Shown piece after piece: positions 1-64,000 of a stretch of 64,000 nt of DNA. The stretch comes from Chitinophagaceae bacterium (GTDB lineage Bacteria; Bacteroidota; Bacteroidia; Chitinophagales; Chitinophagaceae). Under the pieces are notes generated by a model. The model was given only the letters and a program-made list of their open reading frames with translations, did not search any database and was not told the origin of the DNA. The DNA is taken from NCBI GenBank assembly GCA_028288595.1, contig JAQBNK010000091.1, positions 1 to 64,000 on the forward strand. Reading direction: 5' to 3'. A program made the translations under genes and the position numbers. Position 1 is the first letter of the stretch. Every line of letters begins with the position of its first letter.

Positions 1-14
1 TAATAACCAATATT

Positions 15-1364
15 ATGAGGACAGTTCTTTTTCTTTTTTTCCTATGCATCACTCCACTTGTTTATTCACAGGTTCATTTTAAAATATTTAATCCTGAACA
101 GGCAAAGCAGGATGCAGCCAAACAACATAAACTGATTTTGCTGCAGGTACGTTCTTCTGCCTGTGACGACTGTAACAGCATTGCTGATAAAAGTTTTTCG
201 TCTCCTGAATTAAATGCCTACTTAAACGAGTACTGCATTCCTTACGTGCTTGAACAAAATGATCCGGAGAGTGCGGCCATAAAAGAAGAATATAATATCG
301 GTGATGGTAATTATACACTGTTCTTAAATGCTGATGGCGATATTATACACCGGTATAACGGAAGCAGTAGTTTGTACACAGCCTATGTTACAGAAATTAA
401 AACAGCAGTTCAAAAAGCTAAAACATTTTCAGGAAACCTGAAACTATCGGGCGATGAATATAATAAAGACCCAAAAAGTTTTAGCAAGCTATATGCTTTT
501 ATAAGTGCAAGAGAAATGGCAGGTCTTAAAAATGATTCACTGGTTAATGAACTGGTTAGTCTTGCGCCTGATGATTCTTTAAAATCATATTCTTTTATCC
601 GTTTTGCCATAAGACAATCTCCTGAATTGAGGTCTGTAACTACAACCAGGTTACGCACCAACCCTGATATTTTCAAAGAAGCATGGTACCAGTTGCTGCC
701 TGCAGAAAGAGTAAGGATCACAAATAATACATACAACAATTCAATGCGACAGGCTATCCGGAAAAAAGACATGGGATATGCTATGACAATAGCAAATTCA
801 ATATCGGCCGGATCGGCGAAACCAGCCGCCAGAAGTCGTGCTTATACCTGGCAAATGATGAAGTATTACGAAGGCACGCATGATACACTCTCTTATCTTG
901 TACAAGCCGTAAAATATTATGATTCTTATACGGCAGAATTTCAACCGGATTCAATTAAAAGACAAGACTCTCTTAATCTTCAGCAATTAATGAAAAATGC
1001 AGGGCCGGGTACACCCCAGGTTCTTGATGCAAAGGTCCCGGTGCTAACTAGAAGAATTACGTATAGTCCAGTCACACAACGCTATTCTTCAACTTTAAAT
1101 AATGGCGCTTTTAAAATCTACAAATGGAGTAAAACTGAGCTATACCGGCAAAAAGCACTTGAGTATGTAAAACGTGCGCTTGAATTTTATGTGACTCCTC
1201 AGGCTTTAGATACTTATGCCAGGTTATTGTATGTTACCGGAAATAAAGAGGAAGCAGTTAATACCATGAGAAAAGCAATTGCCTTATTAGGTGACCATGG
1301 TTTTAGTGCCACTGATTATAGAAAGACAATGGATAAGATGAAAAATAATGAACAAATAGATTAG
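15..1364 (+). CDS. Exported thioredoxin-like protein with helical C-terminal part
   Basis: Predicted periplasmic protein of 449 residues. Residues 1-18 form a signal peptide ending in LVYSQ, which fixes the ATG at 15. A thioredoxin-type domain follows, with a cysteine pair C50-DD-C53 in SSACDDCNSIADKSF and the usual downstream strand pattern (YTLFLNADGDIIHRY). This layout is typical of exported thioredoxin_7-like proteins, which reduce or oxidise disulfides after secretion. The remaining 300 or so residues look helical, and about residues 375-440 resemble two TPR hairpins. It stands alone on the plus strand, 28 bp from the end of the convergent DUF2891 gene. The fold is seen in the sequence; redox activity is inferred and the partner is unknown. 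Confidence 0.8.
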   Translation: MRTVLFLFFLCITPLVYSQVHFKIFNPEQAKQDAAKQHKLILLQVRSSACDDCNSIADKSFSSPELNAYLNEYCIPYVLEQNDPESAAIKEEYNIGDGNYTLFLNADGDIIHRYNGSSSLYTAYVTEIKTAVQKAKTFSGNLKLSGDEYNKDPKSFSKLYAFISAREMAGLKNDSLVNELVSLAPDDSLKSYSFIRFAIRQSPELRSVTTTRLRTNPDIFKEAWYQLLPAERVRITNNTYNNSMRQAIRKKDMGYAMTIANSISAGSAKPAARSRAYTWQMMKYYEGTHDTLSYLVQAVKYYDSYTAEFQPDSIKRQDSLNLQQLMKNAGPGTPQVLDAKVPVLTRRITYSPVTQRYSSTLNNGAFKIYKWSKTELYRQKALEYVKRALEFYVTPQALDTYARLLYVTGNKEEAVNTMRKAIALLGDHGFSATDYRKTMDKMKNNEQID

Positions 1365-1392
1365 AGGAATTAGTCCGTTTTTTCTCCATGTT

Positions 1393-2478
1393 CTATTGCA
1401 TCGTTAAACTATAAACTGCAAAAGAAGCAAGCCAGTGTTCTCCCATATAATCGCCGCTGGCTACATGTGGTAATGCGGCTTGTAAATGCGTAATGGCTAA
1501 GTCTGCTAAAGCCTTTTTATTTTTCCCTGCATGTTTTGCAATTCCATACAAGCACCAGGCACGGCTCAAATTCAATCCGTCTAAATGAACCAGTTTCCCA
1601 TCTGTTCTGTCTTTTACTTCGCCAGGAGCCAGCGAAATATTTTGTTTGAATAATGAAGGAAGAAATTGAACCACCCATTTTTTATATTCAGCTGATGGCA
1701 AGATCCGCCACATGAGGTCGGCTTCTTCAAGGCAGGGACTTAAAAAATCAGAACCGCCGGGCTCATATTCAAGAGGGCCGGCTTTATCATTTTTATAAAA
1801 ACGCAGGGCTGCATCTTTAATAGCTGTTTTAAATGAATCATCTTTTACCTGCAGCGCATAATCCCATGCGAGTCTTAACCCGAATGCGAGGTTGGGGTGC
1901 TCGCCCATGCGAAGAGGATAAACCAATTTTTTTAAATATTCTTTATAGAGTTGGGTTAACTGGTCAGCAAGTGGCTTAACATTTTTCGCCAGTTGTTTTC
2001 CCAGCGGATCGTTCCAGGTGAGCAATTCATTTTCTAATTGCATGAGCCATGCCCAACCGTAAGTTCTTTCGAAACCTTTGTTATCTTTTTGCTGAAATAT
2101 TTTTATTTCTGTCTGAATATTTTCCTCTGATAAATTCTGACTGAGTTTAGTTCTTATCAAAGGCTCATCCTGCATTTGTGGAAATAATTTAAGCAGTCTT
2201 ACCAGCATCCAATGCCCGTGTACGCTCGAGTGCCAGTCGAAACAACCATAAAATGCAGGATGATAGGTTTTAGGACGTTGAATTAAGCTGGTATCAGAAA
2301 AAGTGATCCCTGTTTTATAAGGAAATTCCTGCTGCATACATTTTAAGGGAAGCTGGGCCAAATGCGAAGCGCCTTTTTCAGTCAGCTCATATTTGCCGTT
2401 CTTAATAATATAATGTTCCTGGCTGTAAGACATAATAGTTATTCCTGTAAATAAAAAAAACAGCAATTTATTTTTCAT
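1393..2478 (-). CDS. DUF2891 family protein, exported
   Basis: 361 residues with an N-terminal signal peptide (MKNKLLFFLFTGITIMSYSQ). The body matches my memory of the DUF2891 family: an alpha-helical, probably alpha/alpha-toroid protein with the motif YGCFDWHSSVHGHWMLVRLL near residues 77-96 and conserved HPNLAFGLRLAWDYA and PGGSDFLSPCLEEADLM blocks. The family has no established activity; the toroid-like helices and Trp/His-rich motifs would suit a carbohydrate-active enzyme, but that is inference. It ends 28 bp from the convergent thioredoxin gene and starts 8 bp downstream of the SUI1-type gene, so the two are probably co-transcribed. Confidence 0.85.
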   Translation of the reverse strand: MKNKLLFFLFTGITIMSYSQEHYIIKNGKYELTEKGASHLAQLPLKCMQQEFPYKTGITFSDTSLIQRPKTYHPAFYGCFDWHSSVHGHWMLVRLLKLFPQMQDEPLIRTKLSQNLSEENIQTEIKIFQQKDNKGFERTYGWAWLMQLENELLTWNDPLGKQLAKNVKPLADQLTQLYKEYLKKLVYPLRMGEHPNLAFGLRLAWDYALQVKDDSFKTAIKDAALRFYKNDKAGPLEYEPGGSDFLSPCLEEADLMWRILPSAEYKKWVVQFLPSLFKQNISLAPGEVKDRTDGKLVHLDGLNLSRAWCLYGIAKHAGKNKKALADLAITHLQAALPHVASGDYMGEHWLASFAVYSLTMQ

Positions 2479-2486
2479 CGATCCGC

Positions 2487-2831
2487 TTATATTTTTTTCG
2501 TCTTTAAATAATTATTTTTCGTCAGCCATTGCAAAACTTTATCCCGCTGATCCCCCTGGATAATTATTTCACCATCTTTTACACTTCCCCCTGTTCCGCA
2601 AAAGTTTTTTATTTTTTTTCCAAGGTCCTCCAGATCATCTTCTTTACCTGCGAAGCCTGTAACTAATGTAACTGATTTACCCGCCCTTTGCTTTTTATCT
2701 AAAAGAATACGCAATTTCTGATCCGCCGGAGCTAAAGTAATTACATCTGCAGTTTCTTCAGGCTCAAAGCGAAAATTTGGATCGGTGCTGAAGACGAAGC
2801 CTCGGTTATCGGGTTTATTTTTTTTTGACAT
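2487..2831 (-). CDS. SUI1/eIF1-type translation factor (YciH family)
   Basis: 114 residues. The C-terminal two thirds carry the SUI1/eIF1 fold: basic, with KRAGKSVTLVTGFAGKEDDL, then LGKKIKNFCGTGGSVKDGEI and the ending IIQGDQRDKVLQWLTKNNY. These are the family hallmarks (VTxVxGF, CGTGGSV, IxxQGD). Bacterial homologues such as E. coli YciH are thought to influence start-codon selection. The first 40 residues are a charged, disordered extension as usual. It lies between nadC upstream and the DUF2891 gene 8 bp downstream, on the same strand. Confidence 0.93.
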   Translation of the reverse strand: MSKKNKPDNRGFVFSTDPNFRFEPEETADVITLAPADQKLRILLDKKQRAGKSVTLVTGFAGKEDDLEDLGKKIKNFCGTGGSVKDGEIIIQGDQRDKVLQWLTKNNYLKTKKI

Positions 2832-2856
2832 GAAAGCAAGTTTGAAGTTTTATTTA

Positions 2857-2905
2857 AGTTGGCGGATGGCAGTTGATAGTTGGCGCCAACTACCAACTGC
2901 CAACT
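2857..2905. repeat. AGTTGGC heptamer array forming an inverted repeat
   Basis: Four phase-locked heptamers (2857-2884, variants of AGTTGGC) are followed at once by three inverted heptamers (2885-2905, GCCAACT/ACCAACT/GCCAACT). The 17-nt arms 2868-2884 and 2885-2901 pair with one mismatch and no loop. The array abuts the nadC stop codon (2904-2906), so it probably forms the 3' hairpin of the nadC transcript. The same unit recurs at 9414-9427 and 21216-21309. Confidence 0.85.
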
Positions 2906-3758
2906 AAATCGCTTTAAGGCTCAGGTCAAGGCTACGCGCCTGGTGTATCAATCCGCCCACACTTACATAAGTTACTCCTGTCTGCGCATAGGCCTCTATG
3001 GTGTCGAGATTAATTCCTCCGCTGGCTTCAGTTTCAAAATCATCCTTGATTATTTTCATTGCTTCAGTGATCAGTTCCGGTGAAAAATTATCTAACATAA
3101 TTCTAAATACTTTCCCTTTACCAATTCTGCAAACTTTCTCTACGTCTTCCAGGCTTCTTGTTTCAACTTCTATTTTTAAACCCGGCTTTTTTTCCTGCAC
3201 ATACCGCCATGCTTTTTCAATGGCAGGTTCAATGCCACCGCAATAATCAATATGATTATCTTTTAGCATGATCATATCGAACAAACCAAAGCGATGATTA
3301 ACCCCGCCACCAATTCTAACCGCTTCCTTTTCTAACAAACGAAAATTAGGCGTGGTCTTACGGGTGTCGAGCAGTTTTGTTTTATAATTTTTAAGCTTAG
3401 TTGTATAGGTATGGGTGAGTGTGGCGATACCACTCATTCTTTGCATGCAGTTCAGCACCAGCCTTTCGCATGTAAGAATAGTATGAACAGATGCTTCAAT
3501 TTCAAAAGCTGTTTGACCATTGCGCATATCATCACCATCTTTCTTATGCGCAGAAAAAATGGAAGACGGTTCAACCTGGTGAAAAATTTTTTCAGCGACA
3601 CCCACGCCGGCAAGTAATCCATCCTGTTTGATTTTCAAGACAGCTTTTCCCATTTGCTCTTTCGGAATACAGCACAGGGTTGAATGATCCCCATCACCAA
3701 TATCTTCCTGTAAAGCTGCAGTTACCAAACGGGATAAATATTCATCAAAATTGATCAT
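2904..3758 (-). CDS. nadC: Nicotinate-nucleotide pyrophosphorylase (carboxylating)
   Basis: 284 residues, the normal NadC length. It converts quinolinate and PRPP to nicotinate mononucleotide, CO2 and pyrophosphate in de novo NAD synthesis. Visible signatures are EDIGDGDHST near the N-terminus, the PRPP/quinolinate-binding DTRKTTPNFR, NHRFGLFDMIMLKDNH, KIEVETRSLEDV, IMLDNFSPE and EASGGINLDTI. nadA and nadB are not in this window. The gene is followed by the heptamer hairpin at 2857-2905 and preceded by another heptamer array at 3772-3799. Confidence 0.97.
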   Translation of the reverse strand: MINFDEYLSRLVTAALQEDIGDGDHSTLCCIPKEQMGKAVLKIKQDGLLAGVGVAEKIFHQVEPSSIFSAHKKDGDDMRNGQTAFEIEASVHTILTCERLVLNCMQRMSGIATLTHTYTTKLKNYKTKLLDTRKTTPNFRLLEKEAVRIGGGVNHRFGLFDMIMLKDNHIDYCGGIEPAIEKAWRYVQEKKPGLKIEVETRSLEDVEKVCRIGKGKVFRIMLDNFSPELITEAMKIIKDDFETEASGGINLDTIEAYAQTGVTYVSVGGLIHQARSLDLSLKAI

Positions 3759-3771
3759 GGTGTACTTTTTA

Positions 3772-3799
3772 ATTCTGAATTCCGAATTCCGAATTCTGA
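3772..3799. repeat. Four ATTCCGA/ATTCTGA heptamers
   Basis: Four exact heptamer steps: ATTCTGA, ATTCCGA, ATTCCGA, ATTCTGA. They lie in the 73-bp gap between the DUF5686 stop (3832) and the nadC start (3758), both on the minus strand. The unit contains GAATTC, so the array is partly self-complementary. It is one of the window-wide family of 7-nt-period intergenic arrays. Confidence 0.85.
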
Positions 3800-3831
3800 A
3801 TTTAAACTTCTTTCGGCTTTCGTGCGAGAAA

Positions 3832-6312
3832 CTAAAAACTCACCCTGAAACTTCCGAAAAGCCCAAAATGACTGGGCAATTGTGCCGGAAGGCTGTTAGG
3901 CGAAACCCTCCAGACAAAATCTATCCTGAAAAATTTAAAGATATTATCGATCCCCGTTCCAACCTCGGTATACAGTTTACCATCAAGGGATTTAAAAGGA
4001 TAATTGTCAACAAAGTTTAATTTCTGATTGGCCGGACTTAGATCACCCATCAGTGTTTTAATGTTCCAGAACTGCCTGAATTTTAATTTTCTTGTTAAAG
4101 GAATAAAACGGAATAAGCCGTTACCAATATTGTGTTCAATGGTAGCACCTACATAACGATCGCTTACATATTCGTATCGTTTCATCAGGTTAAAAGCATA
4201 ACGGTTATAATAATAATATTCATTGCCGGGATGTATTTCCAGCAATTGATAAGGCAGTGTTCCAAATATTTTTCCTGCAAAAATATTGTAGGACAGACTT
4301 CCATAGGGAGCCAGCTTCAAGTAATCAGATACAGATATATCCAGCCTGTCGTATTGATAACTGCTCTTCAAAATATTAGGAAAACCATGGGTATAATTTA
4401 ATTCTACAATCGGAAGATCACTGCCGAAACTTGTTCTGAAAAAATTATCCTCAATAAATCTTTCCATGTGTGCATACCGCAATGAAAAGATGGTCTTAAA
4501 ATTATTCAGCGCTTCTCCTGTACTGTTTTTAAATGCAGATTTAGATGGAAGATTTAATAAGGGATCATACTGCTGGCGGACTGCTGAAATACCAAAAGCA
4601 ATTCCGGATTTCGATTCTTTGTGATAATCAATTCTTCCTTCCGTAAGTATTTGGTATTTAAGCGGAATATTCGGCTTTCGTAATAAAAAAGCAAAAATAT
4701 TACTGCTGCTCAACTGGTCTGAGTTCGTTACCCCGGCATCAAAATCTTTCATGTATTGAACCTGCAGGTAACTCCATGGCTCACGGGAGAACATGTATTT
4801 TGCATTCACCTGGTATTTCCATTGTTTATCAAGAAAACCATATCCTGCATAGCCATGCAGATAAAGATTTTTGTTAAAACCGCGGTTCGTAGCCAGGTCA
4901 AAACCTAATCTTGTTCCTTCCCATGCATTCCCGCTGTACCAGTAATACCAGGGGCCGATACGAAAATTGCCAATATCTTTTGTACCTGTTGTTAAAAAGG
5001 TAAGCGTACTGCGATACCTGCGAAATGTGCGGTTATTTTCAAGTGTATCCAGCAATTCGTACACACCTTCTTCCGTCTTGGTTAATTCTTCGTGCCTGCT
5101 GTTTATCCAGAACGAATCTGTTTTTACTTCCGATCCATGCAACAAAACAATTTCTTCCGGTACTTTATTTTTTGCGATCTCTTCACTTACAACCGGATCA
5201 TCCACTTTTACATTTTCATAGGTTGTTGTCTTTCGCCCTTTAAATCCTACTCTTGATTTTCCAAGCGGCGCGATATCCGCAACAAAGCGATCCTTATATT
5301 GAAACCAGGTAGTATCATTGATCAGTCTATACTCCTGGATCATCGATAATCCTTTGATAAAATTAATGTTCGCTTCTCCTGAAGGACGCATCGTTATTTT
5401 CTGCACAGCGAAGTCGCTGTCATGTATCCAGCAATCACCTTCAAAGGTATTTTCTCCTTTTCTTTTTGGAACGAAGCGTAAATGCACCAGCCTTTTACCG
5501 CTTAAATATTGTGTGTCGAGTAATTTGAAATTGTAATAATTATCGCCGTTGTTATGAAATGGCCCGATAAACTGCAGGTCGAATACAGGTATAAAATTGT
5601 TATAGATATTAATGTTTTGATAGGTGCCGCCGAGTTGCTTAACAACACTTTCATTATCCAGCCCGTTTGTTTTAGTGGCCTTAATAATTTCACGACTGCG
5701 GTAAGGACTTTTCTGGAAATAAAAATCAGAAAGCGTTTCAGTGAGATAAACCGGTAAAAAAGAAGTTTCTTCCGAGGTAGAATCAACATAGTCCAGCACA
5801 AAATCGAACTTATGAAGCAGCTTATTTTTTAAGAGCTTTTCCTTATTTACATTATTCAGATCCAGCTCAAGCTTATTATAAATTTCGTAGCTGTAACTAT
5901 TATATCGCGATCTGTCGTTGCGGGGTTTATTGGATATTATTTTTTTCCAGAACCACAGCGCCCTGTTATATTTTGCTTTTACTACCGTTTCGTTCTGAGG
6001 AGGGAGAACTTCCATTTTAGCGAGAACAAAAACGGAATCCCGAGCTTCAGGTATGGGAAATAAAATAGGCTTATAACCTACCGCGGAAATAACAAGCGTA
6101 TCGCCAGCTGGCCATTGAGAAAGATGTAAATAAAATTTCCCGGAGGAATCGGCCAGTGCTCCCCGGCCATTTATTTTTAAAACAGCAGCCGAAAAAGGGA
6201 TAGGTTCCTCGCTCTGTTTGTCAATGACCTGCCCACCAAGCAATTTCTGCTGGGCATTAACTGAAACAAAAGATAAAAACAGGATTCCGGTAATGGATAA
6301 CAATTTCTTCAT
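3832..6312 (-). CDS. DUF5686/carboxypeptidase-regulatory-like outer-membrane protein
   Basis: About 826 residues. A signal peptide (MKKLLSITGILFLSFVSVNAQ) leads into a carboxypeptidase-D regulatory-like beta-sandwich (about residues 22-110: GGQVIDKQSEEPIPFSAAV through LVISAVGYKPI). The rest matches the DUF5686 family common in Bacteroidota, with alternating aromatic strands in the last 400 residues that suggest an outer-membrane barrel, ending in FGLFGSFRVSF. Two ATGs are possible (6318 and 6312); I prefer the one that gives MKKLL. The role is unknown; the architecture points to a surface or envelope protein. It is divergent from the carB gene, with a 125-bp shared upstream region. Confidence 0.85.
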   Translation of the reverse strand: MKKLLSITGILFLSFVSVNAQQKLLGGQVIDKQSEEPIPFSAAVLKINGRGALADSSGKFYLHLSQWPAGDTLVISAVGYKPILFPIPEARDSVFVLAKMEVLPPQNETVVKAKYNRALWFWKKIISNKPRNDRSRYNSYSYEIYNKLELDLNNVNKEKLLKNKLLHKFDFVLDYVDSTSEETSFLPVYLTETLSDFYFQKSPYRSREIIKATKTNGLDNESVVKQLGGTYQNINIYNNFIPVFDLQFIGPFHNNGDNYYNFKLLDTQYLSGKRLVHLRFVPKRKGENTFEGDCWIHDSDFAVQKITMRPSGEANINFIKGLSMIQEYRLINDTTWFQYKDRFVADIAPLGKSRVGFKGRKTTTYENVKVDDPVVSEEIAKNKVPEEIVLLHGSEVKTDSFWINSRHEELTKTEEGVYELLDTLENNRTFRRYRSTLTFLTTGTKDIGNFRIGPWYYWYSGNAWEGTRLGFDLATNRGFNKNLYLHGYAGYGFLDKQWKYQVNAKYMFSREPWSYLQVQYMKDFDAGVTNSDQLSSSNIFAFLLRKPNIPLKYQILTEGRIDYHKESKSGIAFGISAVRQQYDPLLNLPSKSAFKNSTGEALNNFKTIFSLRYAHMERFIEDNFFRTSFGSDLPIVELNYTHGFPNILKSSYQYDRLDISVSDYLKLAPYGSLSYNIFAGKIFGTLPYQLLEIHPGNEYYYYNRYAFNLMKRYEYVSDRYVGATIEHNIGNGLFRFIPLTRKLKFRQFWNIKTLMGDLSPANQKLNFVDNYPFKSLDGKLYTEVGTGIDNIFKFFRIDFVWRVSPNSLPAQLPSHFGLFGSFRVSF

Positions 6313-6396
6313 ACACATACTTCAGCGCTTGGATATCATGAGAGGCTAAGAAACCGTCAGGCGCTGCAAAACTAACGTAAATAAGGCCATTTTTAG

Positions 6397-6428
6397 TTTG
6401 GCGGCTTATAGCTCAACCGCTAATTTTG
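6397..6428 (+). promoter_or_regulatory. Bacteroidota-type promoter of carB C-terminal gene
   Basis: TTTG at 6397-6400, a 20-nt spacer, then TAATTTTG at 6421-6428. This is a full match to the Bacteroidota housekeeping consensus TTTG-N19/20-TAnnTTTG. The expected transcription start falls near 6434, about 10 nt before the ATG at 6444, so the leader would be very short. Confidence 0.75.
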
Positions 6429-6443
6429 CGCAATCTTTCTACA

Positions 6444-7637
6444 ATGAGCGAATCTATCTCTTCCAACGAATCTATCCCTTCATCGAGGAAAAAAATTATC
6501 GTTCTCGGCAGTGGCCCGAACCGGATCGGGCAGGGAATTGAATTTGATTATTGCTGCGTTCACGGTCTTCTTGCCATTAAAGAATGTGGTTATGAAGCGA
6601 TTATGGTTAACTGTAATCCTGAAACCGTTTCTACAGATTTTGATGTTGCTGATAAACTGTATTTCGAACCCGTTTTCTGGGAACACCTGTGGGAGATCGT
6701 GGAACTGGAAAAGCCTGATGGAGTAATCGTTCAGCTGGGTGGGCAAACCGCATTGAAACTCGCCAGGCGTTTACACGATAAAGGAATTAAGATCATCGGT
6801 ACTTCTTATGATAATATGGATATCGCCGAGGACCGCGGCCGTTTTAGTGACAGGTTAAAAGAGCTGGAAATTCCTTATCCTGAATATGGAACAGCTTTTA
6901 CCGCAGATGAGGCCATTGAAGTGGCAAACCGGGTTGGTTATCCTGTTCTGGTGAGACCCAGTTATGTTTTAGGCGGACAAAGAATGCGGATTGTAATTAA
7001 TGATACTGAAGTGGAAAATGCGGTTATCAGCCTGCTGAAACATATTCCCAATAATAAAATTCTGATCGATCATTTTTTGGACCGGTGCCAGGAGGCAGAG
7101 ATCGATGGCATTTTTGACGGTGACGATTTTCATGTGATGGGCGTAATGGAACACATTGAACCGGCCGGTATTCATAGTGGTGATAGTAACGCTGTATTAC
7201 CTGCCTTCAACCTCACCCCGCTTGAGGTAACAACGATGGAACTTTATGCTGAAAAAATTGCCAGGGCATTGGATATTCGTGGTCTCATCAATATCCAGTT
7301 CGCTATTAAGGAGGGAAAAGTATATGTGATCGAGGCTAACCCGAGAGCCTCACGAACAACTCCTTTCATTGCTAAAGCTTATGGCATTCCTTATTTAAAT
7401 ATTGCAACGAAAGTGATGCTGGGTGCCGCTAAGCTGAAAGATTTTACCATTACAAAAAACCTAAAAGGTTTCGCCATAAAAGAACCGGTATTCAGTTTTG
7501 ATAAATTCCCCGGCGTAAATAAAGAACTGGGACCTGAAATGAAATCTACCGGTGAAGCCATCCGGTTTATAAAAGATCTGAGAGATCCTTACTTCAGGCA
7601 GCTATACAGGGAACGCAGTATGCACCTGAGTAAATAA
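6444..7637 (+). CDS. carB: Carbamoyl-phosphate synthase large chain, C-terminal synthetase half
   Basis: 397 residues from the ATG at 6444; an upstream TTG at 6426 lies inside the -7 box and is unlikely to be the start. The protein begins with a short Ser-rich leader and then the second CPSase half: KKIIVLGSGPNRIGQGIEF, NCNPETVSTDFD, VIVQLGGQTALKLA, an ATP-grasp domain with RPSYVLGGQRM and VIEANPRASRT, and ends FKxLRDxYF...RSMHLSK. This half phosphorylates carbamate in the pyrimidine/arginine pathways. The first half (bicarbonate phosphorylation, glutaminase contact) is not in the window. The allosteric MGS domain is also missing, as I recall for Flavobacterium CarB, which ends in a similar RRKMYLSR. 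So this is either a split carB or a truncated paralogue; clean ends at both domain borders favour a split gene. Confidence 0.9.
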   Translation: MSESISSNESIPSSRKKIIVLGSGPNRIGQGIEFDYCCVHGLLAIKECGYEAIMVNCNPETVSTDFDVADKLYFEPVFWEHLWEIVELEKPDGVIVQLGGQTALKLARRLHDKGIKIIGTSYDNMDIAEDRGRFSDRLKELEIPYPEYGTAFTADEAIEVANRVGYPVLVRPSYVLGGQRMRIVINDTEVENAVISLLKHIPNNKILIDHFLDRCQEAEIDGIFDGDDFHVMGVMEHIEPAGIHSGDSNAVLPAFNLTPLEVTTMELYAEKIARALDIRGLINIQFAIKEGKVYVIEANPRASRTTPFIAKAYGIPYLNIATKVMLGAAKLKDFTITKNLKGFAIKEPVFSFDKFPGVNKELGPEMKSTGEAIRFIKDLRDPYFRQLYRERSMHLSK

Positions 7638-7648
7638 ATTATAAAAGT

Positions 7649-7669
7649 TCTAAATACTAAATTCTAAAT
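7649..7669. repeat. Three TCTAAAT/ACTAAAT heptamers
   Basis: TCTAAAT, ACTAAAT, TCTAAAT in perfect 7-nt phase, 12 bp behind the carB stop codon. The rest of the 291-bp gap up to purH (7670-7928) shows no supportable gene. It contains a possible -7 box TACATTTG at 7855-7862 that could serve purH. Confidence 0.75.
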
Positions 7670-7928
7670 GCAGCTATTTGCCTGGAGTGTTTACTGTTGG
7701 GTTAATTGCTGAATGGATCTTGATCATTGGAATACTGATAGAATGGAACTTACATTTCTCATTTTCATTTTTAGTTTTCCCGCTCCATGGATAATCGCTG
7801 ATGGCGCTAACAGCAGGTGGAAAATAAGTGAATGGAAAAAAGAATGCCAGCACCTACATTTGCGCTTTCATTCAGTAGCTGAACAGGGAGCGTTTATAGC
7901 GGACCTGTAGCGCTTCAAATTTTCCTCA

Positions 7929-9410
7929 ATGCAAAAAAAAATACAGTCAGCACTTATTTCTGTTTTTTATAAAGACGGGCTCGATATCATTGCCCGTCAG
8001 TTGCAGGCTAATGGTATAACAATTTATACTACCGGCGGAACCCAAAAATTTATTGAAGACCTCGGTGTTAAATGTGTGCCCGTTGAAACATTAACAGGTT
8101 ATCCTTCTATTTTGGGTGGAAGAGTGAAAACACTGCACCCAATCGTTTTCGGCGGGATATTAGGAAGACGATATGAACAGCAGGATAGAAAAGAAATGTC
8201 TGAGTATTCCATTCCTGAAATAGATTTAGTAATTGTTGATCTCTACCCTTTTGAAGAAACCTTACGAAACACTTCTGAAGAAAAATCGATCATAGAAAAA
8301 ATAGATATTGGTGGGCCTTCTATGATCCGCGGGGCCGCGAAGAATTTCAGTGATGTACTGGTGATAGCAAGCAAAAATGATTATAGCGAACTGGCTTCAA
8401 TATTATCATCGGGCGCCACAACCACACTGGAACAACGCAGATCTTTCGCCGCTAAAGCTTTTGAAATAGTGATGCAATATGATATTGCTATCAGTAATTA
8501 TTTCAACCCCGGAACAATAAAAACTTTGCGCTACGGCGAAAACCCTCATCAGCATGCAGCATTTAAAGGAAACCTGGAAGAAATATTCACCCAGTTAAAT
8601 GGCAAAGAACTTTCTTATAATAACCTGGTGGATACAGACGCCGCAGTCCAACTCATCCGGGAATTTTCAGATACCAGTTTTGCCATCATTAAACACACTA
8701 ATGTTTGCGGTATTGCATCACGACCATCTGTAAAAGAAAGCTGGGATGCAGCGCTGGCAGGAGATCCTGAAAGTGCTTTCGGAGGTGTGCTTGTAACGAA
8801 TGCAGGTATTGATAAAAAAACTGCTGAAGCCATCAATGAGATTTTCTTTGAAGTGTTACTTGCTCCTTCTTTTAATGAAGATGCGCTTGAAATTTTAAAA
8901 ACTAAAAAGAACCGCATCCTGCTTCAGTTAAATCAAACTGCTGAATTACCCGGCCGGCAAAACAAAAGCATTTTTAACGGAACACTTTCTCAGGATACCG
9001 ATAAAGGAAATTTTACAGAGTGGAAAGAAAGCGGAGGCAGGCGGTGTAGCGAAGAGGAAAAAAATGACCTTCTCTTTGCAAACATCGTGTGCAAGCATTT
9101 GAAAAGTAACGCTATCGCTTTAGTAAAAAATAAACAACTCCTGGGCAAGGGCTGTGGACAAACCAGCCGCATCGATGCACTGAGGCAATCAATTGAGAAA
9201 GCCGGGCAATTTAATTTTGATCTTCATGGCGCCGTACTGGCTTCTGATGCTTTTTTTCCTTTTGATGATTGCGTTAAAATGTCGCATGCCGCAGGTATCA
9301 CCGCATTCATTCAACCGGGCGGTTCTATCAGGGATAAAGACAGTATTGCTTATTGCGAGGAAAATAAACTGCCGATGGTGATAACGGGATTGAGGCACTT
9401 CAGGCATTAG
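7929..9410 (+). CDS. purH: Bifunctional AICAR formyltransferase/IMP cyclohydrolase
   Basis: 493 residues, slightly shorter than the usual 510-530. It performs the last two steps of IMP synthesis. The N-terminal MGS-like IMP cyclohydrolase domain shows TGGTQKFIEDLGV, GGRVKTLHP and IDIGGPSMIRGAAKN (residues about 35-140). The C-terminal transformylase domain shows LRYGENPHQ, the catalytic Lys-His in AIIKHTNVCGIA, DPESAFGGV, GCGQTSRIDALR and SDAFFPFDD. The ATG at 7929 begins the conserved KIQSALISVFYKDGL strand. It follows the carB fragment on the same strand but about 290 bp away, so co-transcription is uncertain. Confidence 0.97.
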   Translation: MQKKIQSALISVFYKDGLDIIARQLQANGITIYTTGGTQKFIEDLGVKCVPVETLTGYPSILGGRVKTLHPIVFGGILGRRYEQQDRKEMSEYSIPEIDLVIVDLYPFEETLRNTSEEKSIIEKIDIGGPSMIRGAAKNFSDVLVIASKNDYSELASILSSGATTTLEQRRSFAAKAFEIVMQYDIAISNYFNPGTIKTLRYGENPHQHAAFKGNLEEIFTQLNGKELSYNNLVDTDAAVQLIREFSDTSFAIIKHTNVCGIASRPSVKESWDAALAGDPESAFGGVLVTNAGIDKKTAEAINEIFFEVLLAPSFNEDALEILKTKKNRILLQLNQTAELPGRQNKSIFNGTLSQDTDKGNFTEWKESGGRRCSEEEKNDLLFANIVCKHLKSNAIALVKNKQLLGKGCGQTSRIDALRQSIEKAGQFNFDLHGAVLASDAFFPFDDCVKMSHAAGITAFIQPGGSIRDKDSIAYCEENKLPMVITGLRHFRH

Positions 9411-9413
9411 AAT

Positions 9414-9427
9414 AGTTGGCAGTTGGC
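9414..9427. repeat. Two AGTTGGC heptamers
   Basis: Two exact tandem AGTTGGC copies start 4 bp behind the purH stop codon. This is the same unit as at 2857-2905 and 21216-21309. No inverted partner arm is visible before the lutB stop at 9533. Confidence 0.7.
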
Positions 9428-9532
9428 CATGAAATGATTATGAGAAACAGTGATCAGCAATTCCCGCGGAGCAACAGGAAGAAGGTAATCCAGCCGTGGC
9501 CTTGATGTTTCGGAATAAATGAGTAACATAAA

Positions 9533-10912
9533 TTATTTTTTACTCTTCTTATCCTTCCACATTTCATTAAAAGTTTTCTGGCTGAAGTTCAGGTCAGCCC
9601 TGTGTTTGGTCCAACCGGTGAAAAGTTTATTGACCACCTTATTTTTCAGCATGCCGTTTCCGCTATTCATCATCCAGCGATGCATAGAAGCCTGTTTCCA
9701 CATCTTCCATGCGAGTCTTTCGGCCAAAGTGCTGTTGCCTTCTTTTACGGCCTCGGAACGGTTCTCCAATAATAGTTCATGAAGATTAATTCTTACGGGA
9801 CAAACCTCCGTGCAATTTCCGCATAGTGATGATGCATAACTTAAATGTTTGTACTCCCCCATATTTACAAGGTGCGGGGTAATAACACTGCCTATCGGTC
9901 CGCTGTATGTTGTTTCATAACTATGGCCACCAATATTTTTATAAACAGGACAGGCATTTAAACAGGCCCCGCAGCGAATGCAGTATAAAGCTTCTCTCGC
10001 CTTTGCATTATCCAGCAAATTGGTTCTGCCATTATCAAGCAGTATCACATACATTTCTTCAGGGCCATCCGTTTCTCCAGGAAGTTTCGGACCCAGTACC
10101 AAAGTATTATAAACAGTAACTGTTTGCCCTGTTCCATATGTTGCCAGCAGCGGCCAGAATACTGCAAGATCATTTATCGATGGGATCATTTTTTCAATTG
10201 CTGCAACAACAATATGTGTTTTGGGCCATGCACAGCTTAACCTTGCATTACCTTCATTTTCTGTCACCGCAATTCCGCCCACATCTGCCACCAGGAAATT
10301 GGCACCTGTTACTCCTACTTCAGCCTGCACATATTTCTCCCGAAGCAAATCTCTTGCAACCAACGTTAATTGTTCAGGGGTAAGATCGATGGAGGTGCCA
10401 AGTTTATCTGCAAATAACCGTGCAACATCTTCTTTACTTTTATGCATTGCTGGTGTAACAATATGATAAGGCGCTTCACCATCGAGTTGCTGAATGTATT
10501 CGCCAAGATCAGTCTCCACACTTTCGATGCCCATTTTCTCCAGAAACTGATTGAGGTGAATTTCTTCTGTCACCATGCTTTTACTTTTCACTAAAGTCCT
10601 GCACGATTTTTCTTTACATATTTCGCCGATCGCATTTAAGGCCTCTTCAGCATTTTCAGCCCAGATCACTTTTGCACCACGGGCGGTAATATTTTTTTCA
10701 AACTGCAGCAGATATTCATCCAGTTTTTCAATGGCCTGCCATTTTATATTTTTCGCCAACTGCCGGGTGTGCATCAGGTTATTGAACTGTTGTTTGCCAA
10801 CAGGTACAACCGCATTGTATTTACTAATGTTGAAGTTGATCTTCCGGCGGTGCTCCATATCTGCCGAGCGAACCGTACTCTTTGCAATAAATGAAGAAGC
10901 TTTCTGTTGCAT
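9533..10912 (-). CDS. lutB: LutB/LldF-type iron-sulfur protein of lactate oxidation
   Basis: About 459 residues from the ATG at 10912. A longer reading frame from 10984 exists, but LutB family proteins start near MQQKASSFIAKS. The N-terminal LUD-type domain (SKSMVTEEIHLN, GVTGANFLVADVGGIAVTENEGN) is followed by a ferredoxin-like pair of 4Fe-4S motifs, CIRCGACLNACPVYKNIGG (near residue 315) and CGNCTEVCPVRINLHELLL (near 370). In Bacillus, LutA, LutB and LutC together oxidise L-lactate to pyruvate. Here lutA and lutC are not adjacent, which is unusual. Electron-transfer function is inferred from family knowledge. Confidence 0.92.
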   Translation of the reverse strand: MQQKASSFIAKSTVRSADMEHRRKINFNISKYNAVVPVGKQQFNNLMHTRQLAKNIKWQAIEKLDEYLLQFEKNITARGAKVIWAENAEEALNAIGEICKEKSCRTLVKSKSMVTEEIHLNQFLEKMGIESVETDLGEYIQQLDGEAPYHIVTPAMHKSKEDVARLFADKLGTSIDLTPEQLTLVARDLLREKYVQAEVGVTGANFLVADVGGIAVTENEGNARLSCAWPKTHIVVAAIEKMIPSINDLAVFWPLLATYGTGQTVTVYNTLVLGPKLPGETDGPEEMYVILLDNGRTNLLDNAKAREALYCIRCGACLNACPVYKNIGGHSYETTYSGPIGSVITPHLVNMGEYKHLSYASSLCGNCTEVCPVRINLHELLLENRSEAVKEGNSTLAERLAWKMWKQASMHRWMMNSGNGMLKNKVVNKLFTGWTKHRADLNFSQKTFNEMWKDKKSKK

Positions 10913-11049
10913 TATTTTTATTTTGTAACCAGCGATATAACTTTTCTCATCGTCTGTTGTGTCCTGTCCCAATGAAATGTGCAAACCAAAACTAAAGCAT
11001 CATTAACTAGAAAAACTATTTCCTATTGTCATATTCAACAGGCAAAATA

Positions 11050-11643
11050 TCATTTCTTCTTTGCCAGTTTCATTTGCTCTGCCGTCGCACATAATGTTTC
11101 ATAAAACTCCTCGCCATATTTATTAATAAGTGATTCCCTCAAAAAAATATAAACAGGAACTTTTAACTGCTTCCCCAGTTTACAAGCAGGCCGGCAAATA
11201 TCTTCCCGGGGTTCATAGTTTAAGTATTCGATATCCGGGTCCTGTTTACTGAGGCTTGTACGAATCGGAAACAAATGACAACTGCTCGGTTTTTTCCAGC
11301 TCATCTTTCCATTAAGAAAAGCCTGTTCTATTCCACATTTGATAATTCCGTTCTCATCTTTTTTTCCATAAGCACAGATGTTGCCGTTAACAGTAGGTGT
11401 AACCCATCCGAATTCCCGGTCGTAAATATATTTACCCTGGCGCTCAATTTCTTTTATGCCCTCAGCTGATAAATATGGCTTGATCACTTCATAATTTTCT
11501 ATCAGGTGATTTAATTCTTTTGTTTCCAATGGTGCTCCCGCATCTCCATCCTCGCAGCAACCGCCTTTGCATTTATTCAGGTCACACACAAACTGCTCCT
11601 CCACGATCTCATCACTGATGAGTTTATTGTCAATTGCTATCAT
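11050..11643 (-). CDS. DUF3109 family Cys-rich protein
   Basis: 197 residues, matching the conserved Bacteroidota DUF3109 family. It has many cysteines in a fixed pattern: FVCDLNKCKGGCCEDGDAG near residues 17-35, NGNICAYG, IIKCGIEQA, SCHLFPIR and DICRPACKLG. The pattern suggests a metal or Fe-S site, as in the related CxxCxxxCC zinc/iron cluster proteins; the function is unknown. A -7 box TACCTTTG (minus strand, 11658-11665) lies 14 nt before the ATG. It is divergent from the DUF5916 gene. Confidence 0.9.
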   Translation of the reverse strand: MIAIDNKLISDEIVEEQFVCDLNKCKGGCCEDGDAGAPLETKELNHLIENYEVIKPYLSAEGIKEIERQGKYIYDREFGWVTPTVNGNICAYGKKDENGIIKCGIEQAFLNGKMSWKKPSSCHLFPIRTSLSKQDPDIEYLNYEPREDICRPACKLGKQLKVPVYIFLRESLINKYGEEFYETLCATAEQMKLAKKK

Positions 11644-11657
11644 AGTATAAATATGAG

Positions 11658-11665
11658 CAAAGGTA
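11658..11665 (-). promoter_or_regulatory. -7 box of the DUF3109 gene
   Basis: TACCTTTG read on the minus strand is a perfect TAnnTTTG box, 14 nt upstream of the ATG at 11643. No clear TTG element is seen at the expected -33 position, so this call is only half supported. Confidence 0.5.
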
Positions 11666-11724
11666 GTGTTCTGACTGAAAAACTTTTCCGATTCACAAAT
11701 TGTTTAAATTGTTCAATTATAACA

Positions 11725-13911
11725 ATGTTAACTGCTTTGCGATATATAATCATCCTTTACAGTTTGCTCTTTTTAAGTGCCGGTTTAAACGCCCAGAAAA
11801 AAAACAGCGCTTACGAGCTACATATTCGTAAAGCCACCTCTGTTATCACAATCGATGGAGTGATGAATGAAGCTGCATGGAGCAGCGCCGATGCCGCAAC
11901 CAATTTTTTTATGGTGCTTCCAATGGATACCAGCAAGGCGAAAATTCCTACCGAAATAAGGATGACTTACGATGCGAATAATCTTTATATCATCGCTATT
12001 TGTTATTTGCCAAAGCCGGGGCCTTATACGGTTGAATCGCTGCGCCGTGATTTTGCATTTGGAAAGAATGATAATTTTATTTTCTTCATCGACCCTTTCG
12101 ATGACCGTACCAACGGTTTTACATTCGGCGCAAACGCAGCAGGCGCCCAATGGGACGGAACATTATTCGAAGGCGGGTCCGCCGATCTTAGCTGGAATGG
12201 CAAATGGGTTTCAGCAGTTAAAAATTATCCTGACAAATACATTTTTGAAGCAGCCATTCCTTTTAAAACCATCCGGTATAAAAAAGGAATTACCAACTGG
12301 GGAATCAACTTCAGCCGCAACGATATTAATGTTCCTGAAAAATCTGCCTGGGCTCCTGTGCCCAGACAATTCCCTACAGCATCGCTTGCATATACAGGTA
12401 CACTGGTATGGGACGAACCTCCTCCCGATCCGGGATTTAATGTTTCGCTGATCCCTTATGCTTTGGCAGGTATCACAAAAGATTATTCAAACAAAACGCC
12501 TGCGCATTTTCGCAGGGATATCGGGGCGGATGCAAAAATTGCCGTTACCTCTTCTCTTAACCTTGATCTTACAGTCAACCCTGATTTTTCGCAAGTGGAA
12601 GTCGACAACCAGGTTACCAACCTGGATCGCTATGAATTATTCTTTCCTGAGAAAAGGCAATTCTTTTTAGAGAATGCAGACCTGTTTTCCAACTTCGGTT
12701 ATGCCAGTATCCGTCCTTTCTTTTCACGCAGGATAGGCCTGGGTGTACCGATAAACTTTGGCGCAAGATTAAGCGGCAGCCTGAACAAAGACTGGCGTAT
12801 CGGTGTAATGGATATGCAAACAAAACCAGTGACCGCTACTGGCTTGCCAGCGCAAAACTTTGCCGTGATGGCATTGCAGAGAAGAGTTTTTTCAAGATCA
12901 AGTTTGCGATTCATTTTTGTAAATAAACAATCGGTTGATTATAGTCCTCAAAAAGATTCTTCTAAACCTGTCTACTCAGACTTCAACCGCAACATGGGTT
13001 TAGAATATAACCTTATCTCATCCAATAATTTCTGGCGGGGAAAAGCAATGTTGCTTAAATCTTTTAGCCCGGGCAAAAAAGGTGATGATATTGTGCATGC
13101 AGCAAACCTCGTTTATAACAGCAAAAAATGGTTCATTACCTGGCAGCACGAATACGCAGGAAAAAATTACAACGCAGAGGTGGGTTATGTACCAAGGAAA
13201 AATTATATAAATGTCACTCCGCAGGTGGGTTATTTGTTCTTTCCTTCAGCAGGAAAAATATTAAGTCATGGTCCCCGGTTATATTCCACTTATTATTTTA
13301 GTCATTCTTTTAAACAGACGGATCATGAAAATATAGCGTTGTATATTATTAATTTTCGCAACCAGGGTTTGTTGGATATATGGACCGGATATGATTACGT
13401 AAAATTGTTACAACCCTTCGACCCCACAAATAATAACAAAGACACTTTGGCTACAGGAAGCCAGCACCGTTGGTATGCTTACGGAACTGATTATATTTCT
13501 AAACCTCAGCAATTATTCACCTATTCATTTTCAACAAGATTCGGAGGGTATTATAATAATGGAACCCGGTTAAATCTTTCCGGTGCCGTGGGTTACAGGT
13601 TTCAACCTTATGTAAGTTTAAATTTAAATGCCAGCTATAATCATATTGATCTTCCCAAACCCTGGGGTCAAACAGATTTTTGGTTGATAGGATCACGTAT
13701 CGACGTAACGTTTACCAACAAATTATACTTCACCACCTTCTTTCAATATAACAACCAGCTAAAGAACATTAACCTCAACACAAGATTGCAATGGCGCTAC
13801 CAGCCAGCATCAGATTTATTTTTGGTGTACACAGATAATTATTATCCTGCACCATTTTCTATCCGTAACAGGGCCTTTGTTTTGAAAATGACTTATTGGT
13901 GGAACAAGTAA
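11725..13911 (+). CDS. DUF5916 outer-membrane protein with CBM9-like domain
   Basis: 729 residues from the ATG at 11725, where a signal peptide begins (ending LFLSAGLNAQ); an in-frame start at 11653 would bury it. Residues about 30-215 form a family-9 carbohydrate-binding-like domain (ITIDGVMNEAAWSSADAATN, RMTYDANNLYIIAICY, NDNFIFFIDPFDDRTNGF, YIFEAAIPFKTIRY). The remainder matches DUF5916, with NPDFSQVEVD, FFPEKRQFFLENADLF and long alternating strands that suggest an outer-membrane barrel. The family is frequent in Bacteroidota; substrate and function are unknown. Confidence 0.9.
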   Translation: MLTALRYIIILYSLLFLSAGLNAQKKNSAYELHIRKATSVITIDGVMNEAAWSSADAATNFFMVLPMDTSKAKIPTEIRMTYDANNLYIIAICYLPKPGPYTVESLRRDFAFGKNDNFIFFIDPFDDRTNGFTFGANAAGAQWDGTLFEGGSADLSWNGKWVSAVKNYPDKYIFEAAIPFKTIRYKKGITNWGINFSRNDINVPEKSAWAPVPRQFPTASLAYTGTLVWDEPPPDPGFNVSLIPYALAGITKDYSNKTPAHFRRDIGADAKIAVTSSLNLDLTVNPDFSQVEVDNQVTNLDRYELFFPEKRQFFLENADLFSNFGYASIRPFFSRRIGLGVPINFGARLSGSLNKDWRIGVMDMQTKPVTATGLPAQNFAVMALQRRVFSRSSLRFIFVNKQSVDYSPQKDSSKPVYSDFNRNMGLEYNLISSNNFWRGKAMLLKSFSPGKKGDDIVHAANLVYNSKKWFITWQHEYAGKNYNAEVGYVPRKNYINVTPQVGYLFFPSAGKILSHGPRLYSTYYFSHSFKQTDHENIALYIINFRNQGLLDIWTGYDYVKLLQPFDPTNNNKDTLATGSQHRWYAYGTDYISKPQQLFTYSFSTRFGGYYNNGTRLNLSGAVGYRFQPYVSLNLNASYNHIDLPKPWGQTDFWLIGSRIDVTFTNKLYFTTFFQYNNQLKNINLNTRLQWRYQPASDLFLVYTDNYYPAPFSIRNRAFVLKMTYWWNK

Positions 13912-13984
13912 TTAACAGCTTAAGCATAAATCAATAATTAATTCGTTGTTATTCAGTATAAACTTCTTCATTTAATCCAAACTA

Positions 13985-15013
13985 ATGACAAGACATATTT
14001 TCAGTCTCATTAAATATGTCTTACTGCTTTGCCTGGTGGTCTATTTATTTTGCATTTTCTGGCCCAGAACTTACGATGTCCCTCATCTTCAAAAAAGAGC
14101 AGGTACAAAATTCTGGAACCTTTCCACCGGATCCAGGATCGGCTATACATTAATACAAGGAAAAGGAAAAAAGAAACCCTATCCCATTATTTATTTACAT
14201 GGAGGGCCTGGGGGATTTGTTAGTGACAATGCTATTAAGATACTTACTCCGCTGGCTAATGATGGCTTTGATATTTACTTCTATGACCAGGTGGGTGGCG
14301 GCCAGTCTTCCAGGTTGAAGAATATTAATGAATACAGGCCCGACAGGCATGAAGAAGACCTTGAAGAGATCGCAAAACAAATTGGCGCAAAAAAATTGAT
14401 ATTGATCGGCCAATCCTGGGGTGCGATTTTAGCCACGCTATTTATTGCTGATAACCCAACCAAAGTTGACCGCGTTATATTTATCGGCCCGGGACCTATA
14501 CCGCCGATGCATAGAGAATTAGCGAACCTTAAATCACCGGATAGTTTGCAACTAAAAGAACCTTTTTATTCTAACCGTCAGGGAAACGAAATAGCACATA
14601 ACCTTAGAACAAAATTCCTGTTAACCATGATGAATTCCCTGGGCGCCAAAATAGCATCCGATAAAGAGTCGGATGATTTTGCTACTTATCTAAATAGCTT
14701 TGTGAACAGGTCAACAGTTTGTGATACTGCTAAAATTCCGCCGGCAGAAGCTGGCGGTAGTTTTCATGCACAGGTAATGACAATGAAACATTTTAACGAT
14801 GTAAATGATCCCAGGCCGGCTATTAAAAAACTAAATATACCTGTTCTTGTAATGAAAGGACAATGCGATAATCAGAAATGGGGTTATACAAATGAATACC
14901 TGCAATTGTTTACCAATCATCAATTGGTTATAATACCGGGAGCAGGACATTTTATTTTTCTTGAGCAGCCGGATATTTATTTACAAACGATAAGAAATTT
15001 CCTGAACAAATAG
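13985..15013 (+). CDS. Membrane-anchored alpha/beta hydrolase, proline iminopeptidase-like
   Basis: 342 residues. An N-terminal hydrophobic helix (about residues 10-27, YVLLLCLVVYLFCIFW) probably anchors it in the membrane or directs export. The hydrolase fold shows the oxyanion motif HGGPGG (near 73), the nucleophile elbow GQSWG (near 143), an acidic-residue strand PVLVMKGQCDNQKWG and the catalytic His in PGAGHFIF. HGGPGG with GQSWG is characteristic of S33 proline iminopeptidase-type enzymes, though the substrate cannot be deduced. It is preceded by a 73-bp gap after the DUF5916 gene. Confidence 0.88.
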   Translation: MTRHIFSLIKYVLLLCLVVYLFCIFWPRTYDVPHLQKRAGTKFWNLSTGSRIGYTLIQGKGKKKPYPIIYLHGGPGGFVSDNAIKILTPLANDGFDIYFYDQVGGGQSSRLKNINEYRPDRHEEDLEEIAKQIGAKKLILIGQSWGAILATLFIADNPTKVDRVIFIGPGPIPPMHRELANLKSPDSLQLKEPFYSNRQGNEIAHNLRTKFLLTMMNSLGAKIASDKESDDFATYLNSFVNRSTVCDTAKIPPAEAGGSFHAQVMTMKHFNDVNDPRPAIKKLNIPVLVMKGQCDNQKWGYTNEYLQLFTNHQLVIIPGAGHFIFLEQPDIYLQTIRNFLNK

Positions 15014-15054
15014 TTGTTACTCCACACGAAGTGCTACCAGTCCTTACCCCAGAT

Positions 15055-15624
15055 TTATTTCCTTAATGTGCGCAATGTAACAGAATAACGAATTTCTTTA
15101 ACGGGAGCAATACTATGTTCCCATTCACTTCTGGATTCCCCTTGCATGATATATAAAGAACGGCGGGTTACAGGAAAGGAGATGATAGAACGACGGCTTT
15201 GTTTTGCTTTATCATGAGGGCGCAAACGAAATATACAATCTGACTGTAGCGAAATACCGGCAATCAAATCAAATGGCGGTGCATCACGGTGCCAGTTAAT
15301 AACAGACCCGGCAGGATATTCAGTTATTAATAATTCAGCAAACTCATGTATGGGAACAGAAATTTTCTTCGCCACTCTTTCAATAAGAAAATTAAATGCC
15401 GGGGGTATATCTTTTCCTTTCGTCAAACTTCTTTTATCGAAACTGTAATCATAACCAAAGCTCTGCACCTTACGAAGAGCTGTAAAACCCTGGAAGTTGA
15501 GGTTATGCAATTCAATATTTGTTATGGCCTTATTTAATTCTGCTTCTTCCAGTTCAGTTATAAAATCTGGTGAGTAAACAAAACCGGGAGGGAAAACCGG
15601 GTCAGCTGGAAATAACGTGTTCAT
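15055..15624 (-). CDS. AlkB-like 2-oxoglutarate/Fe(II) dioxygenase
   Basis: 189 residues from the ATG at 15624. The double-stranded beta-helix residues are visible: Fe(II) ligands H and D in NWHRDAP (near 115), the distal His in EWEHSI (near 167) and the 2-oxoglutarate-binding arginines in RYSVTLRTL. The opening FPPGFVYSPDFITELEEAEL is typical of short AlkB homologues. Family members repair alkylated bases or demethylate other targets; the actual substrate is not determined by the sequence. It is convergent with the hydrolase gene. Confidence 0.9.
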   Translation of the reverse strand: MNTLFPADPVFPPGFVYSPDFITELEEAELNKAITNIELHNLNFQGFTALRKVQSFGYDYSFDKRSLTKGKDIPPAFNFLIERVAKKISVPIHEFAELLITEYPAGSVINWHRDAPPFDLIAGISLQSDCIFRLRPHDKAKQSRRSIISFPVTRRSLYIMQGESRSEWEHSIAPVKEIRYSVTLRTLRK

Positions 15625-15701
15625 CAAGACAGAAGGGCATAAAATATGCCGGATGATAAAATACGGCAGGCCCTTTAAACAGCCCGATATATTTTTTTAA
15701 A

Positions 15702-16022
15702 TTAAATTTTCTCAACAATAACAGCCGTTCCATAAGCAAGCACTTCAGTTATACCCTGCATTACTTCATTGGCATCATACCGCATATTAATTATAGCATT
15801 GGCCTGCATATTACCTGCATGCTCCACCATAAGCGCATGGGCATCTGCCCTGGTCTTTTCACACAGTTCTGTATAAATAGTAATGTTGCCGCCAAATAAG
15901 GATTGAAGTCCGCCGGCTATGTTTCCAAAAATGCTGCGTGATCGAACAACAAGGCCGCGAACAACGCCAAGGTGGCCAACAATTTTATATCCTTCAAGAT
16001 GAGTACTGGTAGTTACAAGCAT
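15702..16022 (-). CDS. YbjQ/UPF0145 family protein
   Basis: 106 residues, the exact family size. Motifs are MLVTTSTHLEGYKIVGHLGV, VRGLVVRSRSIFGNIAGG, EHAGNMQANAIINMRYDAN and the C-terminal VLAYGTAVIVEK. The family forms beta-rich oligomers and is found as a stand-alone cytosolic protein; no reaction has been established. It stands alone, with its ATG at the 5' edge of a 295-bp gap towards the sigma factor gene. Confidence 0.92.
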   Translation of the reverse strand: MLVTTSTHLEGYKIVGHLGVVRGLVVRSRSIFGNIAGGLQSLFGGNITIYTELCEKTRADAHALMVEHAGNMQANAIINMRYDANEVMQGITEVLAYGTAVIVEKI

Positions 16023-16317
16023 AAAAAATATTTAATAAATTAAGGTAGTAAAATACTTTGTTTATATGACAATTTTGCAAAGGGGTTATCATATTCATTA
16101 ATCTGGTAACACATTCATTCCTAATAGTTTTTAAGAAACGTCTAAACGTGATGTCATTTTATTTTTTTTTATCACTGTAACATTTGTACTGCCTATGTAT
16201 CTAAAGTCATTAAAGAAAAACAGCTGTACAGTCTTTTAAAAAATGCTGATAGATGTCTCCACATTATGTATGACGATAAGAAGTGGTACACCAATACTAT
16301 AAATACTTTTTTGAATA
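16023..16317. other. Intergenic region upstream of the ECF sigma gene
   Basis: 295 bp, AT-rich, between divergent genes. It holds no supportable ORF. At 16136-16149 an AAACG-TCT-AAACG element repeats the hexamer core AAACGT/AAACGTG. Such CGTCT-containing sites can occur in promoters of ECF sigma factors, so autoregulation is possible, but I see no second copy in the window to support it. Confidence 0.3.
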
Positions 16318-16794
16318 ATGGACTTCAATCAAATATATGCAGCCTATTCACCCCGTATATTCCGGGTATGTATGGCGTATGTAAATGATCACGAACAGGC
16401 TAAAGATCTCACGCAGGAAACTTTTATCTCGGTATGGAAAAATTTGTCTTCATTCAGAAACGAATCTGGTATCAGTACCTGGATATTTCGAATAGCAACA
16501 AACAATTGCCTGAGAGCAATTGAAAAATCTAAAAGAATAAAAAAGACAGATCTGCCTTATCATCTGCCTGTTACCCCCGATGAAAAAAAAGAAGAGAAAC
16601 TGCAATTCTTATATAACTGCATCGCCGGACTGGAAGAAACAGAAAGAATAATTATCTCGCTGGTACTTGAAGATCTGCCACAGGCAGAAATAGCATCGAT
16701 CATCGGGCTGAGCCATGCAAATACAAGGGTAAAAATTCACAGGATCAAAGAAAAACTCACCAATAAATTTAAGCAACATGGACAATTTGAGTGA
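16318..16794 (+). CDS. ECF-type RNA polymerase sigma factor
   Basis: 158 residues, at the short end for the family. Sigma region 2 spans about residues 1-70 (FNQIYAAYSPRIFRVCMAYV, DLTQETFISVWKNLSSFR, STWIFRIATNNCLR). Region 4 spans about 100-155 (ERIIISLVLEDLPQAEIASI, IGLSHANTRVKIHRIKEKL). There is no region 1 or 3, as expected for ECF/sigma-24 proteins that respond to envelope or regulatory signals. The next gene overlaps it by 17 bp, which points to translational coupling with a membrane protein that may act as its anti-sigma factor. Confidence 0.93.
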   Translation: MDFNQIYAAYSPRIFRVCMAYVNDHEQAKDLTQETFISVWKNLSSFRNESGISTWIFRIATNNCLRAIEKSKRIKKTDLPYHLPVTPDEKKEEKLQFLYNCIAGLEETERIIISLVLEDLPQAEIASIIGLSHANTRVKIHRIKEKLTNKFKQHGQFE

Positions 16795-17368
16795 GATAAA
16801 AAACATTTGGCTATCCGCTAATCTTACCTCTCTGCCACAAACGGGAGAAATGATGAAAACAATAAAGCGGTACCGTTTGAAGCTGGTATTAAAAAAAACG
16901 GGGATGATTTTACTTACATTAATATTAGCCGCCGTAATGATATGGGTTGTTTGTGTTTATCATTCACAATTGCTGGTTACACGCATTGGTGAGGCCTGCA
17001 TTTTTATTGCCCTGGTTATACTACTGATCATCAATACGGGAACACTCGTGAGAGTATCAGCTATAAAAAATTGCACTAACAGTGAGTTTTTGGAATACTT
17101 AAAAGCTGCCAGGCGAAGGCAAACTATTTTCCAGCAGAGAACACAGGTACTCGGATTATCCTTCGCTTCAGCAGGTTTATGTTTATACTTATTCGAAGCG
17201 GTTCGAAAAGATATTCAACTTGCCATTCTTACTTATACTCTTGCAATATCCTGGCTGGCTCTTAACTGGTTTGTTTTCCGTCCACGGGTTAACAGGAAAA
17301 AGGCAAAAGAATTAAACGAAAGAATTGAAAAAATACAGAATCTCTCCAACCAGCTTTCAAACAATTAA
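16778..17368 (+). CDS. Four-helix membrane protein coupled to ECF sigma, possible anti-sigma factor
   Basis: 196 residues. The first 17 bp of the gene overlap the sigma gene. A 35-residue cytoplasmic N-terminus precedes four predicted transmembrane helices (about 41-63, 70-91, 121-140, 148-168), and the end is a charged, coiled-coil-like tail (RKKAKELNERIEKIQNLSNQ). I recognise no FecR, zinc-finger or DUF domain by eye. Position and overlap suggest that it controls the sigma factor; that is inference. The two small membrane proteins that follow probably belong to the same operon. Confidence 0.75.
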   Translation: MDNLSEIKNIWLSANLTSLPQTGEMMKTIKRYRLKLVLKKTGMILLTLILAAVMIWVVCVYHSQLLVTRIGEACIFIALVILLIINTGTLVRVSAIKNCTNSEFLEYLKAARRRQTIFQQRTQVLGLSFASAGLCLYLFEAVRKDIQLAILTYTLAISWLALNWFVFRPRVNRKKAKELNERIEKIQNLSNQLSNN

Positions 17369-17372
17369 TAAT

Positions 17373-17555
17373 ATGAGAAAAGAAAAATTCATAAGGCTGC
17401 TTATTCCAATTGGACTCTTAATGGTGACTTTAGTTACAAGACGTCTTATGCATGTACCGGAATTCGTGGAAGACTTTTTTAAGGGTCTGGGCATAACATT
17501 GATGATCGGATCAATGATTCTCCAGAAAAGAAAGCAGCCGGTATCATGCAAATGA
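17373..17555 (+). CDS. Small two-segment membrane protein, paralogue A
   Basis: 60 residues from the ATG at 17373, 4 bp behind the previous stop. Basic start MRKEKFIRLLIPIGLLMV, a first hydrophobic helix, a short polar turn (RRLMHVPEFVEDFFKGLG), a second helix (ITLMIGSMIL) and a basic end QKRKQP. It resembles the next gene in length, charge pattern and the F(L/F)(K/R)G...QK(R/S)K ending, so the two are probably a tandem duplication. No known family is recognised. Confidence 0.65.
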   Translation: MRKEKFIRLLIPIGLLMVTLVTRRLMHVPEFVEDFFKGLGITLMIGSMILQKRKQPVSCK

Positions 17556-17579
17556 TTCTATCAAAAATTATAGGGTAAG

Positions 17580-17759
17580 ATGAGAAAGCACCATTTTCAA
17601 AAACTGATTTTAATTACAGGATTGATTTTCCTGGGTGGGACATTTATTATTAGTTATTACATCCATTTTTCAGACATCATCAATGGCTTCTTACGAGGCT
17701 TTGCTATAGGGTTGCTGTTACTGGCAGTGCTGCTACAAAAATCCAAAAAGATTTCCTGA
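17580..17759 (+). CDS. Small two-segment membrane protein, paralogue B
   Basis: 59 residues, ATG at 17580, TGA at 17757-17759. It starts MRKHHFQKLILITGLIFLGG, has a polar turn YIHFSDIINGFLRGFA, a second helix IGLLLLAVLL and the tail QKSKKIS. It parallels the preceding 60-residue protein helix for helix. Spacing (24 bp) and orientation place it in the sigma factor operon. It ends 7 bp before the convergent oxidoreductase gene. Function is unknown. Confidence 0.65.
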   Translation: MRKHHFQKLILITGLIFLGGTFIISYYIHFSDIINGFLRGFAIGLLLLAVLLQKSKKIS

Positions 17760-17765
17760 TAACTG

Positions 17766-19070
17766 CTATGTATAGCCCTTAGGTAACTCAAGGTTTCCTT
17801 TCAATAGTAAATTAGCTTCCCTGTCATTTCTGAAGCGCTCTCTTTCGGGGTTCCATTCAAGTGGGCGCTTTAACCAGTAAGCAATATTGGCAAGGCAGCA
17901 AACACTACTTGATCTGTGACCTGTTTCAGCGTCACAGATCGGTTGTTTACCTGAACGGATCGCATCGAGCCAATCCTGGTAATGATCATCTGTATTATAC
18001 AAATGAATTTCATTCGGTTTTATTTCTGCGCTAACAATATTTGCAGGATTACTATCCAGGAAAGAACGGCTGATATCCAAAGTTCCTTTTGTACCAATGA
18101 AACGCACTGCATAGCCGCGTTTAAAATCTTCATGTTTCATCACTACGCCATTATCATAAACCATTGTAAGGGTTTTATATTGATTGCCATCAGGAGGATA
18201 AAATTTAACAGGGCCGCTGCGGTCCATTCCTAAACCCCATTGCGCAATATCGAACATGTGGGCGCCCCAGTCGCTTAATATGCCGCCCCCGTACTCTTTA
18301 TACAAACGCCACATGGGATAAATATCCTGCTCAACCGGTGGCGATAAGACGGCATTAAAATCGTGATAAGGCGCCGGCCCAACCCAACGGTTCCAGTTTA
18401 CATTCGGAGGTACCGGTTCGGCTTTAAGATCGCAGGGAACAGCAGCAGTACCAACGGTAACAAGTACTTCCTTTATATCGCCAACATAACCATTGCGCAC
18501 AAGTTCACACGCATGCCTGAAATTTTTCCATGAGCGTTGCATACTGCCGGTTTGTAAAATGCGGTTATTCTTTTTCATAGCATTTACCATGGCCCGCCCT
18601 TCTTCAATTGTATGAGCCAGTGGTTTTTCGCAATAGACATGCTTACCTGCATGAGCAGACATGATCGTATTCATTGCGTGCCAGTGATCCGGTGTAGCGA
18701 TAACAACCGCATCAATATCTTTCCTGTTAATGACTTCCCTGAAATCATTGTAAGCAGTAAATGACTTATAATCTGCCTTGCCTTTATTGGCAGCATATGC
18801 TTTTTCTGTAAGCGATTGAAACAGCGCCAGCTTTTGTGTGTCAACATCAGAACCTGCGATGATCTGTGCCTTGTCTTTAAAAGAATTTAATAAGCTGCGT
18901 GATTGTTTACCCGTCCCTATAAATCCCAAAGTAATTTTATCGCTTGGCGCCATATATCCTCTTCCTAGAACATAGCGGGGAATAATAGTAAAAGCAATAG
19001 CGGCTTTTGCCGTGTTGCTGATAAATTTTCTGCGGCCGTTGGCGGGTATTAATTCTTCCGTCTTTTTCAT
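17766..19070 (-). CDS. Gfo/Idh/MocA family oxidoreductase with Tat-type signal
   Basis: 434 residues. The N-terminus GRRKFISNTAKAAIAF is a twin-arginine-like export signal, common for this family in Bacteroidota. A Rossmann domain follows (ITLGFIGTGKQSRSLLNSF, IAGSDVD, VVIATPDHWHAMNTIMSA), then the signature EKPLAHTIEEGRAMV with the catalytic-type Lys. The C-terminal domain contains GGGILSDWGAHMFDIAQWGL. Such enzymes are NAD(P)-dependent sugar or polyol dehydrogenases or glycosidase-like enzymes; the substrate is not evident. The gene stands alone between the sigma operon and the S9 peptidase. Confidence 0.93.
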   Translation of the reverse strand: MKKTEELIPANGRRKFISNTAKAAIAFTIIPRYVLGRGYMAPSDKITLGFIGTGKQSRSLLNSFKDKAQIIAGSDVDTQKLALFQSLTEKAYAANKGKADYKSFTAYNDFREVINRKDIDAVVIATPDHWHAMNTIMSAHAGKHVYCEKPLAHTIEEGRAMVNAMKKNNRILQTGSMQRSWKNFRHACELVRNGYVGDIKEVLVTVGTAAVPCDLKAEPVPPNVNWNRWVGPAPYHDFNAVLSPPVEQDIYPMWRLYKEYGGGILSDWGAHMFDIAQWGLGMDRSGPVKFYPPDGNQYKTLTMVYDNGVVMKHEDFKRGYAVRFIGTKGTLDISRSFLDSNPANIVSAEIKPNEIHLYNTDDHYQDWLDAIRSGKQPICDAETGHRSSSVCCLANIAYWLKRPLEWNPERERFRNDREANLLLKGNLELPKGYT

Positions 19071-19305
19071 AAGTGCAATCGTTGAGTGGAATAATTAGAC
19101 TGATAAGTTAGCAAAAAGATATTTAGATAAGAACAGCAAATTTTACACGCTCACCAACAGCCTTCGCAGCTCAATGCTGTTATGCCGTACAAGAGTGCGA
19201 CGCCACTGCTGTTGAAGTGTCTACCGAAGCCGGGCCAATACTTCTATTCTGCACATTTTATGATTTACAATTATAGAAGTACTTTGCCGGATAAATGTTT
19301 TGTAC

Positions 19306-21216
19306 ATGAAAAAGATATTTTTTATTGCCTGCACAATTATTTCTATAAATACAATAGCGCAGAATCGTCTTACACCAGAACTTCTCTGGAAACTGGGCCG
19401 GGTTTCCGCCGTTGGCCTTAGTAAAGACAAACAATATGTGATCTATACAGTGAGTACGCCGAACGTAACAGAAAACAAAAGCAGTAAAAAAGGATATGCG
19501 GTTCCGGTTAACGGAGGCACACCCATTGTTATTAATAATGCCGATAGCGCAGTGCTTAATAATAAAATTTCTCCTGATGGCAAATATATTATCAGTAACG
19601 AAGAAGTGAAATTGATGAATGTGTATGGAAAAGATTTTTATCCAGACCTGCCTAAATCAAATGTTCAGATCTACACCTCTTTAAATTATCGTCACTGGGA
19701 TACATGGGAAGATGGAATGTTCGATCACATATTTGTGGCACCCTATAATAATGGGGTAACCGGTGCCAAAAAAGATCTGATGCCGGGTGAACCTTATGAC
19801 TCGCCGCAAAAACCTTTTGGCGGTGATGAAGATTATATATGGAACCCAGACAGCAAACACATTGTGTATGTTACAAAGAAAAAAGCAGGGACGGCTTATG
19901 CGGTTAGTACCAACACCGACTTGTATGAATATGATATCATTACCGGGCAAACCAAAAATCTTACATCATCCAATAAAGGATATGATGTAAACCCGTCTTA
20001 CAGCAGCAATGGAACCCTTGCATGGCTGCAAATGAAAAGAGAAGGTTATGAATCTGATAAGCAGGACCTGGTAGCATTTACAGGTATGGGTACTGTAAAC
20101 CTGACTGCCCATCGTGATGATATTCATGTTGAAGGATTTAAATGGAGTGATGATGGAAGGCAATTATTTTTCTGGGCACCTGTTAACGGAACGATTCAAG
20201 TGTTTAGTGTTGATTATACAGGCGCTACTGCTAAACTCCCGGAGATAAAACAGATCACAAAAGGAGATTTTGATGTAACCGGTATTGTTGGGCAGGCTGG
20301 TAACCGGTTGATCGTATCCCGCACCGATATGAATCATGCAACTGAACTATATAACGTAGATCTTGCAACGGGTTCTATGCAGCAACTGACGCATGTAAAT
20401 GATGCTGTCTACGCAACCATTGGCATGGTTAAAACTGAACGCCGCTGGGTAAAGACAACTGATAATAAACAAATGCTGGTTTGGGTAATTTATCCGCCGG
20501 ATTTTAACCCCGATAAAAAATATCCAACACTTTTATATTGCCAGGGCGGGCCTCAATCACCATTAACACAATCGTATTCTTTTCGGTGGAATTTTCAGTT
20601 AATGGCCTCGCAGGGTTATGTTATCGTTGCGCCGAATAGAAGGGGTATGCCGGGTCATGGTACAAAATGGAATGAAGAGGTGAGTAAAGATTGGGGCGGA
20701 TTAGTGATGCAGGATTACCTGGTGGCAATTGATGCATTAAGCAAAGAACCATTTGTAGATAAAAACCGCCTTGGTTGTGTAGGTGCCAGTTTTGGCGGCT
20801 ATTCCGTATTTGAAATGGCAGGCATGCATAACAACCGTTTTAAAACTTTCATTTCTCATGATGGCATTTTTGATTTCAGAAGTATGTATGGTACAACGGA
20901 AGAAATGTTTTTTGAAAATTGGGAAAAAGGTGGCGCCTACTGGGACGCAAATAACGCAGTTGCGCAAAGATCTTTCAGCCAGTCACCCAGTAACCTTGTT
21001 GCAAAATGGAACACGCCAATCATGATCGTCCAGGGCGGAAAAGATTTTCGTGTGCCCGTAGGCCAGGGCCAGCAAGCTTTCCAGGCTGCACAACTTCGGG
21101 GCATCAAAAGCAAATTTGTTTATTTACCAGATGAAAATCATTGGGTGCTTACAGCACAGAATGCCCTGGTTTGGCAAAGAGAATTTTATAAATGGCTTGA
21201 TGAGACGCTGAAGTAA
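19306..21216 (+). CDS. S9 family serine peptidase (prolyl oligopeptidase/DPP type)
   Basis: 636 residues from the ATG at 19306, directly followed by a signal peptide (MKKIFFIACTIISINTIAQ). Residues about 25-380 form a WD40-like beta-propeller (SPDGKYIIS, WNPDSKHIVYVT, WSDDGRQLFFWAP). The C-terminal alpha/beta hydrolase domain has the nucleophile in GASFGGYSVFEMAG, the Asp in QGGKDFRVPVGQ and the His in PDENHWVL. Such exported peptidases release di- or oligopeptides from imported protein. The gene is convergent with gldD, with a heptamer hairpin between them. Confidence 0.95.
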   Translation: MKKIFFIACTIISINTIAQNRLTPELLWKLGRVSAVGLSKDKQYVIYTVSTPNVTENKSSKKGYAVPVNGGTPIVINNADSAVLNNKISPDGKYIISNEEVKLMNVYGKDFYPDLPKSNVQIYTSLNYRHWDTWEDGMFDHIFVAPYNNGVTGAKKDLMPGEPYDSPQKPFGGDEDYIWNPDSKHIVYVTKKKAGTAYAVSTNTDLYEYDIITGQTKNLTSSNKGYDVNPSYSSNGTLAWLQMKREGYESDKQDLVAFTGMGTVNLTAHRDDIHVEGFKWSDDGRQLFFWAPVNGTIQVFSVDYTGATAKLPEIKQITKGDFDVTGIVGQAGNRLIVSRTDMNHATELYNVDLATGSMQQLTHVNDAVYATIGMVKTERRWVKTTDNKQMLVWVIYPPDFNPDKKYPTLLYCQGGPQSPLTQSYSFRWNFQLMASQGYVIVAPNRRGMPGHGTKWNEEVSKDWGGLVMQDYLVAIDALSKEPFVDKNRLGCVGASFGGYSVFEMAGMHNNRFKTFISHDGIFDFRSMYGTTEEMFFENWEKGGAYWDANNAVAQRSFSQSPSNLVAKWNTPIMIVQGGKDFRVPVGQGQQAFQAAQLRGIKSKFVYLPDENHWVLTAQNALVWQREFYKWLDETLK

Positions 21217-21309
21217 GTTGGCTGTTGACGGTTGTTAGTTGGCGATGGAAGCGAATAAAAAACATTAACTGCATAGGACTGGCCAACTGCCAAGTAACAA
21301 CCGCCAACC
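21216..21309. repeat. Inverted AGTTGGC heptamer arrays between convergent genes
   Basis: Left arm: four phase-locked heptamers, 21216-21243 (AGTTGGC, TGTTGAC, GGTTGTT, AGTTGGC). Right arm: four inverted heptamers, 21282-21309 (GCCAACT, GCCAAGT, AACAACC, GCCAACC). A 38-nt spacer separates them. The arms can pair over most of their length. The left arm touches the S9 peptidase stop and the right arm touches the gldD stop, so the element is placed as a shared bidirectional 3' end. Confidence 0.85.
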
Positions 21310-21896
21310 TATTTCCATTTGAACGAATTAATAAGATGTTTCACGTCTTCAACTAAAAATTTATTTACCGGTCCTAATGAATCTTCGTTTGGTGTGGCGT
21401 CAAAATATAAAGCGCCGCGAATAAAATGATGTGTTGAGTCTGTAAGGAAAAATTGGTTAGCAGTTGCTACATCCCCCGCCACATTAAAAAAAATCCCGTG
21501 AATATTATTCGGTGTAACCATCAGCGAATCATCAATAGCGTTTGCCTTAACAGTATGCTTATTGGTGAGGTTATATGCATCATTTACCAGGCTCTCAAAT
21601 TTATTGGGACCGATTTGTTTATAGCTAACATAAATATGAGCTGACATTTGTGAAAAATTAATATTGATCCACCATGGATTTTCCGGCTGATCACTGAAGA
21701 AGGTGGAATCTTTCACTACTTCTCCGTAAACAGGATATTCAAAAGAATAGGGGTAACCAGGTTCATTAAAAACCCTGTACTCTTTTTTTGGAAAAGCAGT
21801 CTTAAAATAACCTCTTGGCCTGGGAACAAAGGGGCTGTTGCAGGCATCAAATAATAACCCGCAAAAAAGGATTATGCTTAATAATTTCAGCCCCAT
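21309..21896 (-). CDS. gldD: Gliding motility lipoprotein GldD
   Basis: 195 residues. The signal peptide ends in a lipobox (LLFDAC, Cys near residue 19). The mature start PFVPRPRGYFKTAFPKKEY is the GldD hallmark, and the conserved NPWWININF and HIYVSYK segments follow. GldD is required for gliding and for type IX secretion assembly in Flavobacterium johnsoniae. Its start codon overlaps the gldE stop by one base (TAATG), which implies translational coupling. The gldE-gldD adjacency supports the assignment. Confidence 0.95.
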   Translation of the reverse strand: MGLKLLSIILFCGLLFDACNSPFVPRPRGYFKTAFPKKEYRVFNEPGYPYSFEYPVYGEVVKDSTFFSDQPENPWWININFSQMSAHIYVSYKQIGPNKFESLVNDAYNLTNKHTVKANAIDDSLMVTPNNIHGIFFNVAGDVATANQFFLTDSTHHFIRGALYFDATPNEDSLGPVNKFLVEDVKHLINSFKWK

Positions 21897-23230
21897 TATG
21901 CTTCATGGATTTTAATACTTACTTTAATTCTTTGCAGGCGGTTCTTTTCTTTTTCAAGCACTGTGAAATCAAAATCTCCGGCTGTTATCACTTCATTGAT
22001 CTGAGGAATCTTACCTGCTATTTCCAGTACGAGCCCGGCCATGGAATCGCTTTCACCACTTACTCCTTCGAAGGTATCAGTAGGCAGATCCATGAATTTA
22101 CATGCATCATGGATCATTACTTTTCCTTCAAACAAAAAATTATTATGATCTATTTTTTTACAACCGCTGTCTTCTTCATCAAACTCATCTTTAATATCAC
22201 CGATGATCTCTTCCAGGATGTCTTCAAGGGTAACAATACCACTGGTGCCACCAAACTCATCCACCACCACAGCGAAGTGAATTCGCTTGATTTGAAATTC
22301 TTTTAAAAGATCTTCAATGAATTTATATTCATGAACGAAGAACGGCTGCTTCATTAAGCCATGCCAGTTAAAATCGTGCGACTGATCAATATTCGCAAGC
22401 AGGTCTTTTGTATGCAGCATGCCAACCACTTCGTCCATATCATCTTTAAAAACAGGGAGCCTGCTATAGTGCAGTTCTTCTACTTTTTTTATCAGCTCAT
22501 CGAAGGTCATGTCGTAATCTATACCGCTTACATCCATCCTTGTTTTCATGATCTGCTTAACGGTAATATTGCTGAATTTCGCAATACCCTTCAGCATATT
22601 TTTTCCTTCTTTATTATTTTCGTTGCCTGAAGTAATATCGATAGCATGGTATAACTCATCAAGGCTATAGCCGTTTTGCTTTTTGGCTAATTTTTTTTCA
22701 ATAATATCTGAATATTTTACCATCCACCTGCTTAACCTGCGAAAAAGGTATTGAACAGTTTCCACCAGCCAGCTAACGTCTTTGGCAAAACGTATATTAT
22801 TTTGATTCGCCAGCACTTTAGGCATCACTTCCCCGAACAGGACAAGCACAAAGGTTACTGCCACCACTTTTATCAGGAACTCCAGCCATGGTTGTACCTG
22901 CTCAAAGCTGAAAAAATTATCAAGCAATAAATTGAAAATAATAATGGTCCCGATGTTTGTTATACTATTTGCAATAAGCAGTGAGGCCAGTAATATTTTC
23001 GGATTCTGCATTAAATCTACAATCCGTTTAAACCCCGGTTGCTGTTTGGTCTTTAAAAGATTTATATCCTTATGAGTAAGAGAAAAAAATGCGACCTCCG
23101 CCCCGGACATGCAGAAAGAAATAAAAAGAAGAACTATTAAAAGGATGATCAAAACAGTACTTCCCTGCGGATCGATGGCACAAAGGGATTGAATACCAGA
23201 AATAAAAACCAAAGCCGGGTGATGATCCAA
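21896..23230 (-). CDS. gldE: Gliding motility-associated membrane protein GldE (CNNM/CBS type)
   Basis: 444 residues with a TTG start at 23230; there is no earlier ATG, and the N-terminus MDHHPAL resembles that of F. johnsoniae GldE as I remember it. A DUF21/CNNM membrane domain spans about residues 25-200 (CMSGAEVAFFSLTHKDINLL). Two CBS motifs follow (about 215-335: MTFDELIKKVEELHYSRLPV, VVDEFGGTSGIVTLEDILEE) and then a CorC_HlyC C-terminal domain (GVSGESDSMAGLVLEIAG). Homologues are ion-transport or haemolysin-like proteins; in gliding bacteria GldE supports GldD. It lies 76 bp downstream of ssb. Confidence 0.94.
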   Translation of the reverse strand: MDHHPALVFISGIQSLCAIDPQGSTVLIILLIVLLFISFCMSGAEVAFFSLTHKDINLLKTKQQPGFKRIVDLMQNPKILLASLLIANSITNIGTIIIFNLLLDNFFSFEQVQPWLEFLIKVVAVTFVLVLFGEVMPKVLANQNNIRFAKDVSWLVETVQYLFRRLSRWMVKYSDIIEKKLAKKQNGYSLDELYHAIDITSGNENNKEGKNMLKGIAKFSNITVKQIMKTRMDVSGIDYDMTFDELIKKVEELHYSRLPVFKDDMDEVVGMLHTKDLLANIDQSHDFNWHGLMKQPFFVHEYKFIEDLLKEFQIKRIHFAVVVDEFGGTSGIVTLEDILEEIIGDIKDEFDEEDSGCKKIDHNNFLFEGKVMIHDACKFMDLPTDTFEGVSGESDSMAGLVLEIAGKIPQINEVITAGDFDFTVLEKEKNRLQRIKVSIKIHEA

Positions 23231-23306
23231 AATAGGTGGGTTTCGTTACACAATCGGCCCCGCAATACCGGGGCACAAATTTTTATAGAATCAGGAAAGA
23301 TAAAAA

Positions 23307-23744
23307 TTAAAATGGCAGGTTCTCGTTTGTATCCGCGATAGGTGGAACATCTTCGCTTGAAAAACCTTCTGCGCTATCTGCGCCACTGGCAACGTGTCCT
23401 CCATGCCCGTCTCCTCTTTTGTCCAGCATGATCAGGTTATCGCCAACAATTTCAGTAGCAAATTTTTTATTCCCCTCTTTATCTTCCCAGCTTCTGGTAC
23501 GCAAACGGCCCTCAACATAAATAAGACTGCCTTTGTGCAAGTATTTTTGCGCTAATTCGGCAAGGCCTCTCCATAGTACAACAGTATGCCATTCGGTTTG
23601 AGAAACAAGTTTACCGGTTCTGTCTTTGTAAGTTTCAGTTGTTGCCAAAGGGAATTTTGCAACCGCAATATTTCCCTCGAGATACTGAACATCCGGATCC
23701 TTACCCAGGTTGCCGATAAGCATTACCCTGTTTACTCCTCTCAT
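23307..23744 (-). CDS. ssb: Single-stranded DNA-binding protein
   Basis: 145 residues. The OB fold shows MRGVNRVMLIGNLGKDPDVQ, AKFPLATTE, TEWHTVVLW, YVEGRLRTRSWED and ATEIVGDNLIML. A disordered linker (residues about 105-135) ends in the conserved partner-binding tip ENLPF. It coats single-stranded DNA in replication, repair and recombination. The gene lies between mutY and gldE, the usual Bacteroidota arrangement. Confidence 0.97.
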   Translation of the reverse strand: MRGVNRVMLIGNLGKDPDVQYLEGNIAVAKFPLATTETYKDRTGKLVSQTEWHTVVLWRGLAELAQKYLHKGSLIYVEGRLRTRSWEDKEGNKKFATEIVGDNLIMLDKRGDGHGGHVASGADSAEGFSSEDVPPIADTNENLPF

Positions 23745-23820
23745 ACAATTGGTTTTTTGTCCCTATTAAAATTAATGCTTTTGGGAAATTAATGAAAAAA
23801 CTACAGATAATTTTTGATTT

Positions 23821-24885
23821 CTATGTTTCGCAGATTTCCCTGCCGATAAACTCGTTAATCATTCGGGGAAATGCTCTTTTTTTCATTTCGCTTAAGGTCA
23901 TCCATATCCCATTTGCCGGCAATAAAATTTGTTCATTAAGTTCTACCATAATGAAGTGCCCGTGTATTCGCTGATGTGTTAACTGTTGGCGGTAACCGTT
24001 CCTGATCGCAACGGATGATACAGGCGATCCGTCAAAATGGTTTTTACAACTCTTTTTCACTGAAGCGACGGTCCATTTTGTTTCGGCATTGTGTTCATAC
24101 AAATAAAATTCATGCAACTGCTGCCATATGTCTTTTGATGTTCGCTGGTAAACACCAAAATGATCTTTATGCCTGAAAATAAAATAACTGAACCATCGTT
24201 CCTTTTGCTTTGTCTTTTTTTCTTTTACGGGTAACTCCCCGGTAGCCTTTTTTATAAAAGCAAAGCACCTGGTAGATAAAGAACAATGATCGCAGTTAGG
24301 TGCAGGGGTGCAAACCGTTGCGCCAAAATCCATTATCGCCTGGTTATAATTGCCGGGATCTTTTTTATCAAGCAATGATGAAGCAAGACCCGCAAATTCT
24401 TTTTTGCCGGCTATGGAATCTATAGGTGTGAAAATACCGAAGACCCTCGACAGCACACGATATACATTACCATCAACAACTGCGTAGGGTTGATTAAATG
24501 CAAAAGAAGCAATGGCTGCAGCAGTGTAATTACCGATTCCTTTAAGTGCTAAAATCTGATCGTAAGTTGATGGAAAAGTTCCGTCAAAATCAGAAACAAT
24601 AGTGCGGGCTGCAAATAAAAGATTGCGGCATCGTGAATAATACCCGAGACCCTCCCATAATTTAAAAGCCTCTTCATCTTTGGCTGCCGCCAGGGAAGAA
24701 ATGGTTGGATATTTTTGAATGAATTTATGATAGTAAGCCGTGCCTTGTTCTACCCGTGTTTGCTGAAGAATAACTTCGCTCAGCCATATTTTGTACGGAT
24801 CTTTTTCTCCTTTCCAGGGCATTTTCCTGTTATTTAATTCATCATTCCATTCAAGTAACAGCTGCCTGAACTTTCCTCGTTCCAT
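23821..24885 (-). CDS. mutY: A/G-specific adenine glycosylase
   Basis: 354 residues. The helix-hairpin-helix glycosylase core contains EVILQQTRVEQG (catalytic Glu), LKGIGNYTAAAIASFAFNQ and the catalytic Asp in VVDGNVYRVLSR. The Fe-S ligands are in VCTPAPNCDHCSLSTRC. Here the spacing is C-x5-C-x2-C-x5-C, one residue shorter in the first gap than the usual x6. A NUDIX-like MutT domain that recognises 8-oxoG occupies about residues 225-345. MutY removes adenine mispaired with 8-oxoguanine. The promoter region faces the HU gene. Confidence 0.96.
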   Translation of the reverse strand: MERGKFRQLLLEWNDELNNRKMPWKGEKDPYKIWLSEVILQQTRVEQGTAYYHKFIQKYPTISSLAAAKDEEAFKLWEGLGYYSRCRNLLFAARTIVSDFDGTFPSTYDQILALKGIGNYTAAAIASFAFNQPYAVVDGNVYRVLSRVFGIFTPIDSIAGKKEFAGLASSLLDKKDPGNYNQAIMDFGATVCTPAPNCDHCSLSTRCFAFIKKATGELPVKEKKTKQKERWFSYFIFRHKDHFGVYQRTSKDIWQQLHEFYLYEHNAETKWTVASVKKSCKNHFDGSPVSSVAIRNGYRQQLTHQRIHGHFIMVELNEQILLPANGIWMTLSEMKKRAFPRMINEFIGREICET

Positions 24886-25106
24886 AGGTGCAAATTATTG
24901 CGATTCAGCCTTTCCAGGCAAATAGTTTGGGTAAGGTTTTCCACGCCTCTATCAGGAAAAATTCATTGGAATATGGGCTATTTCAGGCATTAAATCTCTC
25001 ATCTTCAAGGTGAAACAATTACAGAAAATGCTCCATTTTTACCCCTTTGGTCAGGTTTTTGTTATATTTTGATTGCATAAAGAATTGCAAATCATAATCG
25101 AATACT

Positions 25107-25397
25107 ATGAGAAAGTCAGATTTGATCAATAATATTTCCGATAAAACGGGCATTCCTAAAGTAGACGTGTTGGTAGCCCTCGAAACAATGCTTAAGGAAA
25201 TCAAAGAAAACCTCAGCAAGGGCGAGAATATCTATATCCGCGGATTTGGAAGCTTTATCACTAAAAAAAGAGCCGCAAAAATAGGTCGTAATATCAAAAA
25301 GAATATCGCCGTAGAAATACCCGAACACTACATTCCTGCTTTCAAACCTTCAAAAGAATTTGTTAATGAAGTGAAAGAAAGCCGCAAGGACCAATAA
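25107..25397 (+). CDS. HU/IHF family nucleoid protein
   Basis: 96 residues, typical HU size. MRKSDLINNISDKTGIPKVD opens the helical dimer region, then ENIYIRGFGSFITKKRAAKI, GRNIKKN (the flexible arm) and IPEHYIPAFKPSKEF. HU-type dimers bend and compact DNA. In Bacteroidota this gene often sits divergent to mutY, as here. The start ATG at 25107 is unambiguous. It ends 22 bp before the TPR gene, on the same strand. Confidence 0.95.
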   Translation: MRKSDLINNISDKTGIPKVDVLVALETMLKEIKENLSKGENIYIRGFGSFITKKRAAKIGRNIKKNIAVEIPEHYIPAFKPSKEFVNEVKESRKDQ

Positions 25398-25419
25398 CTT
25401 TGCGCCTTAAACATTCAAA

Positions 25420-26277
25420 TTGATTAAAAGACAACAGGTTATATTATTAAGCAGCGGGATTTTGCTCCTTGCTGCTTTATTTTTTTTAGGCAATACCATC
25501 CCTCCAAAAAATAAAAAGCCTTCGCCATCCGGTGATGGCCCTCATAAAGAACCATCAGCTGTAACGACCGATCAGGTCATCACTCAATCAAAACAAAGTC
25601 TTAAACCAGAGCAGGTATCACGTCTAACAGCGCTTGAAAATGCAGTAGTTAGAGGTGATATAAAAAACCAGCAATTATCAGTTTACCACCAGCTTGCCCG
25701 TTTTTGGGGCGATACCATGAATAATCGTGTTCTGGGTGCATATTATCTTGGAGAGAGTGCCAAGTTGGAAAATTCTGAAAAAAACCTCACCTTTGCAGCC
25801 CGTTTATTGTTAGATGAGCTGATGCAGAGCGATAACCCGCCAATGCAACAGTGGCTCGGAACAGAAACGAAAAAGTTGTTTGAAAAATCGCTTGAACTGG
25901 ACCCCAAAAACGATTCTGCCAGGATTGGAATAGGTGCCTGCTACATGTTTGGAAATATTTCAGACAATCCAATGCAGGGAATACTAGCCATAAGACAGAT
26001 CGCAGAAAAAAACCCTCATAATTTGTATGCGCAAATGATGCTTGGTATGGGTGGTATCAGGAGCGGCCAGTATGATAAAGCAATTGAAAGATTTTTGATC
26101 GTGGTTAAAGAGCAACCAAATAACCTGGAAGCGATCTTTCATTTAGCGGAGACTTACGACCGCAAAGGCGATAAGGCAAATGCAATCAAGTGGTATAAAT
26201 CCGCTGAAGAAAATATTGCAGTACCTGAAGCAAAAAAAGAAATTCAGGCAAGAATAAAAACCTTGCAGACTAATTAA
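25420..26277 (+). CDS. TPR protein with N-terminal membrane anchor
   Basis: 285 residues from a TTG at 25420. No upstream in-frame ATG exists, and the start includes a membrane helix (VILLSSGILLLAALFFLG). A Pro/Lys-rich linker follows. Residues about 140-275 carry three to four TPR motifs (NDSARIGIGACYMFG, NLYAQMMLGMGGIRSGQYDK, NLEAIFHLAETYDRKGDKAN). Such proteins scaffold complexes at the inner membrane; the partner is unknown. It lies between HU and the tiny ribosomal-type protein, in one direction. Confidence 0.85.
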   Translation: MIKRQQVILLSSGILLLAALFFLGNTIPPKNKKPSPSGDGPHKEPSAVTTDQVITQSKQSLKPEQVSRLTALENAVVRGDIKNQQLSVYHQLARFWGDTMNNRVLGAYYLGESAKLENSEKNLTFAARLLLDELMQSDNPPMQQWLGTETKKLFEKSLELDPKNDSARIGIGACYMFGNISDNPMQGILAIRQIAEKNPHNLYAQMMLGMGGIRSGQYDKAIERFLIVVKEQPNNLEAIFHLAETYDRKGDKANAIKWYKSAEENIAVPEAKKEIQARIKTLQTN

Positions 26278-26303
26278 TTATTAAACAATAAAACTTTTTA
26301 GAA

Positions 26304-26399
26304 ATGCCTTGTGGTAAAAAAAGAAAGCGTCATAAGATCGCGACGCACAAACGCAAAAAAAGATTAAGAAAGAATCGTCATAAAAAGAAGAATAAATAA
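26304..26399 (+). CDS. 31-residue Arg/Lys/His-rich protein of the AURKAIP1/COX24 (bS22/mS38) type
   Basis: ATG at 26304, TAA at 26397-26399. The protein starts MPCGKKRKRHKIATHKRKKR and ends LRKNRHKKKNK. More than half of the residues are Lys, Arg or His. The spacing KRKRHKIATHKRKKRLRKNR fits the AURKAIP1/COX24 pattern of mitochondrial mS38 and mycobacterial bS22, which bind the decoding-site region of the small ribosomal subunit. In Bacteroidota such mini proteins are usually annotated this way. It sits 26 bp after the TPR gene and upstream of RNase G. Ribosome binding is inferred. Confidence 0.8.
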   Translation: MPCGKKRKRHKIATHKRKKRLRKNRHKKKNK

Positions 26400-26578
26400 C
26401 TTCTAACCTTTGTATACAGATACCGGTGAGCATCTGCAAACCGGTATTTACCTTTTAGCCTGATTTTCTTCTCCTGCAACTTACCTTTTCCTTATCAACA
26501 ACAATCAAGGCTGACGAAGTAGATTCGATGTACCTGCACTTGCCGGCAGACAGCCTGTTAATTTAAAAGTTGCGTTTT

Positions 26579-28126
26579 GTGAACAAAGAACTAATTATAA
26601 ATGCGGCTCCTACGGGAGTCGAAATTGCTTTACTGGAAAATAAAAAACTCGTAGAGCTGCATCATGAAAAAACAGATGCGAATTTTGCCGTGGGTGATCT
26701 TTATCTTGGAAAAGTAAAGAAATTAATTCCCGGTCTGAATGCTGCATTCGTAGATGTAGGGTTTGAAAAGGATGCATTTCTTCATTATACGGACCTTAGT
26801 CCTTATGCCCGTTCTATTTTAAAGTTCACGCAGGTTGCGATGAATGATAAAGCTGAAGGCGGTTTTGATTTTGCTAAGTTCCAGGTAGAACCGGAGATCG
26901 TTAAGACGGGTAAGATAAATGAAGTCTTAAACGGTAAGCCCAATGTTCTTGTACAAATATTAAAAGAGCCAATAGCCGCTAAAGGACCACGTCTTAGCTG
27001 TGAACTTTCTTTGCCCGGAAGATTTGTGGTCCTTACTCCGTTTAATGAAATTGTCGCGGTATCAAAAAAGATACATTCATCTGATGAACGCAAGCGCTTA
27101 CAAAAGATCATTGAGGCTATTCGTCCCAAAAACTTCGGTGTAATCGTTCGAACTGCTGCTGAGGGAAAGAAAACTGCAGAGCTGCATGAGGACCTTCTGG
27201 CTTTAACTGAAAGCTGGCAAATGATCCAGCGAAATTTAAAAGGCGCAGTTGCTCCTGCTAAAATTTTAAGTGAGCAGGATAAAACGACAAGTATACTTCG
27301 TGATCTGTTAACGGTCGATTTCAATAAGATCGTTACTAACGACAAAAACTTATATAACGATACCCGCACTTATATTCAAAAGATCGCACCTGATAAAACA
27401 GATATCGTCACCTTTCATAATAATGGCCTCCCGGTTTTTGATCATTACGGAATTACTAAACAGGTAAAGTCCGGATTCGGAAAAACAGTGAATCTTCCCA
27501 GCGGCGCTTATCTTATTATCGAACATACAGAAGCCTTGCATGTAATAGATGTAAACTCGGGTTATAAAAGCGTAAGTAATAACCAGGAAGAAAATGCGGT
27601 TGAAACAAACATGGAGGCTGCTGAAGAAATTGCCAGGCAGTTAAGACTAAGAGATATCGGTGGAATTATTGTTGTTGATTTTATTGACATGAAGCATCCT
27701 GATAATAAAAGAAGGTTACAGGATGCCATGGAAGGTTTTATGCGTACAGACAGGGCCAAGCATGCGGTGCTTCCTATTTCAAGATTCGGCCTGATGCAGC
27801 TTACGCGGCAGCGTATGAGACCTGAAATGAACATCAACACATCAGAAACCTGCCCTACCTGCCATGGCAGCGGGAAAGTATCTTCTACACTTTTATTGGT
27901 TGATGAAATTCAAACAAGACTGCAGTACCTCGTTAGTCATGGCCATAAAAAATTAACCCTTGCTATTCACCCGATCCTTTACTCACATCTTACCAAAGGA
28001 CTGTGGTCAATTAAAAGAAAGTGGCAGTGGAAATATAAGATCCCCTTTTATATAGAATCGAACAGCGATTTCTACCTCACAGAATTCCATTTTTACGATG
28101 GTAACCTGGATGAGATAAAATTTTAA
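26579..28126 (+). CDS. rng: Ribonuclease E/G family endoribonuclease
   Basis: About 515 residues. I favour the GTG at 26579 (MNKELIINAAPTGVEIALLE), which matches Bacteroidota homologues; a TTG nine bases upstream is the alternative. The S1 RNA-binding domain shows GDLYLGKVKKLIPGLNAAFV and GFEKDAFLH. The DNase I-like catalytic domain has the metal-binding Asp residues in HVIDVNSG and VVDFIDM. The Zn-link motif CPTCHGSG supports dimerisation. RNase G cleaves AU-rich single-stranded RNA in rRNA maturation and mRNA turnover. There is no long C-terminal scaffold as in E. coli RNase E. A strong terminator follows at once. Confidence 0.96.
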   Translation: MNKELIINAAPTGVEIALLENKKLVELHHEKTDANFAVGDLYLGKVKKLIPGLNAAFVDVGFEKDAFLHYTDLSPYARSILKFTQVAMNDKAEGGFDFAKFQVEPEIVKTGKINEVLNGKPNVLVQILKEPIAAKGPRLSCELSLPGRFVVLTPFNEIVAVSKKIHSSDERKRLQKIIEAIRPKNFGVIVRTAAEGKKTAELHEDLLALTESWQMIQRNLKGAVAPAKILSEQDKTTSILRDLLTVDFNKIVTNDKNLYNDTRTYIQKIAPDKTDIVTFHNNGLPVFDHYGITKQVKSGFGKTVNLPSGAYLIIEHTEALHVIDVNSGYKSVSNNQEENAVETNMEAAEEIARQLRLRDIGGIIVVDFIDMKHPDNKRRLQDAMEGFMRTDRAKHAVLPISRFGLMQLTRQRMRPEMNINTSETCPTCHGSGKVSSTLLLVDEIQTRLQYLVSHGHKKLTLAIHPILYSHLTKGLWSIKRKWQWKYKIPFYIESNSDFYLTEFHFYDGNLDEIKF

Positions 28127-28153
28127 AAAAAAGTCCCGTTTCGGGACTTTTTT
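28127..28153 (+). terminator. Intrinsic terminator after rng
   Basis: A GTCCCG stem with a TTT loop and CGGGAC, flanked by A6 and T6 runs (A-run 28127-28132, T-run 28148-28153). Stop codon to stem distance is a few bases. The A/T flanks make it potentially bidirectional. Confidence 0.9.
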
Positions 28154-28456
28154 CATTTTTACCCTGCTTCTTTATGCTGCCTGCTTGCCGGGCGCTGGCC
28201 TTAGCTGGTTTTAAGTTCTGATTGTTTGAAGAGGCCCCTCATTATTTTAATTTGGCCAGGCTCAACTGCTGGTATTTGGCGGTGCCATGTTGCTTAAACA
28301 GAGCGGTCGCTTATTATTAAAATGAAGTAACATACTTAAATTCAACTAGTTAAACGTTAAATTGCATACTGGCCCCGTTCACCCCCTGAAAAACTAATCG
28401 TGTTTTTTCAACTTCTTAAAAAGGTTCTAAAGTTATCAACAGGATCAAAAAATAAT
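28154..28456. other. Intergenic region between rng and radA, first part
   Basis: About 300 bp without a supportable gene. On the minus strand 28249-28317 is a short open segment that reads like a protein C-terminus (LFKQHGTAKYQQLSLAKLK, then stop), bounded upstream by a stop; it may be a gene relic. A TTATCAACA near 28434 differs from a DnaA box by one base, but it is single. Confidence 0.3.
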
Positions 28457-28486
28457 TTTGAAATGTGTCCCATTATTGTAATTTAG
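28457..28486 (+). promoter_or_regulatory. Candidate promoter in front of a terminator hairpin
   Basis: TTTG at 28457-28460, an 18-nt spacer, then TAATTTAG at 28479-28486 (one mismatch to TAnnTTTG). The predicted transcription start is near 28492, only about 20 nt before the terminator-like hairpin at 28513-28540. Confidence 0.45.
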
Positions 28487-28489
28487 TGG

Positions 28490-28546
28490 CAGAATTTAAT
28501 GGGTTAGTAAGTAAAGGGTCAGCAGCAGTGCTGGCCCTTTTACTTT
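28490..28546 (+). ncRNA. Candidate short RNA or attenuator leader upstream of radA
   Basis: The stretch between the candidate promoter and the hairpin at 28513-28540 would give a transcript of roughly 50 nt with no useful ORF (ATG GGT TAG only). If the polymerase reads through, the same transcript would enter radA, so the hairpin could instead be an attenuator. This is inferred from the promoter and terminator only; no known RNA family is recognised. Confidence 0.3.
28513..28544 (+). terminator. 12-bp hairpin with T-run before radA
   Basis: Arms AAAGGGTCAGCA (28513-28524) and TGCTGGCCCTTT (28529-28540) pair over all 12 positions, with one G-T wobble and a GCAG tetraloop, followed by a T-rich stretch. 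It is separated from the rng terminator by 360 bp, so it must serve something other than rng. Confidence 0.75.
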
Positions 28547-28621
28547 GTACTAAATCAACGTTTTAGTCCTCTTTTCCCACCCGCTTTTATGCTCCGCCTT
28601 TAAAGCTTTTATCTTTACCTG

Positions 28622-29992
28622 ATGAGTAAACTCAAGACTGCATTCTTCTGTTCAAATTGTGGATATGAAAGTACTAAGTGGCTTGGTAAATGTCCTTCCT
28701 GCAATAACTGGAACACGTTTGTTGAAGAAGTAACAGAAAAAAATGCAAACGCAAAAGAAGAGAACTGGACGAACTATCATGAAGCCAGGAAGATCAGCGG
28801 TGCTGTTTTGCTTTCTGATGTTGAAGTGAAGGCGGAAAAAAGATTCGTTACACCTGATGTCGAATTAAATCGTGTACTTGGTGGCGGCATCGTACCCGGA
28901 AGTATTATTCTCGTTGCCGGCGAACCCGGAATTGGAAAGAGCACTTTGTTTTTACAAAATGGTTTATTGCTTGAAAATTTGAAAGTGCTTTATATCAGTG
29001 GTGAAGAAAGTGAACAACAGATAAAGATGAGAGCTGACAGGTTGAAGATATCTAACGATAACTTTTATCTTCTTACAGAAACTTCTGTTCAAAGTATATT
29101 CAAAGAAATAAGAAAACTTAAACCTGACCTGGTAATTGTTGATTCTGTTCAGACACTTCAATCAGATATTATTGATTCAGCTGCAGGAAGTATTGCACAG
29201 ATAAGAGAATCAGCCGCGGCGTTTCAGCAGTTTGCAAAAACAACTGATACCCCTGTTATTTTAATTGGGCACATCAACAAAGAAGGCATCATTGCCGGGC
29301 CAAAAATATTAGAGCACATGGTTGATACCGTGCTGCAGTTTGAAGGCGACAGGCATTATGCTTATCGCATCCTGCGAACGCTGAAGAACCGCTTTGGCTC
29401 TACATCTGAGCTGGGTATCTATGAAATGACGGGTGAAGGAATGCGACAGGTTTTAAATCCCTCTGAGATACTTATTTCACAGAAAGACACTGAGCTTAGT
29501 GGCACCGCGGTAGCTGCTTCAATGGAGGGATTAAGACCACTGATGATAGAAGTACAAACGCTGGTAACGCAAAGCGTTTATGGAACACCGCAAAGAACAG
29601 TTAGTGGTTTTGATTTAAGAAGATTACAATTACTCTTAGCAGTTTTAGAAAAGAGAGGCGGCTTTCATTTTGGAATGAAAGATGTTTTTCTCAACATCGC
29701 AGGCGGCTTAAAAATTGAAGATCCCTCTATTGATCTTTCTATCATCTGCGCATTACTTTCTTCGTATGAAGATGTTGCGGTTTCCCAACATATTTGTTTT
29801 GCAGGCGAAGTGGGATTGAATGGTGAGATACGTGCAGTTAACCGCATAGAACAAAGAATTGCCGAAGCTGAAAAATTAGGATTTGAAAAAATCATTGTCT
29901 CCGGTTACAACAAAAAAGGATTTGACAAATCTGCTAAAATCGAAATACTCGCATTAAACAGGGTTGAAGAAGTTTATAAGTACCTCTTTTAA
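28622..29992 (+). CDS. radA: DNA repair protein RadA/Sms
   Basis: 456 residues. An N-terminal zinc finger (FFCSNCGYESTKWLGKCPSC), a RecA-like ATPase with Walker A GEPGIGKST and the RadA-specific KNRFGS motif, and a C-terminal Lon-like domain (about residues 290-456: SGFDLRRLQLLLAVLEKRGG, CFAGEVGLNGEIRAVNRIEQ). RadA is a helicase that promotes branch migration in recombination. A -7-like TATCTTTA at 28610-28617 is only 4 nt before the ATG, which suggests a leaderless or nearly leaderless mRNA. The comF pseudogene follows after 38 bp. Confidence 0.97.
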   Translation: MSKLKTAFFCSNCGYESTKWLGKCPSCNNWNTFVEEVTEKNANAKEENWTNYHEARKISGAVLLSDVEVKAEKRFVTPDVELNRVLGGGIVPGSIILVAGEPGIGKSTLFLQNGLLLENLKVLYISGEESEQQIKMRADRLKISNDNFYLLTETSVQSIFKEIRKLKPDLVIVDSVQTLQSDIIDSAAGSIAQIRESAAAFQQFAKTTDTPVILIGHINKEGIIAGPKILEHMVDTVLQFEGDRHYAYRILRTLKNRFGSTSELGIYEMTGEGMRQVLNPSEILISQKDTELSGTAVAASMEGLRPLMIEVQTLVTQSVYGTPQRTVSGFDLRRLQLLLAVLEKRGGFHFGMKDVFLNIAGGLKIEDPSIDLSIICALLSSYEDVAVSQHICFAGEVGLNGEIRAVNRIEQRIAEAEKLGFEKIIVSGYNKKGFDKSAKIEILALNRVEEVYKYLF

Positions 29993-30030
29993 AGTATTGG
30001 TGAAAATATAGTTGCCGGTTAGCTTGCATC

Positions 30031-30726
30031 ATGTTTGCTTTTATCAAAGAAACGGTTCGCATTTTTTCTGTTCTCTTTTATCCTGATTACTGTTTGGGAT
30101 GTGATGAACCAACACCTTATCCAAATCATCTTTGCATTAACTGTTATGATAAACTTCCACGTACAATTTTTATTGATCTCCCCGGTAACCCAGTAGAAAA
30201 AACATTCTTTGGAAGCGTTAATATCAGGAAGCCGCCGCGGCTTTTATTTCACTAAAGATTCGATAATTCAGCATTTAATATTTCACCTGAAATACCGTAA
30301 TTGCCCCGAAGCGGGCCTCCTCTTAGGTCGCCTGATCGGGCTGGAACTTAAAAAATCTGCCCATTTTCAGTCCGTAGACGGCATTTTACCCTGCCCCTAA
30401 TGCAAAAAGAGAAAAAAAACGGGGCTACAACCAGGCTCGGCTCATTTCTGAAGGTATTATTGAAGAAAGGAGCAGGCCGGTTATCGCAGATACGATTAAA
30501 AGGCACCTCGTAACCAAAACCCAAACGGGTAAAGACCGGGTCCACCGCTGGCAGACTATGCCCGGGCGTTTTTTCTGTTTCTGATGAAAAGGCCCTGAAC
30601 GGAAAACACATTTTATTAATAGATGATGTAATAACCACCGGCGCTACCCTGGAAGCATGCGCAGAAGCACTGCTGAAAATTGAAAACTGTTCAGTAAGCA
30701 TTATTACTGCGGCATGGACAATTTAA
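30031..30726 (+). pseudogene. comF: comF-like phosphoribosyltransferase, three frameshifts
   Basis: The three frames together spell a ComF protein. Part one (30031 to about 30225) has FYPDYCLGCDE and LCINCYDKLPRT, the zinc-finger start. Part two, shifted by one base (about 30238-30397), has FYFTKDSIIQHLIFHLKYRN and DGILPCP. Part three (30399-30567) has RGYNQARLISEGIIEERSRP and HRWQTMPG. Part four (30568-30726) has [20 protein letters not shown], the PRPP-binding loop, and ends in TAA. The frame moves 1-2-0-1, so three single-base insertions restore the original frame. The breaks lie in GC-rich runs near 30231-30240, 30391-30398 and 30561-30568. This is a decayed competence/DNA-uptake gene, or a locus with base-calling errors. 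Confidence 0.85.
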
Positions 30727-30728
30727 CC

Positions 30729-30758
30729 TTGTGATCCCGGCAAACCTTTCTACTTTTA
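30729..30758 (+). promoter_or_regulatory. Promoter of the glutathione peroxidase gene
   Basis: TTG at 30729-30731, a 19-nt spacer, TACTTTTA at 30751-30758 (one mismatch to TAnnTTTG). The spacing is ideal, and the predicted start near 30764 leaves a leader of about 22 nt. It begins 2 bp behind the comF stop. Confidence 0.6.
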
Positions 30759-30785
30759 TAGTCGTTCTCATTAAAAAAATACAAA

Positions 30786-31307
30786 ATGAAAATCTTATTA
30801 GCGCTGTTGATGGCCCTGAATATCCCGGCAGGACCTGCACCGATCTATTCTTACAAAGTCACTTCTTTGGATGGCAAAACAATTGACTTCTCCAAATTCA
30901 AGGGAAAGAAGATCATGATCGTCAATACTGCATCCAAGTGTGGCAATACGCCTCAGTATGCTGAACTCGAAAAATTATATGAGCAGTATAAAGACAAACT
31001 CGTGATCGTAGGCTTTCCTGCTAACAACTTCGGCCAGCAGGAGCCCGGAACTAACACCGAGATCCAGGAATTTTGTACAAAAAATTACGGCGTAACTTTT
31101 CCTATGGCAGAAAAAGTCTCTGTGAAGGGTGCAGACATTCATCCATTATTCCAATACCTGGTAGACGAGGCAAAAAAGAAAGGTATTGAAGATCCTATTA
31201 AATGGAATTTCACAAAATTTCTTTTAGATGAAAATGGTGAATTGCTCGCAGTGATCAATAACAAAACAAAACCACTAAGTGAAGAAGTAGTGAATTATTT
31301 GAAATAA
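30786..31307 (+). CDS. Glutathione peroxidase family (thiol peroxidase), exported
   Basis: 173 residues. A short signal-like N-terminus (MKILLALLMALNIPAGPAP) precedes a full GPx domain: VNTASKCGNTPQYAELEKL with the catalytic Cys near residue 52, GFPANNFGQQEPGTN with the catalytic Gln/Asn, and IKWNFTKFLLDENGE with the catalytic Trp/Asn. Bacterial Cys-GPx enzymes reduce hydroperoxides, usually with thioredoxin. Export is inferred from the hydrophobic start. It has its own promoter and a strong shared terminator. Confidence 0.95.
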   Translation: MKILLALLMALNIPAGPAPIYSYKVTSLDGKTIDFSKFKGKKIMIVNTASKCGNTPQYAELEKLYEQYKDKLVIVGFPANNFGQQEPGTNTEIQEFCTKNYGVTFPMAEKVSVKGADIHPLFQYLVDEAKKKGIEDPIKWNFTKFLLDENGELLAVINNKTKPLSEEVVNYLK

Positions 31308-31326
31308 AATAATTGAACTGATAAAT

Positions 31327-31357
31327 AAAAAAATCCCGCTTAAAGCGGGATTTTTTT
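31327..31357. terminator. Bidirectional terminator, glutathione peroxidase / beta-barrel gene
   Basis: A-run 31327-31333, stem TCCCGC, loop TTAAA, stem GCGGGA, T-run 31351-31357. It serves both convergent genes; the T-run overlaps the stop codon of the minus-strand gene (31356-31358). Confidence 0.92.
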
Positions 31358-32036
31358 ATTTATGAAAACTGAATAGTTTATATCGCATCGCTAATACAAA
31401 ACTTCTAAGTTTAATTTCTTCAAACCTTTGCTCTCCCTTTGGTGCAGCATTATTTAATCCATGCTCATAGCTAAGCGATATTTCATATTTTTTTAGTCCC
31501 GCTCCCAAACCAGCAATCAGCCCGTTGCCATATGGAGTTAAGGTTCTTAGCTTGCTATCTGAACTGTTATTAAACTGTATCTTATCACTAATTTTTCCTG
31601 ATGTTGGAAATGGAAAATTGTACCAGTTACCTTTTGCATTTCCTCCAACACCTTTTTCCAGGTAGCCACCCGCAAAAAAGTGTATTCGGAAAATGGAACT
31701 CCGCAGCTGGTAATTAAAATAAATAGGGACATGCAAATAAACCGGGGTATTCTGTGCTTCCGCAGAATAATCTGCGTAATACAGCAATTCACGATGAAAA
31801 GATCTTTGCTGCAGCTCTATACCTGTAACAAAAGAAAAGTCCTTGTCAATCCGAAGGTCGGCATCTATTCCACCCGACCATGTAAAAGATTTCTTTTGCG
31901 AATTATTTATTTGAGGGGTTTCCTTTACTTTATTCATATTATATAAAGCGCCGCCCTTTACATAAAGACTTACCTGGCAATTACAATGGATAGTAATTAC
32001 AAAAATGGATATCGTAATAGCAAGCTTCCTGTACAT
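31356..32036 (-). CDS. Outer-membrane beta-barrel protein (PorT-like fold)
   Basis: 226 residues with a signal peptide (MYRKLAITISIFVITIHCNC). The mature part has alternating strands typical of small Bacteroidota barrels: VSLYVKGGALYNMNKV, FSFVTGIELQQRSF, LHVPIYFNYQL, IHFFAGGYLEKGVGG, NGLIAGLGAGLKKYEISLSY and the C-terminal SFVLAMRYKLFSF. No specific partner or substrate can be named. It is divergent from holB, with a 75-bp gap. Confidence 0.8.
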   Translation of the reverse strand: MYRKLAITISIFVITIHCNCQVSLYVKGGALYNMNKVKETPQINNSQKKSFTWSGGIDADLRIDKDFSFVTGIELQQRSFHRELLYYADYSAEAQNTPVYLHVPIYFNYQLRSSIFRIHFFAGGYLEKGVGGNAKGNWYNFPFPTSGKISDKIQFNNSSDSKLRTLTPYGNGLIAGLGAGLKKYEISLSYEHGLNNAAPKGEQRFEEIKLRSFVLAMRYKLFSFHK

Positions 32037-32076
32037 GTGATTTATTTATTGTATGAGTGTAAATATCTGTAAAACG

Positions 32077-32106
32077 TTGCGTCTTTTTTTAGTTATCCTA
32101 TCTTCG
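32077..32106 (+). promoter_or_regulatory. Promoter of holB
   Basis: TTG at 32077-32079, exactly 19 nt, then TATCTTCG at 32099-32106 (one mismatch to TAnnTTTG). The GTG start of holB is at 32112, only 5 nt behind the box, so the transcript should start at or next to the start codon. Confidence 0.6.
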
Positions 32107-32111
32107 CCCCC

Positions 32112-33323
32112 GTGCAGTTTAAAGACATCATTAACCAGCAAACCATACGAACGCAGCTTGCAGAATTAGTACAGCAAAACCGCTTGAGCCATGCTTTGCT
32201 TTTTTTATCCAAAGAAGGCAGCGGTTCCTTACTTCTTGCGCTGGCTTTTGCTCAATACCTTACCTGCGAAAAAGTACAGAGGAGCTTGAACCCGGTATCC
32301 GCAGGGCCATCTTTATTTGGTGAGGAGGAAGTGCCATCTTCCAGCTTACAATTGCCAGACGATTCCTGCGGCGAATGCCCGGCTTGCCATAAAGCAAAAC
32401 AATTTATTCATCCTGATATTCATTTTTCATTCCCCGTAATTCCAAAGAAAAGCGGTGAGAAATCAATAAGCAGTAATTACATTTCTGAGTGGAGAGAATT
32501 TCTTTCGCTTTATCCTTATGGAAACGTTTTCGACTGGCTGCAGTTCATCAATGCAGAAAATAAACAGGGAAATATTACGTCTGAAGAATGCAATGATATC
32601 ATTCGCCAGCTAAACTTAAAAAGCTTTGAAAGCGGGTATAAGATCCTCATCATGTGGATGCCCGAATATTTAGGCAAGGAAGGAAATAAATTATTGAAGC
32701 TGATAGAAGAACCGCCGCCAAACACTTTATTTATTCTCGTGGCTGAAAATGAAGAACAGTTACTACCTACTATCATCAGCCGCTGCCAGCTGGTAAAAAT
32801 CCCGAGATTAACAAGTAAGGATATAGAGCAGGCATTGATACAAAGAAATAACACAGCACCGGAAACTGCCGGCAGAGCTGCCGCCATTGCTGAGGGAAAT
32901 TATCGTGAAGCACTACAGTTATTGAACCATGCCGAAGAAGACTGGCAGTCATTATTAAGAGACTGGTTAAATGCCGCTTTAAAAGGCGGGCCCGCTGTAC
33001 AGGTTAAGTGGATTGATGAAGTGAGTAAACTGGGCAGGGAAAAGCAAAAACAGTTTCTGCGGTATTTTAATCACCTGCTGGAAATGAGTATCCGGCTTAA
33101 AGTTTTGGGCGATGAGCATATATCGGCTTCTGACCAGGACAAAGACTTTGCTAACCGGCTGAATAAGATCGCATCTGTTAGTCAGCAACAGGTTCTGATA
33201 GAAGAACTTGACAGGGCATCGTACCATATTGAGCGCAATGCTAACGGCAAAATGTTATTTCTGGCCCTCACCATCCGGCTGCGTCACCTTATTCAGGATA
33301 AAGCCCTAATTTTGACTACATAG
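32112..33323 (+). CDS. holB: DNA polymerase III delta' subunit
   Basis: 403 residues from a GTG at 32112 (MQFKDIINQQTIRTQLAELV). The first block (NRLSHALLFLSKEGSGSLLL) is the degenerate P-loop region of delta'. The zinc module uses C (YLTCEK) and CGECPACHKAKQFIHPDIHF. Later come GYKILIMWMPEYLGKEGNKL, LIEEPPPNTLFILV and TIISRCQLVKIP, the SRC motif region. It loads the sliding clamp as part of the clamp-loader. A C-terminal collar domain occupies about residues 270-400. ricT follows, the usual Bacteroidota order. Confidence 0.93.
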   Translation: MQFKDIINQQTIRTQLAELVQQNRLSHALLFLSKEGSGSLLLALAFAQYLTCEKVQRSLNPVSAGPSLFGEEEVPSSSLQLPDDSCGECPACHKAKQFIHPDIHFSFPVIPKKSGEKSISSNYISEWREFLSLYPYGNVFDWLQFINAENKQGNITSEECNDIIRQLNLKSFESGYKILIMWMPEYLGKEGNKLLKLIEEPPPNTLFILVAENEEQLLPTIISRCQLVKIPRLTSKDIEQALIQRNNTAPETAGRAAAIAEGNYREALQLLNHAEEDWQSLLRDWLNAALKGGPAVQVKWIDEVSKLGREKQKQFLRYFNHLLEMSIRLKVLGDEHISASDQDKDFANRLNKIASVSQQQVLIEELDRASYHIERNANGKMLFLALTIRLRHLIQDKALILTT

Positions 33324-33617
33324 CAACGAAAGTTGTAAGTTTTTTGTGAGCCCGTTTTTGAAGTGCATGAACTTTGTTACCACCGGTGGTGGAAACTTGA
33401 ACTGTATATAATTTGAATTGGTTTTATAAAATATACATATCCTCTCTCCATCTTCAGCGTCTGTATGCTGAATAACGAACAGGAAGTTCAAGTGAGTGAC
33501 ACAACGAAGCTTCATAGTACCACAAAAGCCGGGACAACAAAAATTCTGAATGCCGAATGCTGATGCTGAATTCCAGTATTTAGACATTAAAATTTTATCA
33601 CTTGTAAATGTACATAG
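33324..33617. other. Intergenic region holB-ricT with heptamer traces
   Basis: 294 bp without a supportable gene. Heptamer steps CTGAATG, CCGAATG, CTGATG (one base short), CTGAATT lie at 33546-33572. A perfect 12-nt palindrome ACCACCGGTGGT lies at 33379-33390 without a T-run. No clear TAnnTTTG promoter for ricT is visible. Confidence 0.55.
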
Positions 33618-35108
33618 ATGGCTTGTGGATCATGTGGAACAAAACCCGGTGGCTGTAAAAGTCATGGCAGTTGCGGAACGGGCAGTTGCAACCGGATGAA
33701 CGTACACGACTGGCTGATGAACCTGCCTTTCAGTGACCCGGAAAGCAATTGCAAAATTGTTGAGGTGAGCTTTAACCAGGGCAGCCGCAAAGAATTTTAT
33801 CGTAACCCCACTTTGCAATATTTTGAAAAAGGTGAACTCGTAACCATTGAAGGGGTAAGCGGTTTTGATGTAGGCGAAGTGAGCCTTAGCGGAGAGCTCG
33901 TACGCATGCAGTTGAAGAAAAAAGGCGTGGATGAATTTAATCCCGAGATCAAAAAAATCCTTCGCCGCAGTACAGAAAAAGAGATCGAGTCTTTTGAAAA
34001 ACAAAAAGCGAGACAAAAAGAAGCCTTGATTAAGAGCCGGGTAATTGCCCGCGGACTGAACCTGCAAATGAAATTGTCTGAGATCGAGTTCCAGGCAGAT
34101 GGTAAAAAAGCAACTTTCTTTTATACGGCTGATGACCGTGTTGATTTTCGTGAACTGATACGCTTGCTTGCCGGTGAATTTAAGGTAAAAGTGGAAATGC
34201 GCCAGATCGGTATTCGCCAGGAAGCAGGAAAAATGGGTGGCATTGGCAGTTGCGGACGTGAATTGTGTTGCTCTACCTGGCTAACAGATTTCAGCAGTGT
34301 TACTACAACCGCGGCACGTTATCAAAATTTATCGATCAATCAAACAAAACTCAGCGGCCAGTGCGGACGATTGAAATGTTGTTTAAATTATGAGCTGGAT
34401 ACTTACCTGGATGCATTGCAAAGTTTTCCTGATAATGCCGATGGATTGCAGACAAATAAAGGCATGGCTACACTCGTAAAAAAAGATATTTTCAAAAACC
34501 TGATGTGGTACGTGTTACCGGATACCAACAAACAATATCCTTTAACGATTGCAAGAGTAAAAGAAATTATTCGACTGAATGCAAGAGGCGAAAGAGTGGA
34601 GGAACTGCAACCGGTTGATCTTACTACCAATAAAGAGCAGGAGATAGAACCTCAGTTTGTTGATGTGGTAGGACAGATAAGCCTGAGAACGCTGGAAAAA
34701 AATAATAAAAGAAGAAGGGACAACGAAAGAAATAACAATCAACGGGGAAATACTCAATCGCAGCAACGCGGAAATAATCAAAATAATCCGCAACAAAGAA
34801 TGCAGGGCGGACAGCAAGGCGGGGGACAACAACAACGTCCGCAGGGACCTCAACAACAAAGGCCCCAGGGACCTCAGCGACCTAATTATCCAAATCAGCA
34901 GAGACCGCAACAAGGCGGGGGACAACAACAACGTCCGCAGGGACCTCAGCAACAAAGGCCCCAGGGACCTCAGCAACAAAGACCAAATAATCCAAACCAG
35001 CAAAGGCCACAACAGGGCGGACAACAAAGACCACCGCAAAATTTCAGGCCGCCAAACAATAATCCGCCTCCTCCGGGAAACCCAGGCGAGGAAAAGAATG
35101 AGGGCTGA
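33618..35108 (+). CDS. ricT: PSP1-domain protein RicT (YaaT family) with Gln/Pro-rich tail
   Basis: 496 residues. A Cys/Gly-rich start (MACGSCGTKPGGCKSHGSCG, CNRMNVHDW) is followed by the PSP1 domain (about residues 45-275): ATFFYTADDRVDFRELIRLL, RQIGIRQEAGKMGGIGSCGR, ELCCSTWL and LSGQCGRLKCCLNYELD, whose cysteines bind Fe-S in RicT-type proteins. In Bacillus, RicT belongs to the Y-complex that adjusts RNase Y. The last 120 residues are low-complexity, with repeats of QQQRPQGPQ and NQQRPQQGG encoded by a duplicated 63-bp DNA segment. It lies between holB and a barrel protein; gldH, often next in related genomes, is absent here. Confidence 0.9.
   Translation: MACGSCGTKPGGCKSHGSCGTGSCNRMNVHDWLMNLPFSDPESNCKIVEVSFNQGSRKEFYRNPTLQYFEKGELVTIEGVSGFDVGEVSLSGELVRMQLKKKGVDEFNPEIKKILRRSTEKEIESFEKQKARQKEALIKSRVIARGLNLQMKLSEIEFQADGKKATFFYTADDRVDFRELIRLLAGEFKVKVEMRQIGIRQEAGKMGGIGSCGRELCCSTWLTDFSSVTTTAARYQNLSINQTKLSGQCGRLKCCLNYELDTYLDALQSFPDNADGLQTNKGMATLVKKDIFKNLMWYVLPDTNKQYPLTIARVKEIIRLNARGERVEELQPVDLTTNKEQEIEPQFVDVVGQISLRTLEKNNKRRRDNERNNNQRGNTQSQQRGNNQNNPQQRMQGGQQGGGQQQRPQGPQQQRPQGPQRPNYPNQQRPQQGGGQQQRPQGPQQQRPQGPQQQRPNNPNQQRPQQGGQQRPPQNFRPPNNNPPPPGNPGEEKNEG
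34815..34973 (+). repeat. 63-bp direct repeat inside the ricT tail
   Basis: 34815-34877 and 34911-34973 are copies with one difference that I can see (CAACAA versus CAGCAA). They are offset by 96 bp (32 codons), so the frame is kept. The repeat encodes the QGGGQQQRPQGPQQQRPQGP stretch. Copy-number change here would lengthen or shorten the tail by 32 residues. Confidence 0.85.
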
Positions 35109-35222
35109 AATGAGTGATGAGGAATGAGTAATGAGTTCAGATTAGCTGGTATTCATTACTCATTTTTTATTACAAGCGAACATTACAACACATCACTCAT
35201 CTCGCATTACTCATCACTCATT
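35109..35222. repeat. Inverted AATGAGT heptamer arrays after ricT
   Basis: Left arm 35109-35135: AATGAGT, GATGAGG, AATGAGT, AATGAG, starting at the first base after the ricT stop. Right arm 35191-35222: CATCACT, CATCTCG, CATTACT, CATCACT, CATT. A third short piece (CATTACT, CATT) is at 35154-35164. The arms pair with about four mismatches in 27 positions. The same unit is seen at 42206-42219. Confidence 0.85.
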
Positions 35223-35264
35223 GTTTGGCATGAAATTGGAAAACATCGCAGCAAAAAAAATGCT

Positions 35265-35981
35265 ATGAAGAAATTAATTTTTTTGCTTGGGGCCTTTGGT
35301 ATGGCAGCATTTGTAAACGCACAAACAGGAATACATCGTTCTGCAAATCCGGGCGGCGCTTATTTAAAAGGCGGGCTCAACCTTGCAAATATTTCAGTGA
35401 ATAATAACGGGACAGTTGATAATGCTAATATGCTAACCAGCTTTCATATCGGCATAGCAGGTGATATATCATTGGGGGACGTTTTGTCTTTTCAACCAGG
35501 TCTGCTGGTAACAGGAAAAGGTTCTAAAACAGAGATTTATTTAAACAGTAACCAGTCTGATAATTATTATAAACTAAAAACTAACCCCATCTATCTCGAA
35601 GTTCCTGCTAACCTTGTTTTTAAAGTTCCGATGAGTGGCGATACCCGTTTCTTTTTTGGTGCGGGGCCATATGCAGCAGTTGGTATTGGGGGAAAAACAA
35701 CAGGTGAAAGAAAAGTTGCCGGTTTAACAACTACTTATTCGCAGGATATTCAATTTAATAATGATGATCCTTTTACGGCAGGCCAGGAAGATGCAAGCGT
35801 TAATAAGCTTCGACGTTTTGATTATGGTTTGAACGCACTCGCTGGTTTTGAAGCTGGTAAATTTCTGATCGGTGTTAATTATGGATATGGGTTAGCTAAG
35901 ATCGGGTCCGCACAAAATAATAATTCGGATGATACAAATAAGCACAGGGTCTGGAGTTTGTCTCTTGGATTAAAATTATAA
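35265..35981 (+). CDS. Outer-membrane beta-barrel protein
   Basis: 238 residues from the ATG at 35265, where the signal peptide begins (MKKLIFLLGAFGMAAFVNAQ); the frame is open further upstream, but that part is intergenic repeat DNA. Barrel strands are visible throughout: GAYLKGGLNLANISV, FHIGIAGDISLGDVLSFQPG, NLVFKVPMS, FFFGAGPYAAVGIGG, YGLNALAGFEAGKFLIGVNY and the final RVWSLSLGLKL. It resembles PorT/OmpW-like small barrels but has no assignable function. A 40-nt palindromic terminator follows. Confidence 0.8.
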   Translation: MKKLIFLLGAFGMAAFVNAQTGIHRSANPGGAYLKGGLNLANISVNNNGTVDNANMLTSFHIGIAGDISLGDVLSFQPGLLVTGKGSKTEIYLNSNQSDNYYKLKTNPIYLEVPANLVFKVPMSGDTRFFFGAGPYAAVGIGGKTTGERKVAGLTTTYSQDIQFNNDDPFTAGQEDASVNKLRRFDYGLNALAGFEAGKFLIGVNYGYGLAKIGSAQNNNSDDTNKHRVWSLSLGLKL

Positions 35982-35988
35982 ACTGATA

Positions 35989-36028
35989 AAAAAGAGGGGG
36001 TCAGTTTTAAAACTGACCCCCTCTTTTT
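35989..36028. terminator. Perfect 40-nt palindromic bidirectional terminator
   Basis: 20-nt arms 35989-36008 and 36009-36028 pair without a mismatch and without a fixed loop; the core is GAGGGGGTCAG / CTGACCCCCTC with A/T runs on both sides. It separates the convergent barrel gene and rarA. Confidence 0.95.
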
Positions 36029-36048
36029 GTATTCATTAATTACCATTT

Positions 36049-37314
36049 TTAGTAACCATATTTATCCTTCCACTTTTCTTTTAAATATTTTCTTAATTCG
36101 TTTTCTCTTGCATTATCCCCCGGGTCATAAAATTTCTTTCCGCTTATTTCCGCGGGTAAATATTCCTGGTCAGCAAAGTTGCCTTCAAAACTATGTGCAT
36201 ATTTATATCCTTTACCGTAATCCATATTTTTCATCAGCTTTGTAGGTGCATTACGGATATGCAAAGGCACCGGCAGGTCTCCGTGCTGCTGAACGGCAGC
36301 CATCGCTTCATTAATTGCTTCGTAAGAAGCATTGCTTTTAGGAGATGAAGCAAGATAAGTAGCGCACTGGGATAAAATAATTCTTGCTTCGGGATAACCG
36401 ATCTTATTTACTGCATCGAATGTCGCATTCGCAAGCAGCAGTGCATTAGGGTTTGCATTGCTGATATCTTCACTGGCAAATATTACCATTCTTCTCGCAA
36501 TGAATTTTACATCTTCGCCGCCTTCTATCATTCTCGCAAGCCAGTACACGGCGCCGTTAGGATCGCTGCCGCGCATGCTTTTTATAAATGCAGAAATAAT
36601 ATCATAGTGCTGTTCGCCCTGTTTATCATAAAGAGCAATTCTTTTTTGTGCAACTTTCATTACATAATCATCCGTAATTTCTATTTTCTTTTTGGATGAT
36701 GATGTAATCACCAGTTCAAGCAGGTTTAATAACTTTCTCGCATCACCGCCGGAAATGTTAATCAGTGCTTCCGTTTCTTTTAACGTGACCTGGTATTGTT
36801 TCATTACTTCATCCGTTGCTATAGCATGATGAAGTAATTTTTCCAGGTCATTATTATCCAAAGGCTTTAATACATAAACCTGGCAGCGGCTGAGTAAGGC
36901 GGAGTTAACTTCGAAGGAAGGATTTTCCGTGGTGGCCCCGATCAATGTGATAATACCTTTTTCTACAGCGCCTAATAATGCATCCTGTTGCCCTTTATTA
37001 AAACGATGGATCTCATCAATAAATAAAATAGCTTTTTGGGTTGATTTTGCTGTCTCTATTACTTCCCGAATATCTTTTACACCAGAGCTTATCGCACTTA
37101 ATTGAAAAAAAGGAACGACCAGTGTCTCAGCGATAATATTAGCGATAGTTGTTTTACCAACTCCCGGCGGACCCCATAAGATCATGGAAGGAATATTGCC
37201 GCCTTCGATTGCTGTTCTTAAAATACTTCCGTTCCCGGTAAGGTGTTCCTGGCCAGCAAGCTCATCTAATTTGCGTGGGCGCAATCTCTCTGCCAGTGGG
37301 GCATTTGCATTCAT
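36049..37314 (-). CDS. rarA: Replication-associated recombination ATPase RarA/MgsA
   Basis: 421 residues. It opens PLAERLRPRKLDELAGQEHL, has Walker A GPPGVGKTT (near residue 52), Walker B ILFIDEIHRFNKGQQD, sensor 1 GATTENPSFEVNSALLSRC and the C-terminal MgsA domain (GAVYWLARMIEGGEDVKFIA, YPEARIILSQCATYLASSPK). It acts at stalled replication forks with SSB. The start ATG at 37314 gives MNANAPLAERL. It is followed by the shared palindromic terminator. Confidence 0.96.
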   Translation of the reverse strand: MNANAPLAERLRPRKLDELAGQEHLTGNGSILRTAIEGGNIPSMILWGPPGVGKTTIANIIAETLVVPFFQLSAISSGVKDIREVIETAKSTQKAILFIDEIHRFNKGQQDALLGAVEKGIITLIGATTENPSFEVNSALLSRCQVYVLKPLDNNDLEKLLHHAIATDEVMKQYQVTLKETEALINISGGDARKLLNLLELVITSSSKKKIEITDDYVMKVAQKRIALYDKQGEQHYDIISAFIKSMRGSDPNGAVYWLARMIEGGEDVKFIARRMVIFASEDISNANPNALLLANATFDAVNKIGYPEARIILSQCATYLASSPKSNASYEAINEAMAAVQQHGDLPVPLHIRNAPTKLMKNMDYGKGYKYAHSFEGNFADQEYLPAEISGKKFYDPGDNARENELRKYLKEKWKDKYGY

Positions 37315-37345
37315 TAAGGAAAGTTACAAATTGTTCTGTGGGAAG

Positions 37346-37834
37346 TTATTCCTGCGGCTCTATATAATCTTTATACTGACGAAGTAAAAGGTAGGTCCAG
37401 GTGATATGAATAAAAAGCAAGAGAGCAAAGACCAGTAACCCTATTGAAATATTCCTCATCAGGTTAGCGGGAGCAGCCACCGGCAATTGTTTCAGCACCT
37501 CATCCAGCAGATGCGGATTGCTGAGCAGGTAAATGGCATTAATGATGGCCATTATTGAAAATATAAATGCGACGATCGCATTTACCTGTAACCAGTCTTT
37601 TTGTTTTTTAGTAAAAGGCTGCTGCTTTATTATTACCGTGTGTAAAAATTTATGGGCAAACCATGCATATAACACCACTCCCAATAAAATAAAGAAGCTA
37701 ATTGCAAGAGGCGGGTTGGAGAATATCATTACAAAACTGGTGAGTAAAGAGAAACCAATGATCACGCAGAATATATTAATGATGACTGATAAAATTCTAT
37801 AGAGGGGTAATGCTTTCATAATTTTTCTGATCAC
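37346..37834 (-). CDS. Four-helix membrane protein of unknown function
   Basis: 162 residues. The first codon is a GTG at 37834 that shares its base with the aspS stop codon; an ATG at 37819 (MKALPLYRIL) is equally possible. Four hydrophobic segments lie at about 10-36, 40-63, 86-107 and 124-150, with a short Lys-rich cytoplasmic loop (KQQPFTKKQKDWLQV). No family is recognised. The overlap with aspS suggests co-transcription. Confidence 0.7.
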   Translation of the reverse strand: MIRKIMKALPLYRILSVIINIFCVIIGFSLLTSFVMIFSNPPLAISFFILLGVVLYAWFAHKFLHTVIIKQQPFTKKQKDWLQVNAIVAFIFSIMAIINAIYLLSNPHLLDEVLKQLPVAAPANLMRNISIGLLVFALLLFIHITWTYLLLRQYKDYIEPQE

Positions 37835-39663
37835 TATTTTCTTATATCCGTTTTTATCTGCAACTCTGTTAACTGCTTATCATCAATTGTAGATGGAGAA
37901 TCCATCATCACATCTCTTCCGCTGTTATTTTTAGGAAATGCTATGAAATCACGGATACTTTCACTTCCTCCTAAAATAGCACAGAGCCTGTCGAAGCCGA
38001 AAGCTATACCACCATGGGGCGGCGCACCATATTCAAAAGCGCCAAGTAAAAATCCAAACTTATGCACAGCTTCCTCATCGCTCATACCCAGTGCAGTGAA
38101 CATTTTTTCCTGCAGGTCGCGTTGAAAGATACGAATAGAGCCGCCTCCGATTTCGTTTCCGTTCAACACCATATCATAAGCGTTCGCTTTTATTTCAGCA
38201 TAGGGATGCTTTAAATATTCCGCTGCATTTTCAATGACAGGATTATTATCGATCATCACATTAATATGATCAGGCTTTGGCGATGTAAAAGGATGGTGCC
38301 TCGCTACCCAGCGGTTGTTTTCTTCATCATATTCGAATAATGGAAAATCAAGCACCCACAATAATTTATATTCATCTTTTTTACGAAGACCGAGTCTTTC
38401 AGCCATTTCCATCCGAAGATCACTGGTTGCCTTTCTTGTACGGTCCTCTGTTCCCGCAAGAACTAAAATAAGATCACCGGGCTTTGCATTAGCAAAACCA
38501 GCGATCGCTTTTAATTTGTCTTCAGTATAAAATTTATCAACACTGCTTTTTAAAGTTCCGTCAGTATTATATTTTATAAATACTAAACCTCTCATTCCTA
38601 CCTGGGGACGCTTCACCCATTCTGTTAATTCATCTGTTTGTTTTCTCGAGTATTCACTGCAGCCGGGAACAGCAATAGCTAAAACTGTTTCCGCTTCATC
38701 GAACACTTTAAAATCTGCCCCGTTAATTAATTCACCAGTTGCTGTGATAGCGCCATTCCTGGTAAAAACAGATTTAAGGTTGGCTATTTTAATACCGAAC
38801 CTGATATCAGGTTTATCATTTCCAAAATTCCACATGGCTTCCTCCCATGTCATTCTTTCAACCGTCTCTGCGTAACTGATATTTTTTACATCCTTAAAAA
38901 TAGCTTTCACCATTCCTTCAAACATGTTCAGAATATCTTCCTGTTCAACAAATGCCATCTCGCAATCTATCTGCGTGAACTCCGGCTGGCGATCAGCTCT
39001 AAGATCTTCATCGCGAAAACATTTTACGATTTGATAGTAACGGTCATAACCGCTCACCATCAACAATTGTTTGAATGTTTGCGGCGATTGCGGCAATGCA
39101 TAAAACTCCCCGGGATTCATTCTTGAAGGAACAACAAAATCTCTTGCACCTTCGGGAGTTGATTTGATCAGGAAGGGCGTTTCGATATCCATGAAACCAT
39201 TGTTATGCAAATAGTTTCTCGCAGCACGGTTCACCGCGTAACGCAGTTCAATATTTTTCTTTACCGCATTACGTCGCAGATCCAGGTAACGGTATTTCAT
39301 CCTGAGATCATCACCCCCGTCGCTATCATCCTGGATTGTAAAAGGAGGAACGGCCGATTTGTTCAATATTTTAAAAGAGGTAACTGCTATTTCAACATCG
39401 CCAGTCGAAAGATTGGGATTTTTATTGCTTCTTTCCGATACTTTCCCCACGGCCTGTAAAACAAATTCGCGGCCCAGGGGATTGGCTTCCAATTGCCCGT
39501 TCAGGTCTTCACCAAAAAGTAATTGCGTAATACCGTAGCGGTCACGCAGATCAATGAAAGTGATAGCGCCAAATTTTCTTACGGTCTGCACCCAGCCGGC
39601 CAGTGTAACTTCTTTACCGGCATCTGTGATCCTTAATTCTCCGCAGGTATGCGATCTGTACAT
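37834..39663 (-). CDS. aspS: Aspartyl-tRNA synthetase
   Basis: 609 residues from the ATG at 39663 ([11 protein letters not shown]), the conserved start; upstream in-frame codons fall in repeat DNA. An OB-type anticodon-binding domain ([20 protein letters not shown]) is followed by class II motifs: [20 protein letters not shown], motif 2 [20 protein letters not shown], the bacterial GAD insertion (about residues 300-430) and motif 3 [19 protein letters not shown]. It charges tRNA-Asp. A perfect -7 box lies at 39782-39789, giving a leader of about 113 nt built of repeats. Confidence 0.97.
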
Positions 39664-39670
39664 TTTATTT

Positions 39671-39698
39671 TGAATGTTGAATGTTATATGCTGAATGC
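39671..39698. repeat. Four TGAATGT/C heptamers in the aspS leader
   Basis: TGAATGT, TGAATGT, TATATGC, TGAATGC in strict phase, beginning 8 bp upstream of the aspS start codon. If the -7 box at 39782-39789 is used, the array is transcribed as part of the aspS 5' leader. Confidence 0.8.
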
Positions 39699-39701
39699 TT
39701 T

Positions 39702-39775
39702 GCCACGAAGACCCCAAGACAGAAAGTTGATACATTTTCTTTTTGCCTGTTGGTGTCTTAGTGTCTTTGTGTCAA
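39702..39775. repeat. Inverted 8-mer array of the GCCACGAA/AAGACACA type
   Basis: Left arm 39702-39725: GCCACGAA, GACCCCAA, GACAGAAA. Right arm 39744-39775: TGCCTGTT, GGTGTCTT, AGTGTCTT, TGTGTCAA, the inverted form of the same unit (TTGACACA, AAGACACT, AAGACACC). Period 8. The same unit appears at 45389-45461. Confidence 0.75.
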
Positions 39776-39781
39776 GGGTTG

Positions 39782-39789
39782 CAAAGATA
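39782..39789 (-). promoter_or_regulatory. -7 box of aspS
   Basis: TATCTTTG on the minus strand is a perfect TAnnTTTG. No TTG is seen at the expected -33 distance. Transcription would start near 39776. Confidence 0.45.
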
Positions 39790-39803
39790 ACTACTCAAAC
39801 CGT

Positions 39804-40202
39804 TTACATCGTCTCTTCAGTGTGCTTATTCCGTGGTTTCCAGTACAAATAATAATAAGCGAGTATAACAACACCGGCGCCGAAGGGAATAATTGCCAGG
39901 TGCTTATAAGTAATATCACCGTAAATAATTTCAGCATCGAAGTGAAGGAACTCGCTGATCATCCAGTAAGAATTCGCCAATATCCAAACCGTGATCGCAA
40001 CATTATGACACAGTTCAGACACAAAATGCCGGGTACGCCAGGCGATAATAATAGCTATTATAAGTGTTGGAAAGATCATCGCAATTCCAAGCGGTTTAAA
40101 GATCAGGCACCAGCTGATATCTTTGAACAACCAGAAAACAATATGCAGGTTTTCCATTTTCCTGTAACTGATGGGAATACTGTAAACAGCTTCTTGAGGC
40201 AT
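39804..40202 (-). CDS. Small membrane protein of unknown function
   Basis: 132 residues from the ATG at 40202; an internal ATG at 40157 (MENLHIVFWLFKD) may be the true start. The open frame continues upstream to 40253, but that part is octamer repeat DNA. Hydrophobic segments are ISWCLIFKPLGIAMIFPTLI, LCHNVAITVWILANSYWMIS and HLAIIPFGAGVVILAYYYLY. A basic cytoplasmic loop with WRTRHFVSEL separates the first two. It resembles a conserved Bacteroidota membrane family that I cannot name. It lies 47 bp downstream of the FAD oxidoreductase. Confidence 0.65.
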   Translation of the reverse strand: MPQEAVYSIPISYRKMENLHIVFWLFKDISWCLIFKPLGIAMIFPTLIIAIIIAWRTRHFVSELCHNVAITVWILANSYWMISEFLHFDAEIIYGDITYKHLAIIPFGAGVVILAYYYLYWKPRNKHTEETM

Positions 40203-40222
40203 GGGAGTTGTTTTATTTATAT

Positions 40223-40259
40223 GAATTAGCGGATTAGCGGATTCACGTCTCACGTCTCT
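40223..40259. repeat. GGATTAGC octamers and CACGTCT heptamers
   Basis: GAATTAGC, GGATTAGC, GGATTCAC at 40223-40246 (period 8), then CACGTCT, CACGTCT at 40244-40257 (period 7). It sits between the FAD oxidoreductase stop (40250) and the next gene on the minus strand. The octamer core GCTAAT (inverted) is shared with the array at 58959-59022. Confidence 0.7.
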
Positions 40260-41305
40260 CGTTTTAAAACCTTACTGAAACGCCCGACATCAGCCAACGG
40301 ATCAATGGGCTCAGCTTTCACTAAATATTTTACAAACTGGTTAGCAAAATATGGAGCGAGTGAACATCCTTTGGTTCCCATTCCATTCAATATACCTACT
40401 GAAGGATAATGCGGATGCAGCCCGACAAAAGGCCTGCGCTCCATGTTCGCGGGACGAATACCTGCGAGGTGACCCGTTATTTTAAATGGCACTCTTAAAC
40501 AACCCGCTACCTGGTTCTCAGCATATTTCCTGAATGCATCTGTGGGAGCTGCGGATTCAAATTCTCTTTCATAACTGCTGCCTATCCACCATTGGTTATT
40601 ATACCATGGCACCATCACCAATGAACCGATCTTATAAATATGATCCCTGGAAAGTTCCGGTACATCAGCAATGAGCGCCTCACCTTTATTATCTGCATAA
40701 GGTAAATTTTTCCAAAACGAATAGCTGAAAGCTTCAGTACCATTGCAAAAAATAATTTTTTTGGCTGTAATATCTTTGTATTGAATACAATCAGGTTCAA
40801 TTTTTAATTCATTCACATCAAAAAATGTTTCTGTTAATTTATTAGCTGACTGTAAAAAATTTCTCCAGTTGTTTAGTATAGGATGAAGGTCTACGAGCCA
40901 AACTGGCGAAATACTATAACTATTGTATAAATAATTAAAACTGGGGTAATTATTTAATGCAGGCTGAATATATGAATTGTATTCTCCTATTCTTTTTTCA
41001 TGCGCCTCCTTCATTTGTTGTGTAGAGGGAAAGCTGATGATCTCGTATTCTTTAATGATGTCTGCGCCGATGGTTATTCCTAATTGCTCATAGGCGTTCC
41101 AGGTAAAAGGAAGTAGGGTTTCTGCTAACCAGGTAGTGGCCAGGATACGCCCGGTGATCGGGTTAATAACGCCGCTGGCCACTTTTGAAGGAGTTGATGG
41201 AAGCGCATTATCAATTACAAGAAAATCCTGCTTACCCTGTTCTAAATACCAGCTTAAAAAGGTTCCGCAAATGCCCTGTCCGACAACCAGGTAATCTGTC
41301 TTCAT
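40250..41305 (-). CDS. FAD-dependent oxidoreductase (DAO/MnmC-like)
   Basis: 351 residues. The N-terminal dinucleotide-binding motif is DYLVVGQGICGTFLSWYLE, followed by the substrate-site SKVASGVINPITGR typical of the DAO family (glycine oxidase, MnmC C-terminal). A FAD-contact region KIIFCNGTEAF and the C-terminal GHLAGIRPANMERRPFVGLH and GILNGMGTKGCSLAPYFA complete the fold. MnmC C-terminal-like tRNA modification or amino-acid oxidation are the main options. Its ATG overlaps the upstream stop by one base (TAATG). Confidence 0.88.
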   Translation of the reverse strand: MKTDYLVVGQGICGTFLSWYLEQGKQDFLVIDNALPSTPSKVASGVINPITGRILATTWLAETLLPFTWNAYEQLGITIGADIIKEYEIISFPSTQQMKEAHEKRIGEYNSYIQPALNNYPSFNYLYNSYSISPVWLVDLHPILNNWRNFLQSANKLTETFFDVNELKIEPDCIQYKDITAKKIIFCNGTEAFSYSFWKNLPYADNKGEALIADVPELSRDHIYKIGSLVMVPWYNNQWWIGSSYEREFESAAPTDAFRKYAENQVAGCLRVPFKITGHLAGIRPANMERRPFVGLHPHYPSVGILNGMGTKGCSLAPYFANQFVKYLVKAEPIDPLADVGRFSKVLKRET

Positions 41306-42105
41306 TACTTTTCCTTTTGTTCCACCCGTAAGATAAACCCGGGATCAAAAGATGCCGTAAAAGAACCTGATTTTATTATTACCGGGGCAAAACTAAACCG
41401 TCCTGCATGCTCTGCAATTACGGTATAGACAAAACTATAAGCGCCTTTCTTTAATTCGGGAACAGAAAAACTAATATCTGTATCGGTAAATTTATAGGAA
41501 GTCCGGAGCACCTTCATGGTAGCGGCTAAAGGATCTGTTACGGATACATCCTTGTATAATTTATCGCTGGTAATTGTGAGTTTCACCAGGAGTGTATCAC
41601 CGGAAAAAATATCAGTTGCGCCGGTAAGAGGAATATTGAATCTCCCTGATCTTTTAAAAAGAGTTTTCTTAACATCGAGTAACTCTTTGGATATGGCTTT
41701 ATTATGGTCGTTATAAATTACCGGTAAAGTTTTTTGTAAACTATCAGACATTAATCCGCTGCTTGATATGATATGAATCAGGGCGACTGTTTTAAAACTA
41801 TCAGGAACAGTTAACAGAAAATGAAGTTTACCTGGTGCCATTGAAGAAGCAGTAAAATATTGTACGGGAAAAACATTATTGAACCATCCGTCCACTGAAG
41901 TTTTCTTAACGGCGTCGGTTAATTGCAGCGTTGTTTGGCCGCTCACATCTACTGCAAGATTGGTTTTTATAGTGACCGGTATTTGTATGTTATCACCGTT
42001 GCGTAAGAATTTTGGGAGTGCGGCAGTCACCATTAATGATCTGCTGTTTTGCGCCATGCCCGAAAAGGAAAGAAGCAGAAATGCAAGGGTCCGGAGAATT
42101 TTCAT
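41305..42105 (-). CDS. Alpha-2-macroglobulin-like protein lacking its core
   Basis: 266 residues with a signal peptide (MKILRTLAFLLLSFSGMAQ). Residues about 25-130 resemble the MG7-type domain of bacterial alpha-2-macroglobulins (TAALPKFLRNGDNIQIPVTI, SGQTTLQLTDAV, NVFPVQYFTASSMAPGKLHF). Residues about 155-264 resemble the C-terminal receptor-binding-like domain (SGDTLLVKLTITSDKLYKDV, LKKGAYSFVYTVIAEHAGRF, FDPGFILRVE). Full-length members have 1,500 or more residues, with the thioester/bait and terpenoid-cyclase-like domains between these two parts; here they are joined by about 25 residues. The frame is intact. It may be a remodelled protein or a relic; a protease-trap function is impossible without the missing core. 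Confidence 0.6.
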   Translation of the reverse strand: MKILRTLAFLLLSFSGMAQNSRSLMVTAALPKFLRNGDNIQIPVTIKTNLAVDVSGQTTLQLTDAVKKTSVDGWFNNVFPVQYFTASSMAPGKLHFLLTVPDSFKTVALIHIISSSGLMSDSLQKTLPVIYNDHNKAISKELLDVKKTLFKRSGRFNIPLTGATDIFSGDTLLVKLTITSDKLYKDVSVTDPLAATMKVLRTSYKFTDTDISFSVPELKKGAYSFVYTVIAEHAGRFSFAPVIIKSGSFTASFDPGFILRVEQKEK

Positions 42106-42174
42106 AGCGAGGAATGAACCCGCAAAATAATCAAAGAAAAATAGCAGGAGAATAAATGTGGGGGATTTGGTAAT

Positions 42175-42202
42175 AAAAAAAGCCGCTGAAAATTCAGCGG
42201 CT
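42175..42202 (-). terminator. Intrinsic terminator of the M16 peptidase gene
   Basis: On the minus strand: AGCCGCTGAA arms (42193-42202 and 42181-42190) around an AA loop, followed by a T-run (complement of 42175-42181). It lies 18 bp behind the M16 stop codon. Confidence 0.9.
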
Positions 42203-42205
42203 CCA

Positions 42206-42219
42206 ACTCATTACTCATT
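42206..42219. repeat. Two ACTCATT heptamers
   Basis: Two exact ACTCATT copies between the M16 stop codon (42220-42222) and its terminator stem. The inverse, AATGAGT, is the unit of the arrays at 35109-35222. Confidence 0.7.
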
Positions 42220-45153
42220 CTAATATCCAAACAATTCCTTCAACTCTAATTTCTTTACGTTACCATATTTTTTCAGGTCATCTAAATTTATTTTCTTTTC
42301 AGATGCCACCACACTATAAGTATAAGACTGTTTTGCTAACTGCTCGTCATGATATTTAACAAGATCATTCAATGTTAATCCTGCCAGTTGTCCATACTCA
42401 TCTTTTCTTATGTCGTGATCAAGCCCTTTCTTTTTAGCAGCAAGATAAGAGAAGATGATACCGTCTTTTGTAATACGGCCGGTCTCAATATCTTTCAGCA
42501 TGCTTAGTCTTGCATTATCAAAGTTCTGCTGGGCAGCAGGAAGATTATTCAGCAGCTCATTCATACCGTTCATCGCATCATTCATCTTATCAGCCTGGCT
42601 ACCTACGTAAGCAGTGAAAGTATAAGGGTCTTCTTTCTTCGAAGGCGTCTGTACAATAGCCCAGGTAGAATAAGCCAGTGCTTTAGATTCGCGAATGGTC
42701 TGGAAAACGATTGAGCCCATTCCACCACCGAAATAATTATTGAACAATGAAGTGATAGCTTCCTGTTTAGGGTCATAAGTCTGCATATTCTTCGTCCAGT
42801 AAACTTCAGCCTGCACCGCATCATATTCAGAGAATAAAACCTGGTTGCCATTCAATTTTGTCCTGTCGAATTTTATTGCAGCAGGACCAGCCGCCCATGA
42901 CGCAGGCATTCTATGCAGCTTCTGTACGCTGGCACTTAATACCGGTAAAGACGACGGACCATAATATAATACTGAATGTTTATAATTTGGTAATGAATGT
43001 ACGAGACTTACTAAATCTTCAGCTTTCAGATTTTTGATATCATCATCACTCAATACATAGTTGAAAGGATTTACAGCACCATACAAAGCATAGCTTCGTA
43101 AGGCCGCAGAGATAGCCGCTTTGTTCAGCTTGCTGTTGGCACGTGCTTTCAATAAACGTCCTTTCAAGGCTTCAAGTGCAGCAGCATCCGGTTTACAATT
43201 GCTGATCAGTTCTTCAAATAAGCTAACCGCTTTATCAAAGTTTTCCTGCAGACCACTTACAGAAAGATTCGTTTCTTCAGCACCAGCATTCGCACTGAAG
43301 TTTGCAGCCAGGTTATAAAACTGTTTGCTGATATCCTCTGAACTGTATTTATCGGTTCCCAGGAATTGTAAATACTGCAATGCGATCGGCAACAATTTAT
43401 TGTTGTAGCTGCCCATATCGAAATGATAATACATTCTGAACAGGCCATTCTCTTTGTTCTGAACATAGAGCACATCTGCATTGCCGGTTTTACCCTGCTG
43501 CAGATCTTTATTAAAATCTAACCACACCGGTTTAATAGCAGGCAATGGTGAACCCGTAATCGCAGCAACAAAAGGAGATTGTTTACCACCGTTTGTTTCA
43601 ACCGGTGTAATCGGTGGCTTGTCTACTTTCACAATTGATTTGTCTTCCCCTTTTCTTTTGTAGATCACTGCATAATTATCGCTTCCAAAGAAACGGTTCG
43701 CAAATTCAACCACTTCTTTCTTTGTTACTTTGCTCATTTCATCCAGTTGTCCAACATTTTTGTTCCACTCTTCACCCCGGTTCTTAATGAACTCGTCAGT
43801 AATATCTACGGCACGTGCCGTGTTATTTTCCAGTTGCTGTAACCTGCCTAATTTATAGTTGGCCACGATTGCTTTCAGCAGCGATTCATCAAAATTTCCT
43901 TTACGTAAAATATCAACCTGCTCTAATAACAGGTCCTTAGCCTGCTCCAGTGTTTGCCCCTGTTTAGGAGAAGCCGATAACACCACGAAGCCGTAGTCTT
44001 TATATTGCTGATTGCTGGCGCCTGAACTTTGGATCTTTTGCGCTTTGTTCAGATTAAGGTCGAACAAACCTGCTTTACCATTCGCTAAAATGGAAGAAAC
44101 AAGATCGGCCATTAACGCGTCTTTAGAACTTGCAGGGCCCACGCGATAAACGATACGCATTGTTTCTGCAGAAGGGCCATATATTTCTTTCACGATAGGG
44201 CCATGAACAGGTGCTTCTTTCGGACCATTATAGGGCTGCACCGGATGTGGCTTCATATACGCAAAAGCAGCATCGATCTTTTTGATCAATTGGTCAGGAT
44301 CAAAATCTCCTGCCATTACTACGGCCATATTATTCGGCACATAGTACTTGTAATAATAATTCCTGATCGCTTTCAAAGAAGGATTCTTCAGGTGTTCGAT
44401 CGTACCGATCGTAGACTGCTGTCCATAATTATGTGTCGGGAACATCAGGTAATGTTCTGCATCCTGGATCTTCCACTGATCGTTATCTAAACTGCGGTTT
44501 TTCTCTTCATAAACTGCTTCCAGCTCTGTATGAAAAATACGGAAGATAGGATTGCGGAAACGCTCTGCCTGTATTGTAAGAAATTTATCGATCGCATTAG
44601 ATGGAACATCTTCTTCGTACACGGTCTCTTCTACCCAGGTATGGGCGTTAGAACCTTGTGAACCGATTGATGCCATCATTTTATCATACTCATTAGCAAT
44701 AGAGTAATGAGACGCTAAACCAGATACACTGTCGATCTGGTGATAGATTGTTTTTCTTTTAGCAGCATCGGTAGTGGAGTTATACAACTCGTATAAATTA
44801 TCGATCTGGTCCAGGTAAGGTTTTTCCTTCGCCCAGTCCAGCGAACCATATTTATCGGTTCCTTTAAAAAGTAAATGCTCCAGGTAGTGAGCGAGCCCTG
44901 TATGATCGCTGGGATCGTTATTACTTCCCGTCCTCACAGGTATACGCACCGTAACACGGGGCTCTTTGTGATTGGGAGAAAGAATTACTGTAAGACCGTT
45001 TTTCAAAGTATAGAAACGGGTATTCATCGGGTCGCCCGTTACATACTTATAAGTGTAGCCGGCCGACGCAGCCTGTTTCCACTCATTTTTTTGTGCAGTG
45101 GCCGCAACAGTTACAGCCAGCATACCTGCCAGCAGCAAGTGTCTAAGTTTCAT
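42220..45153 (-). CDS. M16 family zinc metallopeptidase (pitrilysin-like, exported)
   Basis: 977 residues from the ATG at 45153, which starts a signal peptide (MKLRHLLLAGMLAVTVAATA). The inverted zinc motif HYLEH is in HTGLAHYLEHLLFKG (near residue 95), with the third ligand in the ELEAVYEEKNR helix. The protein has the two-half layout of the family: an active N-terminal half to about 480 and an inactive C-terminal half with FNNYFGGGMGSIVFQTIRES. It degrades peptides in the periplasm. It has its own terminator; the 365-bp upstream region holds the repeat at 45389-45461. Confidence 0.95.
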   Translation of the reverse strand: MKLRHLLLAGMLAVTVAATAQKNEWKQAASAGYTYKYVTGDPMNTRFYTLKNGLTVILSPNHKEPRVTVRIPVRTGSNNDPSDHTGLAHYLEHLLFKGTDKYGSLDWAKEKPYLDQIDNLYELYNSTTDAAKRKTIYHQIDSVSGLASHYSIANEYDKMMASIGSQGSNAHTWVEETVYEEDVPSNAIDKFLTIQAERFRNPIFRIFHTELEAVYEEKNRSLDNDQWKIQDAEHYLMFPTHNYGQQSTIGTIEHLKNPSLKAIRNYYYKYYVPNNMAVVMAGDFDPDQLIKKIDAAFAYMKPHPVQPYNGPKEAPVHGPIVKEIYGPSAETMRIVYRVGPASSKDALMADLVSSILANGKAGLFDLNLNKAQKIQSSGASNQQYKDYGFVVLSASPKQGQTLEQAKDLLLEQVDILRKGNFDESLLKAIVANYKLGRLQQLENNTARAVDITDEFIKNRGEEWNKNVGQLDEMSKVTKKEVVEFANRFFGSDNYAVIYKRKGEDKSIVKVDKPPITPVETNGGKQSPFVAAITGSPLPAIKPVWLDFNKDLQQGKTGNADVLYVQNKENGLFRMYYHFDMGSYNNKLLPIALQYLQFLGTDKYSSEDISKQFYNLAANFSANAGAEETNLSVSGLQENFDKAVSLFEELISNCKPDAAALEALKGRLLKARANSKLNKAAISAALRSYALYGAVNPFNYVLSDDDIKNLKAEDLVSLVHSLPNYKHSVLYYGPSSLPVLSASVQKLHRMPASWAAGPAAIKFDRTKLNGNQVLFSEYDAVQAEVYWTKNMQTYDPKQEAITSLFNNYFGGGMGSIVFQTIRESKALAYSTWAIVQTPSKKEDPYTFTAYVGSQADKMNDAMNGMNELLNNLPAAQQNFDNARLSMLKDIETGRITKDGIIFSYLAAKKKGLDHDIRKDEYGQLAGLTLNDLVKYHDEQLAKQSYTYSVVASEKKINLDDLKKYGNVKKLELKELFGY

Positions 45154-45388
45154 AAATTGATTTTTTGTAATGAAAGGCATAGAAGCTATACCAGGGTTGA
45201 CGTTAAGAGCTGGAAAATAGGTAAAAGACGCAATTCGGCAGGAAAGGATTTGTTAAACGGTAAAAACACACTCAAAAACGTGTTGATTTACAGTGAAAGA
45301 AGTTTTTTAGAGCCCGGCTGCATAACCCTGACCGTGACTTTAGTTGCGTCGGACTTTTTCAGGGTCCGGTTGGGAATTGAGCTTTTCT
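45154..45388. other. Intergenic region upstream of the M16 gene
   Basis: About 235 bp of divergent upstream region between the M16 gene and fumC. I find no gene. A short CGGAC/GTCCG hairpin lies near 45350-45368 without a T-run. The remainder up to fumC is the repeat at 45389-45461 and the fumC promoter. Confidence 0.4.
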
Positions 45389-45461
45389 GCCACGAAGGCA
45401 CAAAGACAGAAAGAAACACAAAGACTTAGCGAATCTTTTTTGCCTTCGTGGCTTTGTGGCA
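45389..45461. repeat. Inverted GCCACGAA octamer array upstream of fumC
   Basis: Left arm 45389-45428: GCCACGAA, GGCACAAA, GACAGAAA, GAAACACA, AAGACTTA (period 8). Right arm 45441-45461 is inverted; 45389-45400 (GCCACGAAGGCA) and 45441-45452 (TGCCTTCGTGGC) pair perfectly over 12 nt. The unit matches the array at 39702-39775. Confidence 0.8.
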
Positions 45462-45492
45462 AGACTCTCCACAACTAATTCTTTCCCCGCCT

Positions 45493-45500
45493 TACCTTTG
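45493..45500 (+). promoter_or_regulatory. -7 box of fumC
   Basis: TACCTTTG, a perfect TAnnTTTG, 17 nt before the fumC ATG. No clear TTG at -33. Confidence 0.5.
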
Positions 45501-45517
45501 CCGCACAAACGATAACC

Positions 45518-46915
45518 ATGGACTACCGCACAGAGAAAGACACGATGGGCGAAGTAAAAGTTCCTTCGCATGTATACTGGGGTGCCCAGACCCAGCGCAG
45601 TATCGACAATTTTAAAATTGCGCAGGATATCAATAGAATGCCCAAAGAGATCATCGCAGCTTTTGCCTATTTAAAAAAAGCGGCGGCACTCACTAATCTC
45701 GATGCGGGTGTATTAGCCAAAGAGAAATCTGATTTAATCGGGCAGGTTGCAGATGAAATACTGGAAGGAAAACTGAACGATCAGTTCCCGCTGGTAGTTT
45801 GGCAAACCGGTAGCGGTACGCAGAGCAATATGAATGTGAATGAAGTGATCGCTTACCGGGGACATGTGATTAAAGGTGGTCAGCTTACTGACAAAGAAAA
45901 ATTCCTTCATCCGAATGATGATGTAAATAAATCGCAGTCCTCCAATGATACTTTTCCAACAGCAATGCATATTGCGGCTTATAAAATCTTAGTGGAGACT
46001 ACCATTCCCGGAATTGAAAAACTAAGGAATACACTGGCTGCTAAAAGCAAAGCATTCATGAACGTGGTGAAGATCGGGCGAACCCATTTTATGGATGCCA
46101 CACCATTAACGCTGGGACAGGAATTTAGTGGTTACGTTTCCCAGCTTGATCATGGACTAAGGGCCATTAAAAACACGCTTGCTCATTTAAGTGAACTCGC
46201 CCTGGGTGGTACCGCGGTAGGCACCGGCATCAACACCCCAAAAAATTATTCAGAAAATGTAGCAAAACACATCGCGGATTTAACCGGACTTCCCTTCATC
46301 ACTGCTGAAAATAAATTTGAGGCCTTAGCGGCACATGATGCAATCGTTGAAGCGCATGGAGCCTTAAAAACAGTGGCGGTAAGCTTAATGAAGATCGCCA
46401 ATGATATTCGCATTTTATCATCCGGACCACGTTCCGGTATCGGGGAAATTTTTATTCCTGATAATGAACCTGGTTCTTCCATCATGCCGGGAAAAGTAAA
46501 CCCTACGCAGTCTGAGGCCTTAACGATGATCGCTGCACAGGTAATGGGTAATGATGTAACGATCGGTATTGGCGGTGCTACCGGTCATTTTGAACTGAAT
46601 GTTTTTAAACCTGTGATGATCTATAACTTTCTTCACAGTGCAAGATTAATCGGAGATGGATGTGTAAGTTTCAATGATAAATGCGCAGAAGGAATTGAGC
46701 CTATCGAAGCGAATATTAAAAAGCATGTTGATAATAGTTTAATGCTGGTTACTGCGCTAAATACTAAGATCGGTTATTACAAAGCAGCCGAGATCGCACA
46801 AAAAGCACATAAAGAAAGAACTACTTTAAAAGAGATGGCCGTAAAACTCGGCTATGTAACACCACAGGAATTTGATGAGTGGGTAGATCCTGCGAAGATG
46901 GTGGGAGACTTATAA
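45518..46915 (+). CDS. fumC: Class II fumarate hydratase
   Basis: 465 residues, standard length. It interconverts fumarate and malate in the TCA cycle without an Fe-S cluster. Motifs are [20 protein letters not shown] at the start, [55 protein letters not shown] and the family signature [17 protein letters not shown] near residue 320. The C-terminus ends [15 protein letters not shown]. It is convergent with a lipoprotein gene, with a perfect inverted repeat between them. Confidence 0.97.
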
Positions 46916-46920
46916 AATTA

Positions 46921-46977
46921 TGTTGAATGCTAAATGTTGAATTAAAGAGCCCATCATTCAACATTTAGCATTCAACA
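46921..46977. repeat. Perfect 22-nt inverted repeat built of GTTGAAT heptamers
   Basis: Arms 46921-46942 and 46956-46977 are exact reverse complements (22 of 22) with a 13-nt loop. Each arm is three heptamers (GTTGAAT, GCTAAAT, GTTGAAT). It fills the 66-bp gap between the convergent fumC and lipoprotein stop codons. No T-run follows the stem. Confidence 0.95.
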
Positions 46978-46981
46978 GGAA

Positions 46982-48151
46982 TTAAAATACCTGGTAATTT
47001 TTTATCGATAAACTATTGCCTGCATTGTCTGATGTGTAAATCAGGCCGATATCTTTTGCATAATCACTTTCATAGACCTGGTCATCTTTATATGCGGCAC
47101 CGCTGGTACTCACCTGCGATCGCCAGATCACTTTAATAACGTTGGTATACTTTACATTATTAACCGTCATTGTACCGTTAACTCCTGTAACATTGAAAAG
47201 ATATTTATACTTCGTAGGTACATTATTAACTGTTCCGCTGTATTCCTGCGATGCCCAGGAAGTACCAAGAGAAACGGTCTTTAGCAGGAAGGTTATTTCT
47301 GCAGGCTGAAACTGGTCGAAATCAGCGGTTGTGTATGCGTTTACAGAATTGATCTCTATATAATCTCCATTCGTTTCCCTGCGGTAAAACAATGAATCCA
47401 CATCCTTCGCCCTGAATTGCCACCTGAAAAGGCGGTAAGAATTAGGGTAGCCCGGTATATTAAATAGTTTGTCGCTTAAGATTTTAAGTGTGTCGGCTGC
47501 AGCAGCATTGGGAATAGTATAGCTCCACCAGGAGTTTTGTGTAAGCGGAAAATAATCGCCGTCTACTGCAACAGGAGGTACTGTTCCTCCACCACCACCG
47601 GTACCACCGCCGCCACCGGCTGTTGTACCCTCCTGCGGTGGAATACCACAGGCGTTATGTCTTCCTATATAAGCTTTAATTTTCCCGGCCGTAATTACAA
47701 TGGTTTTCCCGCTTACATTATTGGTAAGGCTTGCTGAGAATTCAGCATCGATCACTGAATCATTAACGTTTATTACATTTAAATCCAGGTAATCAGACGA
47801 GGCGCTTAAAGAATAAATATCTACTCCCCGGCTGGTGTATTCCATTGACGCAGTAAGGTTGGCAGAACTATAATTGCCTGCCGAAATGATTCCTGTTGGA
47901 GAAATTAGGCCGATATAAATTGCATTTCCTATGTTATTTCCGCCTTCTATTGTAAGACTCTTGCCGCCTGCAAAATCAGCATAATAAGCGGTGTCTATAC
48001 AACCCTGCTTCAATGTATCGGCGGCTTTTAAGGACCAGCCGAGACCAACCACTTTATCCGCATCCCCGGATTCATAGCTGTAATCTTTTTTACAGGACCA
48101 TAAAAACGAAACCGCTATTAAGGAGAGGAATAAATAATAAGATCTTTTCAT
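46982..48151 (-). CDS. Lipoprotein of unknown function with Gly-rich hinge
   Basis: 389 residues. The signal peptide ends in a lipobox (SFLWSC, Cys near residue 20), followed by KKD. An N-terminal beta-rich domain (about 30-170) is joined by a Gly-rich linker with two runs of five glycines (TTAGGGGGTGGGGGTVPP) to a C-terminal domain (about 200-389: DYFPLTQNSWWSYTIPN, VIWRSQVSTSGAAYKDDQVY) that resembles secreted beta-sandwich domains. I cannot name a family. It is last in the gldF-gldG-terC-murF/alr-lspA run, 10 bp behind lspA. Confidence 0.75.
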   Translation of the reverse strand: MKRSYYLFLSLIAVSFLWSCKKDYSYESGDADKVVGLGWSLKAADTLKQGCIDTAYYADFAGGKSLTIEGGNNIGNAIYIGLISPTGIISAGNYSSANLTASMEYTSRGVDIYSLSASSDYLDLNVINVNDSVIDAEFSASLTNNVSGKTIVITAGKIKAYIGRHNACGIPPQEGTTAGGGGGTGGGGGTVPPVAVDGDYFPLTQNSWWSYTIPNAAAADTLKILSDKLFNIPGYPNSYRLFRWQFRAKDVDSLFYRRETNGDYIEINSVNAYTTADFDQFQPAEITFLLKTVSLGTSWASQEYSGTVNNVPTKYKYLFNVTGVNGTMTVNNVKYTNVIKVIWRSQVSTSGAAYKDDQVYESDYAKDIGLIYTSDNAGNSLSIKNYQVF

Positions 48152-48161
48152 GAAAGGATTT

Positions 48162-48869
48162 TTATTGCTGAGCCTGCACGGGTTCGTCTGTTTCAGCGCC
48201 TGCCCTATCTGTTTGATTCACTACAGGGGTGTTATGCTGCTTAAAGAAACGCTTTTGAAAAATTAAAATTGTGATAACCCCAACAGAAATAGAAGCATCT
48301 GCCAGGTTAAAAACAGGCCTGAAAAACTCGAAATCCTCACCACCCCATACCGGTATCCATAACGGATATTTAGCATCTGTTATAATGGGAAAGTAAAACA
48401 TATCCACCACCTTCCCATGAAGAAAGCCGGCGTAGCCCTGTTTTGGAAAAATATGGGCTACGTTCTGAAGAAAAGGATTGCTGTTCTCGAATATCAAACC
48501 ATAGAACATGCTATCCAGCAAATTACCCAGAGCACCTGCATAGATCAGTGCGGCGCAAACCAAAAATCCCCTGTGAAGATTTTTACCTATAACCGATCTC
48601 AGGTAAAATGTTCCTGCCACTACAGCCGCAAGCCGGAAGAGTGTGAGGGCTATTTTTCCAAAGTTCCCTTCACTGAATTTCCAGCCCCAGGCCATTCCTT
48701 CATTCTCAACGAAATGTAACCTGAACCAGTTACCAGCTACTTTATGTTCTTCACCAATATAATAATGCGTTTTGATGAATAATTTCAGGGCCTGGTCAGC
48801 TACCAGGACAAGTATAATAATAAATGCAATTTGTCTTCCTTTCACGCCGGTAAATTTATAGAGTTTCAA
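48162..48869 (-). CDS. lspA: Lipoprotein signal peptidase
   Basis: 235 residues, longer than E. coli LspA (164) because of an insertion before the last helix (QNVAHIFPKQGYAGFLHGKV) and a hydrophilic tail. The aspartic dyad is visible in GALGNLLDSMFYG and FNLADASISVGV, with N in HFVENEGMAWGW. It cleaves the signal peptide of diacylglyceryl-modified prolipoproteins in the inner membrane. Such insertions are familiar in Bacteroidota. It lies 15 bp behind murF/alr and just ahead of a lipoprotein gene. Confidence 0.95.
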   Translation of the reverse strand: MKLYKFTGVKGRQIAFIIILVLVADQALKLFIKTHYYIGEEHKVAGNWFRLHFVENEGMAWGWKFSEGNFGKIALTLFRLAAVVAGTFYLRSVIGKNLHRGFLVCAALIYAGALGNLLDSMFYGLIFENSNPFLQNVAHIFPKQGYAGFLHGKVVDMFYFPIITDAKYPLWIPVWGGEDFEFFRPVFNLADASISVGVITILIFQKRFFKQHNTPVVNQTDRAGAETDEPVQAQQ

Positions 48870-48884
48870 AGATAACAGATAGAA

Positions 48885-51329
48885 TCATTCCTGCAGGTAA
48901 ACCCTTTTAACACGTTGGCCCACTCCCGTTAAAATTTCGTAAGAAATAGTATTTGCCCATGCGGCTAACTGCTGTACCGGCAGGTTAGATCCGAATATTT
49001 CAACCGTATCATTTTCTTTTACACCGGGAACATCAGTAACATCTATCATGGTCATATCCATGCATACATTTCCAATAACAGGTGCTAAGTGAGCATTCAC
49101 CCAAACCTTTCCTGCTCCGTTTCCTAAAATACGCCTGAACCCATCAGCATAACCAATCCTTATCGTCGCTATCAATGAATCTTTCAACACTTTTCCCTTC
49201 CTGTTATACCCAACGGTATCTCCCTCTTTCACTTCGCGGATCTGTGCGATCGTTGTTTTTAAAGTGGCCGCCGGAATCAAATGCAGGCTATCCTCTCCAA
49301 TTCCATATAACCCGATTCCCAAACGAACCATATCAAGCTGCATATTACTATGCCGGCTGATAGCGGCCGAATTTCCGATATGCCGCATAAATTTATAAGT
49401 CAGTGAATGTTGCAGTTTATTACAGCACTCCTGGAATAAATCAAATTGTTGCCGGGTAAAAACGTCTTCATGCCCATCTTCACTGGCAACCAAATGAGAA
49501 AAAACTGATTTCACGGTGATGTGATCCGATGAAATGAGTAACCCAAGTTTATCCATATCATCCCCCGAAAACCCAAGCCGGTGCATCCCTGTATCCAGTT
49601 TGATATGAACAGGGTAGTTTTTGATTCCCTGCGATTTTAGATACTGGATAAAAGAGGAAAGAATACCGAATGAAAATAATTCCGGCTCAAGATTATATTC
49701 AATAAGGTTATGAAAGGTGGCTTCATCTGAATTTAAAATCATGATTGGTAAATTAATACCGCTTTTCCGCAGATCAATTCCTTCATCAGCATAGGCAACG
49801 GCTAAATAATCTACCTGGTGAAACTGCAGAAGACTGGCGAGCTCGCTGCTTCCGCTGCCATAGCCAAAAGCCTTTACCATCGCCATTAACTTTGTTCCCG
49901 GTTTTAGTTTTGATTTATGCTGGTTAAGATTATGAATGATGGCAGACAGGTTTATTTCCATTACTGTCTGGTGTGTCTTGCTGATCAGCAGCGATACGAT
50001 CCTTTCAAACCCAAATTTCCTTGCTCCCTTAATAAGTATCAGTTCTTTATGAAGTGATGACAAAGGAAAACCTTCAACAAATTCGTCGAGATTTTTAAAA
50101 CTATATAGTTTGAAGTTTTCATCAACGAGTTCACTCCGGTGCTGCCATTGTTTTCCTATAGTTATCAATTTTGAAATACCGCCTTTATGCAAGAGTGTAA
50201 TCACTTTCTGATACTGTTCATCAGTCGCATCACCCGGTATATCCGAAACAATAATGGTGCGCTGGGTATATTGCTTTTGTTGTTTTAAAAAATCTAAAGC
50301 GATCTCTAATGAATTAAGATCAAAACTGTAACTATCATCTATCACTGCACAGTCATTTATTCCAGCCTGCAATTGCAGCCGCATTTCAACAGCTTGTAAT
50401 AAAAGCATTCGTTCCTGTATTACTTCAGCCGGTATTTTAAATACCAGCATCAGGCACCAGCAGGTAATTGCATTTTGAACAGATGCCTCATCCGTAAACG
50501 GAATCGTGATTAGAATATTTTGATCCTGAAAAATCGCCGAAATTTTCGCACCCGCCTTTTCTTTATCGACAGAAATGATCTTTAAATCAGCGTGGTCCTT
50601 TTTTCCCCAGGAAAATAACCTCGCAGAAAGTTCTCTTGCAGCCTTATCAACTATTTTATCATCGCTATTATAAATAACAAGATCTGAATCACTAAATAAT
50701 TTCAGCTTCTCTTTTGCTTTCTGTTCTTTACTATCAAATCCTTCGTCATGTGCCTGCAGCACGTTTGTAAGAATTCCGATCGTTGGATGAATAATTTTTT
50801 CAAGTCGTTTCATTTCCTTCACAGTAGAAATTCCTGCTTCAAAAATGGCGAGATCATGTTCGGGACTCATTTGCCAGGCACTCAGGGGCACTCCTACCTG
50901 CGAATTATAACTTTTAGGACTACGGACTATGTTATGATCTGCTTCAAGCAATTGATTCAGCCATTCTTTAACGATCGTTTTTCCATTGCTTCCTGTAATA
51001 CCAATTACAGGGTAATTAAATTGCGCGCGGTGATATGCAGCCAGCATTTGCAATGCCTGCAAACCATCCTTAACACGAACGCTATTTATGTTTAAGGGAA
51101 TATCTGCCACCGGTTCACTCACTACAAAATTGGTGACGCCTGCTTTAATAAGATCATGAATAAAAATATGAGCGTTGCGATGCGTAGTAACCAATGCAAA
51201 GAATAAGGTGCGTTCAGGAAAAAGAATTCGCCTGCTGTCAATAGCGATGTACCGGATCGTTGTTTCGGGGTTTGCCGTTTGCAAATCTCCGCCGGTAATA
51301 CTGGCAATATCTTTAATGCTATACTCCAT
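48885..51329 (-). CDS. Bifunctional MurF (UDP-MurNAc-tripeptide:D-Ala-D-Ala ligase)/alanine racemase
   Basis: 814 residues. The N-terminal half is MurF: GITGSNGKTIVKEWL (ATP loop, near residue 110), SPKSYNSQVGVPLSAW, EAGISTVKEM and DDSYSFDLNSLEIALDFL. The C-terminal half (about residues 440-814) is alanine racemase: MEINLSAIIHNLNQ, the PLP-Lys in MAMVKAFGYG, KLDTGMHRLGFSGDD and the second catalytic Tyr region in GNVCMDMTMIDVTDVPG. The fusion makes D-Ala and adds D-Ala-D-Ala to the peptidoglycan precursor; it is a known Bacteroidota arrangement. It lies 4 bp behind terC. Confidence 0.96.
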   Translation of the reverse strand: MEYSIKDIASITGGDLQTANPETTIRYIAIDSRRILFPERTLFFALVTTHRNAHIFIHDLIKAGVTNFVVSEPVADIPLNINSVRVKDGLQALQMLAAYHRAQFNYPVIGITGSNGKTIVKEWLNQLLEADHNIVRSPKSYNSQVGVPLSAWQMSPEHDLAIFEAGISTVKEMKRLEKIIHPTIGILTNVLQAHDEGFDSKEQKAKEKLKLFSDSDLVIYNSDDKIVDKAARELSARLFSWGKKDHADLKIISVDKEKAGAKISAIFQDQNILITIPFTDEASVQNAITCWCLMLVFKIPAEVIQERMLLLQAVEMRLQLQAGINDCAVIDDSYSFDLNSLEIALDFLKQQKQYTQRTIIVSDIPGDATDEQYQKVITLLHKGGISKLITIGKQWQHRSELVDENFKLYSFKNLDEFVEGFPLSSLHKELILIKGARKFGFERIVSLLISKTHQTVMEINLSAIIHNLNQHKSKLKPGTKLMAMVKAFGYGSGSSELASLLQFHQVDYLAVAYADEGIDLRKSGINLPIMILNSDEATFHNLIEYNLEPELFSFGILSSFIQYLKSQGIKNYPVHIKLDTGMHRLGFSGDDMDKLGLLISSDHITVKSVFSHLVASEDGHEDVFTRQQFDLFQECCNKLQHSLTYKFMRHIGNSAAISRHSNMQLDMVRLGIGLYGIGEDSLHLIPAATLKTTIAQIREVKEGDTVGYNRKGKVLKDSLIATIRIGYADGFRRILGNGAGKVWVNAHLAPVIGNVCMDMTMIDVTDVPGVKENDTVEIFGSNLPVQQLAAWANTISYEILTGVGQRVKRVYLQE

Positions 51330-51333
51330 TTTA

Positions 51334-52311
51334 TTACTGCACGGTTATATCTTCTTCCGAAGTTTCTTTTTTCTTTACATAAACCGAGAACAGCATCGAT
51401 CCAAAGATGGCAACAATAATTACCATCAGTGAAATGTAGATCGATATCTCGATATTGAAAAACTCGACCAGCATTTTCAAACCAATAAAAACGAGTACTA
51501 CAGCAATGCCCTGCTGCAGGTAATCGAATTTAGCAACAGCGCCTTTTAAAAGAAAATAAAGGCTGCGAAGACCAAGCACAGCGAAAATATTGCTGGAATA
51601 AATCACCATTATTTCATCCTGCGTAAATGGAATGTTAGCAGATTGCCGAACAAGTGAGACCACGGTAGGAATACTGTCAACGGCAAAAACAATATCGGTA
51701 GCGGCGAGCATCAGCACTACCATGGAAAGTTCAGTAAGGTAGATGCCCCGTTTCTTTTTTACGAAATATCGCCCGGGCTTATGCTCTCTTGTTACACGAA
51801 ATATTTTAGTGGCCCATTGGTAAAGTTTACTCTCGCCGGGATTATATTCTTCCTCTTCTTTTTTTATAAAAAGTTTGATACCGGTATACAAAAGAAAAAA
51901 GCCAAACACATATAACAACCAGTGAAATCTTTCGATAAGCCCAATCCCCAATGCGATAAAAATAATTCGGAGTACAATGGCAAGTAAAATTCCAATCAGC
52001 AGGGCCCGGCCCTGGTCCATCTGGTTAATTCTGAAAAAACTGAAAATAAGAATGAACACAAAAATATTATCGATGCTCAGGCTCCATTCCATCAGGTACG
52101 CGGAAATGTACCGCGTTGCGAGACCGTCGGTTTTTTGTATCCAGATAAAAATCCAAAAAGCAAGTGACAGGCCCACCCAGAAAACAGTTTGCCAAAGCGC
52201 TTTCTTAATGGTGACCTTCGAATTTCTCTTGCTCATCATACCCAGGTCGAATACCAATGCGAGCAGCAGAACAATTCCGAAAATGAGATAAATAAATGTG
52301 TTGTTCTTCAA
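51334..52311 (-). CDS. TerC/Alx family integral membrane protein
   Basis: 325 residues with seven to nine predicted transmembrane helices. Conserved acidic membrane motifs are seen in SLSIDNIFVFILIFSFFRI and AATDIVFAVDSIPTVVSLV, with VIYSSNIFAVLGLRSLYFLL next to them. Proteins of this family take part in tellurium resistance or in manganese export linked to the metallation of secreted proteins. It is inside the gld-murF run: gldG is 25 bp upstream and murF/alr 4 bp downstream. Confidence 0.92.
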   Translation of the reverse strand: MKNNTFIYLIFGIVLLLALVFDLGMMSKRNSKVTIKKALWQTVFWVGLSLAFWIFIWIQKTDGLATRYISAYLMEWSLSIDNIFVFILIFSFFRINQMDQGRALLIGILLAIVLRIIFIALGIGLIERFHWLLYVFGFFLLYTGIKLFIKKEEEEYNPGESKLYQWATKIFRVTREHKPGRYFVKKKRGIYLTELSMVVLMLAATDIVFAVDSIPTVVSLVRQSANIPFTQDEIMVIYSSNIFAVLGLRSLYFLLKGAVAKFDYLQQGIAVVLVFIGLKMLVEFFNIEISIYISLMVIIVAIFGSMLFSVYVKKKETSEEDITVQ

Positions 52312-52336
52312 GATGAGCCATGTTTAGCATAATGAA

Positions 52337-54082
52337 TCAAACGCCATATTGCTGCTTTCTTCTCCAAAGGAATATCATACCAAAAATAAGCACCACCGCA
52401 ACAGGCCCGGCAACATTGATGAATTGCCATTTTGTTTTTTCTTCTTCCACTTTTGCCTTATCAAGCAGGCGTAAGGTAAATTCTTTATTACGTGTCTGAA
52501 AAATGCCGGAGTTTCCTACCAGGTAATCTATACAATTAAGAAAAAACTCCCTATTGCCAAACCGGTAGTTTTCAAAAGGGATCATTCCCATAGGTAACGG
52601 GCCCTGTGTTTCAGAAACTGCATTAGTTACAAGGTCGGCATCCGAAGCAACAATTTGCTGCGTTTCTTTAGAAGAAGAAGCAAACGGCACACCTGATAAC
52701 TTTAAACTATCCTGCAGATCTGTAGTTAACCGGTTTGCAAAAAGCGAGTTGAATTTTCCTTCCAGCAAAACTGCGACAGGAAAATGACTCCTGTTGAACG
52801 TTTGAAAATCGGCTTCATCTTTTACGCCGCCGTTTACTGTTACCATGGCCGGCGAACTTAAACTGCGGCTGTTGGTATCGGTTGCGAGTAATATGGTTTT
52901 TTTAATGCCCGGCGCTTTTACTGTATCAATTGATGAGGGAAATATCGGCAACACTCTCTCCAGGTTTTTTGCAATTCCATTATTATTCGGCGCTGATACA
53001 AAAGGATAATAGCGCCAGGGGTGTCTTTGCATTTTAGGACTTCCGTCGGGGTTCTTACCATACACCAAAGGAATTTTAGCGCAGTTAAGATCCTGTAAAA
53101 GATCCCCGTTGATTCTTACGCCATATTTAAAAAGCAGATCGTCCAGGTTCAGGTTACGGTCAAAGGCAACAAAACCATTTTGATTATGCATCAGGCTGTC
53201 CAGCTCGGCATATAATTTATCAACGAACCATAAAATCTTACCCCCATGCATTACATACTGATCGATCTTTAATTTATCCTGTTGTGTAAATGGTTGTGTC
53301 GGCTTTACTATCAGCATTGCGTTCACCTGCGACGGATTTGGAAATGCCTGCTTCAGATCAAAAATTCCCAGCCGGTAATCATTACGCAAACTTTCTACCA
53401 GGTCGGTAACGGTTTGATATCCGGGTTCACCATTACCAATTAAATAAGCAATGGTGGGAACGCTTTTGCGTGACAATTTTTCTATAGCATTCGCGAATTT
53501 ATATTCCAGTAAAGCCTCTGCTGCATTCCTGGTGGCTTCAACATCTTCCTGCGGTTCTAATTGATTGATAACATTGAAAGGTTTAAATATTTTCCGGCTG
53601 CTGCGCAGGTCAATCACCATTGGCCTCAGGTTTTTATAATAAACCAGCGCTGAAGGAAAGATCATTTGTGAAGTCGCTTTGTCTTTTGCAGATGAAATGG
53701 CTTCACTGTTTTCAATTACAACGCCCATCCTTGCGAGACTATCGAGCAATTGATCCCGGCTGGTATCAGCTAAACCCTCACCTGGTTTTTCAAATACGTA
53801 TCTCACATTATTGCCGCTAAGGTCCCGCATTTGCCGGAGCAGGTCCTCTGTAGCCGTACTTAGTTTTTTGTAATCTGATGGCAGATCGCCGGTAAGAAAA
53901 ACATGAACAGTAACCGGTGTATCGAGGTTGTTTAAAAGATCGATAGTTGGATTGGAAAGACTGAATCTTTTCTCTTTTGTAAGATCGATCCTGTAAGTAA
54001 ACAAAGAAGATACATAAGCAATGCCTGCAAATGCAATGACCAAAAACAACCACCAGGATTTATGCTGAAGTATCTTTTGCAT
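52337..54082 (-). CDS. gldG: Gliding motility ABC transporter substrate-binding protein GldG
   Basis: 581 residues. An N-terminal transmembrane helix (WWLFLVIAFAGIAYVSSLF) is followed by RIDLTKEKRFSLSNPTIDLL, the GldG hallmark, then a large periplasmic region with TVHVFLTGDLPSDYKKL and YVMHGGKILWFVDKLYAELD. A C-terminal helix (VAVVLIFGMIFLWRRKQQYG) ends the protein. GldG works with GldF and the ATPase GldA, which is not in the window. It lies 2 bp behind gldF, so the two are co-translated. Confidence 0.94.
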   Translation of the reverse strand: MQKILQHKSWWLFLVIAFAGIAYVSSLFTYRIDLTKEKRFSLSNPTIDLLNNLDTPVTVHVFLTGDLPSDYKKLSTATEDLLRQMRDLSGNNVRYVFEKPGEGLADTSRDQLLDSLARMGVVIENSEAISSAKDKATSQMIFPSALVYYKNLRPMVIDLRSSRKIFKPFNVINQLEPQEDVEATRNAAEALLEYKFANAIEKLSRKSVPTIAYLIGNGEPGYQTVTDLVESLRNDYRLGIFDLKQAFPNPSQVNAMLIVKPTQPFTQQDKLKIDQYVMHGGKILWFVDKLYAELDSLMHNQNGFVAFDRNLNLDDLLFKYGVRINGDLLQDLNCAKIPLVYGKNPDGSPKMQRHPWRYYPFVSAPNNNGIAKNLERVLPIFPSSIDTVKAPGIKKTILLATDTNSRSLSSPAMVTVNGGVKDEADFQTFNRSHFPVAVLLEGKFNSLFANRLTTDLQDSLKLSGVPFASSSKETQQIVASDADLVTNAVSETQGPLPMGMIPFENYRFGNREFFLNCIDYLVGNSGIFQTRNKEFTLRLLDKAKVEEEKTKWQFINVAGPVAVVLIFGMIFLWRRKQQYGV

Positions 54083-54084
54083 AA

Positions 54085-54807
54085 TTAACGCCTGCTTATA
54101 TTTCTTTGAGTGATTAATAAAAAGATCGCTATCACACCGGTGAAATAAATAATGTCTCTCAGGTCTATAACACCTCTGCTGATACTGTTATAATGAAAAT
54201 TAAGTCCAAGCATTTCAATGTAATAACCGTTTCCCGATTTAAAAACAGGAAACTTACTCAACGCATCAAAACCTTTGTAAAACAGAAAACACATGAACGC
54301 TCCGGCTATAAAAGCGATCACCGTATTAGAAGTAAAACTGCTTGTACATATTCCTATTGCTGTAAAAACGGCTGCCAGTAATAAAAGGCCAATATAACTT
54401 CCTGCGGTTGCGCCAATATCAATACCGCCAACAGCACTTAGCTGTTGCATACTGATCGCATAAATAATGGTAGGAACCAAACAAAGAGCTACTATCATTA
54501 AACATCCCGAGAACTTGCCCCATACCAGGGCCGCTGGTTTAAGCGGTGATGTTTTCAATAATTCAAAAGTGCCGGTACGATATTCTTCTGCAATACTTCG
54601 CATGGTTATCGTTGGAACAAGAAATAATAATATCCAGGGCTCAAGCGAAAAAAAGCCCTGCAAACTGGCATATCCAAAGTCTAATAAATTGGTATCAGGA
54701 AATACAAAAAGGAATAAACCATTCAGCAGTAAAAAAATAACAAGCGCTATGTAGCCGGTGAGACTGTTGAAGAAATGCAGCCATTCTTTTTTGGCAATGA
54801 TCCACAT
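54085..54807 (-). CDS. gldF: Gliding motility ABC transporter permease GldF
   Basis: 240 residues with six predicted helices. The N-terminus WIIAKKEWLHFFNSLTGYIA and the cytoplasmic motif MRSIAEEYRTGTFELLKTSP are typical of ABC-2 permeases of the GldF group; the last helix is DIIYFTGVIAIFLLITQRN. It is the first gene of the minus-strand run gldF-gldG-terC-murF/alr-lspA-lipoprotein, all gaps 25 bp or less. Its upstream region holds the nonamer repeat at 54871-55010. Confidence 0.94.
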   Translation of the reverse strand: MWIIAKKEWLHFFNSLTGYIALVIFLLLNGLFLFVFPDTNLLDFGYASLQGFFSLEPWILLFLVPTITMRSIAEEYRTGTFELLKTSPLKPAALVWGKFSGCLMIVALCLVPTIIYAISMQQLSAVGGIDIGATAGSYIGLLLLAAVFTAIGICTSSFTSNTVIAFIAGAFMCFLFYKGFDALSKFPVFKSGNGYYIEMLGLNFHYNSISRGVIDLRDIIYFTGVIAIFLLITQRNISRR

Positions 54808-54870
54808 GGTTTCAAAACTACTGCATATTCATTACAGTAAAACAGGGGGAGAGGTTTTGGAAAAACTTTA

Positions 54871-55010
54871 ACCGCAAAGGGATTTAACCGCAGAGGGCGC
54901 AAAGAACGCAGAGAAGAAACGCAAAGGAAAGTTTTTATGAACAACATTAAAAAGGTAAGCGGTTATGAAAAATGTTATGAAAGTCCTCTGCATTCCTTTT
55001 CTGCGGTTAA
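54871..55010. repeat. CGCAGAGGG nonamer array with inverted partner
   Basis: Left part 54871-54928: ACCGCAAAGG, then ACCGCAGAGGG, CGCAAAGAA, CGCAGAGAA, GAAA, CGCAAAGGA; period 9 over 54889-54915. Right part 54984-55010 (CCTCTGCATTCCTTTTCTGCGG) is inverted; 54884-54894 and 55000-55010 (TTAACCGCAGA/TCTGCGGTTAA) pair over 11 nt. It lies between iscA and gldF. Confidence 0.75.
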
Positions 55011-55034
55011 AAAAAAGGTCTGCGTAAGCAGACC
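55009..55034 (-). terminator. Intrinsic terminator after iscA
   Basis: On the minus strand GGTCTGC, loop TTAC, GCAGACC (55034-55017), then eight T (complement of 55009-55016). It lies about 30 bp behind the iscA stop codon and abuts the nonamer repeat. Confidence 0.92.
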
Positions 55035-55062
55035 CTCTATCAAACAAAAAATATCTAATAAT

Positions 55063-55413
55063 TTAAACTGCGAAGCTTTCTCCGCAACCACAGCTTCTCG
55101 ATGCATTCGGATTATCAAAATAAAATCCTTTACCATTTAACCCGTCAGAGAATTCAAGTCTTGTATTCACGAGATAAAGAAAACTCTTCAGGTCGGTTAC
55201 TACTTTCAAACCGTTGTCTTCAAATACCTGGTCCATTGGTTTCTGCTCGTTATCGAAATCCATTTTATAACTCAGTCCCGAACATCCGCCGCCAACCACA
55301 GAGACACGCAGGAAATAAGAAGGATCATTTCCCACACCGGCTTCTTCAAAAAGTTTCCTCACCTTATCCCGGGCCTTATCGCTCACATATATTCCGTTAT
55401 CTGTTGCAACCAT
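55063..55413 (-). CDS. iscA: HesB/IscA-type Fe-S cluster assembly protein
   Basis: 116 residues. It opens with IYVSDKARDKVRKLFEEAG. The three conserved cysteines are in VVGGGCSGLSY (near residue 44) and ASRSCGCGESF at the C-terminus, spaced as in A-type carriers. It receives Fe-S clusters from IscU and passes them to target enzymes. It is the third gene of the iscS-iscU-iscA run, separated from iscU by a heptamer hairpin and closed by a terminator. Confidence 0.95.
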   Translation of the reverse strand: MVATDNGIYVSDKARDKVRKLFEEAGVGNDPSYFLRVSVVGGGCSGLSYKMDFDNEQKPMDQVFEDNGLKVVTDLKSFLYLVNTRLEFSDGLNGKGFYFDNPNASRSCGCGESFAV

Positions 55414-55490
55414 AAGTCAAAATTCAAAATTCAAAATTCAAAAAGACATGATCTCTTTTGACTTTTCAATTTTTACTTTTAATTTCTAAT
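55414..55490. repeat. Inverted AATTCAA heptamer arrays between iscU and iscA
   Basis: Left arm 55414-55441: AAGTCAA, AATTCAA, AATTCAA, AATTCAA, directly before the iscA start codon. Right arm 55456-55490: TTTTGAC, TTTTCAA, TTTTTAC, TTTTAAT, TTCTAAT, running into the iscU stop codon. The arms can pair as a long AT-rich hairpin in the iscU-iscA spacer. Confidence 0.85.
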
Positions 55491-55902
55491 GTATTCTTTC
55501 TTCAAAAACAATCTGCTCCAGTCCGTTCTTTTTACGGTAATCATTGATCGCTGCTTTAATAGCATCTTCTGCTAATACCGAGCAGTGAATTTTCACCGGT
55601 GGGAGATTCAGCTCTTCAACGATCTCCATGTTATCGATCTTCAGCGCATCGTCAACTGATTTACCTTTCAGCCACTCAGTTGCCAGGGAAGAAGAAGCGA
55701 TAGCAGAACCGCAACCAAAGGTTTTAAACTTGGCGTCTTTAATAACGCCTGTCGCATCGTCTACCTCAATCTGCAGGCGCATAACGTCGCCGCACTCAGG
55801 GGCGCCTACGAGTCCTGTTCCAACGTTTTTTGCACTTTTGTCAAGCGTTCCAACGTTTTTAGGATTGTTATAATGGTCGATTACTTTATCTGAATATGCC
55901 AT
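55486..55902 (-). CDS. iscU: Fe-S cluster scaffold protein IscU
   Basis: 138 residues. It begins AYSDKVIDHYNNPKNVGTLD. The three cluster-binding cysteines are in GAPECGDVMRLQIE (near residue 37), FKTFGCGSAIASSSL (near 63) and KIHCSVLAEDAIKAA (near 106), with the Asp of CGDV that allows cluster transfer. It assembles [2Fe-2S]/[4Fe-4S] clusters with sulfur from IscS. It is the middle gene of the isc run. Confidence 0.97.
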   Translation of the reverse strand: MAYSDKVIDHYNNPKNVGTLDKSAKNVGTGLVGAPECGDVMRLQIEVDDATGVIKDAKFKTFGCGSAIASSSLATEWLKGKSVDDALKIDNMEIVEELNLPPVKIHCSVLAEDAIKAAINDYRKKNGLEQIVFEERIH

Positions 55903-55910
55903 GGTTGTTT

Positions 55911-56020
55911 ATTTTGAATTTTGTATGTTAAATGTTGAATGAAAAAATCACTCAACACTATTTTTCGTTTCTAAAATGCTAATGCCTTTCATTCAAAATT
56001 CAACATTAAGCATTCAAAAT
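55911..56020. repeat. Inverted heptamer arrays between iscS and iscU
   Basis: Left arm 55913-55940: TTTGAAT, TTTGTAT, GTTAAAT, GTTGAAT. Right arm 55991-56018: ATTCAAA, ATTCAAC, ATTAAGC, ATTCAAA. Over 55911-55943 against 55988-56020 I count 27 of 33 pairing positions. It fills the 120-bp spacer between the iscS stop and the iscU start. Confidence 0.85.
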
Positions 56021-56022
56021 TA

Positions 56023-57240
56023 TTAATGCGCCGCCCACTCAATCTTATCCATATCCACTCCTTCCTTAAACATTTCCCACAACGGGCTCATCTCTCTTAA
56101 TTTATTTACGGTGGTGGTTATTTGTTCAACCGTATAATCTATCTGCTCTTCTGTTGTAAATCTTCCTAAGCCAAACCGTAACGAACTATGTGCCAGATCG
56201 TCGCCTAAACCTAATGCTTTTAAAACATAAGAAGGTTCAAGAGAAGCCGAGGTACAAGCCGATCCGGATGAAAGCGCAATGTTCTTATTAAAGCCCATCA
56301 ATAAGCCTTCTCCTTCGACATATTTGAACGAAATATTCGACACATGCGGAAGACGGCTTTCTTTATTACCATTTAGATAAGATTCTTCTATTTGTAATAA
56401 AGCGTTTTCCAGTTTATCTCTCAATGCTTTAATGCGTTTTGTATCTTCTTCCATATCCAGCCTGCAAATTTCACAAGCTTTACCAAAGCCCACAATACCG
56501 GGTACATTCAGCGTACCGCTTCTCATTCCTCTTTCATGACCGCCGCCATCCATTTGCGCAGTAACTTTTACTCTTGGGTTTTTACGGCGAACATATAAGG
56601 CACCCACACCTTTTGGTCCGTACATTTTATGACCCGTAAATGCCATGACATCAATCCCGTCTTTATTTACATCAACAGGAACTTTACCAACAGCCTGCGT
56701 TGCATCAGTAAAAAATAAAATGCCTCTTTTCTTAGCAAGCGCACTGATCTCTCTTACCGGCTGAATAACACCGATCTCATTATTGGCATACATAATAGCG
56801 ATGAGAATCGTTGTTGGCTTTATCGCCGCTTCCAGTTCTCCGAGATCAATTAACCCATCAGGTTTTACCTGCAGGTAGGTTACTTCACCACCCAATTTTT
56901 CGATGTGCTTACAGGTATCTAAAACAGCTTTATGCTCTGTAGTGCAAGTGATAATGTGATTTCCTTTGCTGGCATACATTTCAAAAACACCTTTGATCGC
57001 CAGGTTATCGCCTTCGGTTGCGCCAGATGTAAAGATGATCTCTTTAGGATCGGCACCTACCAGTTTTGCTACTTGTTCACGTGCATAATCAACAGCCTCT
57101 TCAGCTTCCCAGCCAAAAGGGTGATTACGGCTGGCGGCATTACCAAAATGTTCGGTAAAATATGGGATCATCGCTTCCAGCACCCGCGGGTCCATGGGTG
57201 TAGTTGCATTATTATCAAGGTAAACGGGTAATTTCAACAT
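56023..57240 (-). CDS. iscS: Cysteine desulfurase IscS
   Basis: 405 residues. A PLP enzyme that takes sulfur from cysteine. Motifs are [19 protein letters not shown] at the start, [30 protein letters not shown], the PLP-Lys in [16 protein letters not shown] (near residue 206) and the catalytic Cys loop [19 protein letters not shown] (near 328), all as in IscS rather than SufS. It is the first gene of the isc run. A -7 box TATTTTTG (minus, 57276-57283) lies 35 nt upstream. The hscBA and fdx genes are not adjacent. Confidence 0.97.
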
Positions 57241-57275
57241 AATATCTAAACAAATTTTTACTTTCTTTCTATCCG

Positions 57276-57283
57276 CAAAAATA
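57276..57283 (-). promoter_or_regulatory. -7 box of the iscS operon
   Basis: TATTTTTG on the minus strand is a perfect TAnnTTTG, about 35 nt before the iscS ATG. The -33 element is not clear. No IscR-type palindrome is obvious in this 140-bp divergent region. Confidence 0.45.
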
Positions 57284-57381
57284 CGTCAAAGCGTTGTATT
57301 TTGTGGTTAAGAAAAACCTGTCATGATCAAAATTCCTTCTTTCGTAAGGTATTTATAAGTCCCTCATCCTCAATTATTTTA

Positions 57382-57783
57382 ATGCTTAAAGTTGAACACA
57401 TCGGGATTGCTGTAAAAGACCTTGCAAACGCAGTTCCCCTGTTTGAGCGTTTATTGAACACCAACTGTTATAAAACCGAAGAGGTGTTATCTGAAAGGGT
57501 AAAAACCGCTTTTTTCCAAAAAGGGGACACCAAAATAGAATTACTTGAATCGATAGAGGCGGACGGAGTAATTGCCAGATTTATTGAGAAGAAAGGGGAA
57601 GGCATCCATCATATCGCTTTGGAAGTAGAGGATATAAAAAAGGAAATGCTTCGGCTCGAAAAAGCAGGATTCATTATATTGAATACTGAACCCAAATTAG
57701 GGGCTGATAATAAACTGGTTTGCTTCCTTCATCCAAAATCCACTAACGGAGTTTTAATCGAACTCTGTCAATCCATCCAATAA
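57382..57783 (+). CDS. mce: Methylmalonyl-CoA epimerase
   Basis: 133 residues from the ATG at 57382 (MLKVEHIGIAVKDLANAV), the conserved start; upstream in-frame codons carry no homology. It is a glyoxalase-fold protein with two beta-alpha-beta modules. Metal ligands are His in VEHIGIAV, His in GIHHIALEVED and Glu in GVLIELCQ. It interconverts (R)- and (S)-methylmalonyl-CoA in propionate metabolism. The mutase genes are not in the window. It is 9 bp upstream of the sugar-dehydrogenase-like gene. Confidence 0.95.
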   Translation: MLKVEHIGIAVKDLANAVPLFERLLNTNCYKTEEVLSERVKTAFFQKGDTKIELLESIEADGVIARFIEKKGEGIHHIALEVEDIKKEMLRLEKAGFIILNTEPKLGADNKLVCFLHPKSTNGVLIELCQSIQ

Positions 57784-57792
57784 AAATTTTCT

Positions 57793-58950
57793 ATGAGACC
57801 TAAATCTTTTTACCCTCTTGTGTTATTCGTGGTTTGCATAACCCTGTCCTGTAATTCGTCAAAAGAAAAAACAGCAGATACATCATCCATTACTCCACAA
57901 AAACCTTTTACCAAATTCGATCTTGCGAAAATTAAACTCCCCGAAGGTTTTAGTATATCTGTTTACGCAGAAGTGCCTAATGCACGCAGTATGTGCTGGG
58001 GCGCAAACGGAACCTTGTTCGTAGGCAACCGCGATGAGGACAATGTATATGCAGTCGTTGATAATAATAAAGATGGTGTTGCAGATAAAGTGTATAAGAT
58101 CGCTTCCGGGTTAAACACGCCGAATGGTGTTGCCTTCAGGAACGGTAGCTTATACATTGCAGAAATCAACCGCATTTCCAGGATCGATAATATCGAATCG
58201 CACCTGGATAATCCTTCAAAACCAGTAACGGTTTTTGATAAGTATCCTGATAAAACACACCATGGATGGAAATTCATCGCATTTGGACCCGATGGAAAAT
58301 TATATGTACCCGTGGGTGCACCCTGTAATGTTTGTAATGAATCAGATTCCATCTTCGCGACAATTACAAGAATAAATCCTGATGGAACAGGGCTTGAAAT
58401 ATTTTCGAAAGGAATTCGCAACAGTGTCGGCTTTACCTGGCACCCGGTAACAAAAGAATTATGGTTTACTGATAATGGAAGAGATATGTTAGGCGACGAT
58501 AAACCTTTTTGTGAATTGAATTATGCGCCTAAAAAGGGAATGCATTTCGGTTTTCCTTTTTGTCATCAAGGAGATATCCTGGACCCCGATTTTGGTAAAG
58601 GAAAAAACTGCGCTGACTTCACTCCTCCTGCAAGAAAATTAGGGCCGCATGTTGCGCCACTCGGTTTACGATTTTATACTGGAAAACAATTTCCCGAAGG
58701 TTATACAAATCAAATATTCATTGCTGAACATGGAAGCTGGAATCGTACAAAACCCATTGGCTACAGGATAGGTATTGCGACATTAAATGGTAATACGGTT
58801 ACAGATTATAAACCTTTCGCTGAAGGCTGGCTGGATGCAGATGGAAAAGTTTTGGGAAGACCTGTTGATGTTGAGATCGCACCCGATGGCGCTTTGTTAG
58901 TAAGTGATGATTTCGCAGGAGTGATCTATCGGATCAGCTATAAAAAATAA
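57793..58950 (+). CDS. PQQ-type sugar/sorbosone dehydrogenase-like lipoprotein
   Basis: 385 residues. The signal peptide ends in a lipobox (CITLSC, Cys near residue 20). A six-bladed beta-propeller follows, with FSISVYAEVPNARSMCWGAN, VFVGNRDEDNVYAVVD, KTHHGWKFIAFGPDGKLYVP, GIRNSVGFTWHPVTKELWFT and FIAEHGSWNRTKPIGYRIG. This set is typical of soluble PQQ-dependent glucose or L-sorbosone dehydrogenase-like proteins. No cytochrome c domain is attached. Substrate and cofactor use are inferred from the family only. It is probably co-transcribed with mce. Confidence 0.9.
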   Translation: MRPKSFYPLVLFVVCITLSCNSSKEKTADTSSITPQKPFTKFDLAKIKLPEGFSISVYAEVPNARSMCWGANGTLFVGNRDEDNVYAVVDNNKDGVADKVYKIASGLNTPNGVAFRNGSLYIAEINRISRIDNIESHLDNPSKPVTVFDKYPDKTHHGWKFIAFGPDGKLYVPVGAPCNVCNESDSIFATITRINPDGTGLEIFSKGIRNSVGFTWHPVTKELWFTDNGRDMLGDDKPFCELNYAPKKGMHFGFPFCHQGDILDPDFGKGKNCADFTPPARKLGPHVAPLGLRFYTGKQFPEGYTNQIFIAEHGSWNRTKPIGYRIGIATLNGNTVTDYKPFAEGWLDADGKVLGRPVDVEIAPDGALLVSDDFAGVIYRISYKK

Positions 58951-58958
58951 AAAATATA

Positions 58959-59022
58959 ACCCTAATTCGTCAATCCGCTTATTCACTAATTATTTCATTT
59001 GCTAATTAACACATTTGCTAAT
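58959..59022. repeat. Eight octamers of the NNNNNAAT/CAT type (TTGCTAAT)
   Basis: Eight phase-locked 8-mers: ACCCTAAT, TCGTCAAT, CCGCTTAT, TCACTAAT, TATTTCAT, TTGCTAAT, TAACACAT, TTGCTAAT. Each ends in AT. The array lies between the convergent stops of the sugar dehydrogenase and rnc genes and has no inverted partner. Confidence 0.75.
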
Positions 59023-59026
59023 GATC

Positions 59027-59731
59027 CTACAGTCCTAATTTCTCAATCGCCTGTTGTGCCGCAATCTGGCTCGCATCTTTTTTATTATATCCTTTTCCTT
59101 TTGCGACCTGTTCGCCATCTAAGACCGCGGCGATGGTAAAAACTCTTCTGCCACCTTCCATCTTTTCTTCGACGGTTTCGAATTCAAGCACACGTCCATT
59201 TTTACTTGCCCAGCCGATCAGTTTATTTTTTAGATTGATGTCTACCAGTTCAAGATCATCTACAAATAAATACGGAACGATAATGCTTTTAAGCACCCAG
59301 CCCTTGGTGTATTTATATCCTTTATCAAGATACACTGCGCCAACAAGCGCTTCTAAAGTATTACCAAATATCTGGCTTGCTTTTAATGCATTATCGAACT
59401 TGTTATAGAGCGTCAGTTTTTTCAAACCCATCTTCACTGCAATATCGTTCAGCTTCTGGCGGTTCACCATTTTACTGCGCATCTCAGTTAAAAAACCTTC
59501 ACCCTTATATGGATAGCGTTTAAATAAATAATCGGCAATAATGGCGCTGAGTATCGCATCACCTAAATATTCCAGTCTTTCGTTATTCTCCTGTGCGCTT
59601 TCTTTAACGGAACGATGGCTGAGTGCCACATAATAAAGCGGAAGCTTACCGGGTTTTATGCCCAGCACATTTTTTAACTGGCTTTCAAAAGATGAACTTT
59701 TCTTCTTTAAAATTCTTCGTAGGAACTGCAC
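59027..59731 (-). CDS. rnc: Ribonuclease III
   Basis: 234 residues. The catalytic signature ERLEYLGDAILSAIIADYLF (near residues 50-70) and the second acidic motif NTLEALVGAVYLDKGYKYT are present. A double-stranded RNA-binding domain covers the last 75 residues (KNKLIGWASKNGRVLEF, GKGYNKKDASQIAAQQAIEK). It cuts double-stranded RNA in rRNA maturation. It is third in the order acpP-fabF-rnc, 3 bp behind fabF. Confidence 0.97.
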   Translation of the reverse strand: MQFLRRILKKKSSSFESQLKNVLGIKPGKLPLYYVALSHRSVKESAQENNERLEYLGDAILSAIIADYLFKRYPYKGEGFLTEMRSKMVNRQKLNDIAVKMGLKKLTLYNKFDNALKASQIFGNTLEALVGAVYLDKGYKYTKGWVLKSIIVPYLFVDDLELVDINLKNKLIGWASKNGRVLEFETVEEKMEGGRRVFTIAAVLDGEQVAKGKGYNKKDASQIAAQQAIEKLGL

Positions 59732-59734
59732 GGT

Positions 59735-60994
59735 TTAAGCTACGTATTTTTTTACGATCAGCGAAGCATTGTGCCCGCCAAATCCGAAAGTGTTGCTTAG
59801 GGCTGCATTCACTTTTCTTTCCTGGGGTTTCCAGAAAGTAAGATTGAGATCATTATCCAAACCCGGATCATCTGTAAAATGATTGATCGTTGGCGGAACT
59901 TTATCATGTACTACACTTAACACGCAGGCAATCGCTTCAATTACACCGGCAGCGCCAAGTAAATGTCCCGTCATTGATTTAGTGGAGCTGATATTTATTT
60001 TATAAGCATGTTGGCCGAACACCTGCTGTATGGCTTTTACTTCAGCGATATCGCCAAGCGGAGTAGATGTTCCGTGAACATTAATGTAATCGATGTCTTC
60101 TGCTTTCAGGCCTGCATCTTCCAGTGCTGCATTCATAACGCTCTTAGCTCCGAGCCCGTCCGGGTGCGGCGCGGTAATATGATGCGCATCGGCAGTAGCG
60201 CCTGCTCCTGCAACCTCGCAATATATATGAGCGCCACGTGCAACCGCATGTTCGAGTGATTCTAAAACTAACATACCTGCGCCTTCTCCCATTACAAAAC
60301 CATCGCGGTCCTTATCAAAAGGACGGGATGCAGTTGCCGGATCATCATTTCTTTCACTCAAAGCTTTCATCGCATTAAAACCTGCAACACCTGCCTGGCT
60401 GATCACACTTTCACTTCCCCCCGCAAGCATGATGTCTGCTTTACCCAGGCGTATGAGGTTGAACGCATCCATCAGCGCATGAGTAGAGGATGCGCATGCA
60501 GATACAACAGCATAGTTAGGCCCACGAAGATTATGTCTCATCGAGATCTGTCCTGCTGCTATATCCAATATCATTTTAGGAATGAAGTAAGGATTGAAAC
60601 GAGGCGTTCCATCTCCTTTAGCAAACTCCATCACTTCATTTTGAAAAGTGATGAGCCCGCCAATACCGCTGGAGAAAATAACACCGATCCTGTCGGGGTT
60701 CATTACCTCTTTATCAATACCAGCATTTAACATCGCCTGGTCGCTGACGATCAGGGCAGTTTGAGTAAAGCGATCAATTTTACGGGCTTCTTTTTTATCG
60801 AGATAATCAGTGGCTTCAAAATCTTTTAGTTCACAGGCGAATTTTGTTTTGAACTTGCTGCAGTCAAATTGTTTAATGTAATCAGCACCTGAAACACCAT
60901 TCATAAGACCGTTCCAGTATTCATCCACGGTATTACCGATGGGTGTAATGGCACCGATACCTGTAACTACAACTCGTTTTAATTCGATTAACAT
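59735..60994 (-). CDS. fabF: 3-oxoacyl-ACP synthase II
   Basis: 419 residues. It extends fatty acyl chains. KRVVVTGIGAITPIGNTVDE opens the thiolase fold. The catalytic Cys is in NYAVVSACASSTHALMDAFN (near residue 168), the two His residues are in NVHGTSTPLGD (near 308) and KSMTGHLLGAAGVIEAIA (near 345), and the end is NTFGFGGHNASLIVKKY. It lies 96 bp behind acpP and just ahead of rnc, the usual Bacteroidota order. Confidence 0.97.
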   Translation of the reverse strand: MLIELKRVVVTGIGAITPIGNTVDEYWNGLMNGVSGADYIKQFDCSKFKTKFACELKDFEATDYLDKKEARKIDRFTQTALIVSDQAMLNAGIDKEVMNPDRIGVIFSSGIGGLITFQNEVMEFAKGDGTPRFNPYFIPKMILDIAAGQISMRHNLRGPNYAVVSACASSTHALMDAFNLIRLGKADIMLAGGSESVISQAGVAGFNAMKALSERNDDPATASRPFDKDRDGFVMGEGAGMLVLESLEHAVARGAHIYCEVAGAGATADAHHITAPHPDGLGAKSVMNAALEDAGLKAEDIDYINVHGTSTPLGDIAEVKAIQQVFGQHAYKINISSTKSMTGHLLGAAGVIEAIACVLSVVHDKVPPTINHFTDDPGLDNDLNLTFWKPQERKVNAALSNTFGFGGHNASLIVKKYVA

Positions 60995-61090
60995 AAAATA
61001 AGCCCGGTGTTTAAGTTATAAATCCGCCTCAGGTAGCAAAAATATGCGGCCCGGGGCGGATTATAAAATATTACAGTTACTGCAAACGGT

Positions 61091-61327
61091 TTATTTTGCG
61101 TGCTCTTCAAGGTAAGCAACTGCCTGGCCTACAGTAGTAATTGTTTCGGCTTGTTCGTCGGGGATAGAAATATTGAATTCTTTCTCAAATTCCATAATTA
61201 ATTCTACAGTGTCCAAAGAATCGGCACCCAAATCATTAGTAAAAGAAGCATCGTTCGTCACCTCAGCTTCATCAACACCTAATTTGTCAACAATGATCTT
61301 TTTAACTCTTGTTGCAATGTCTGACAT
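61091..61327 (-). CDS. acpP: Acyl carrier protein
   Basis: 78 residues. The phosphopantetheine Ser is in [19 protein letters not shown] (near residue 39), followed by [20 protein letters not shown]. It starts [17 protein letters not shown]. It carries growing acyl chains for fabF and others. It is the first gene of the acpP-fabF-rnc run and has a strong promoter at 61352-61380. Confidence 0.98.
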
Positions 61328-61351
61328 TTTGAAAAGTTTTTGTTACAGGCG

Positions 61352-61380
61352 CAAAAATATAATTTTTGGCAAATCAGCAA
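61352..61380 (-). promoter_or_regulatory. Promoter of the acpP-fabF-rnc operon
   Basis: On the minus strand: TTG (61380-61378), an 18-nt spacer, then TATTTTTG (61359-61352), a perfect TAnnTTTG box. The leader would be about 18 nt. Confidence 0.65.
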
Positions 61381-61512
61381 CGTTTTTATAATTATTTGTT
61401 TTCACACGCAAATTAAAGCTAATACCAGTAAAAAAGATTAATATCCGGCACTCGCCTTCTGAGGGTATAATTCAAAAATGATGCTTATTTTCATTTCTCT
61501 ATAAACACTGCT

Positions 61513-61941
61513 ATGGCGATCCGGATAATAGATCATGGAAGTAAAGAATACAAACAGATGGTTGAACTCAGGAAATTTATCCTGAGAAAGCCGCTGGGAC
61601 TGGATTTCACTGCCGAAGAACTGGAGCGTGAAAAATCAGATATCCTCATAGGATGCTTTGATGATGATAAGATGGAAGGCTGCTGCATGCTTACAGATGA
61701 AGGCAATAAAACCACCCGTTTAAGGCAAATGGCCATACTTGCAGGCCTGCAGGGAAAAGGAATGGGAAGAGTATTGATGCAGTTTGCTGAAAATATTGCC
61801 CGCGACCGCGGATATAAAAAATTAACCATGCATGCCAGGCAATCAGCCGCCGGCTTTTATGAAAAACTCGGTTATAAAAAAGTAGGTGGCCCTTTTATGG
61901 AGGTTACTATTCTGCATTATTTAATGGAAAAGGAATTGTGA
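61513..61941 (+). CDS. GNAT family N-acetyltransferase
   Basis: 142 residues. It contains the acetyl-CoA binding motif A in MAILAGLQGKGMGRVLMQFA (Q-x-x-G-x-G, near residues 78-97) and the C-terminal motif B in ARQSAAGFYEKLGYKKVG. The N-terminal MVELRKFILRKPLGLDFTAE resembles ElaA-like or YjdJ-type small GNATs. The substrate is unknown. It is divergent from acpP, with a 185-bp gap, and convergent with the YcxB-like gene. Confidence 0.92.
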   Translation: MAIRIIDHGSKEYKQMVELRKFILRKPLGLDFTAEELEREKSDILIGCFDDDKMEGCCMLTDEGNKTTRLRQMAILAGLQGKGMGRVLMQFAENIARDRGYKKLTMHARQSAAGFYEKLGYKKVGGPFMEVTILHYLMEKEL

Positions 61942-61946
61942 TAATC

Positions 61947-61981
61947 GTGAAACGTGAATGTAAGGATTCATCATTCACGTT
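61947..61981. repeat. CGTGAAT heptamers with inverted arm
   Basis: CGTGAAA, CGTGAAT at 61946-61959, then an inverted arm at 61972-61981; 61951-61960 (AACGTGAATG) pairs perfectly with CATTCACGTT. It lies between the convergent stop codons of the GNAT and YcxB-like genes; the right arm runs into the latter stop codon. Confidence 0.75.
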
Positions 61982-62453
61982 ACCCTCCGATCTTCCTCCC
62001 CAGCATCCCCCTCAATTCATGTCTTTCATCCTGCGAAATATTTTCTTTCGGCAATAAAAAAAAAGCACGAGATGAAAAATATAAATGAAAAAATTCCGGT
62101 GTTTCAAAATAATGCGTGAATTGTTTCCATTGCCAGTTAACTCCTCCTCTTTCATTTTCCAGCCTCACCCCGTCTTCATTGAACATGATTTTAAACTTGT
62201 CTTTAAATGTGTGCGACTTTCTATAAATAGAATAAGGCAACAGGTACCAAATTGCAACCAGCATAAATATCCAGATCAGTGAGCCAAGTAAAAAAGGCTC
62301 GGGTCTTATTTTCTTCAGGGCAAATAAGATCGCGGAAGTAATAGCGAAGACATTTACAATGATAACCATCAGCCTTATTTCTTTCCTGCTTAAGAAATGA
62401 CGGCGAAGACCCTGTATTACTTTTGATTTTTCGTATGAGAAGTTGAACTGCAT
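61980..62453 (-). CDS. YcxB-like membrane protein
   Basis: 157 residues from the ATG at 62453 (MQFNFSYEKSKVIQGLRRHF). A second ATG at 62474 would put heptamer repeat DNA into the gene, so I prefer the shorter form. Two transmembrane helices (about 33-53 and 57-80) follow a cytoplasmic start. The C-terminal domain contains MFNEDGVRLENERGGVNWQW and YLYFSSRAFFLLPKENI-type spacing (HLYFSSRAFFLLPKENI), as in the YcxB C-terminal-like domain family. Function is unknown. Confidence 0.75.
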   Translation of the reverse strand: MQFNFSYEKSKVIQGLRRHFLSRKEIRLMVIIVNVFAITSAILFALKKIRPEPFLLGSLIWIFMLVAIWYLLPYSIYRKSHTFKDKFKIMFNEDGVRLENERGGVNWQWKQFTHYFETPEFFHLYFSSRAFFLLPKENISQDERHELRGMLGRKIGG

Positions 62454-62463
62454 AGGACCAAAA

Positions 62464-62491
62464 GTCAAATTCAAATTTCAAAAGGCAAAAT
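62464..62491. repeat. TCAAATT-type heptamers upstream of the YcxB-like gene
   Basis: GTCAAAT, TCAAATT, TCAAAAG, GCAAAAT, in approximate 7-nt phase (one step shorter). It lies immediately upstream of the preferred start at 62453. It is weaker than the other arrays. Confidence 0.5.
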
Positions 62492-62899
62492 TTAAAGCTG
62501 AATAACCCTGGCCGATCAATGGCCCGCTATTTTTACGCTCTTTCTCAATCTAAAAACAAATTGATGAAATCGTTCCGCTCTATTTACCTGTTGCCTTTCG
62601 TGCTGCAGAGTCGACAACTACTTATTATTTTGAAAAAAACAGTCACAGGGATCATGGCTACATCGTTATCGGCAGGGGAAAAGGCCTTCGCAATTATGCT
62701 CATTTATTTATGACGAGCCTTTATCAAAACTAAAACGAAATCGATGTTTATACTGATGCCCGGACTTTTTCTCTAAATATTAATGATAAACTGGAAGGTT
62801 GTAAAAATAAAAAAGATGATGAGCAAAAACCCGGGGTCTACCATAGGAGTCAGATCAACTCTCATAGAAATTGTTTAATTCTTAAAATCAGGGAAATGA
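62492..62899. other. Gap between the YcxB-like gene and serS, possible gene relic
   Basis: About 410 bp without a supportable gene. On the plus strand a frame from 62554 reads coding-like text (EIVPLYLPVAFRAAES, GYIVIGRGKGLRNYAHLFMT) to a stop at about 62737, and continues in the same frame (NEIDVYTDARTFSLNINDKL, KPGVYHRSQINSHRN) to the end of the gap. This looks like a gene with one internal stop and no start, but I recognise no family. Confidence 0.3.
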
Positions 62900-64000
62900 T
62901 TACCCTATTTTATTATCCCTGAAATAAGGCTGTAGCGCAGCAGGAATTTTTATTCCATTTTCTGTTTGATGATTTTCTAAAAGACATGCTACAATTCTTG
63001 GAAGTGCTAAAGAACTTCCGTTTAAACTGTGCGCTAATTGTGTTTTTCCATTCTCATCTTTATACCGGCATTTTAAGCGGTTGGTTTGAAAACTTTCAAA
63101 GTTGCTGACGCTGCTTACTTCAAGCCAGCGTTCCTGTGCTGCGCTGTACACTTCAAAATCGTAGGTCATAGCACTGGTGAAACCCATATCGCCGCCGCAC
63201 AAGCGCAAAATCCGGTAAGGAAGCTCTAAACTCTGCACCAGTTTTTCAACATGATTTACCATTTCTTCCAGCACATCATAACTTTCCACAGGCTTTACAA
63301 TTTGTATGATCTCTACTTTCTCAAACTGGTGCAACCTGTTTAAACCGCGAACATCTTTCCCATAGCTTCCTGCTTCTCTTCTGAAACAAGGAGAGTATGC
63401 CGTCATTTTTACAGGAAGCTCGCTCTGTTTCAAAATAACATCACGATAAATATTTGTTACCGGCACTTCAGATGTAGGGATCAAATAAAACTGATCCTCA
63501 TTTACAAAATACATTTGTCCTTCTTTATCCGGCAACTGCCCCGTAGCATAAGCGGAATCTGCATTCACCATAAAAGGGGGAATAATTTCAGTGTAACCAG
63601 CTTCAGCATTATAATTTAGAAAATATTCAATTAATGCTCTTTGCAAACGTGCGCCCTTACCTGTATATACAGGAAAGCCACTGCCGGTTATTTTTGTTCC
63701 GAGTTCGAAATCGATGAGTTTATATTTCGTGGTTAATTCCCAATGTGGCAGCGCTTTTTCATGCAACGGCGGCGTAACTCCTCCCTCTCTTACCACAACA
63801 TTCTCTTCACCAGATTTACCGGCCACTACTTTTTCATTAGGCAGGTTCGGAAGCAGTACTAACTCATCCTGTAACTTTTTTTCAGCAAGCAACATTTTTT
63901 CTTTCAGCGGCTCCAGTTGTGTTTTCAGATCAGCTACTTCTGTTTTCAAAGATTCTGCCTGTTCTTTATTTCCCTGCGCCATCCACTTGCCAATATCTTT
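62900..64000 (-). CDS. serS: Seryl-tRNA synthetase, N-terminus outside the window
   Basis: At least 366 residues visible; the frame is still open at 64000 (KDIGKWMAQGNKEQAE), so the start lies beyond the window. The N-terminal coiled-coil arm that holds the tRNA is partly visible (LKTEVADLKTQLEPLKEKML). The class II core shows TGKGARLQRALIEYF, motif 2 CFRREAGSYGKDVRGLNRLH, FEKVEIIQI and motif 3 LNGSSLALPRIVACLLENHQ. It ends AALQPYFRDNKIG. It charges tRNA-Ser and tRNA-Sec. About 55-60 residues are missing by family length. Confidence 0.96.
   Translation of the reverse strand, partial: KDIGKWMAQGNKEQAESLKTEVADLKTQLEPLKEKMLLAEKKLQDELVLLPNLPNEKVVAGKSGEENVVVREGGVTPPLHEKALPHWELTTKYKLIDFELGTKITGSGFPVYTGKGARLQRALIEYFLNYNAEAGYTEIIPPFMVNADSAYATGQLPDKEGQMYFVNEDQFYLIPTSEVPVTNIYRDVILKQSELPVKMTAYSPCFRREAGSYGKDVRGLNRLHQFEKVEIIQIVKPVESYDVLEEMVNHVEKLVQSLELPYRILRLCGGDMGFTSAMTYDFEVYSAAQERWLEVSSVSNFESFQTNRLKCRYKDENGKTQLAHSLNGSSLALPRIVACLLENHQTENGIKIPAALQPYFRDNKIG

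Follow-up and report, generated by a model that had tools for sequence, protein, structure and literature searches.

Introduction

In the ribosome of Borrelia burgdorferi, the small protein bS22 is reported to occupy a pocket formed by h2, h27, h44, and h45 of the 16S rRNA and to contact H68 of the 23S rRNA (PMC10618245). According to the same report, mass spectrometry found other ribosomal proteins and not bS22, which was placed from cryo-EM density. The protein of C. acnes is described as lying between h27, h44, and h45, with a contact to H67 that makes an inter-subunit bridge, and bS22 is noted in Flavobacterium johnsoniae as well (PMC10085706). The same site and a bent helix are reported for the bS22 of F. 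johnsoniae (Fjo), Msm, and B. burgdorferi (Bbu) as well as for mS38, and the Borrelia protein is reported to resemble its F. johnsoniae counterpart more closely than the mycobacterial one (PMC10618245). Within the same 16S cavity, eL41/aL41 is a reported analogue (PMC10618245; PMC10085706), although its helix is shorter and unbent (PMC10618245). Here, a candidate bS22 gene and its neighborhood are described from a 64,000-nt stretch of Chitinophagaceae DNA (hereafter the window), together with the distribution of the gene in Bacteroidota.

A coding gene for bS22

The ORF on the forward strand begins with ATG, runs for 31 open codons, and ends with TAA (Table 1). A hand count on the translation gives 18 lysine or arginine residues and three histidines among the 31 amino acids. 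Among 30 loci (i.e., the own genome and 29 relatives, compared over the first 29 codons), the uncorrected pN/pS of this frame is 0.048, a value that is only rough because pS is saturated (0.81). The mean pairwise amino acid identity is 0.979 in this frame, compared with 0.53–0.79 in the other five frames, in each of which 11 to 30 of the 30 rows contain stops. Similarly, the ungapped nucleotide identity at these 30 loci is 0.82 within the frame, whereas the flanks have only 0.27–0.44. These patterns identify the ORF as a genuine coding frame, far beyond chance. The original prediction of a 31-residue basic ORF at 26304–26399 was borne out to the exact coordinates, with this pN/pS value and an identity of 98%. 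Conservation of the 31-codon frame among relatives, on which that prediction had been made to depend, is also evident, since 38 of the 39 genomes searched in the family and order have the gene (own genome included; the sole miss is 57% complete).

Table 1. Coordinates of the bS22 gene and neighboring features in the window.
Feature	Coordinates	Strand	Evidence	Remark
HU-family DNA-binding protein gene	25107..25397	+	Pfam PF00216, E 7.7e-27	First gene of probable HU-TPR-bS22 unit
TPR-repeat protein gene	25420..26277	+	Pfam TPR_19, E 6.2e-10	TTG start as mechanically listed
bS22, 31-aa small ribosomal subunit protein (MPCGKKRKRHKIATHKRKKRLRKNRHKKKNK)	26304..26399	+	phmmer vs. PDB; pN/pS 0.048; 288/296 phylum genomes	
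Stem-loop after bS22	26418..26449	+	MFE, shuffles	Probably intrinsic terminator or 3' end
RNase G/E family gene (rng)	26579..28126	+	TIGR00757, E 5.2e-134; Pfam RNase_E_G, E 9.1e-100	Probably separate transcript

When the window peptide was searched against the PDB with phmmer, the matches comprised three distinct sequences, all of which are ribosomal chains (7jil_5, E 1.3e-9; 9i5v_10, E 2.1e-9; 8fmw_V, E 2.1e-7), with 28–29 residues aligned without gaps. Chain 8fmw_V presumably belongs to the Borrelia burgdorferi ribosome of PMC10618245. A 26-sequence profile matched the same three chains more strongly (E 1.9e-14, 5.7e-13, and 1.5e-11, respectively) and no further PDB chains at E<=10. In the PDB, the matched chains are named 30S ribosomal protein S22/bS22 or AURKAIP1/COX24 domain protein; the same chain is called 50S L38 in one entry set, which counts against the bS22 reading. 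The best match, chain 5 of 7jil, is identical to the window peptide at 25 of 29 residues, and 7jil is the ribosome of F. johnsoniae (PMC9976891).

The F. johnsoniae protein, which comes from the same phylum, is a gap-free ortholog of 30 residues. In the phmmer and profile alignments, it differs from the window peptide by C3S, I12V, L21A, and K23A, as well as by another C-terminal end. The Borrelia protein is of the same sequence type, with 28 residues aligned without gaps, although it comes from another phylum and has a reported GUG start (PMC10618245) rather than the ATG of the window gene. The invariant core in the 26-row alignment consists of P2, G4, K6, K11, H15–K19, R22, and R25–K27. The window peptide thus combines the length of bS22 (about 28–33 residues), a content of lysine and arginine above one half (18/31), the conserved core, and near-full-length similarity to ribosome-resolved bS22 chains. 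As an ortholog of 7jil chain 5, it confirms the predicted identity as a bS22 of the Bacteroidota ribosome. However, the notion of an unrecognized ribosomal protein in this phylum had been overtaken by publication, given the 7jil structure and the discussion of F. johnsoniae bS22 in two papers (PMC10618245; PMC10085706). Judged by its sequence, the window gene is an ordinary ortholog of a ribosomal protein already known in Bacteroidota. A search of NCBIfam and Pfam with the window peptide gave no family at E<=10. A conserved ribosomal protein without a Pfam or NCBIfam match is an annotation gap, and a model for the Bacteroidota-type bS22 would help annotation.

Gene neighborhood and transcription signals

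The TPR gene ends at 26277, 26 nt ahead of bS22, and about 180 nt separate the end of bS22 from the start of rng. The rng start is read as the GTG at 26579, with an in-frame TTG at 26570 as an alternative; the family searches used 26570–28126. Among the 30 relatives' loci, HU lies upstream of bS22 in 28, the TPR gene in all 30, and rng downstream in 29. Among 66 named Bacteroidota loci, the corresponding counts are 65, 54, and 65; both sets consist of best-scoring loci, such that close relatives are favored, and the neighbors were sought with the window's own proteins, such that divergent ones may be missed. Both rng misses (one in each set) are contig ends.

A comparison among classes separates these neighbors. 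The rng gene follows bS22 at 17 of the 17 loci from the window's own class, compared with none of the 27 loci from other Bacteroidota classes. HU is upstream at all 17 own-class loci, compared with 13 of the 27 other-class loci, for which 1.5 kb was looked at. In other phyla (14 loci), rng is never downstream, and the eight loci with HU upstream are all from Marinimicrobia. Among nine Marinimicrobia loci, eight have HU directly upstream of bS22, with the HU start 383–461 nt before the bS22 end (L140, L141, L143, L144, L145, L150, L152, and L162); the sequence of the ninth breaks off 33 nt upstream of bS22. Neither the four Spirochaetota loci nor the single UBP2 locus (326 nt upstream covered) showed HU near bS22. 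The pairing of HU and bS22 crosses phyla, i.e., Bacteroidota and Marinimicrobia.

Taken together, rng is a class-level neighbor, and HU is the older one. The original prediction had pointed to the position directly upstream of rng, which encodes an rRNA-processing enzyme, and the synteny check supports this adjacency among the relatives and the named loci. Its functional weight was not supported: the arrangement was seen only within the window's own class, and bS22 and rng are separated by a strong hairpin, such that the link looks like one-class gene order rather than a functional tie.

The hairpin after bS22 is supported by folding of positions 26400–26480, with an MFE of -17.1 kcal/mol and a z of -3.13; none of 200 shuffles was as stable. 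Terminator-like hairpins, as defined by a home-made test, follow bS22 at 14 of the 30 loci (own locus included), compared with 2.5 expected from single-base shuffles. This hairpin is absent from the list produced by a consensus terminator scan, and the sigma-70 and terminator consensus scan as a whole was at chance level. The Bacteroidota-type promoter motif is TTTG-N17-23-TANNTTTG. In the window, this motif has one match, at 6397 and far from bS22, compared with 4.8 matches expected by chance. Scanning the window for Rfam families and tRNAs gave no hits. The spacing suggests that HU, the TPR gene, and bS22 are probably co-transcribed, and rng is probably outside this transcript, which would end at the hairpin ahead of rng.

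Placement in the ribosome and alternative explanations

The ORF almost certainly encodes the ribosome-bound bridge protein bS22 of the Bacteroidota/Spirochaetota/Marinimicrobia type, probably as part of an HU-TPR-bS22 co-transcript. By homology to solved ribosomes, this protein would bind within the 30S subunit as a short, bent helix, in the 16S rRNA cavity between h2, h27, h44, and h45. From there, it would touch the 23S rRNA (H67/H68), making an additional bridge between the subunits. The lysines and arginines of the peptide may neutralize packed rRNA phosphates near the neck and the decoding region. For the window protein, we infer ribosome binding, the site, and the bridge from the orthologs.

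Two alternatives would remove the protein from the ribosome. A chance basic ORF in lysine-rich and AT-rich DNA could account for the shortness and low complexity of the peptide, and only these features speak for it; the matches to ribosomal chains in the PDB, the presence across genomes, and the low pN/pS all oppose it, and the conservation refutes it, leaving this explanation with a negligible probability. Alternatively, the peptide may be a nucleic acid binder that works with its neighbor HU in the nucleoid rather than in the ribosome. HU is indeed the deepest conserved neighbor seen, as the Marinimicrobia loci illustrate. However, orthologs have been modeled in ribosome structures, with side-chain fits reported for Borrelia (PMC10618245), and no HU gene turned up close to bS22 at the four Spirochaetota loci or at 14 of the 27 other-class loci (within the 1.5 kb looked at for the latter). 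A role as a partner of HU is thus very unlikely.

A different question is whether the window protein, accepted as bS22, belongs by descent to the mS38/COX24 family and shares a common ancestor with mycobacterial bS22. Actinobacterial bS22 and mitochondrial mS38 (COX24, AURKAIP1) are basic and reported from the same 16S cavity, and actinobacterial bS22 is similarly short. The helices of F. johnsoniae and actinobacterial bS22 are reported as superposable in the same pocket, and the C. acnes and F. johnsoniae proteins as 37% identical (PMC10085706). Furthermore, the depositors labeled one ortholog "AURKAIP1/COX24 domain-containing protein", and hhalign aligned the two bS22 profiles over 19 columns with an E of 0.003, although the probability was only 10.4%. 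Against descent, Pfam PF08213 (COX24_C) finds nothing in the own genome at E<=10; as a control, this model matched in three of 14 control genomes, one of them over the cut-off. Neither phmmer nor the 26-sequence profile matched any mycobacterial or mitochondrial chain in the PDB at E<=10, and the Smith-Waterman score between the window peptide and mycobacterial bS22 was reached by 797 of 5000 shuffles, such that the similarity is no better than that of shuffled sequences. The mycobacterial bS22 query weakly matched mitochondrial mS38 chains in the PDB (best E 0.11), but none of the three window-type chains at E<=10. Convergence of K/R-rich helices may also explain the resemblance. The AURKAIP1/COX24 signature spacing that the original prediction had invoked is therefore unsupported, given the silence of PF08213, the failure of the phmmer and profile searches, the equal scores of shuffles, and the ambiguous hhalign result. 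These comparisons suggest two bS22 sequence types in one pocket, for which common descent is possible; membership in the mS38/COX24 family is a credible hypothesis that falls slightly short of even chances.

Distribution and apparent losses in Bacteroidota

The bS22 gene is near-universal and single copy in the phylum. In a draw of 296 genomes, every one of which is at least 90% complete, the peptide was found in 288 (own genome included). The own genome has a single copy at E<=10; a few of the other family and order genomes give a second match, in each case a weak one (E 0.57 to 2.8). The other eight of the 296 genomes are without the peptide, and a search of these eight with two profiles gave no convincing match (best E 0.438 and 0.386). 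Two highly fragmented genomes, G284 and G329 (about 310 and 450 contigs, respectively), were left out of the losses. Because some nearly complete Bacteroidota genomes are without the gene, bS22 is not indispensable throughout the phylum.

Three of the eight lacking genomes carry the label Salinibacter, namely G183 (S. ruber DSM 13855), G231, and G235. In a draw of 60 genomes from the Salinibacter order, bS22 is present in none of the seven genomes of the Salinibacter family (G183, G231, G235, G350, G354, G358, and G363), compared with 52 of the 53 others, where the one miss is 89% complete. The S. ruber locus (L192) retains HU and, after it, a gene with zinc-ribbon-like CxxC motifs; no bS22-like frame was seen downstream of these two genes. 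At a relative's locus (L197), the order is HU, the CxxC-motif gene, and then bS22. Basic stretches in L192 were considered as bS22 and rejected, as they are kilobases away, on the opposite strand, and overlapping longer ORFs.

In the genus g111, bS22 is present in five of 12 genomes and absent in seven. The gap between HU and the converging gene, both of which remain, is 95–171 nt in three lacking genomes (L178, L179, and L180; three of the seven were examined), compared with 278–293 nt in three keeping genomes (L061, L063, and L071). COX24_C was also considered as a stand-in for the missing bS22 and rejected, with no match over the cut-off in eight genomes, six of which are without bS22. No phenotype for bS22 loss in Bacteroidota was found in the literature consulted. 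In the open-licence literature, no paper naming both Salinibacter and bS22 was found, and among the papers listed by a wider search, none has bS22 loss as the topic of its title.

16S rRNA and salt

The 16S rRNA was readable in nine of 26 genomes (five lacking and four keeping bS22), and no column separates the lacking from the keeping genomes. Within g111 (three lacking, two keeping), eight fixed differences were found. Six of these are outside the pocket helices, the other two (1443 and 1459) lie far down h44, and around the pocket the segments do not differ at all. Two 16S sequences from the Salinibacter family share 52 private columns, of which one, G21A, is in the segments compared around the pocket. 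This position presumably belongs to h1.

The acidity of proteins provides another view of these losses. The (D+E)/(K+R) ratio in 20-kb samples is 1.58 for the Salinibacter-family sample and 1.00 for the window genome. Within g111, the ratio is 1.25–1.29 in three lacking genomes, compared with 1.35–1.39 in three keeping genomes, and these values go against a salt explanation in that genus. For S. ruber, the S10-spc ribosomal proteins are reported to be more acidic (PMC8672879), which fits a salt explanation there. In salt-in Salinibacter, a peptide of almost only lysine and arginine may bind more weakly because of the molar intracellular salt, which may also supply cations that replace bS22. 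A tentative and rather doubtful reading of these patterns is that bS22, as a dispensable bridge, has disappeared on two or more occasions within Bacteroidota (in the Salinibacter family and in part of g111) with no shared 16S compensation, and that salt would be the likely cause in Salinibacter.

Implications

The bS22 gene of the window is of low interest in itself, and the losses are of moderate interest. If bS22 is a dispensable bridge and salt explains its loss in Salinibacter, the cavity in the ribosomes of this genus would be empty or filled with ions. The apparent losses constitute a natural experiment, in which close relatives with and without bS22 can be compared and, within g111, share the same 16S pocket segments. 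Such an experiment can probe the function of a bridge protein that shares its position with mS38 and eL41.
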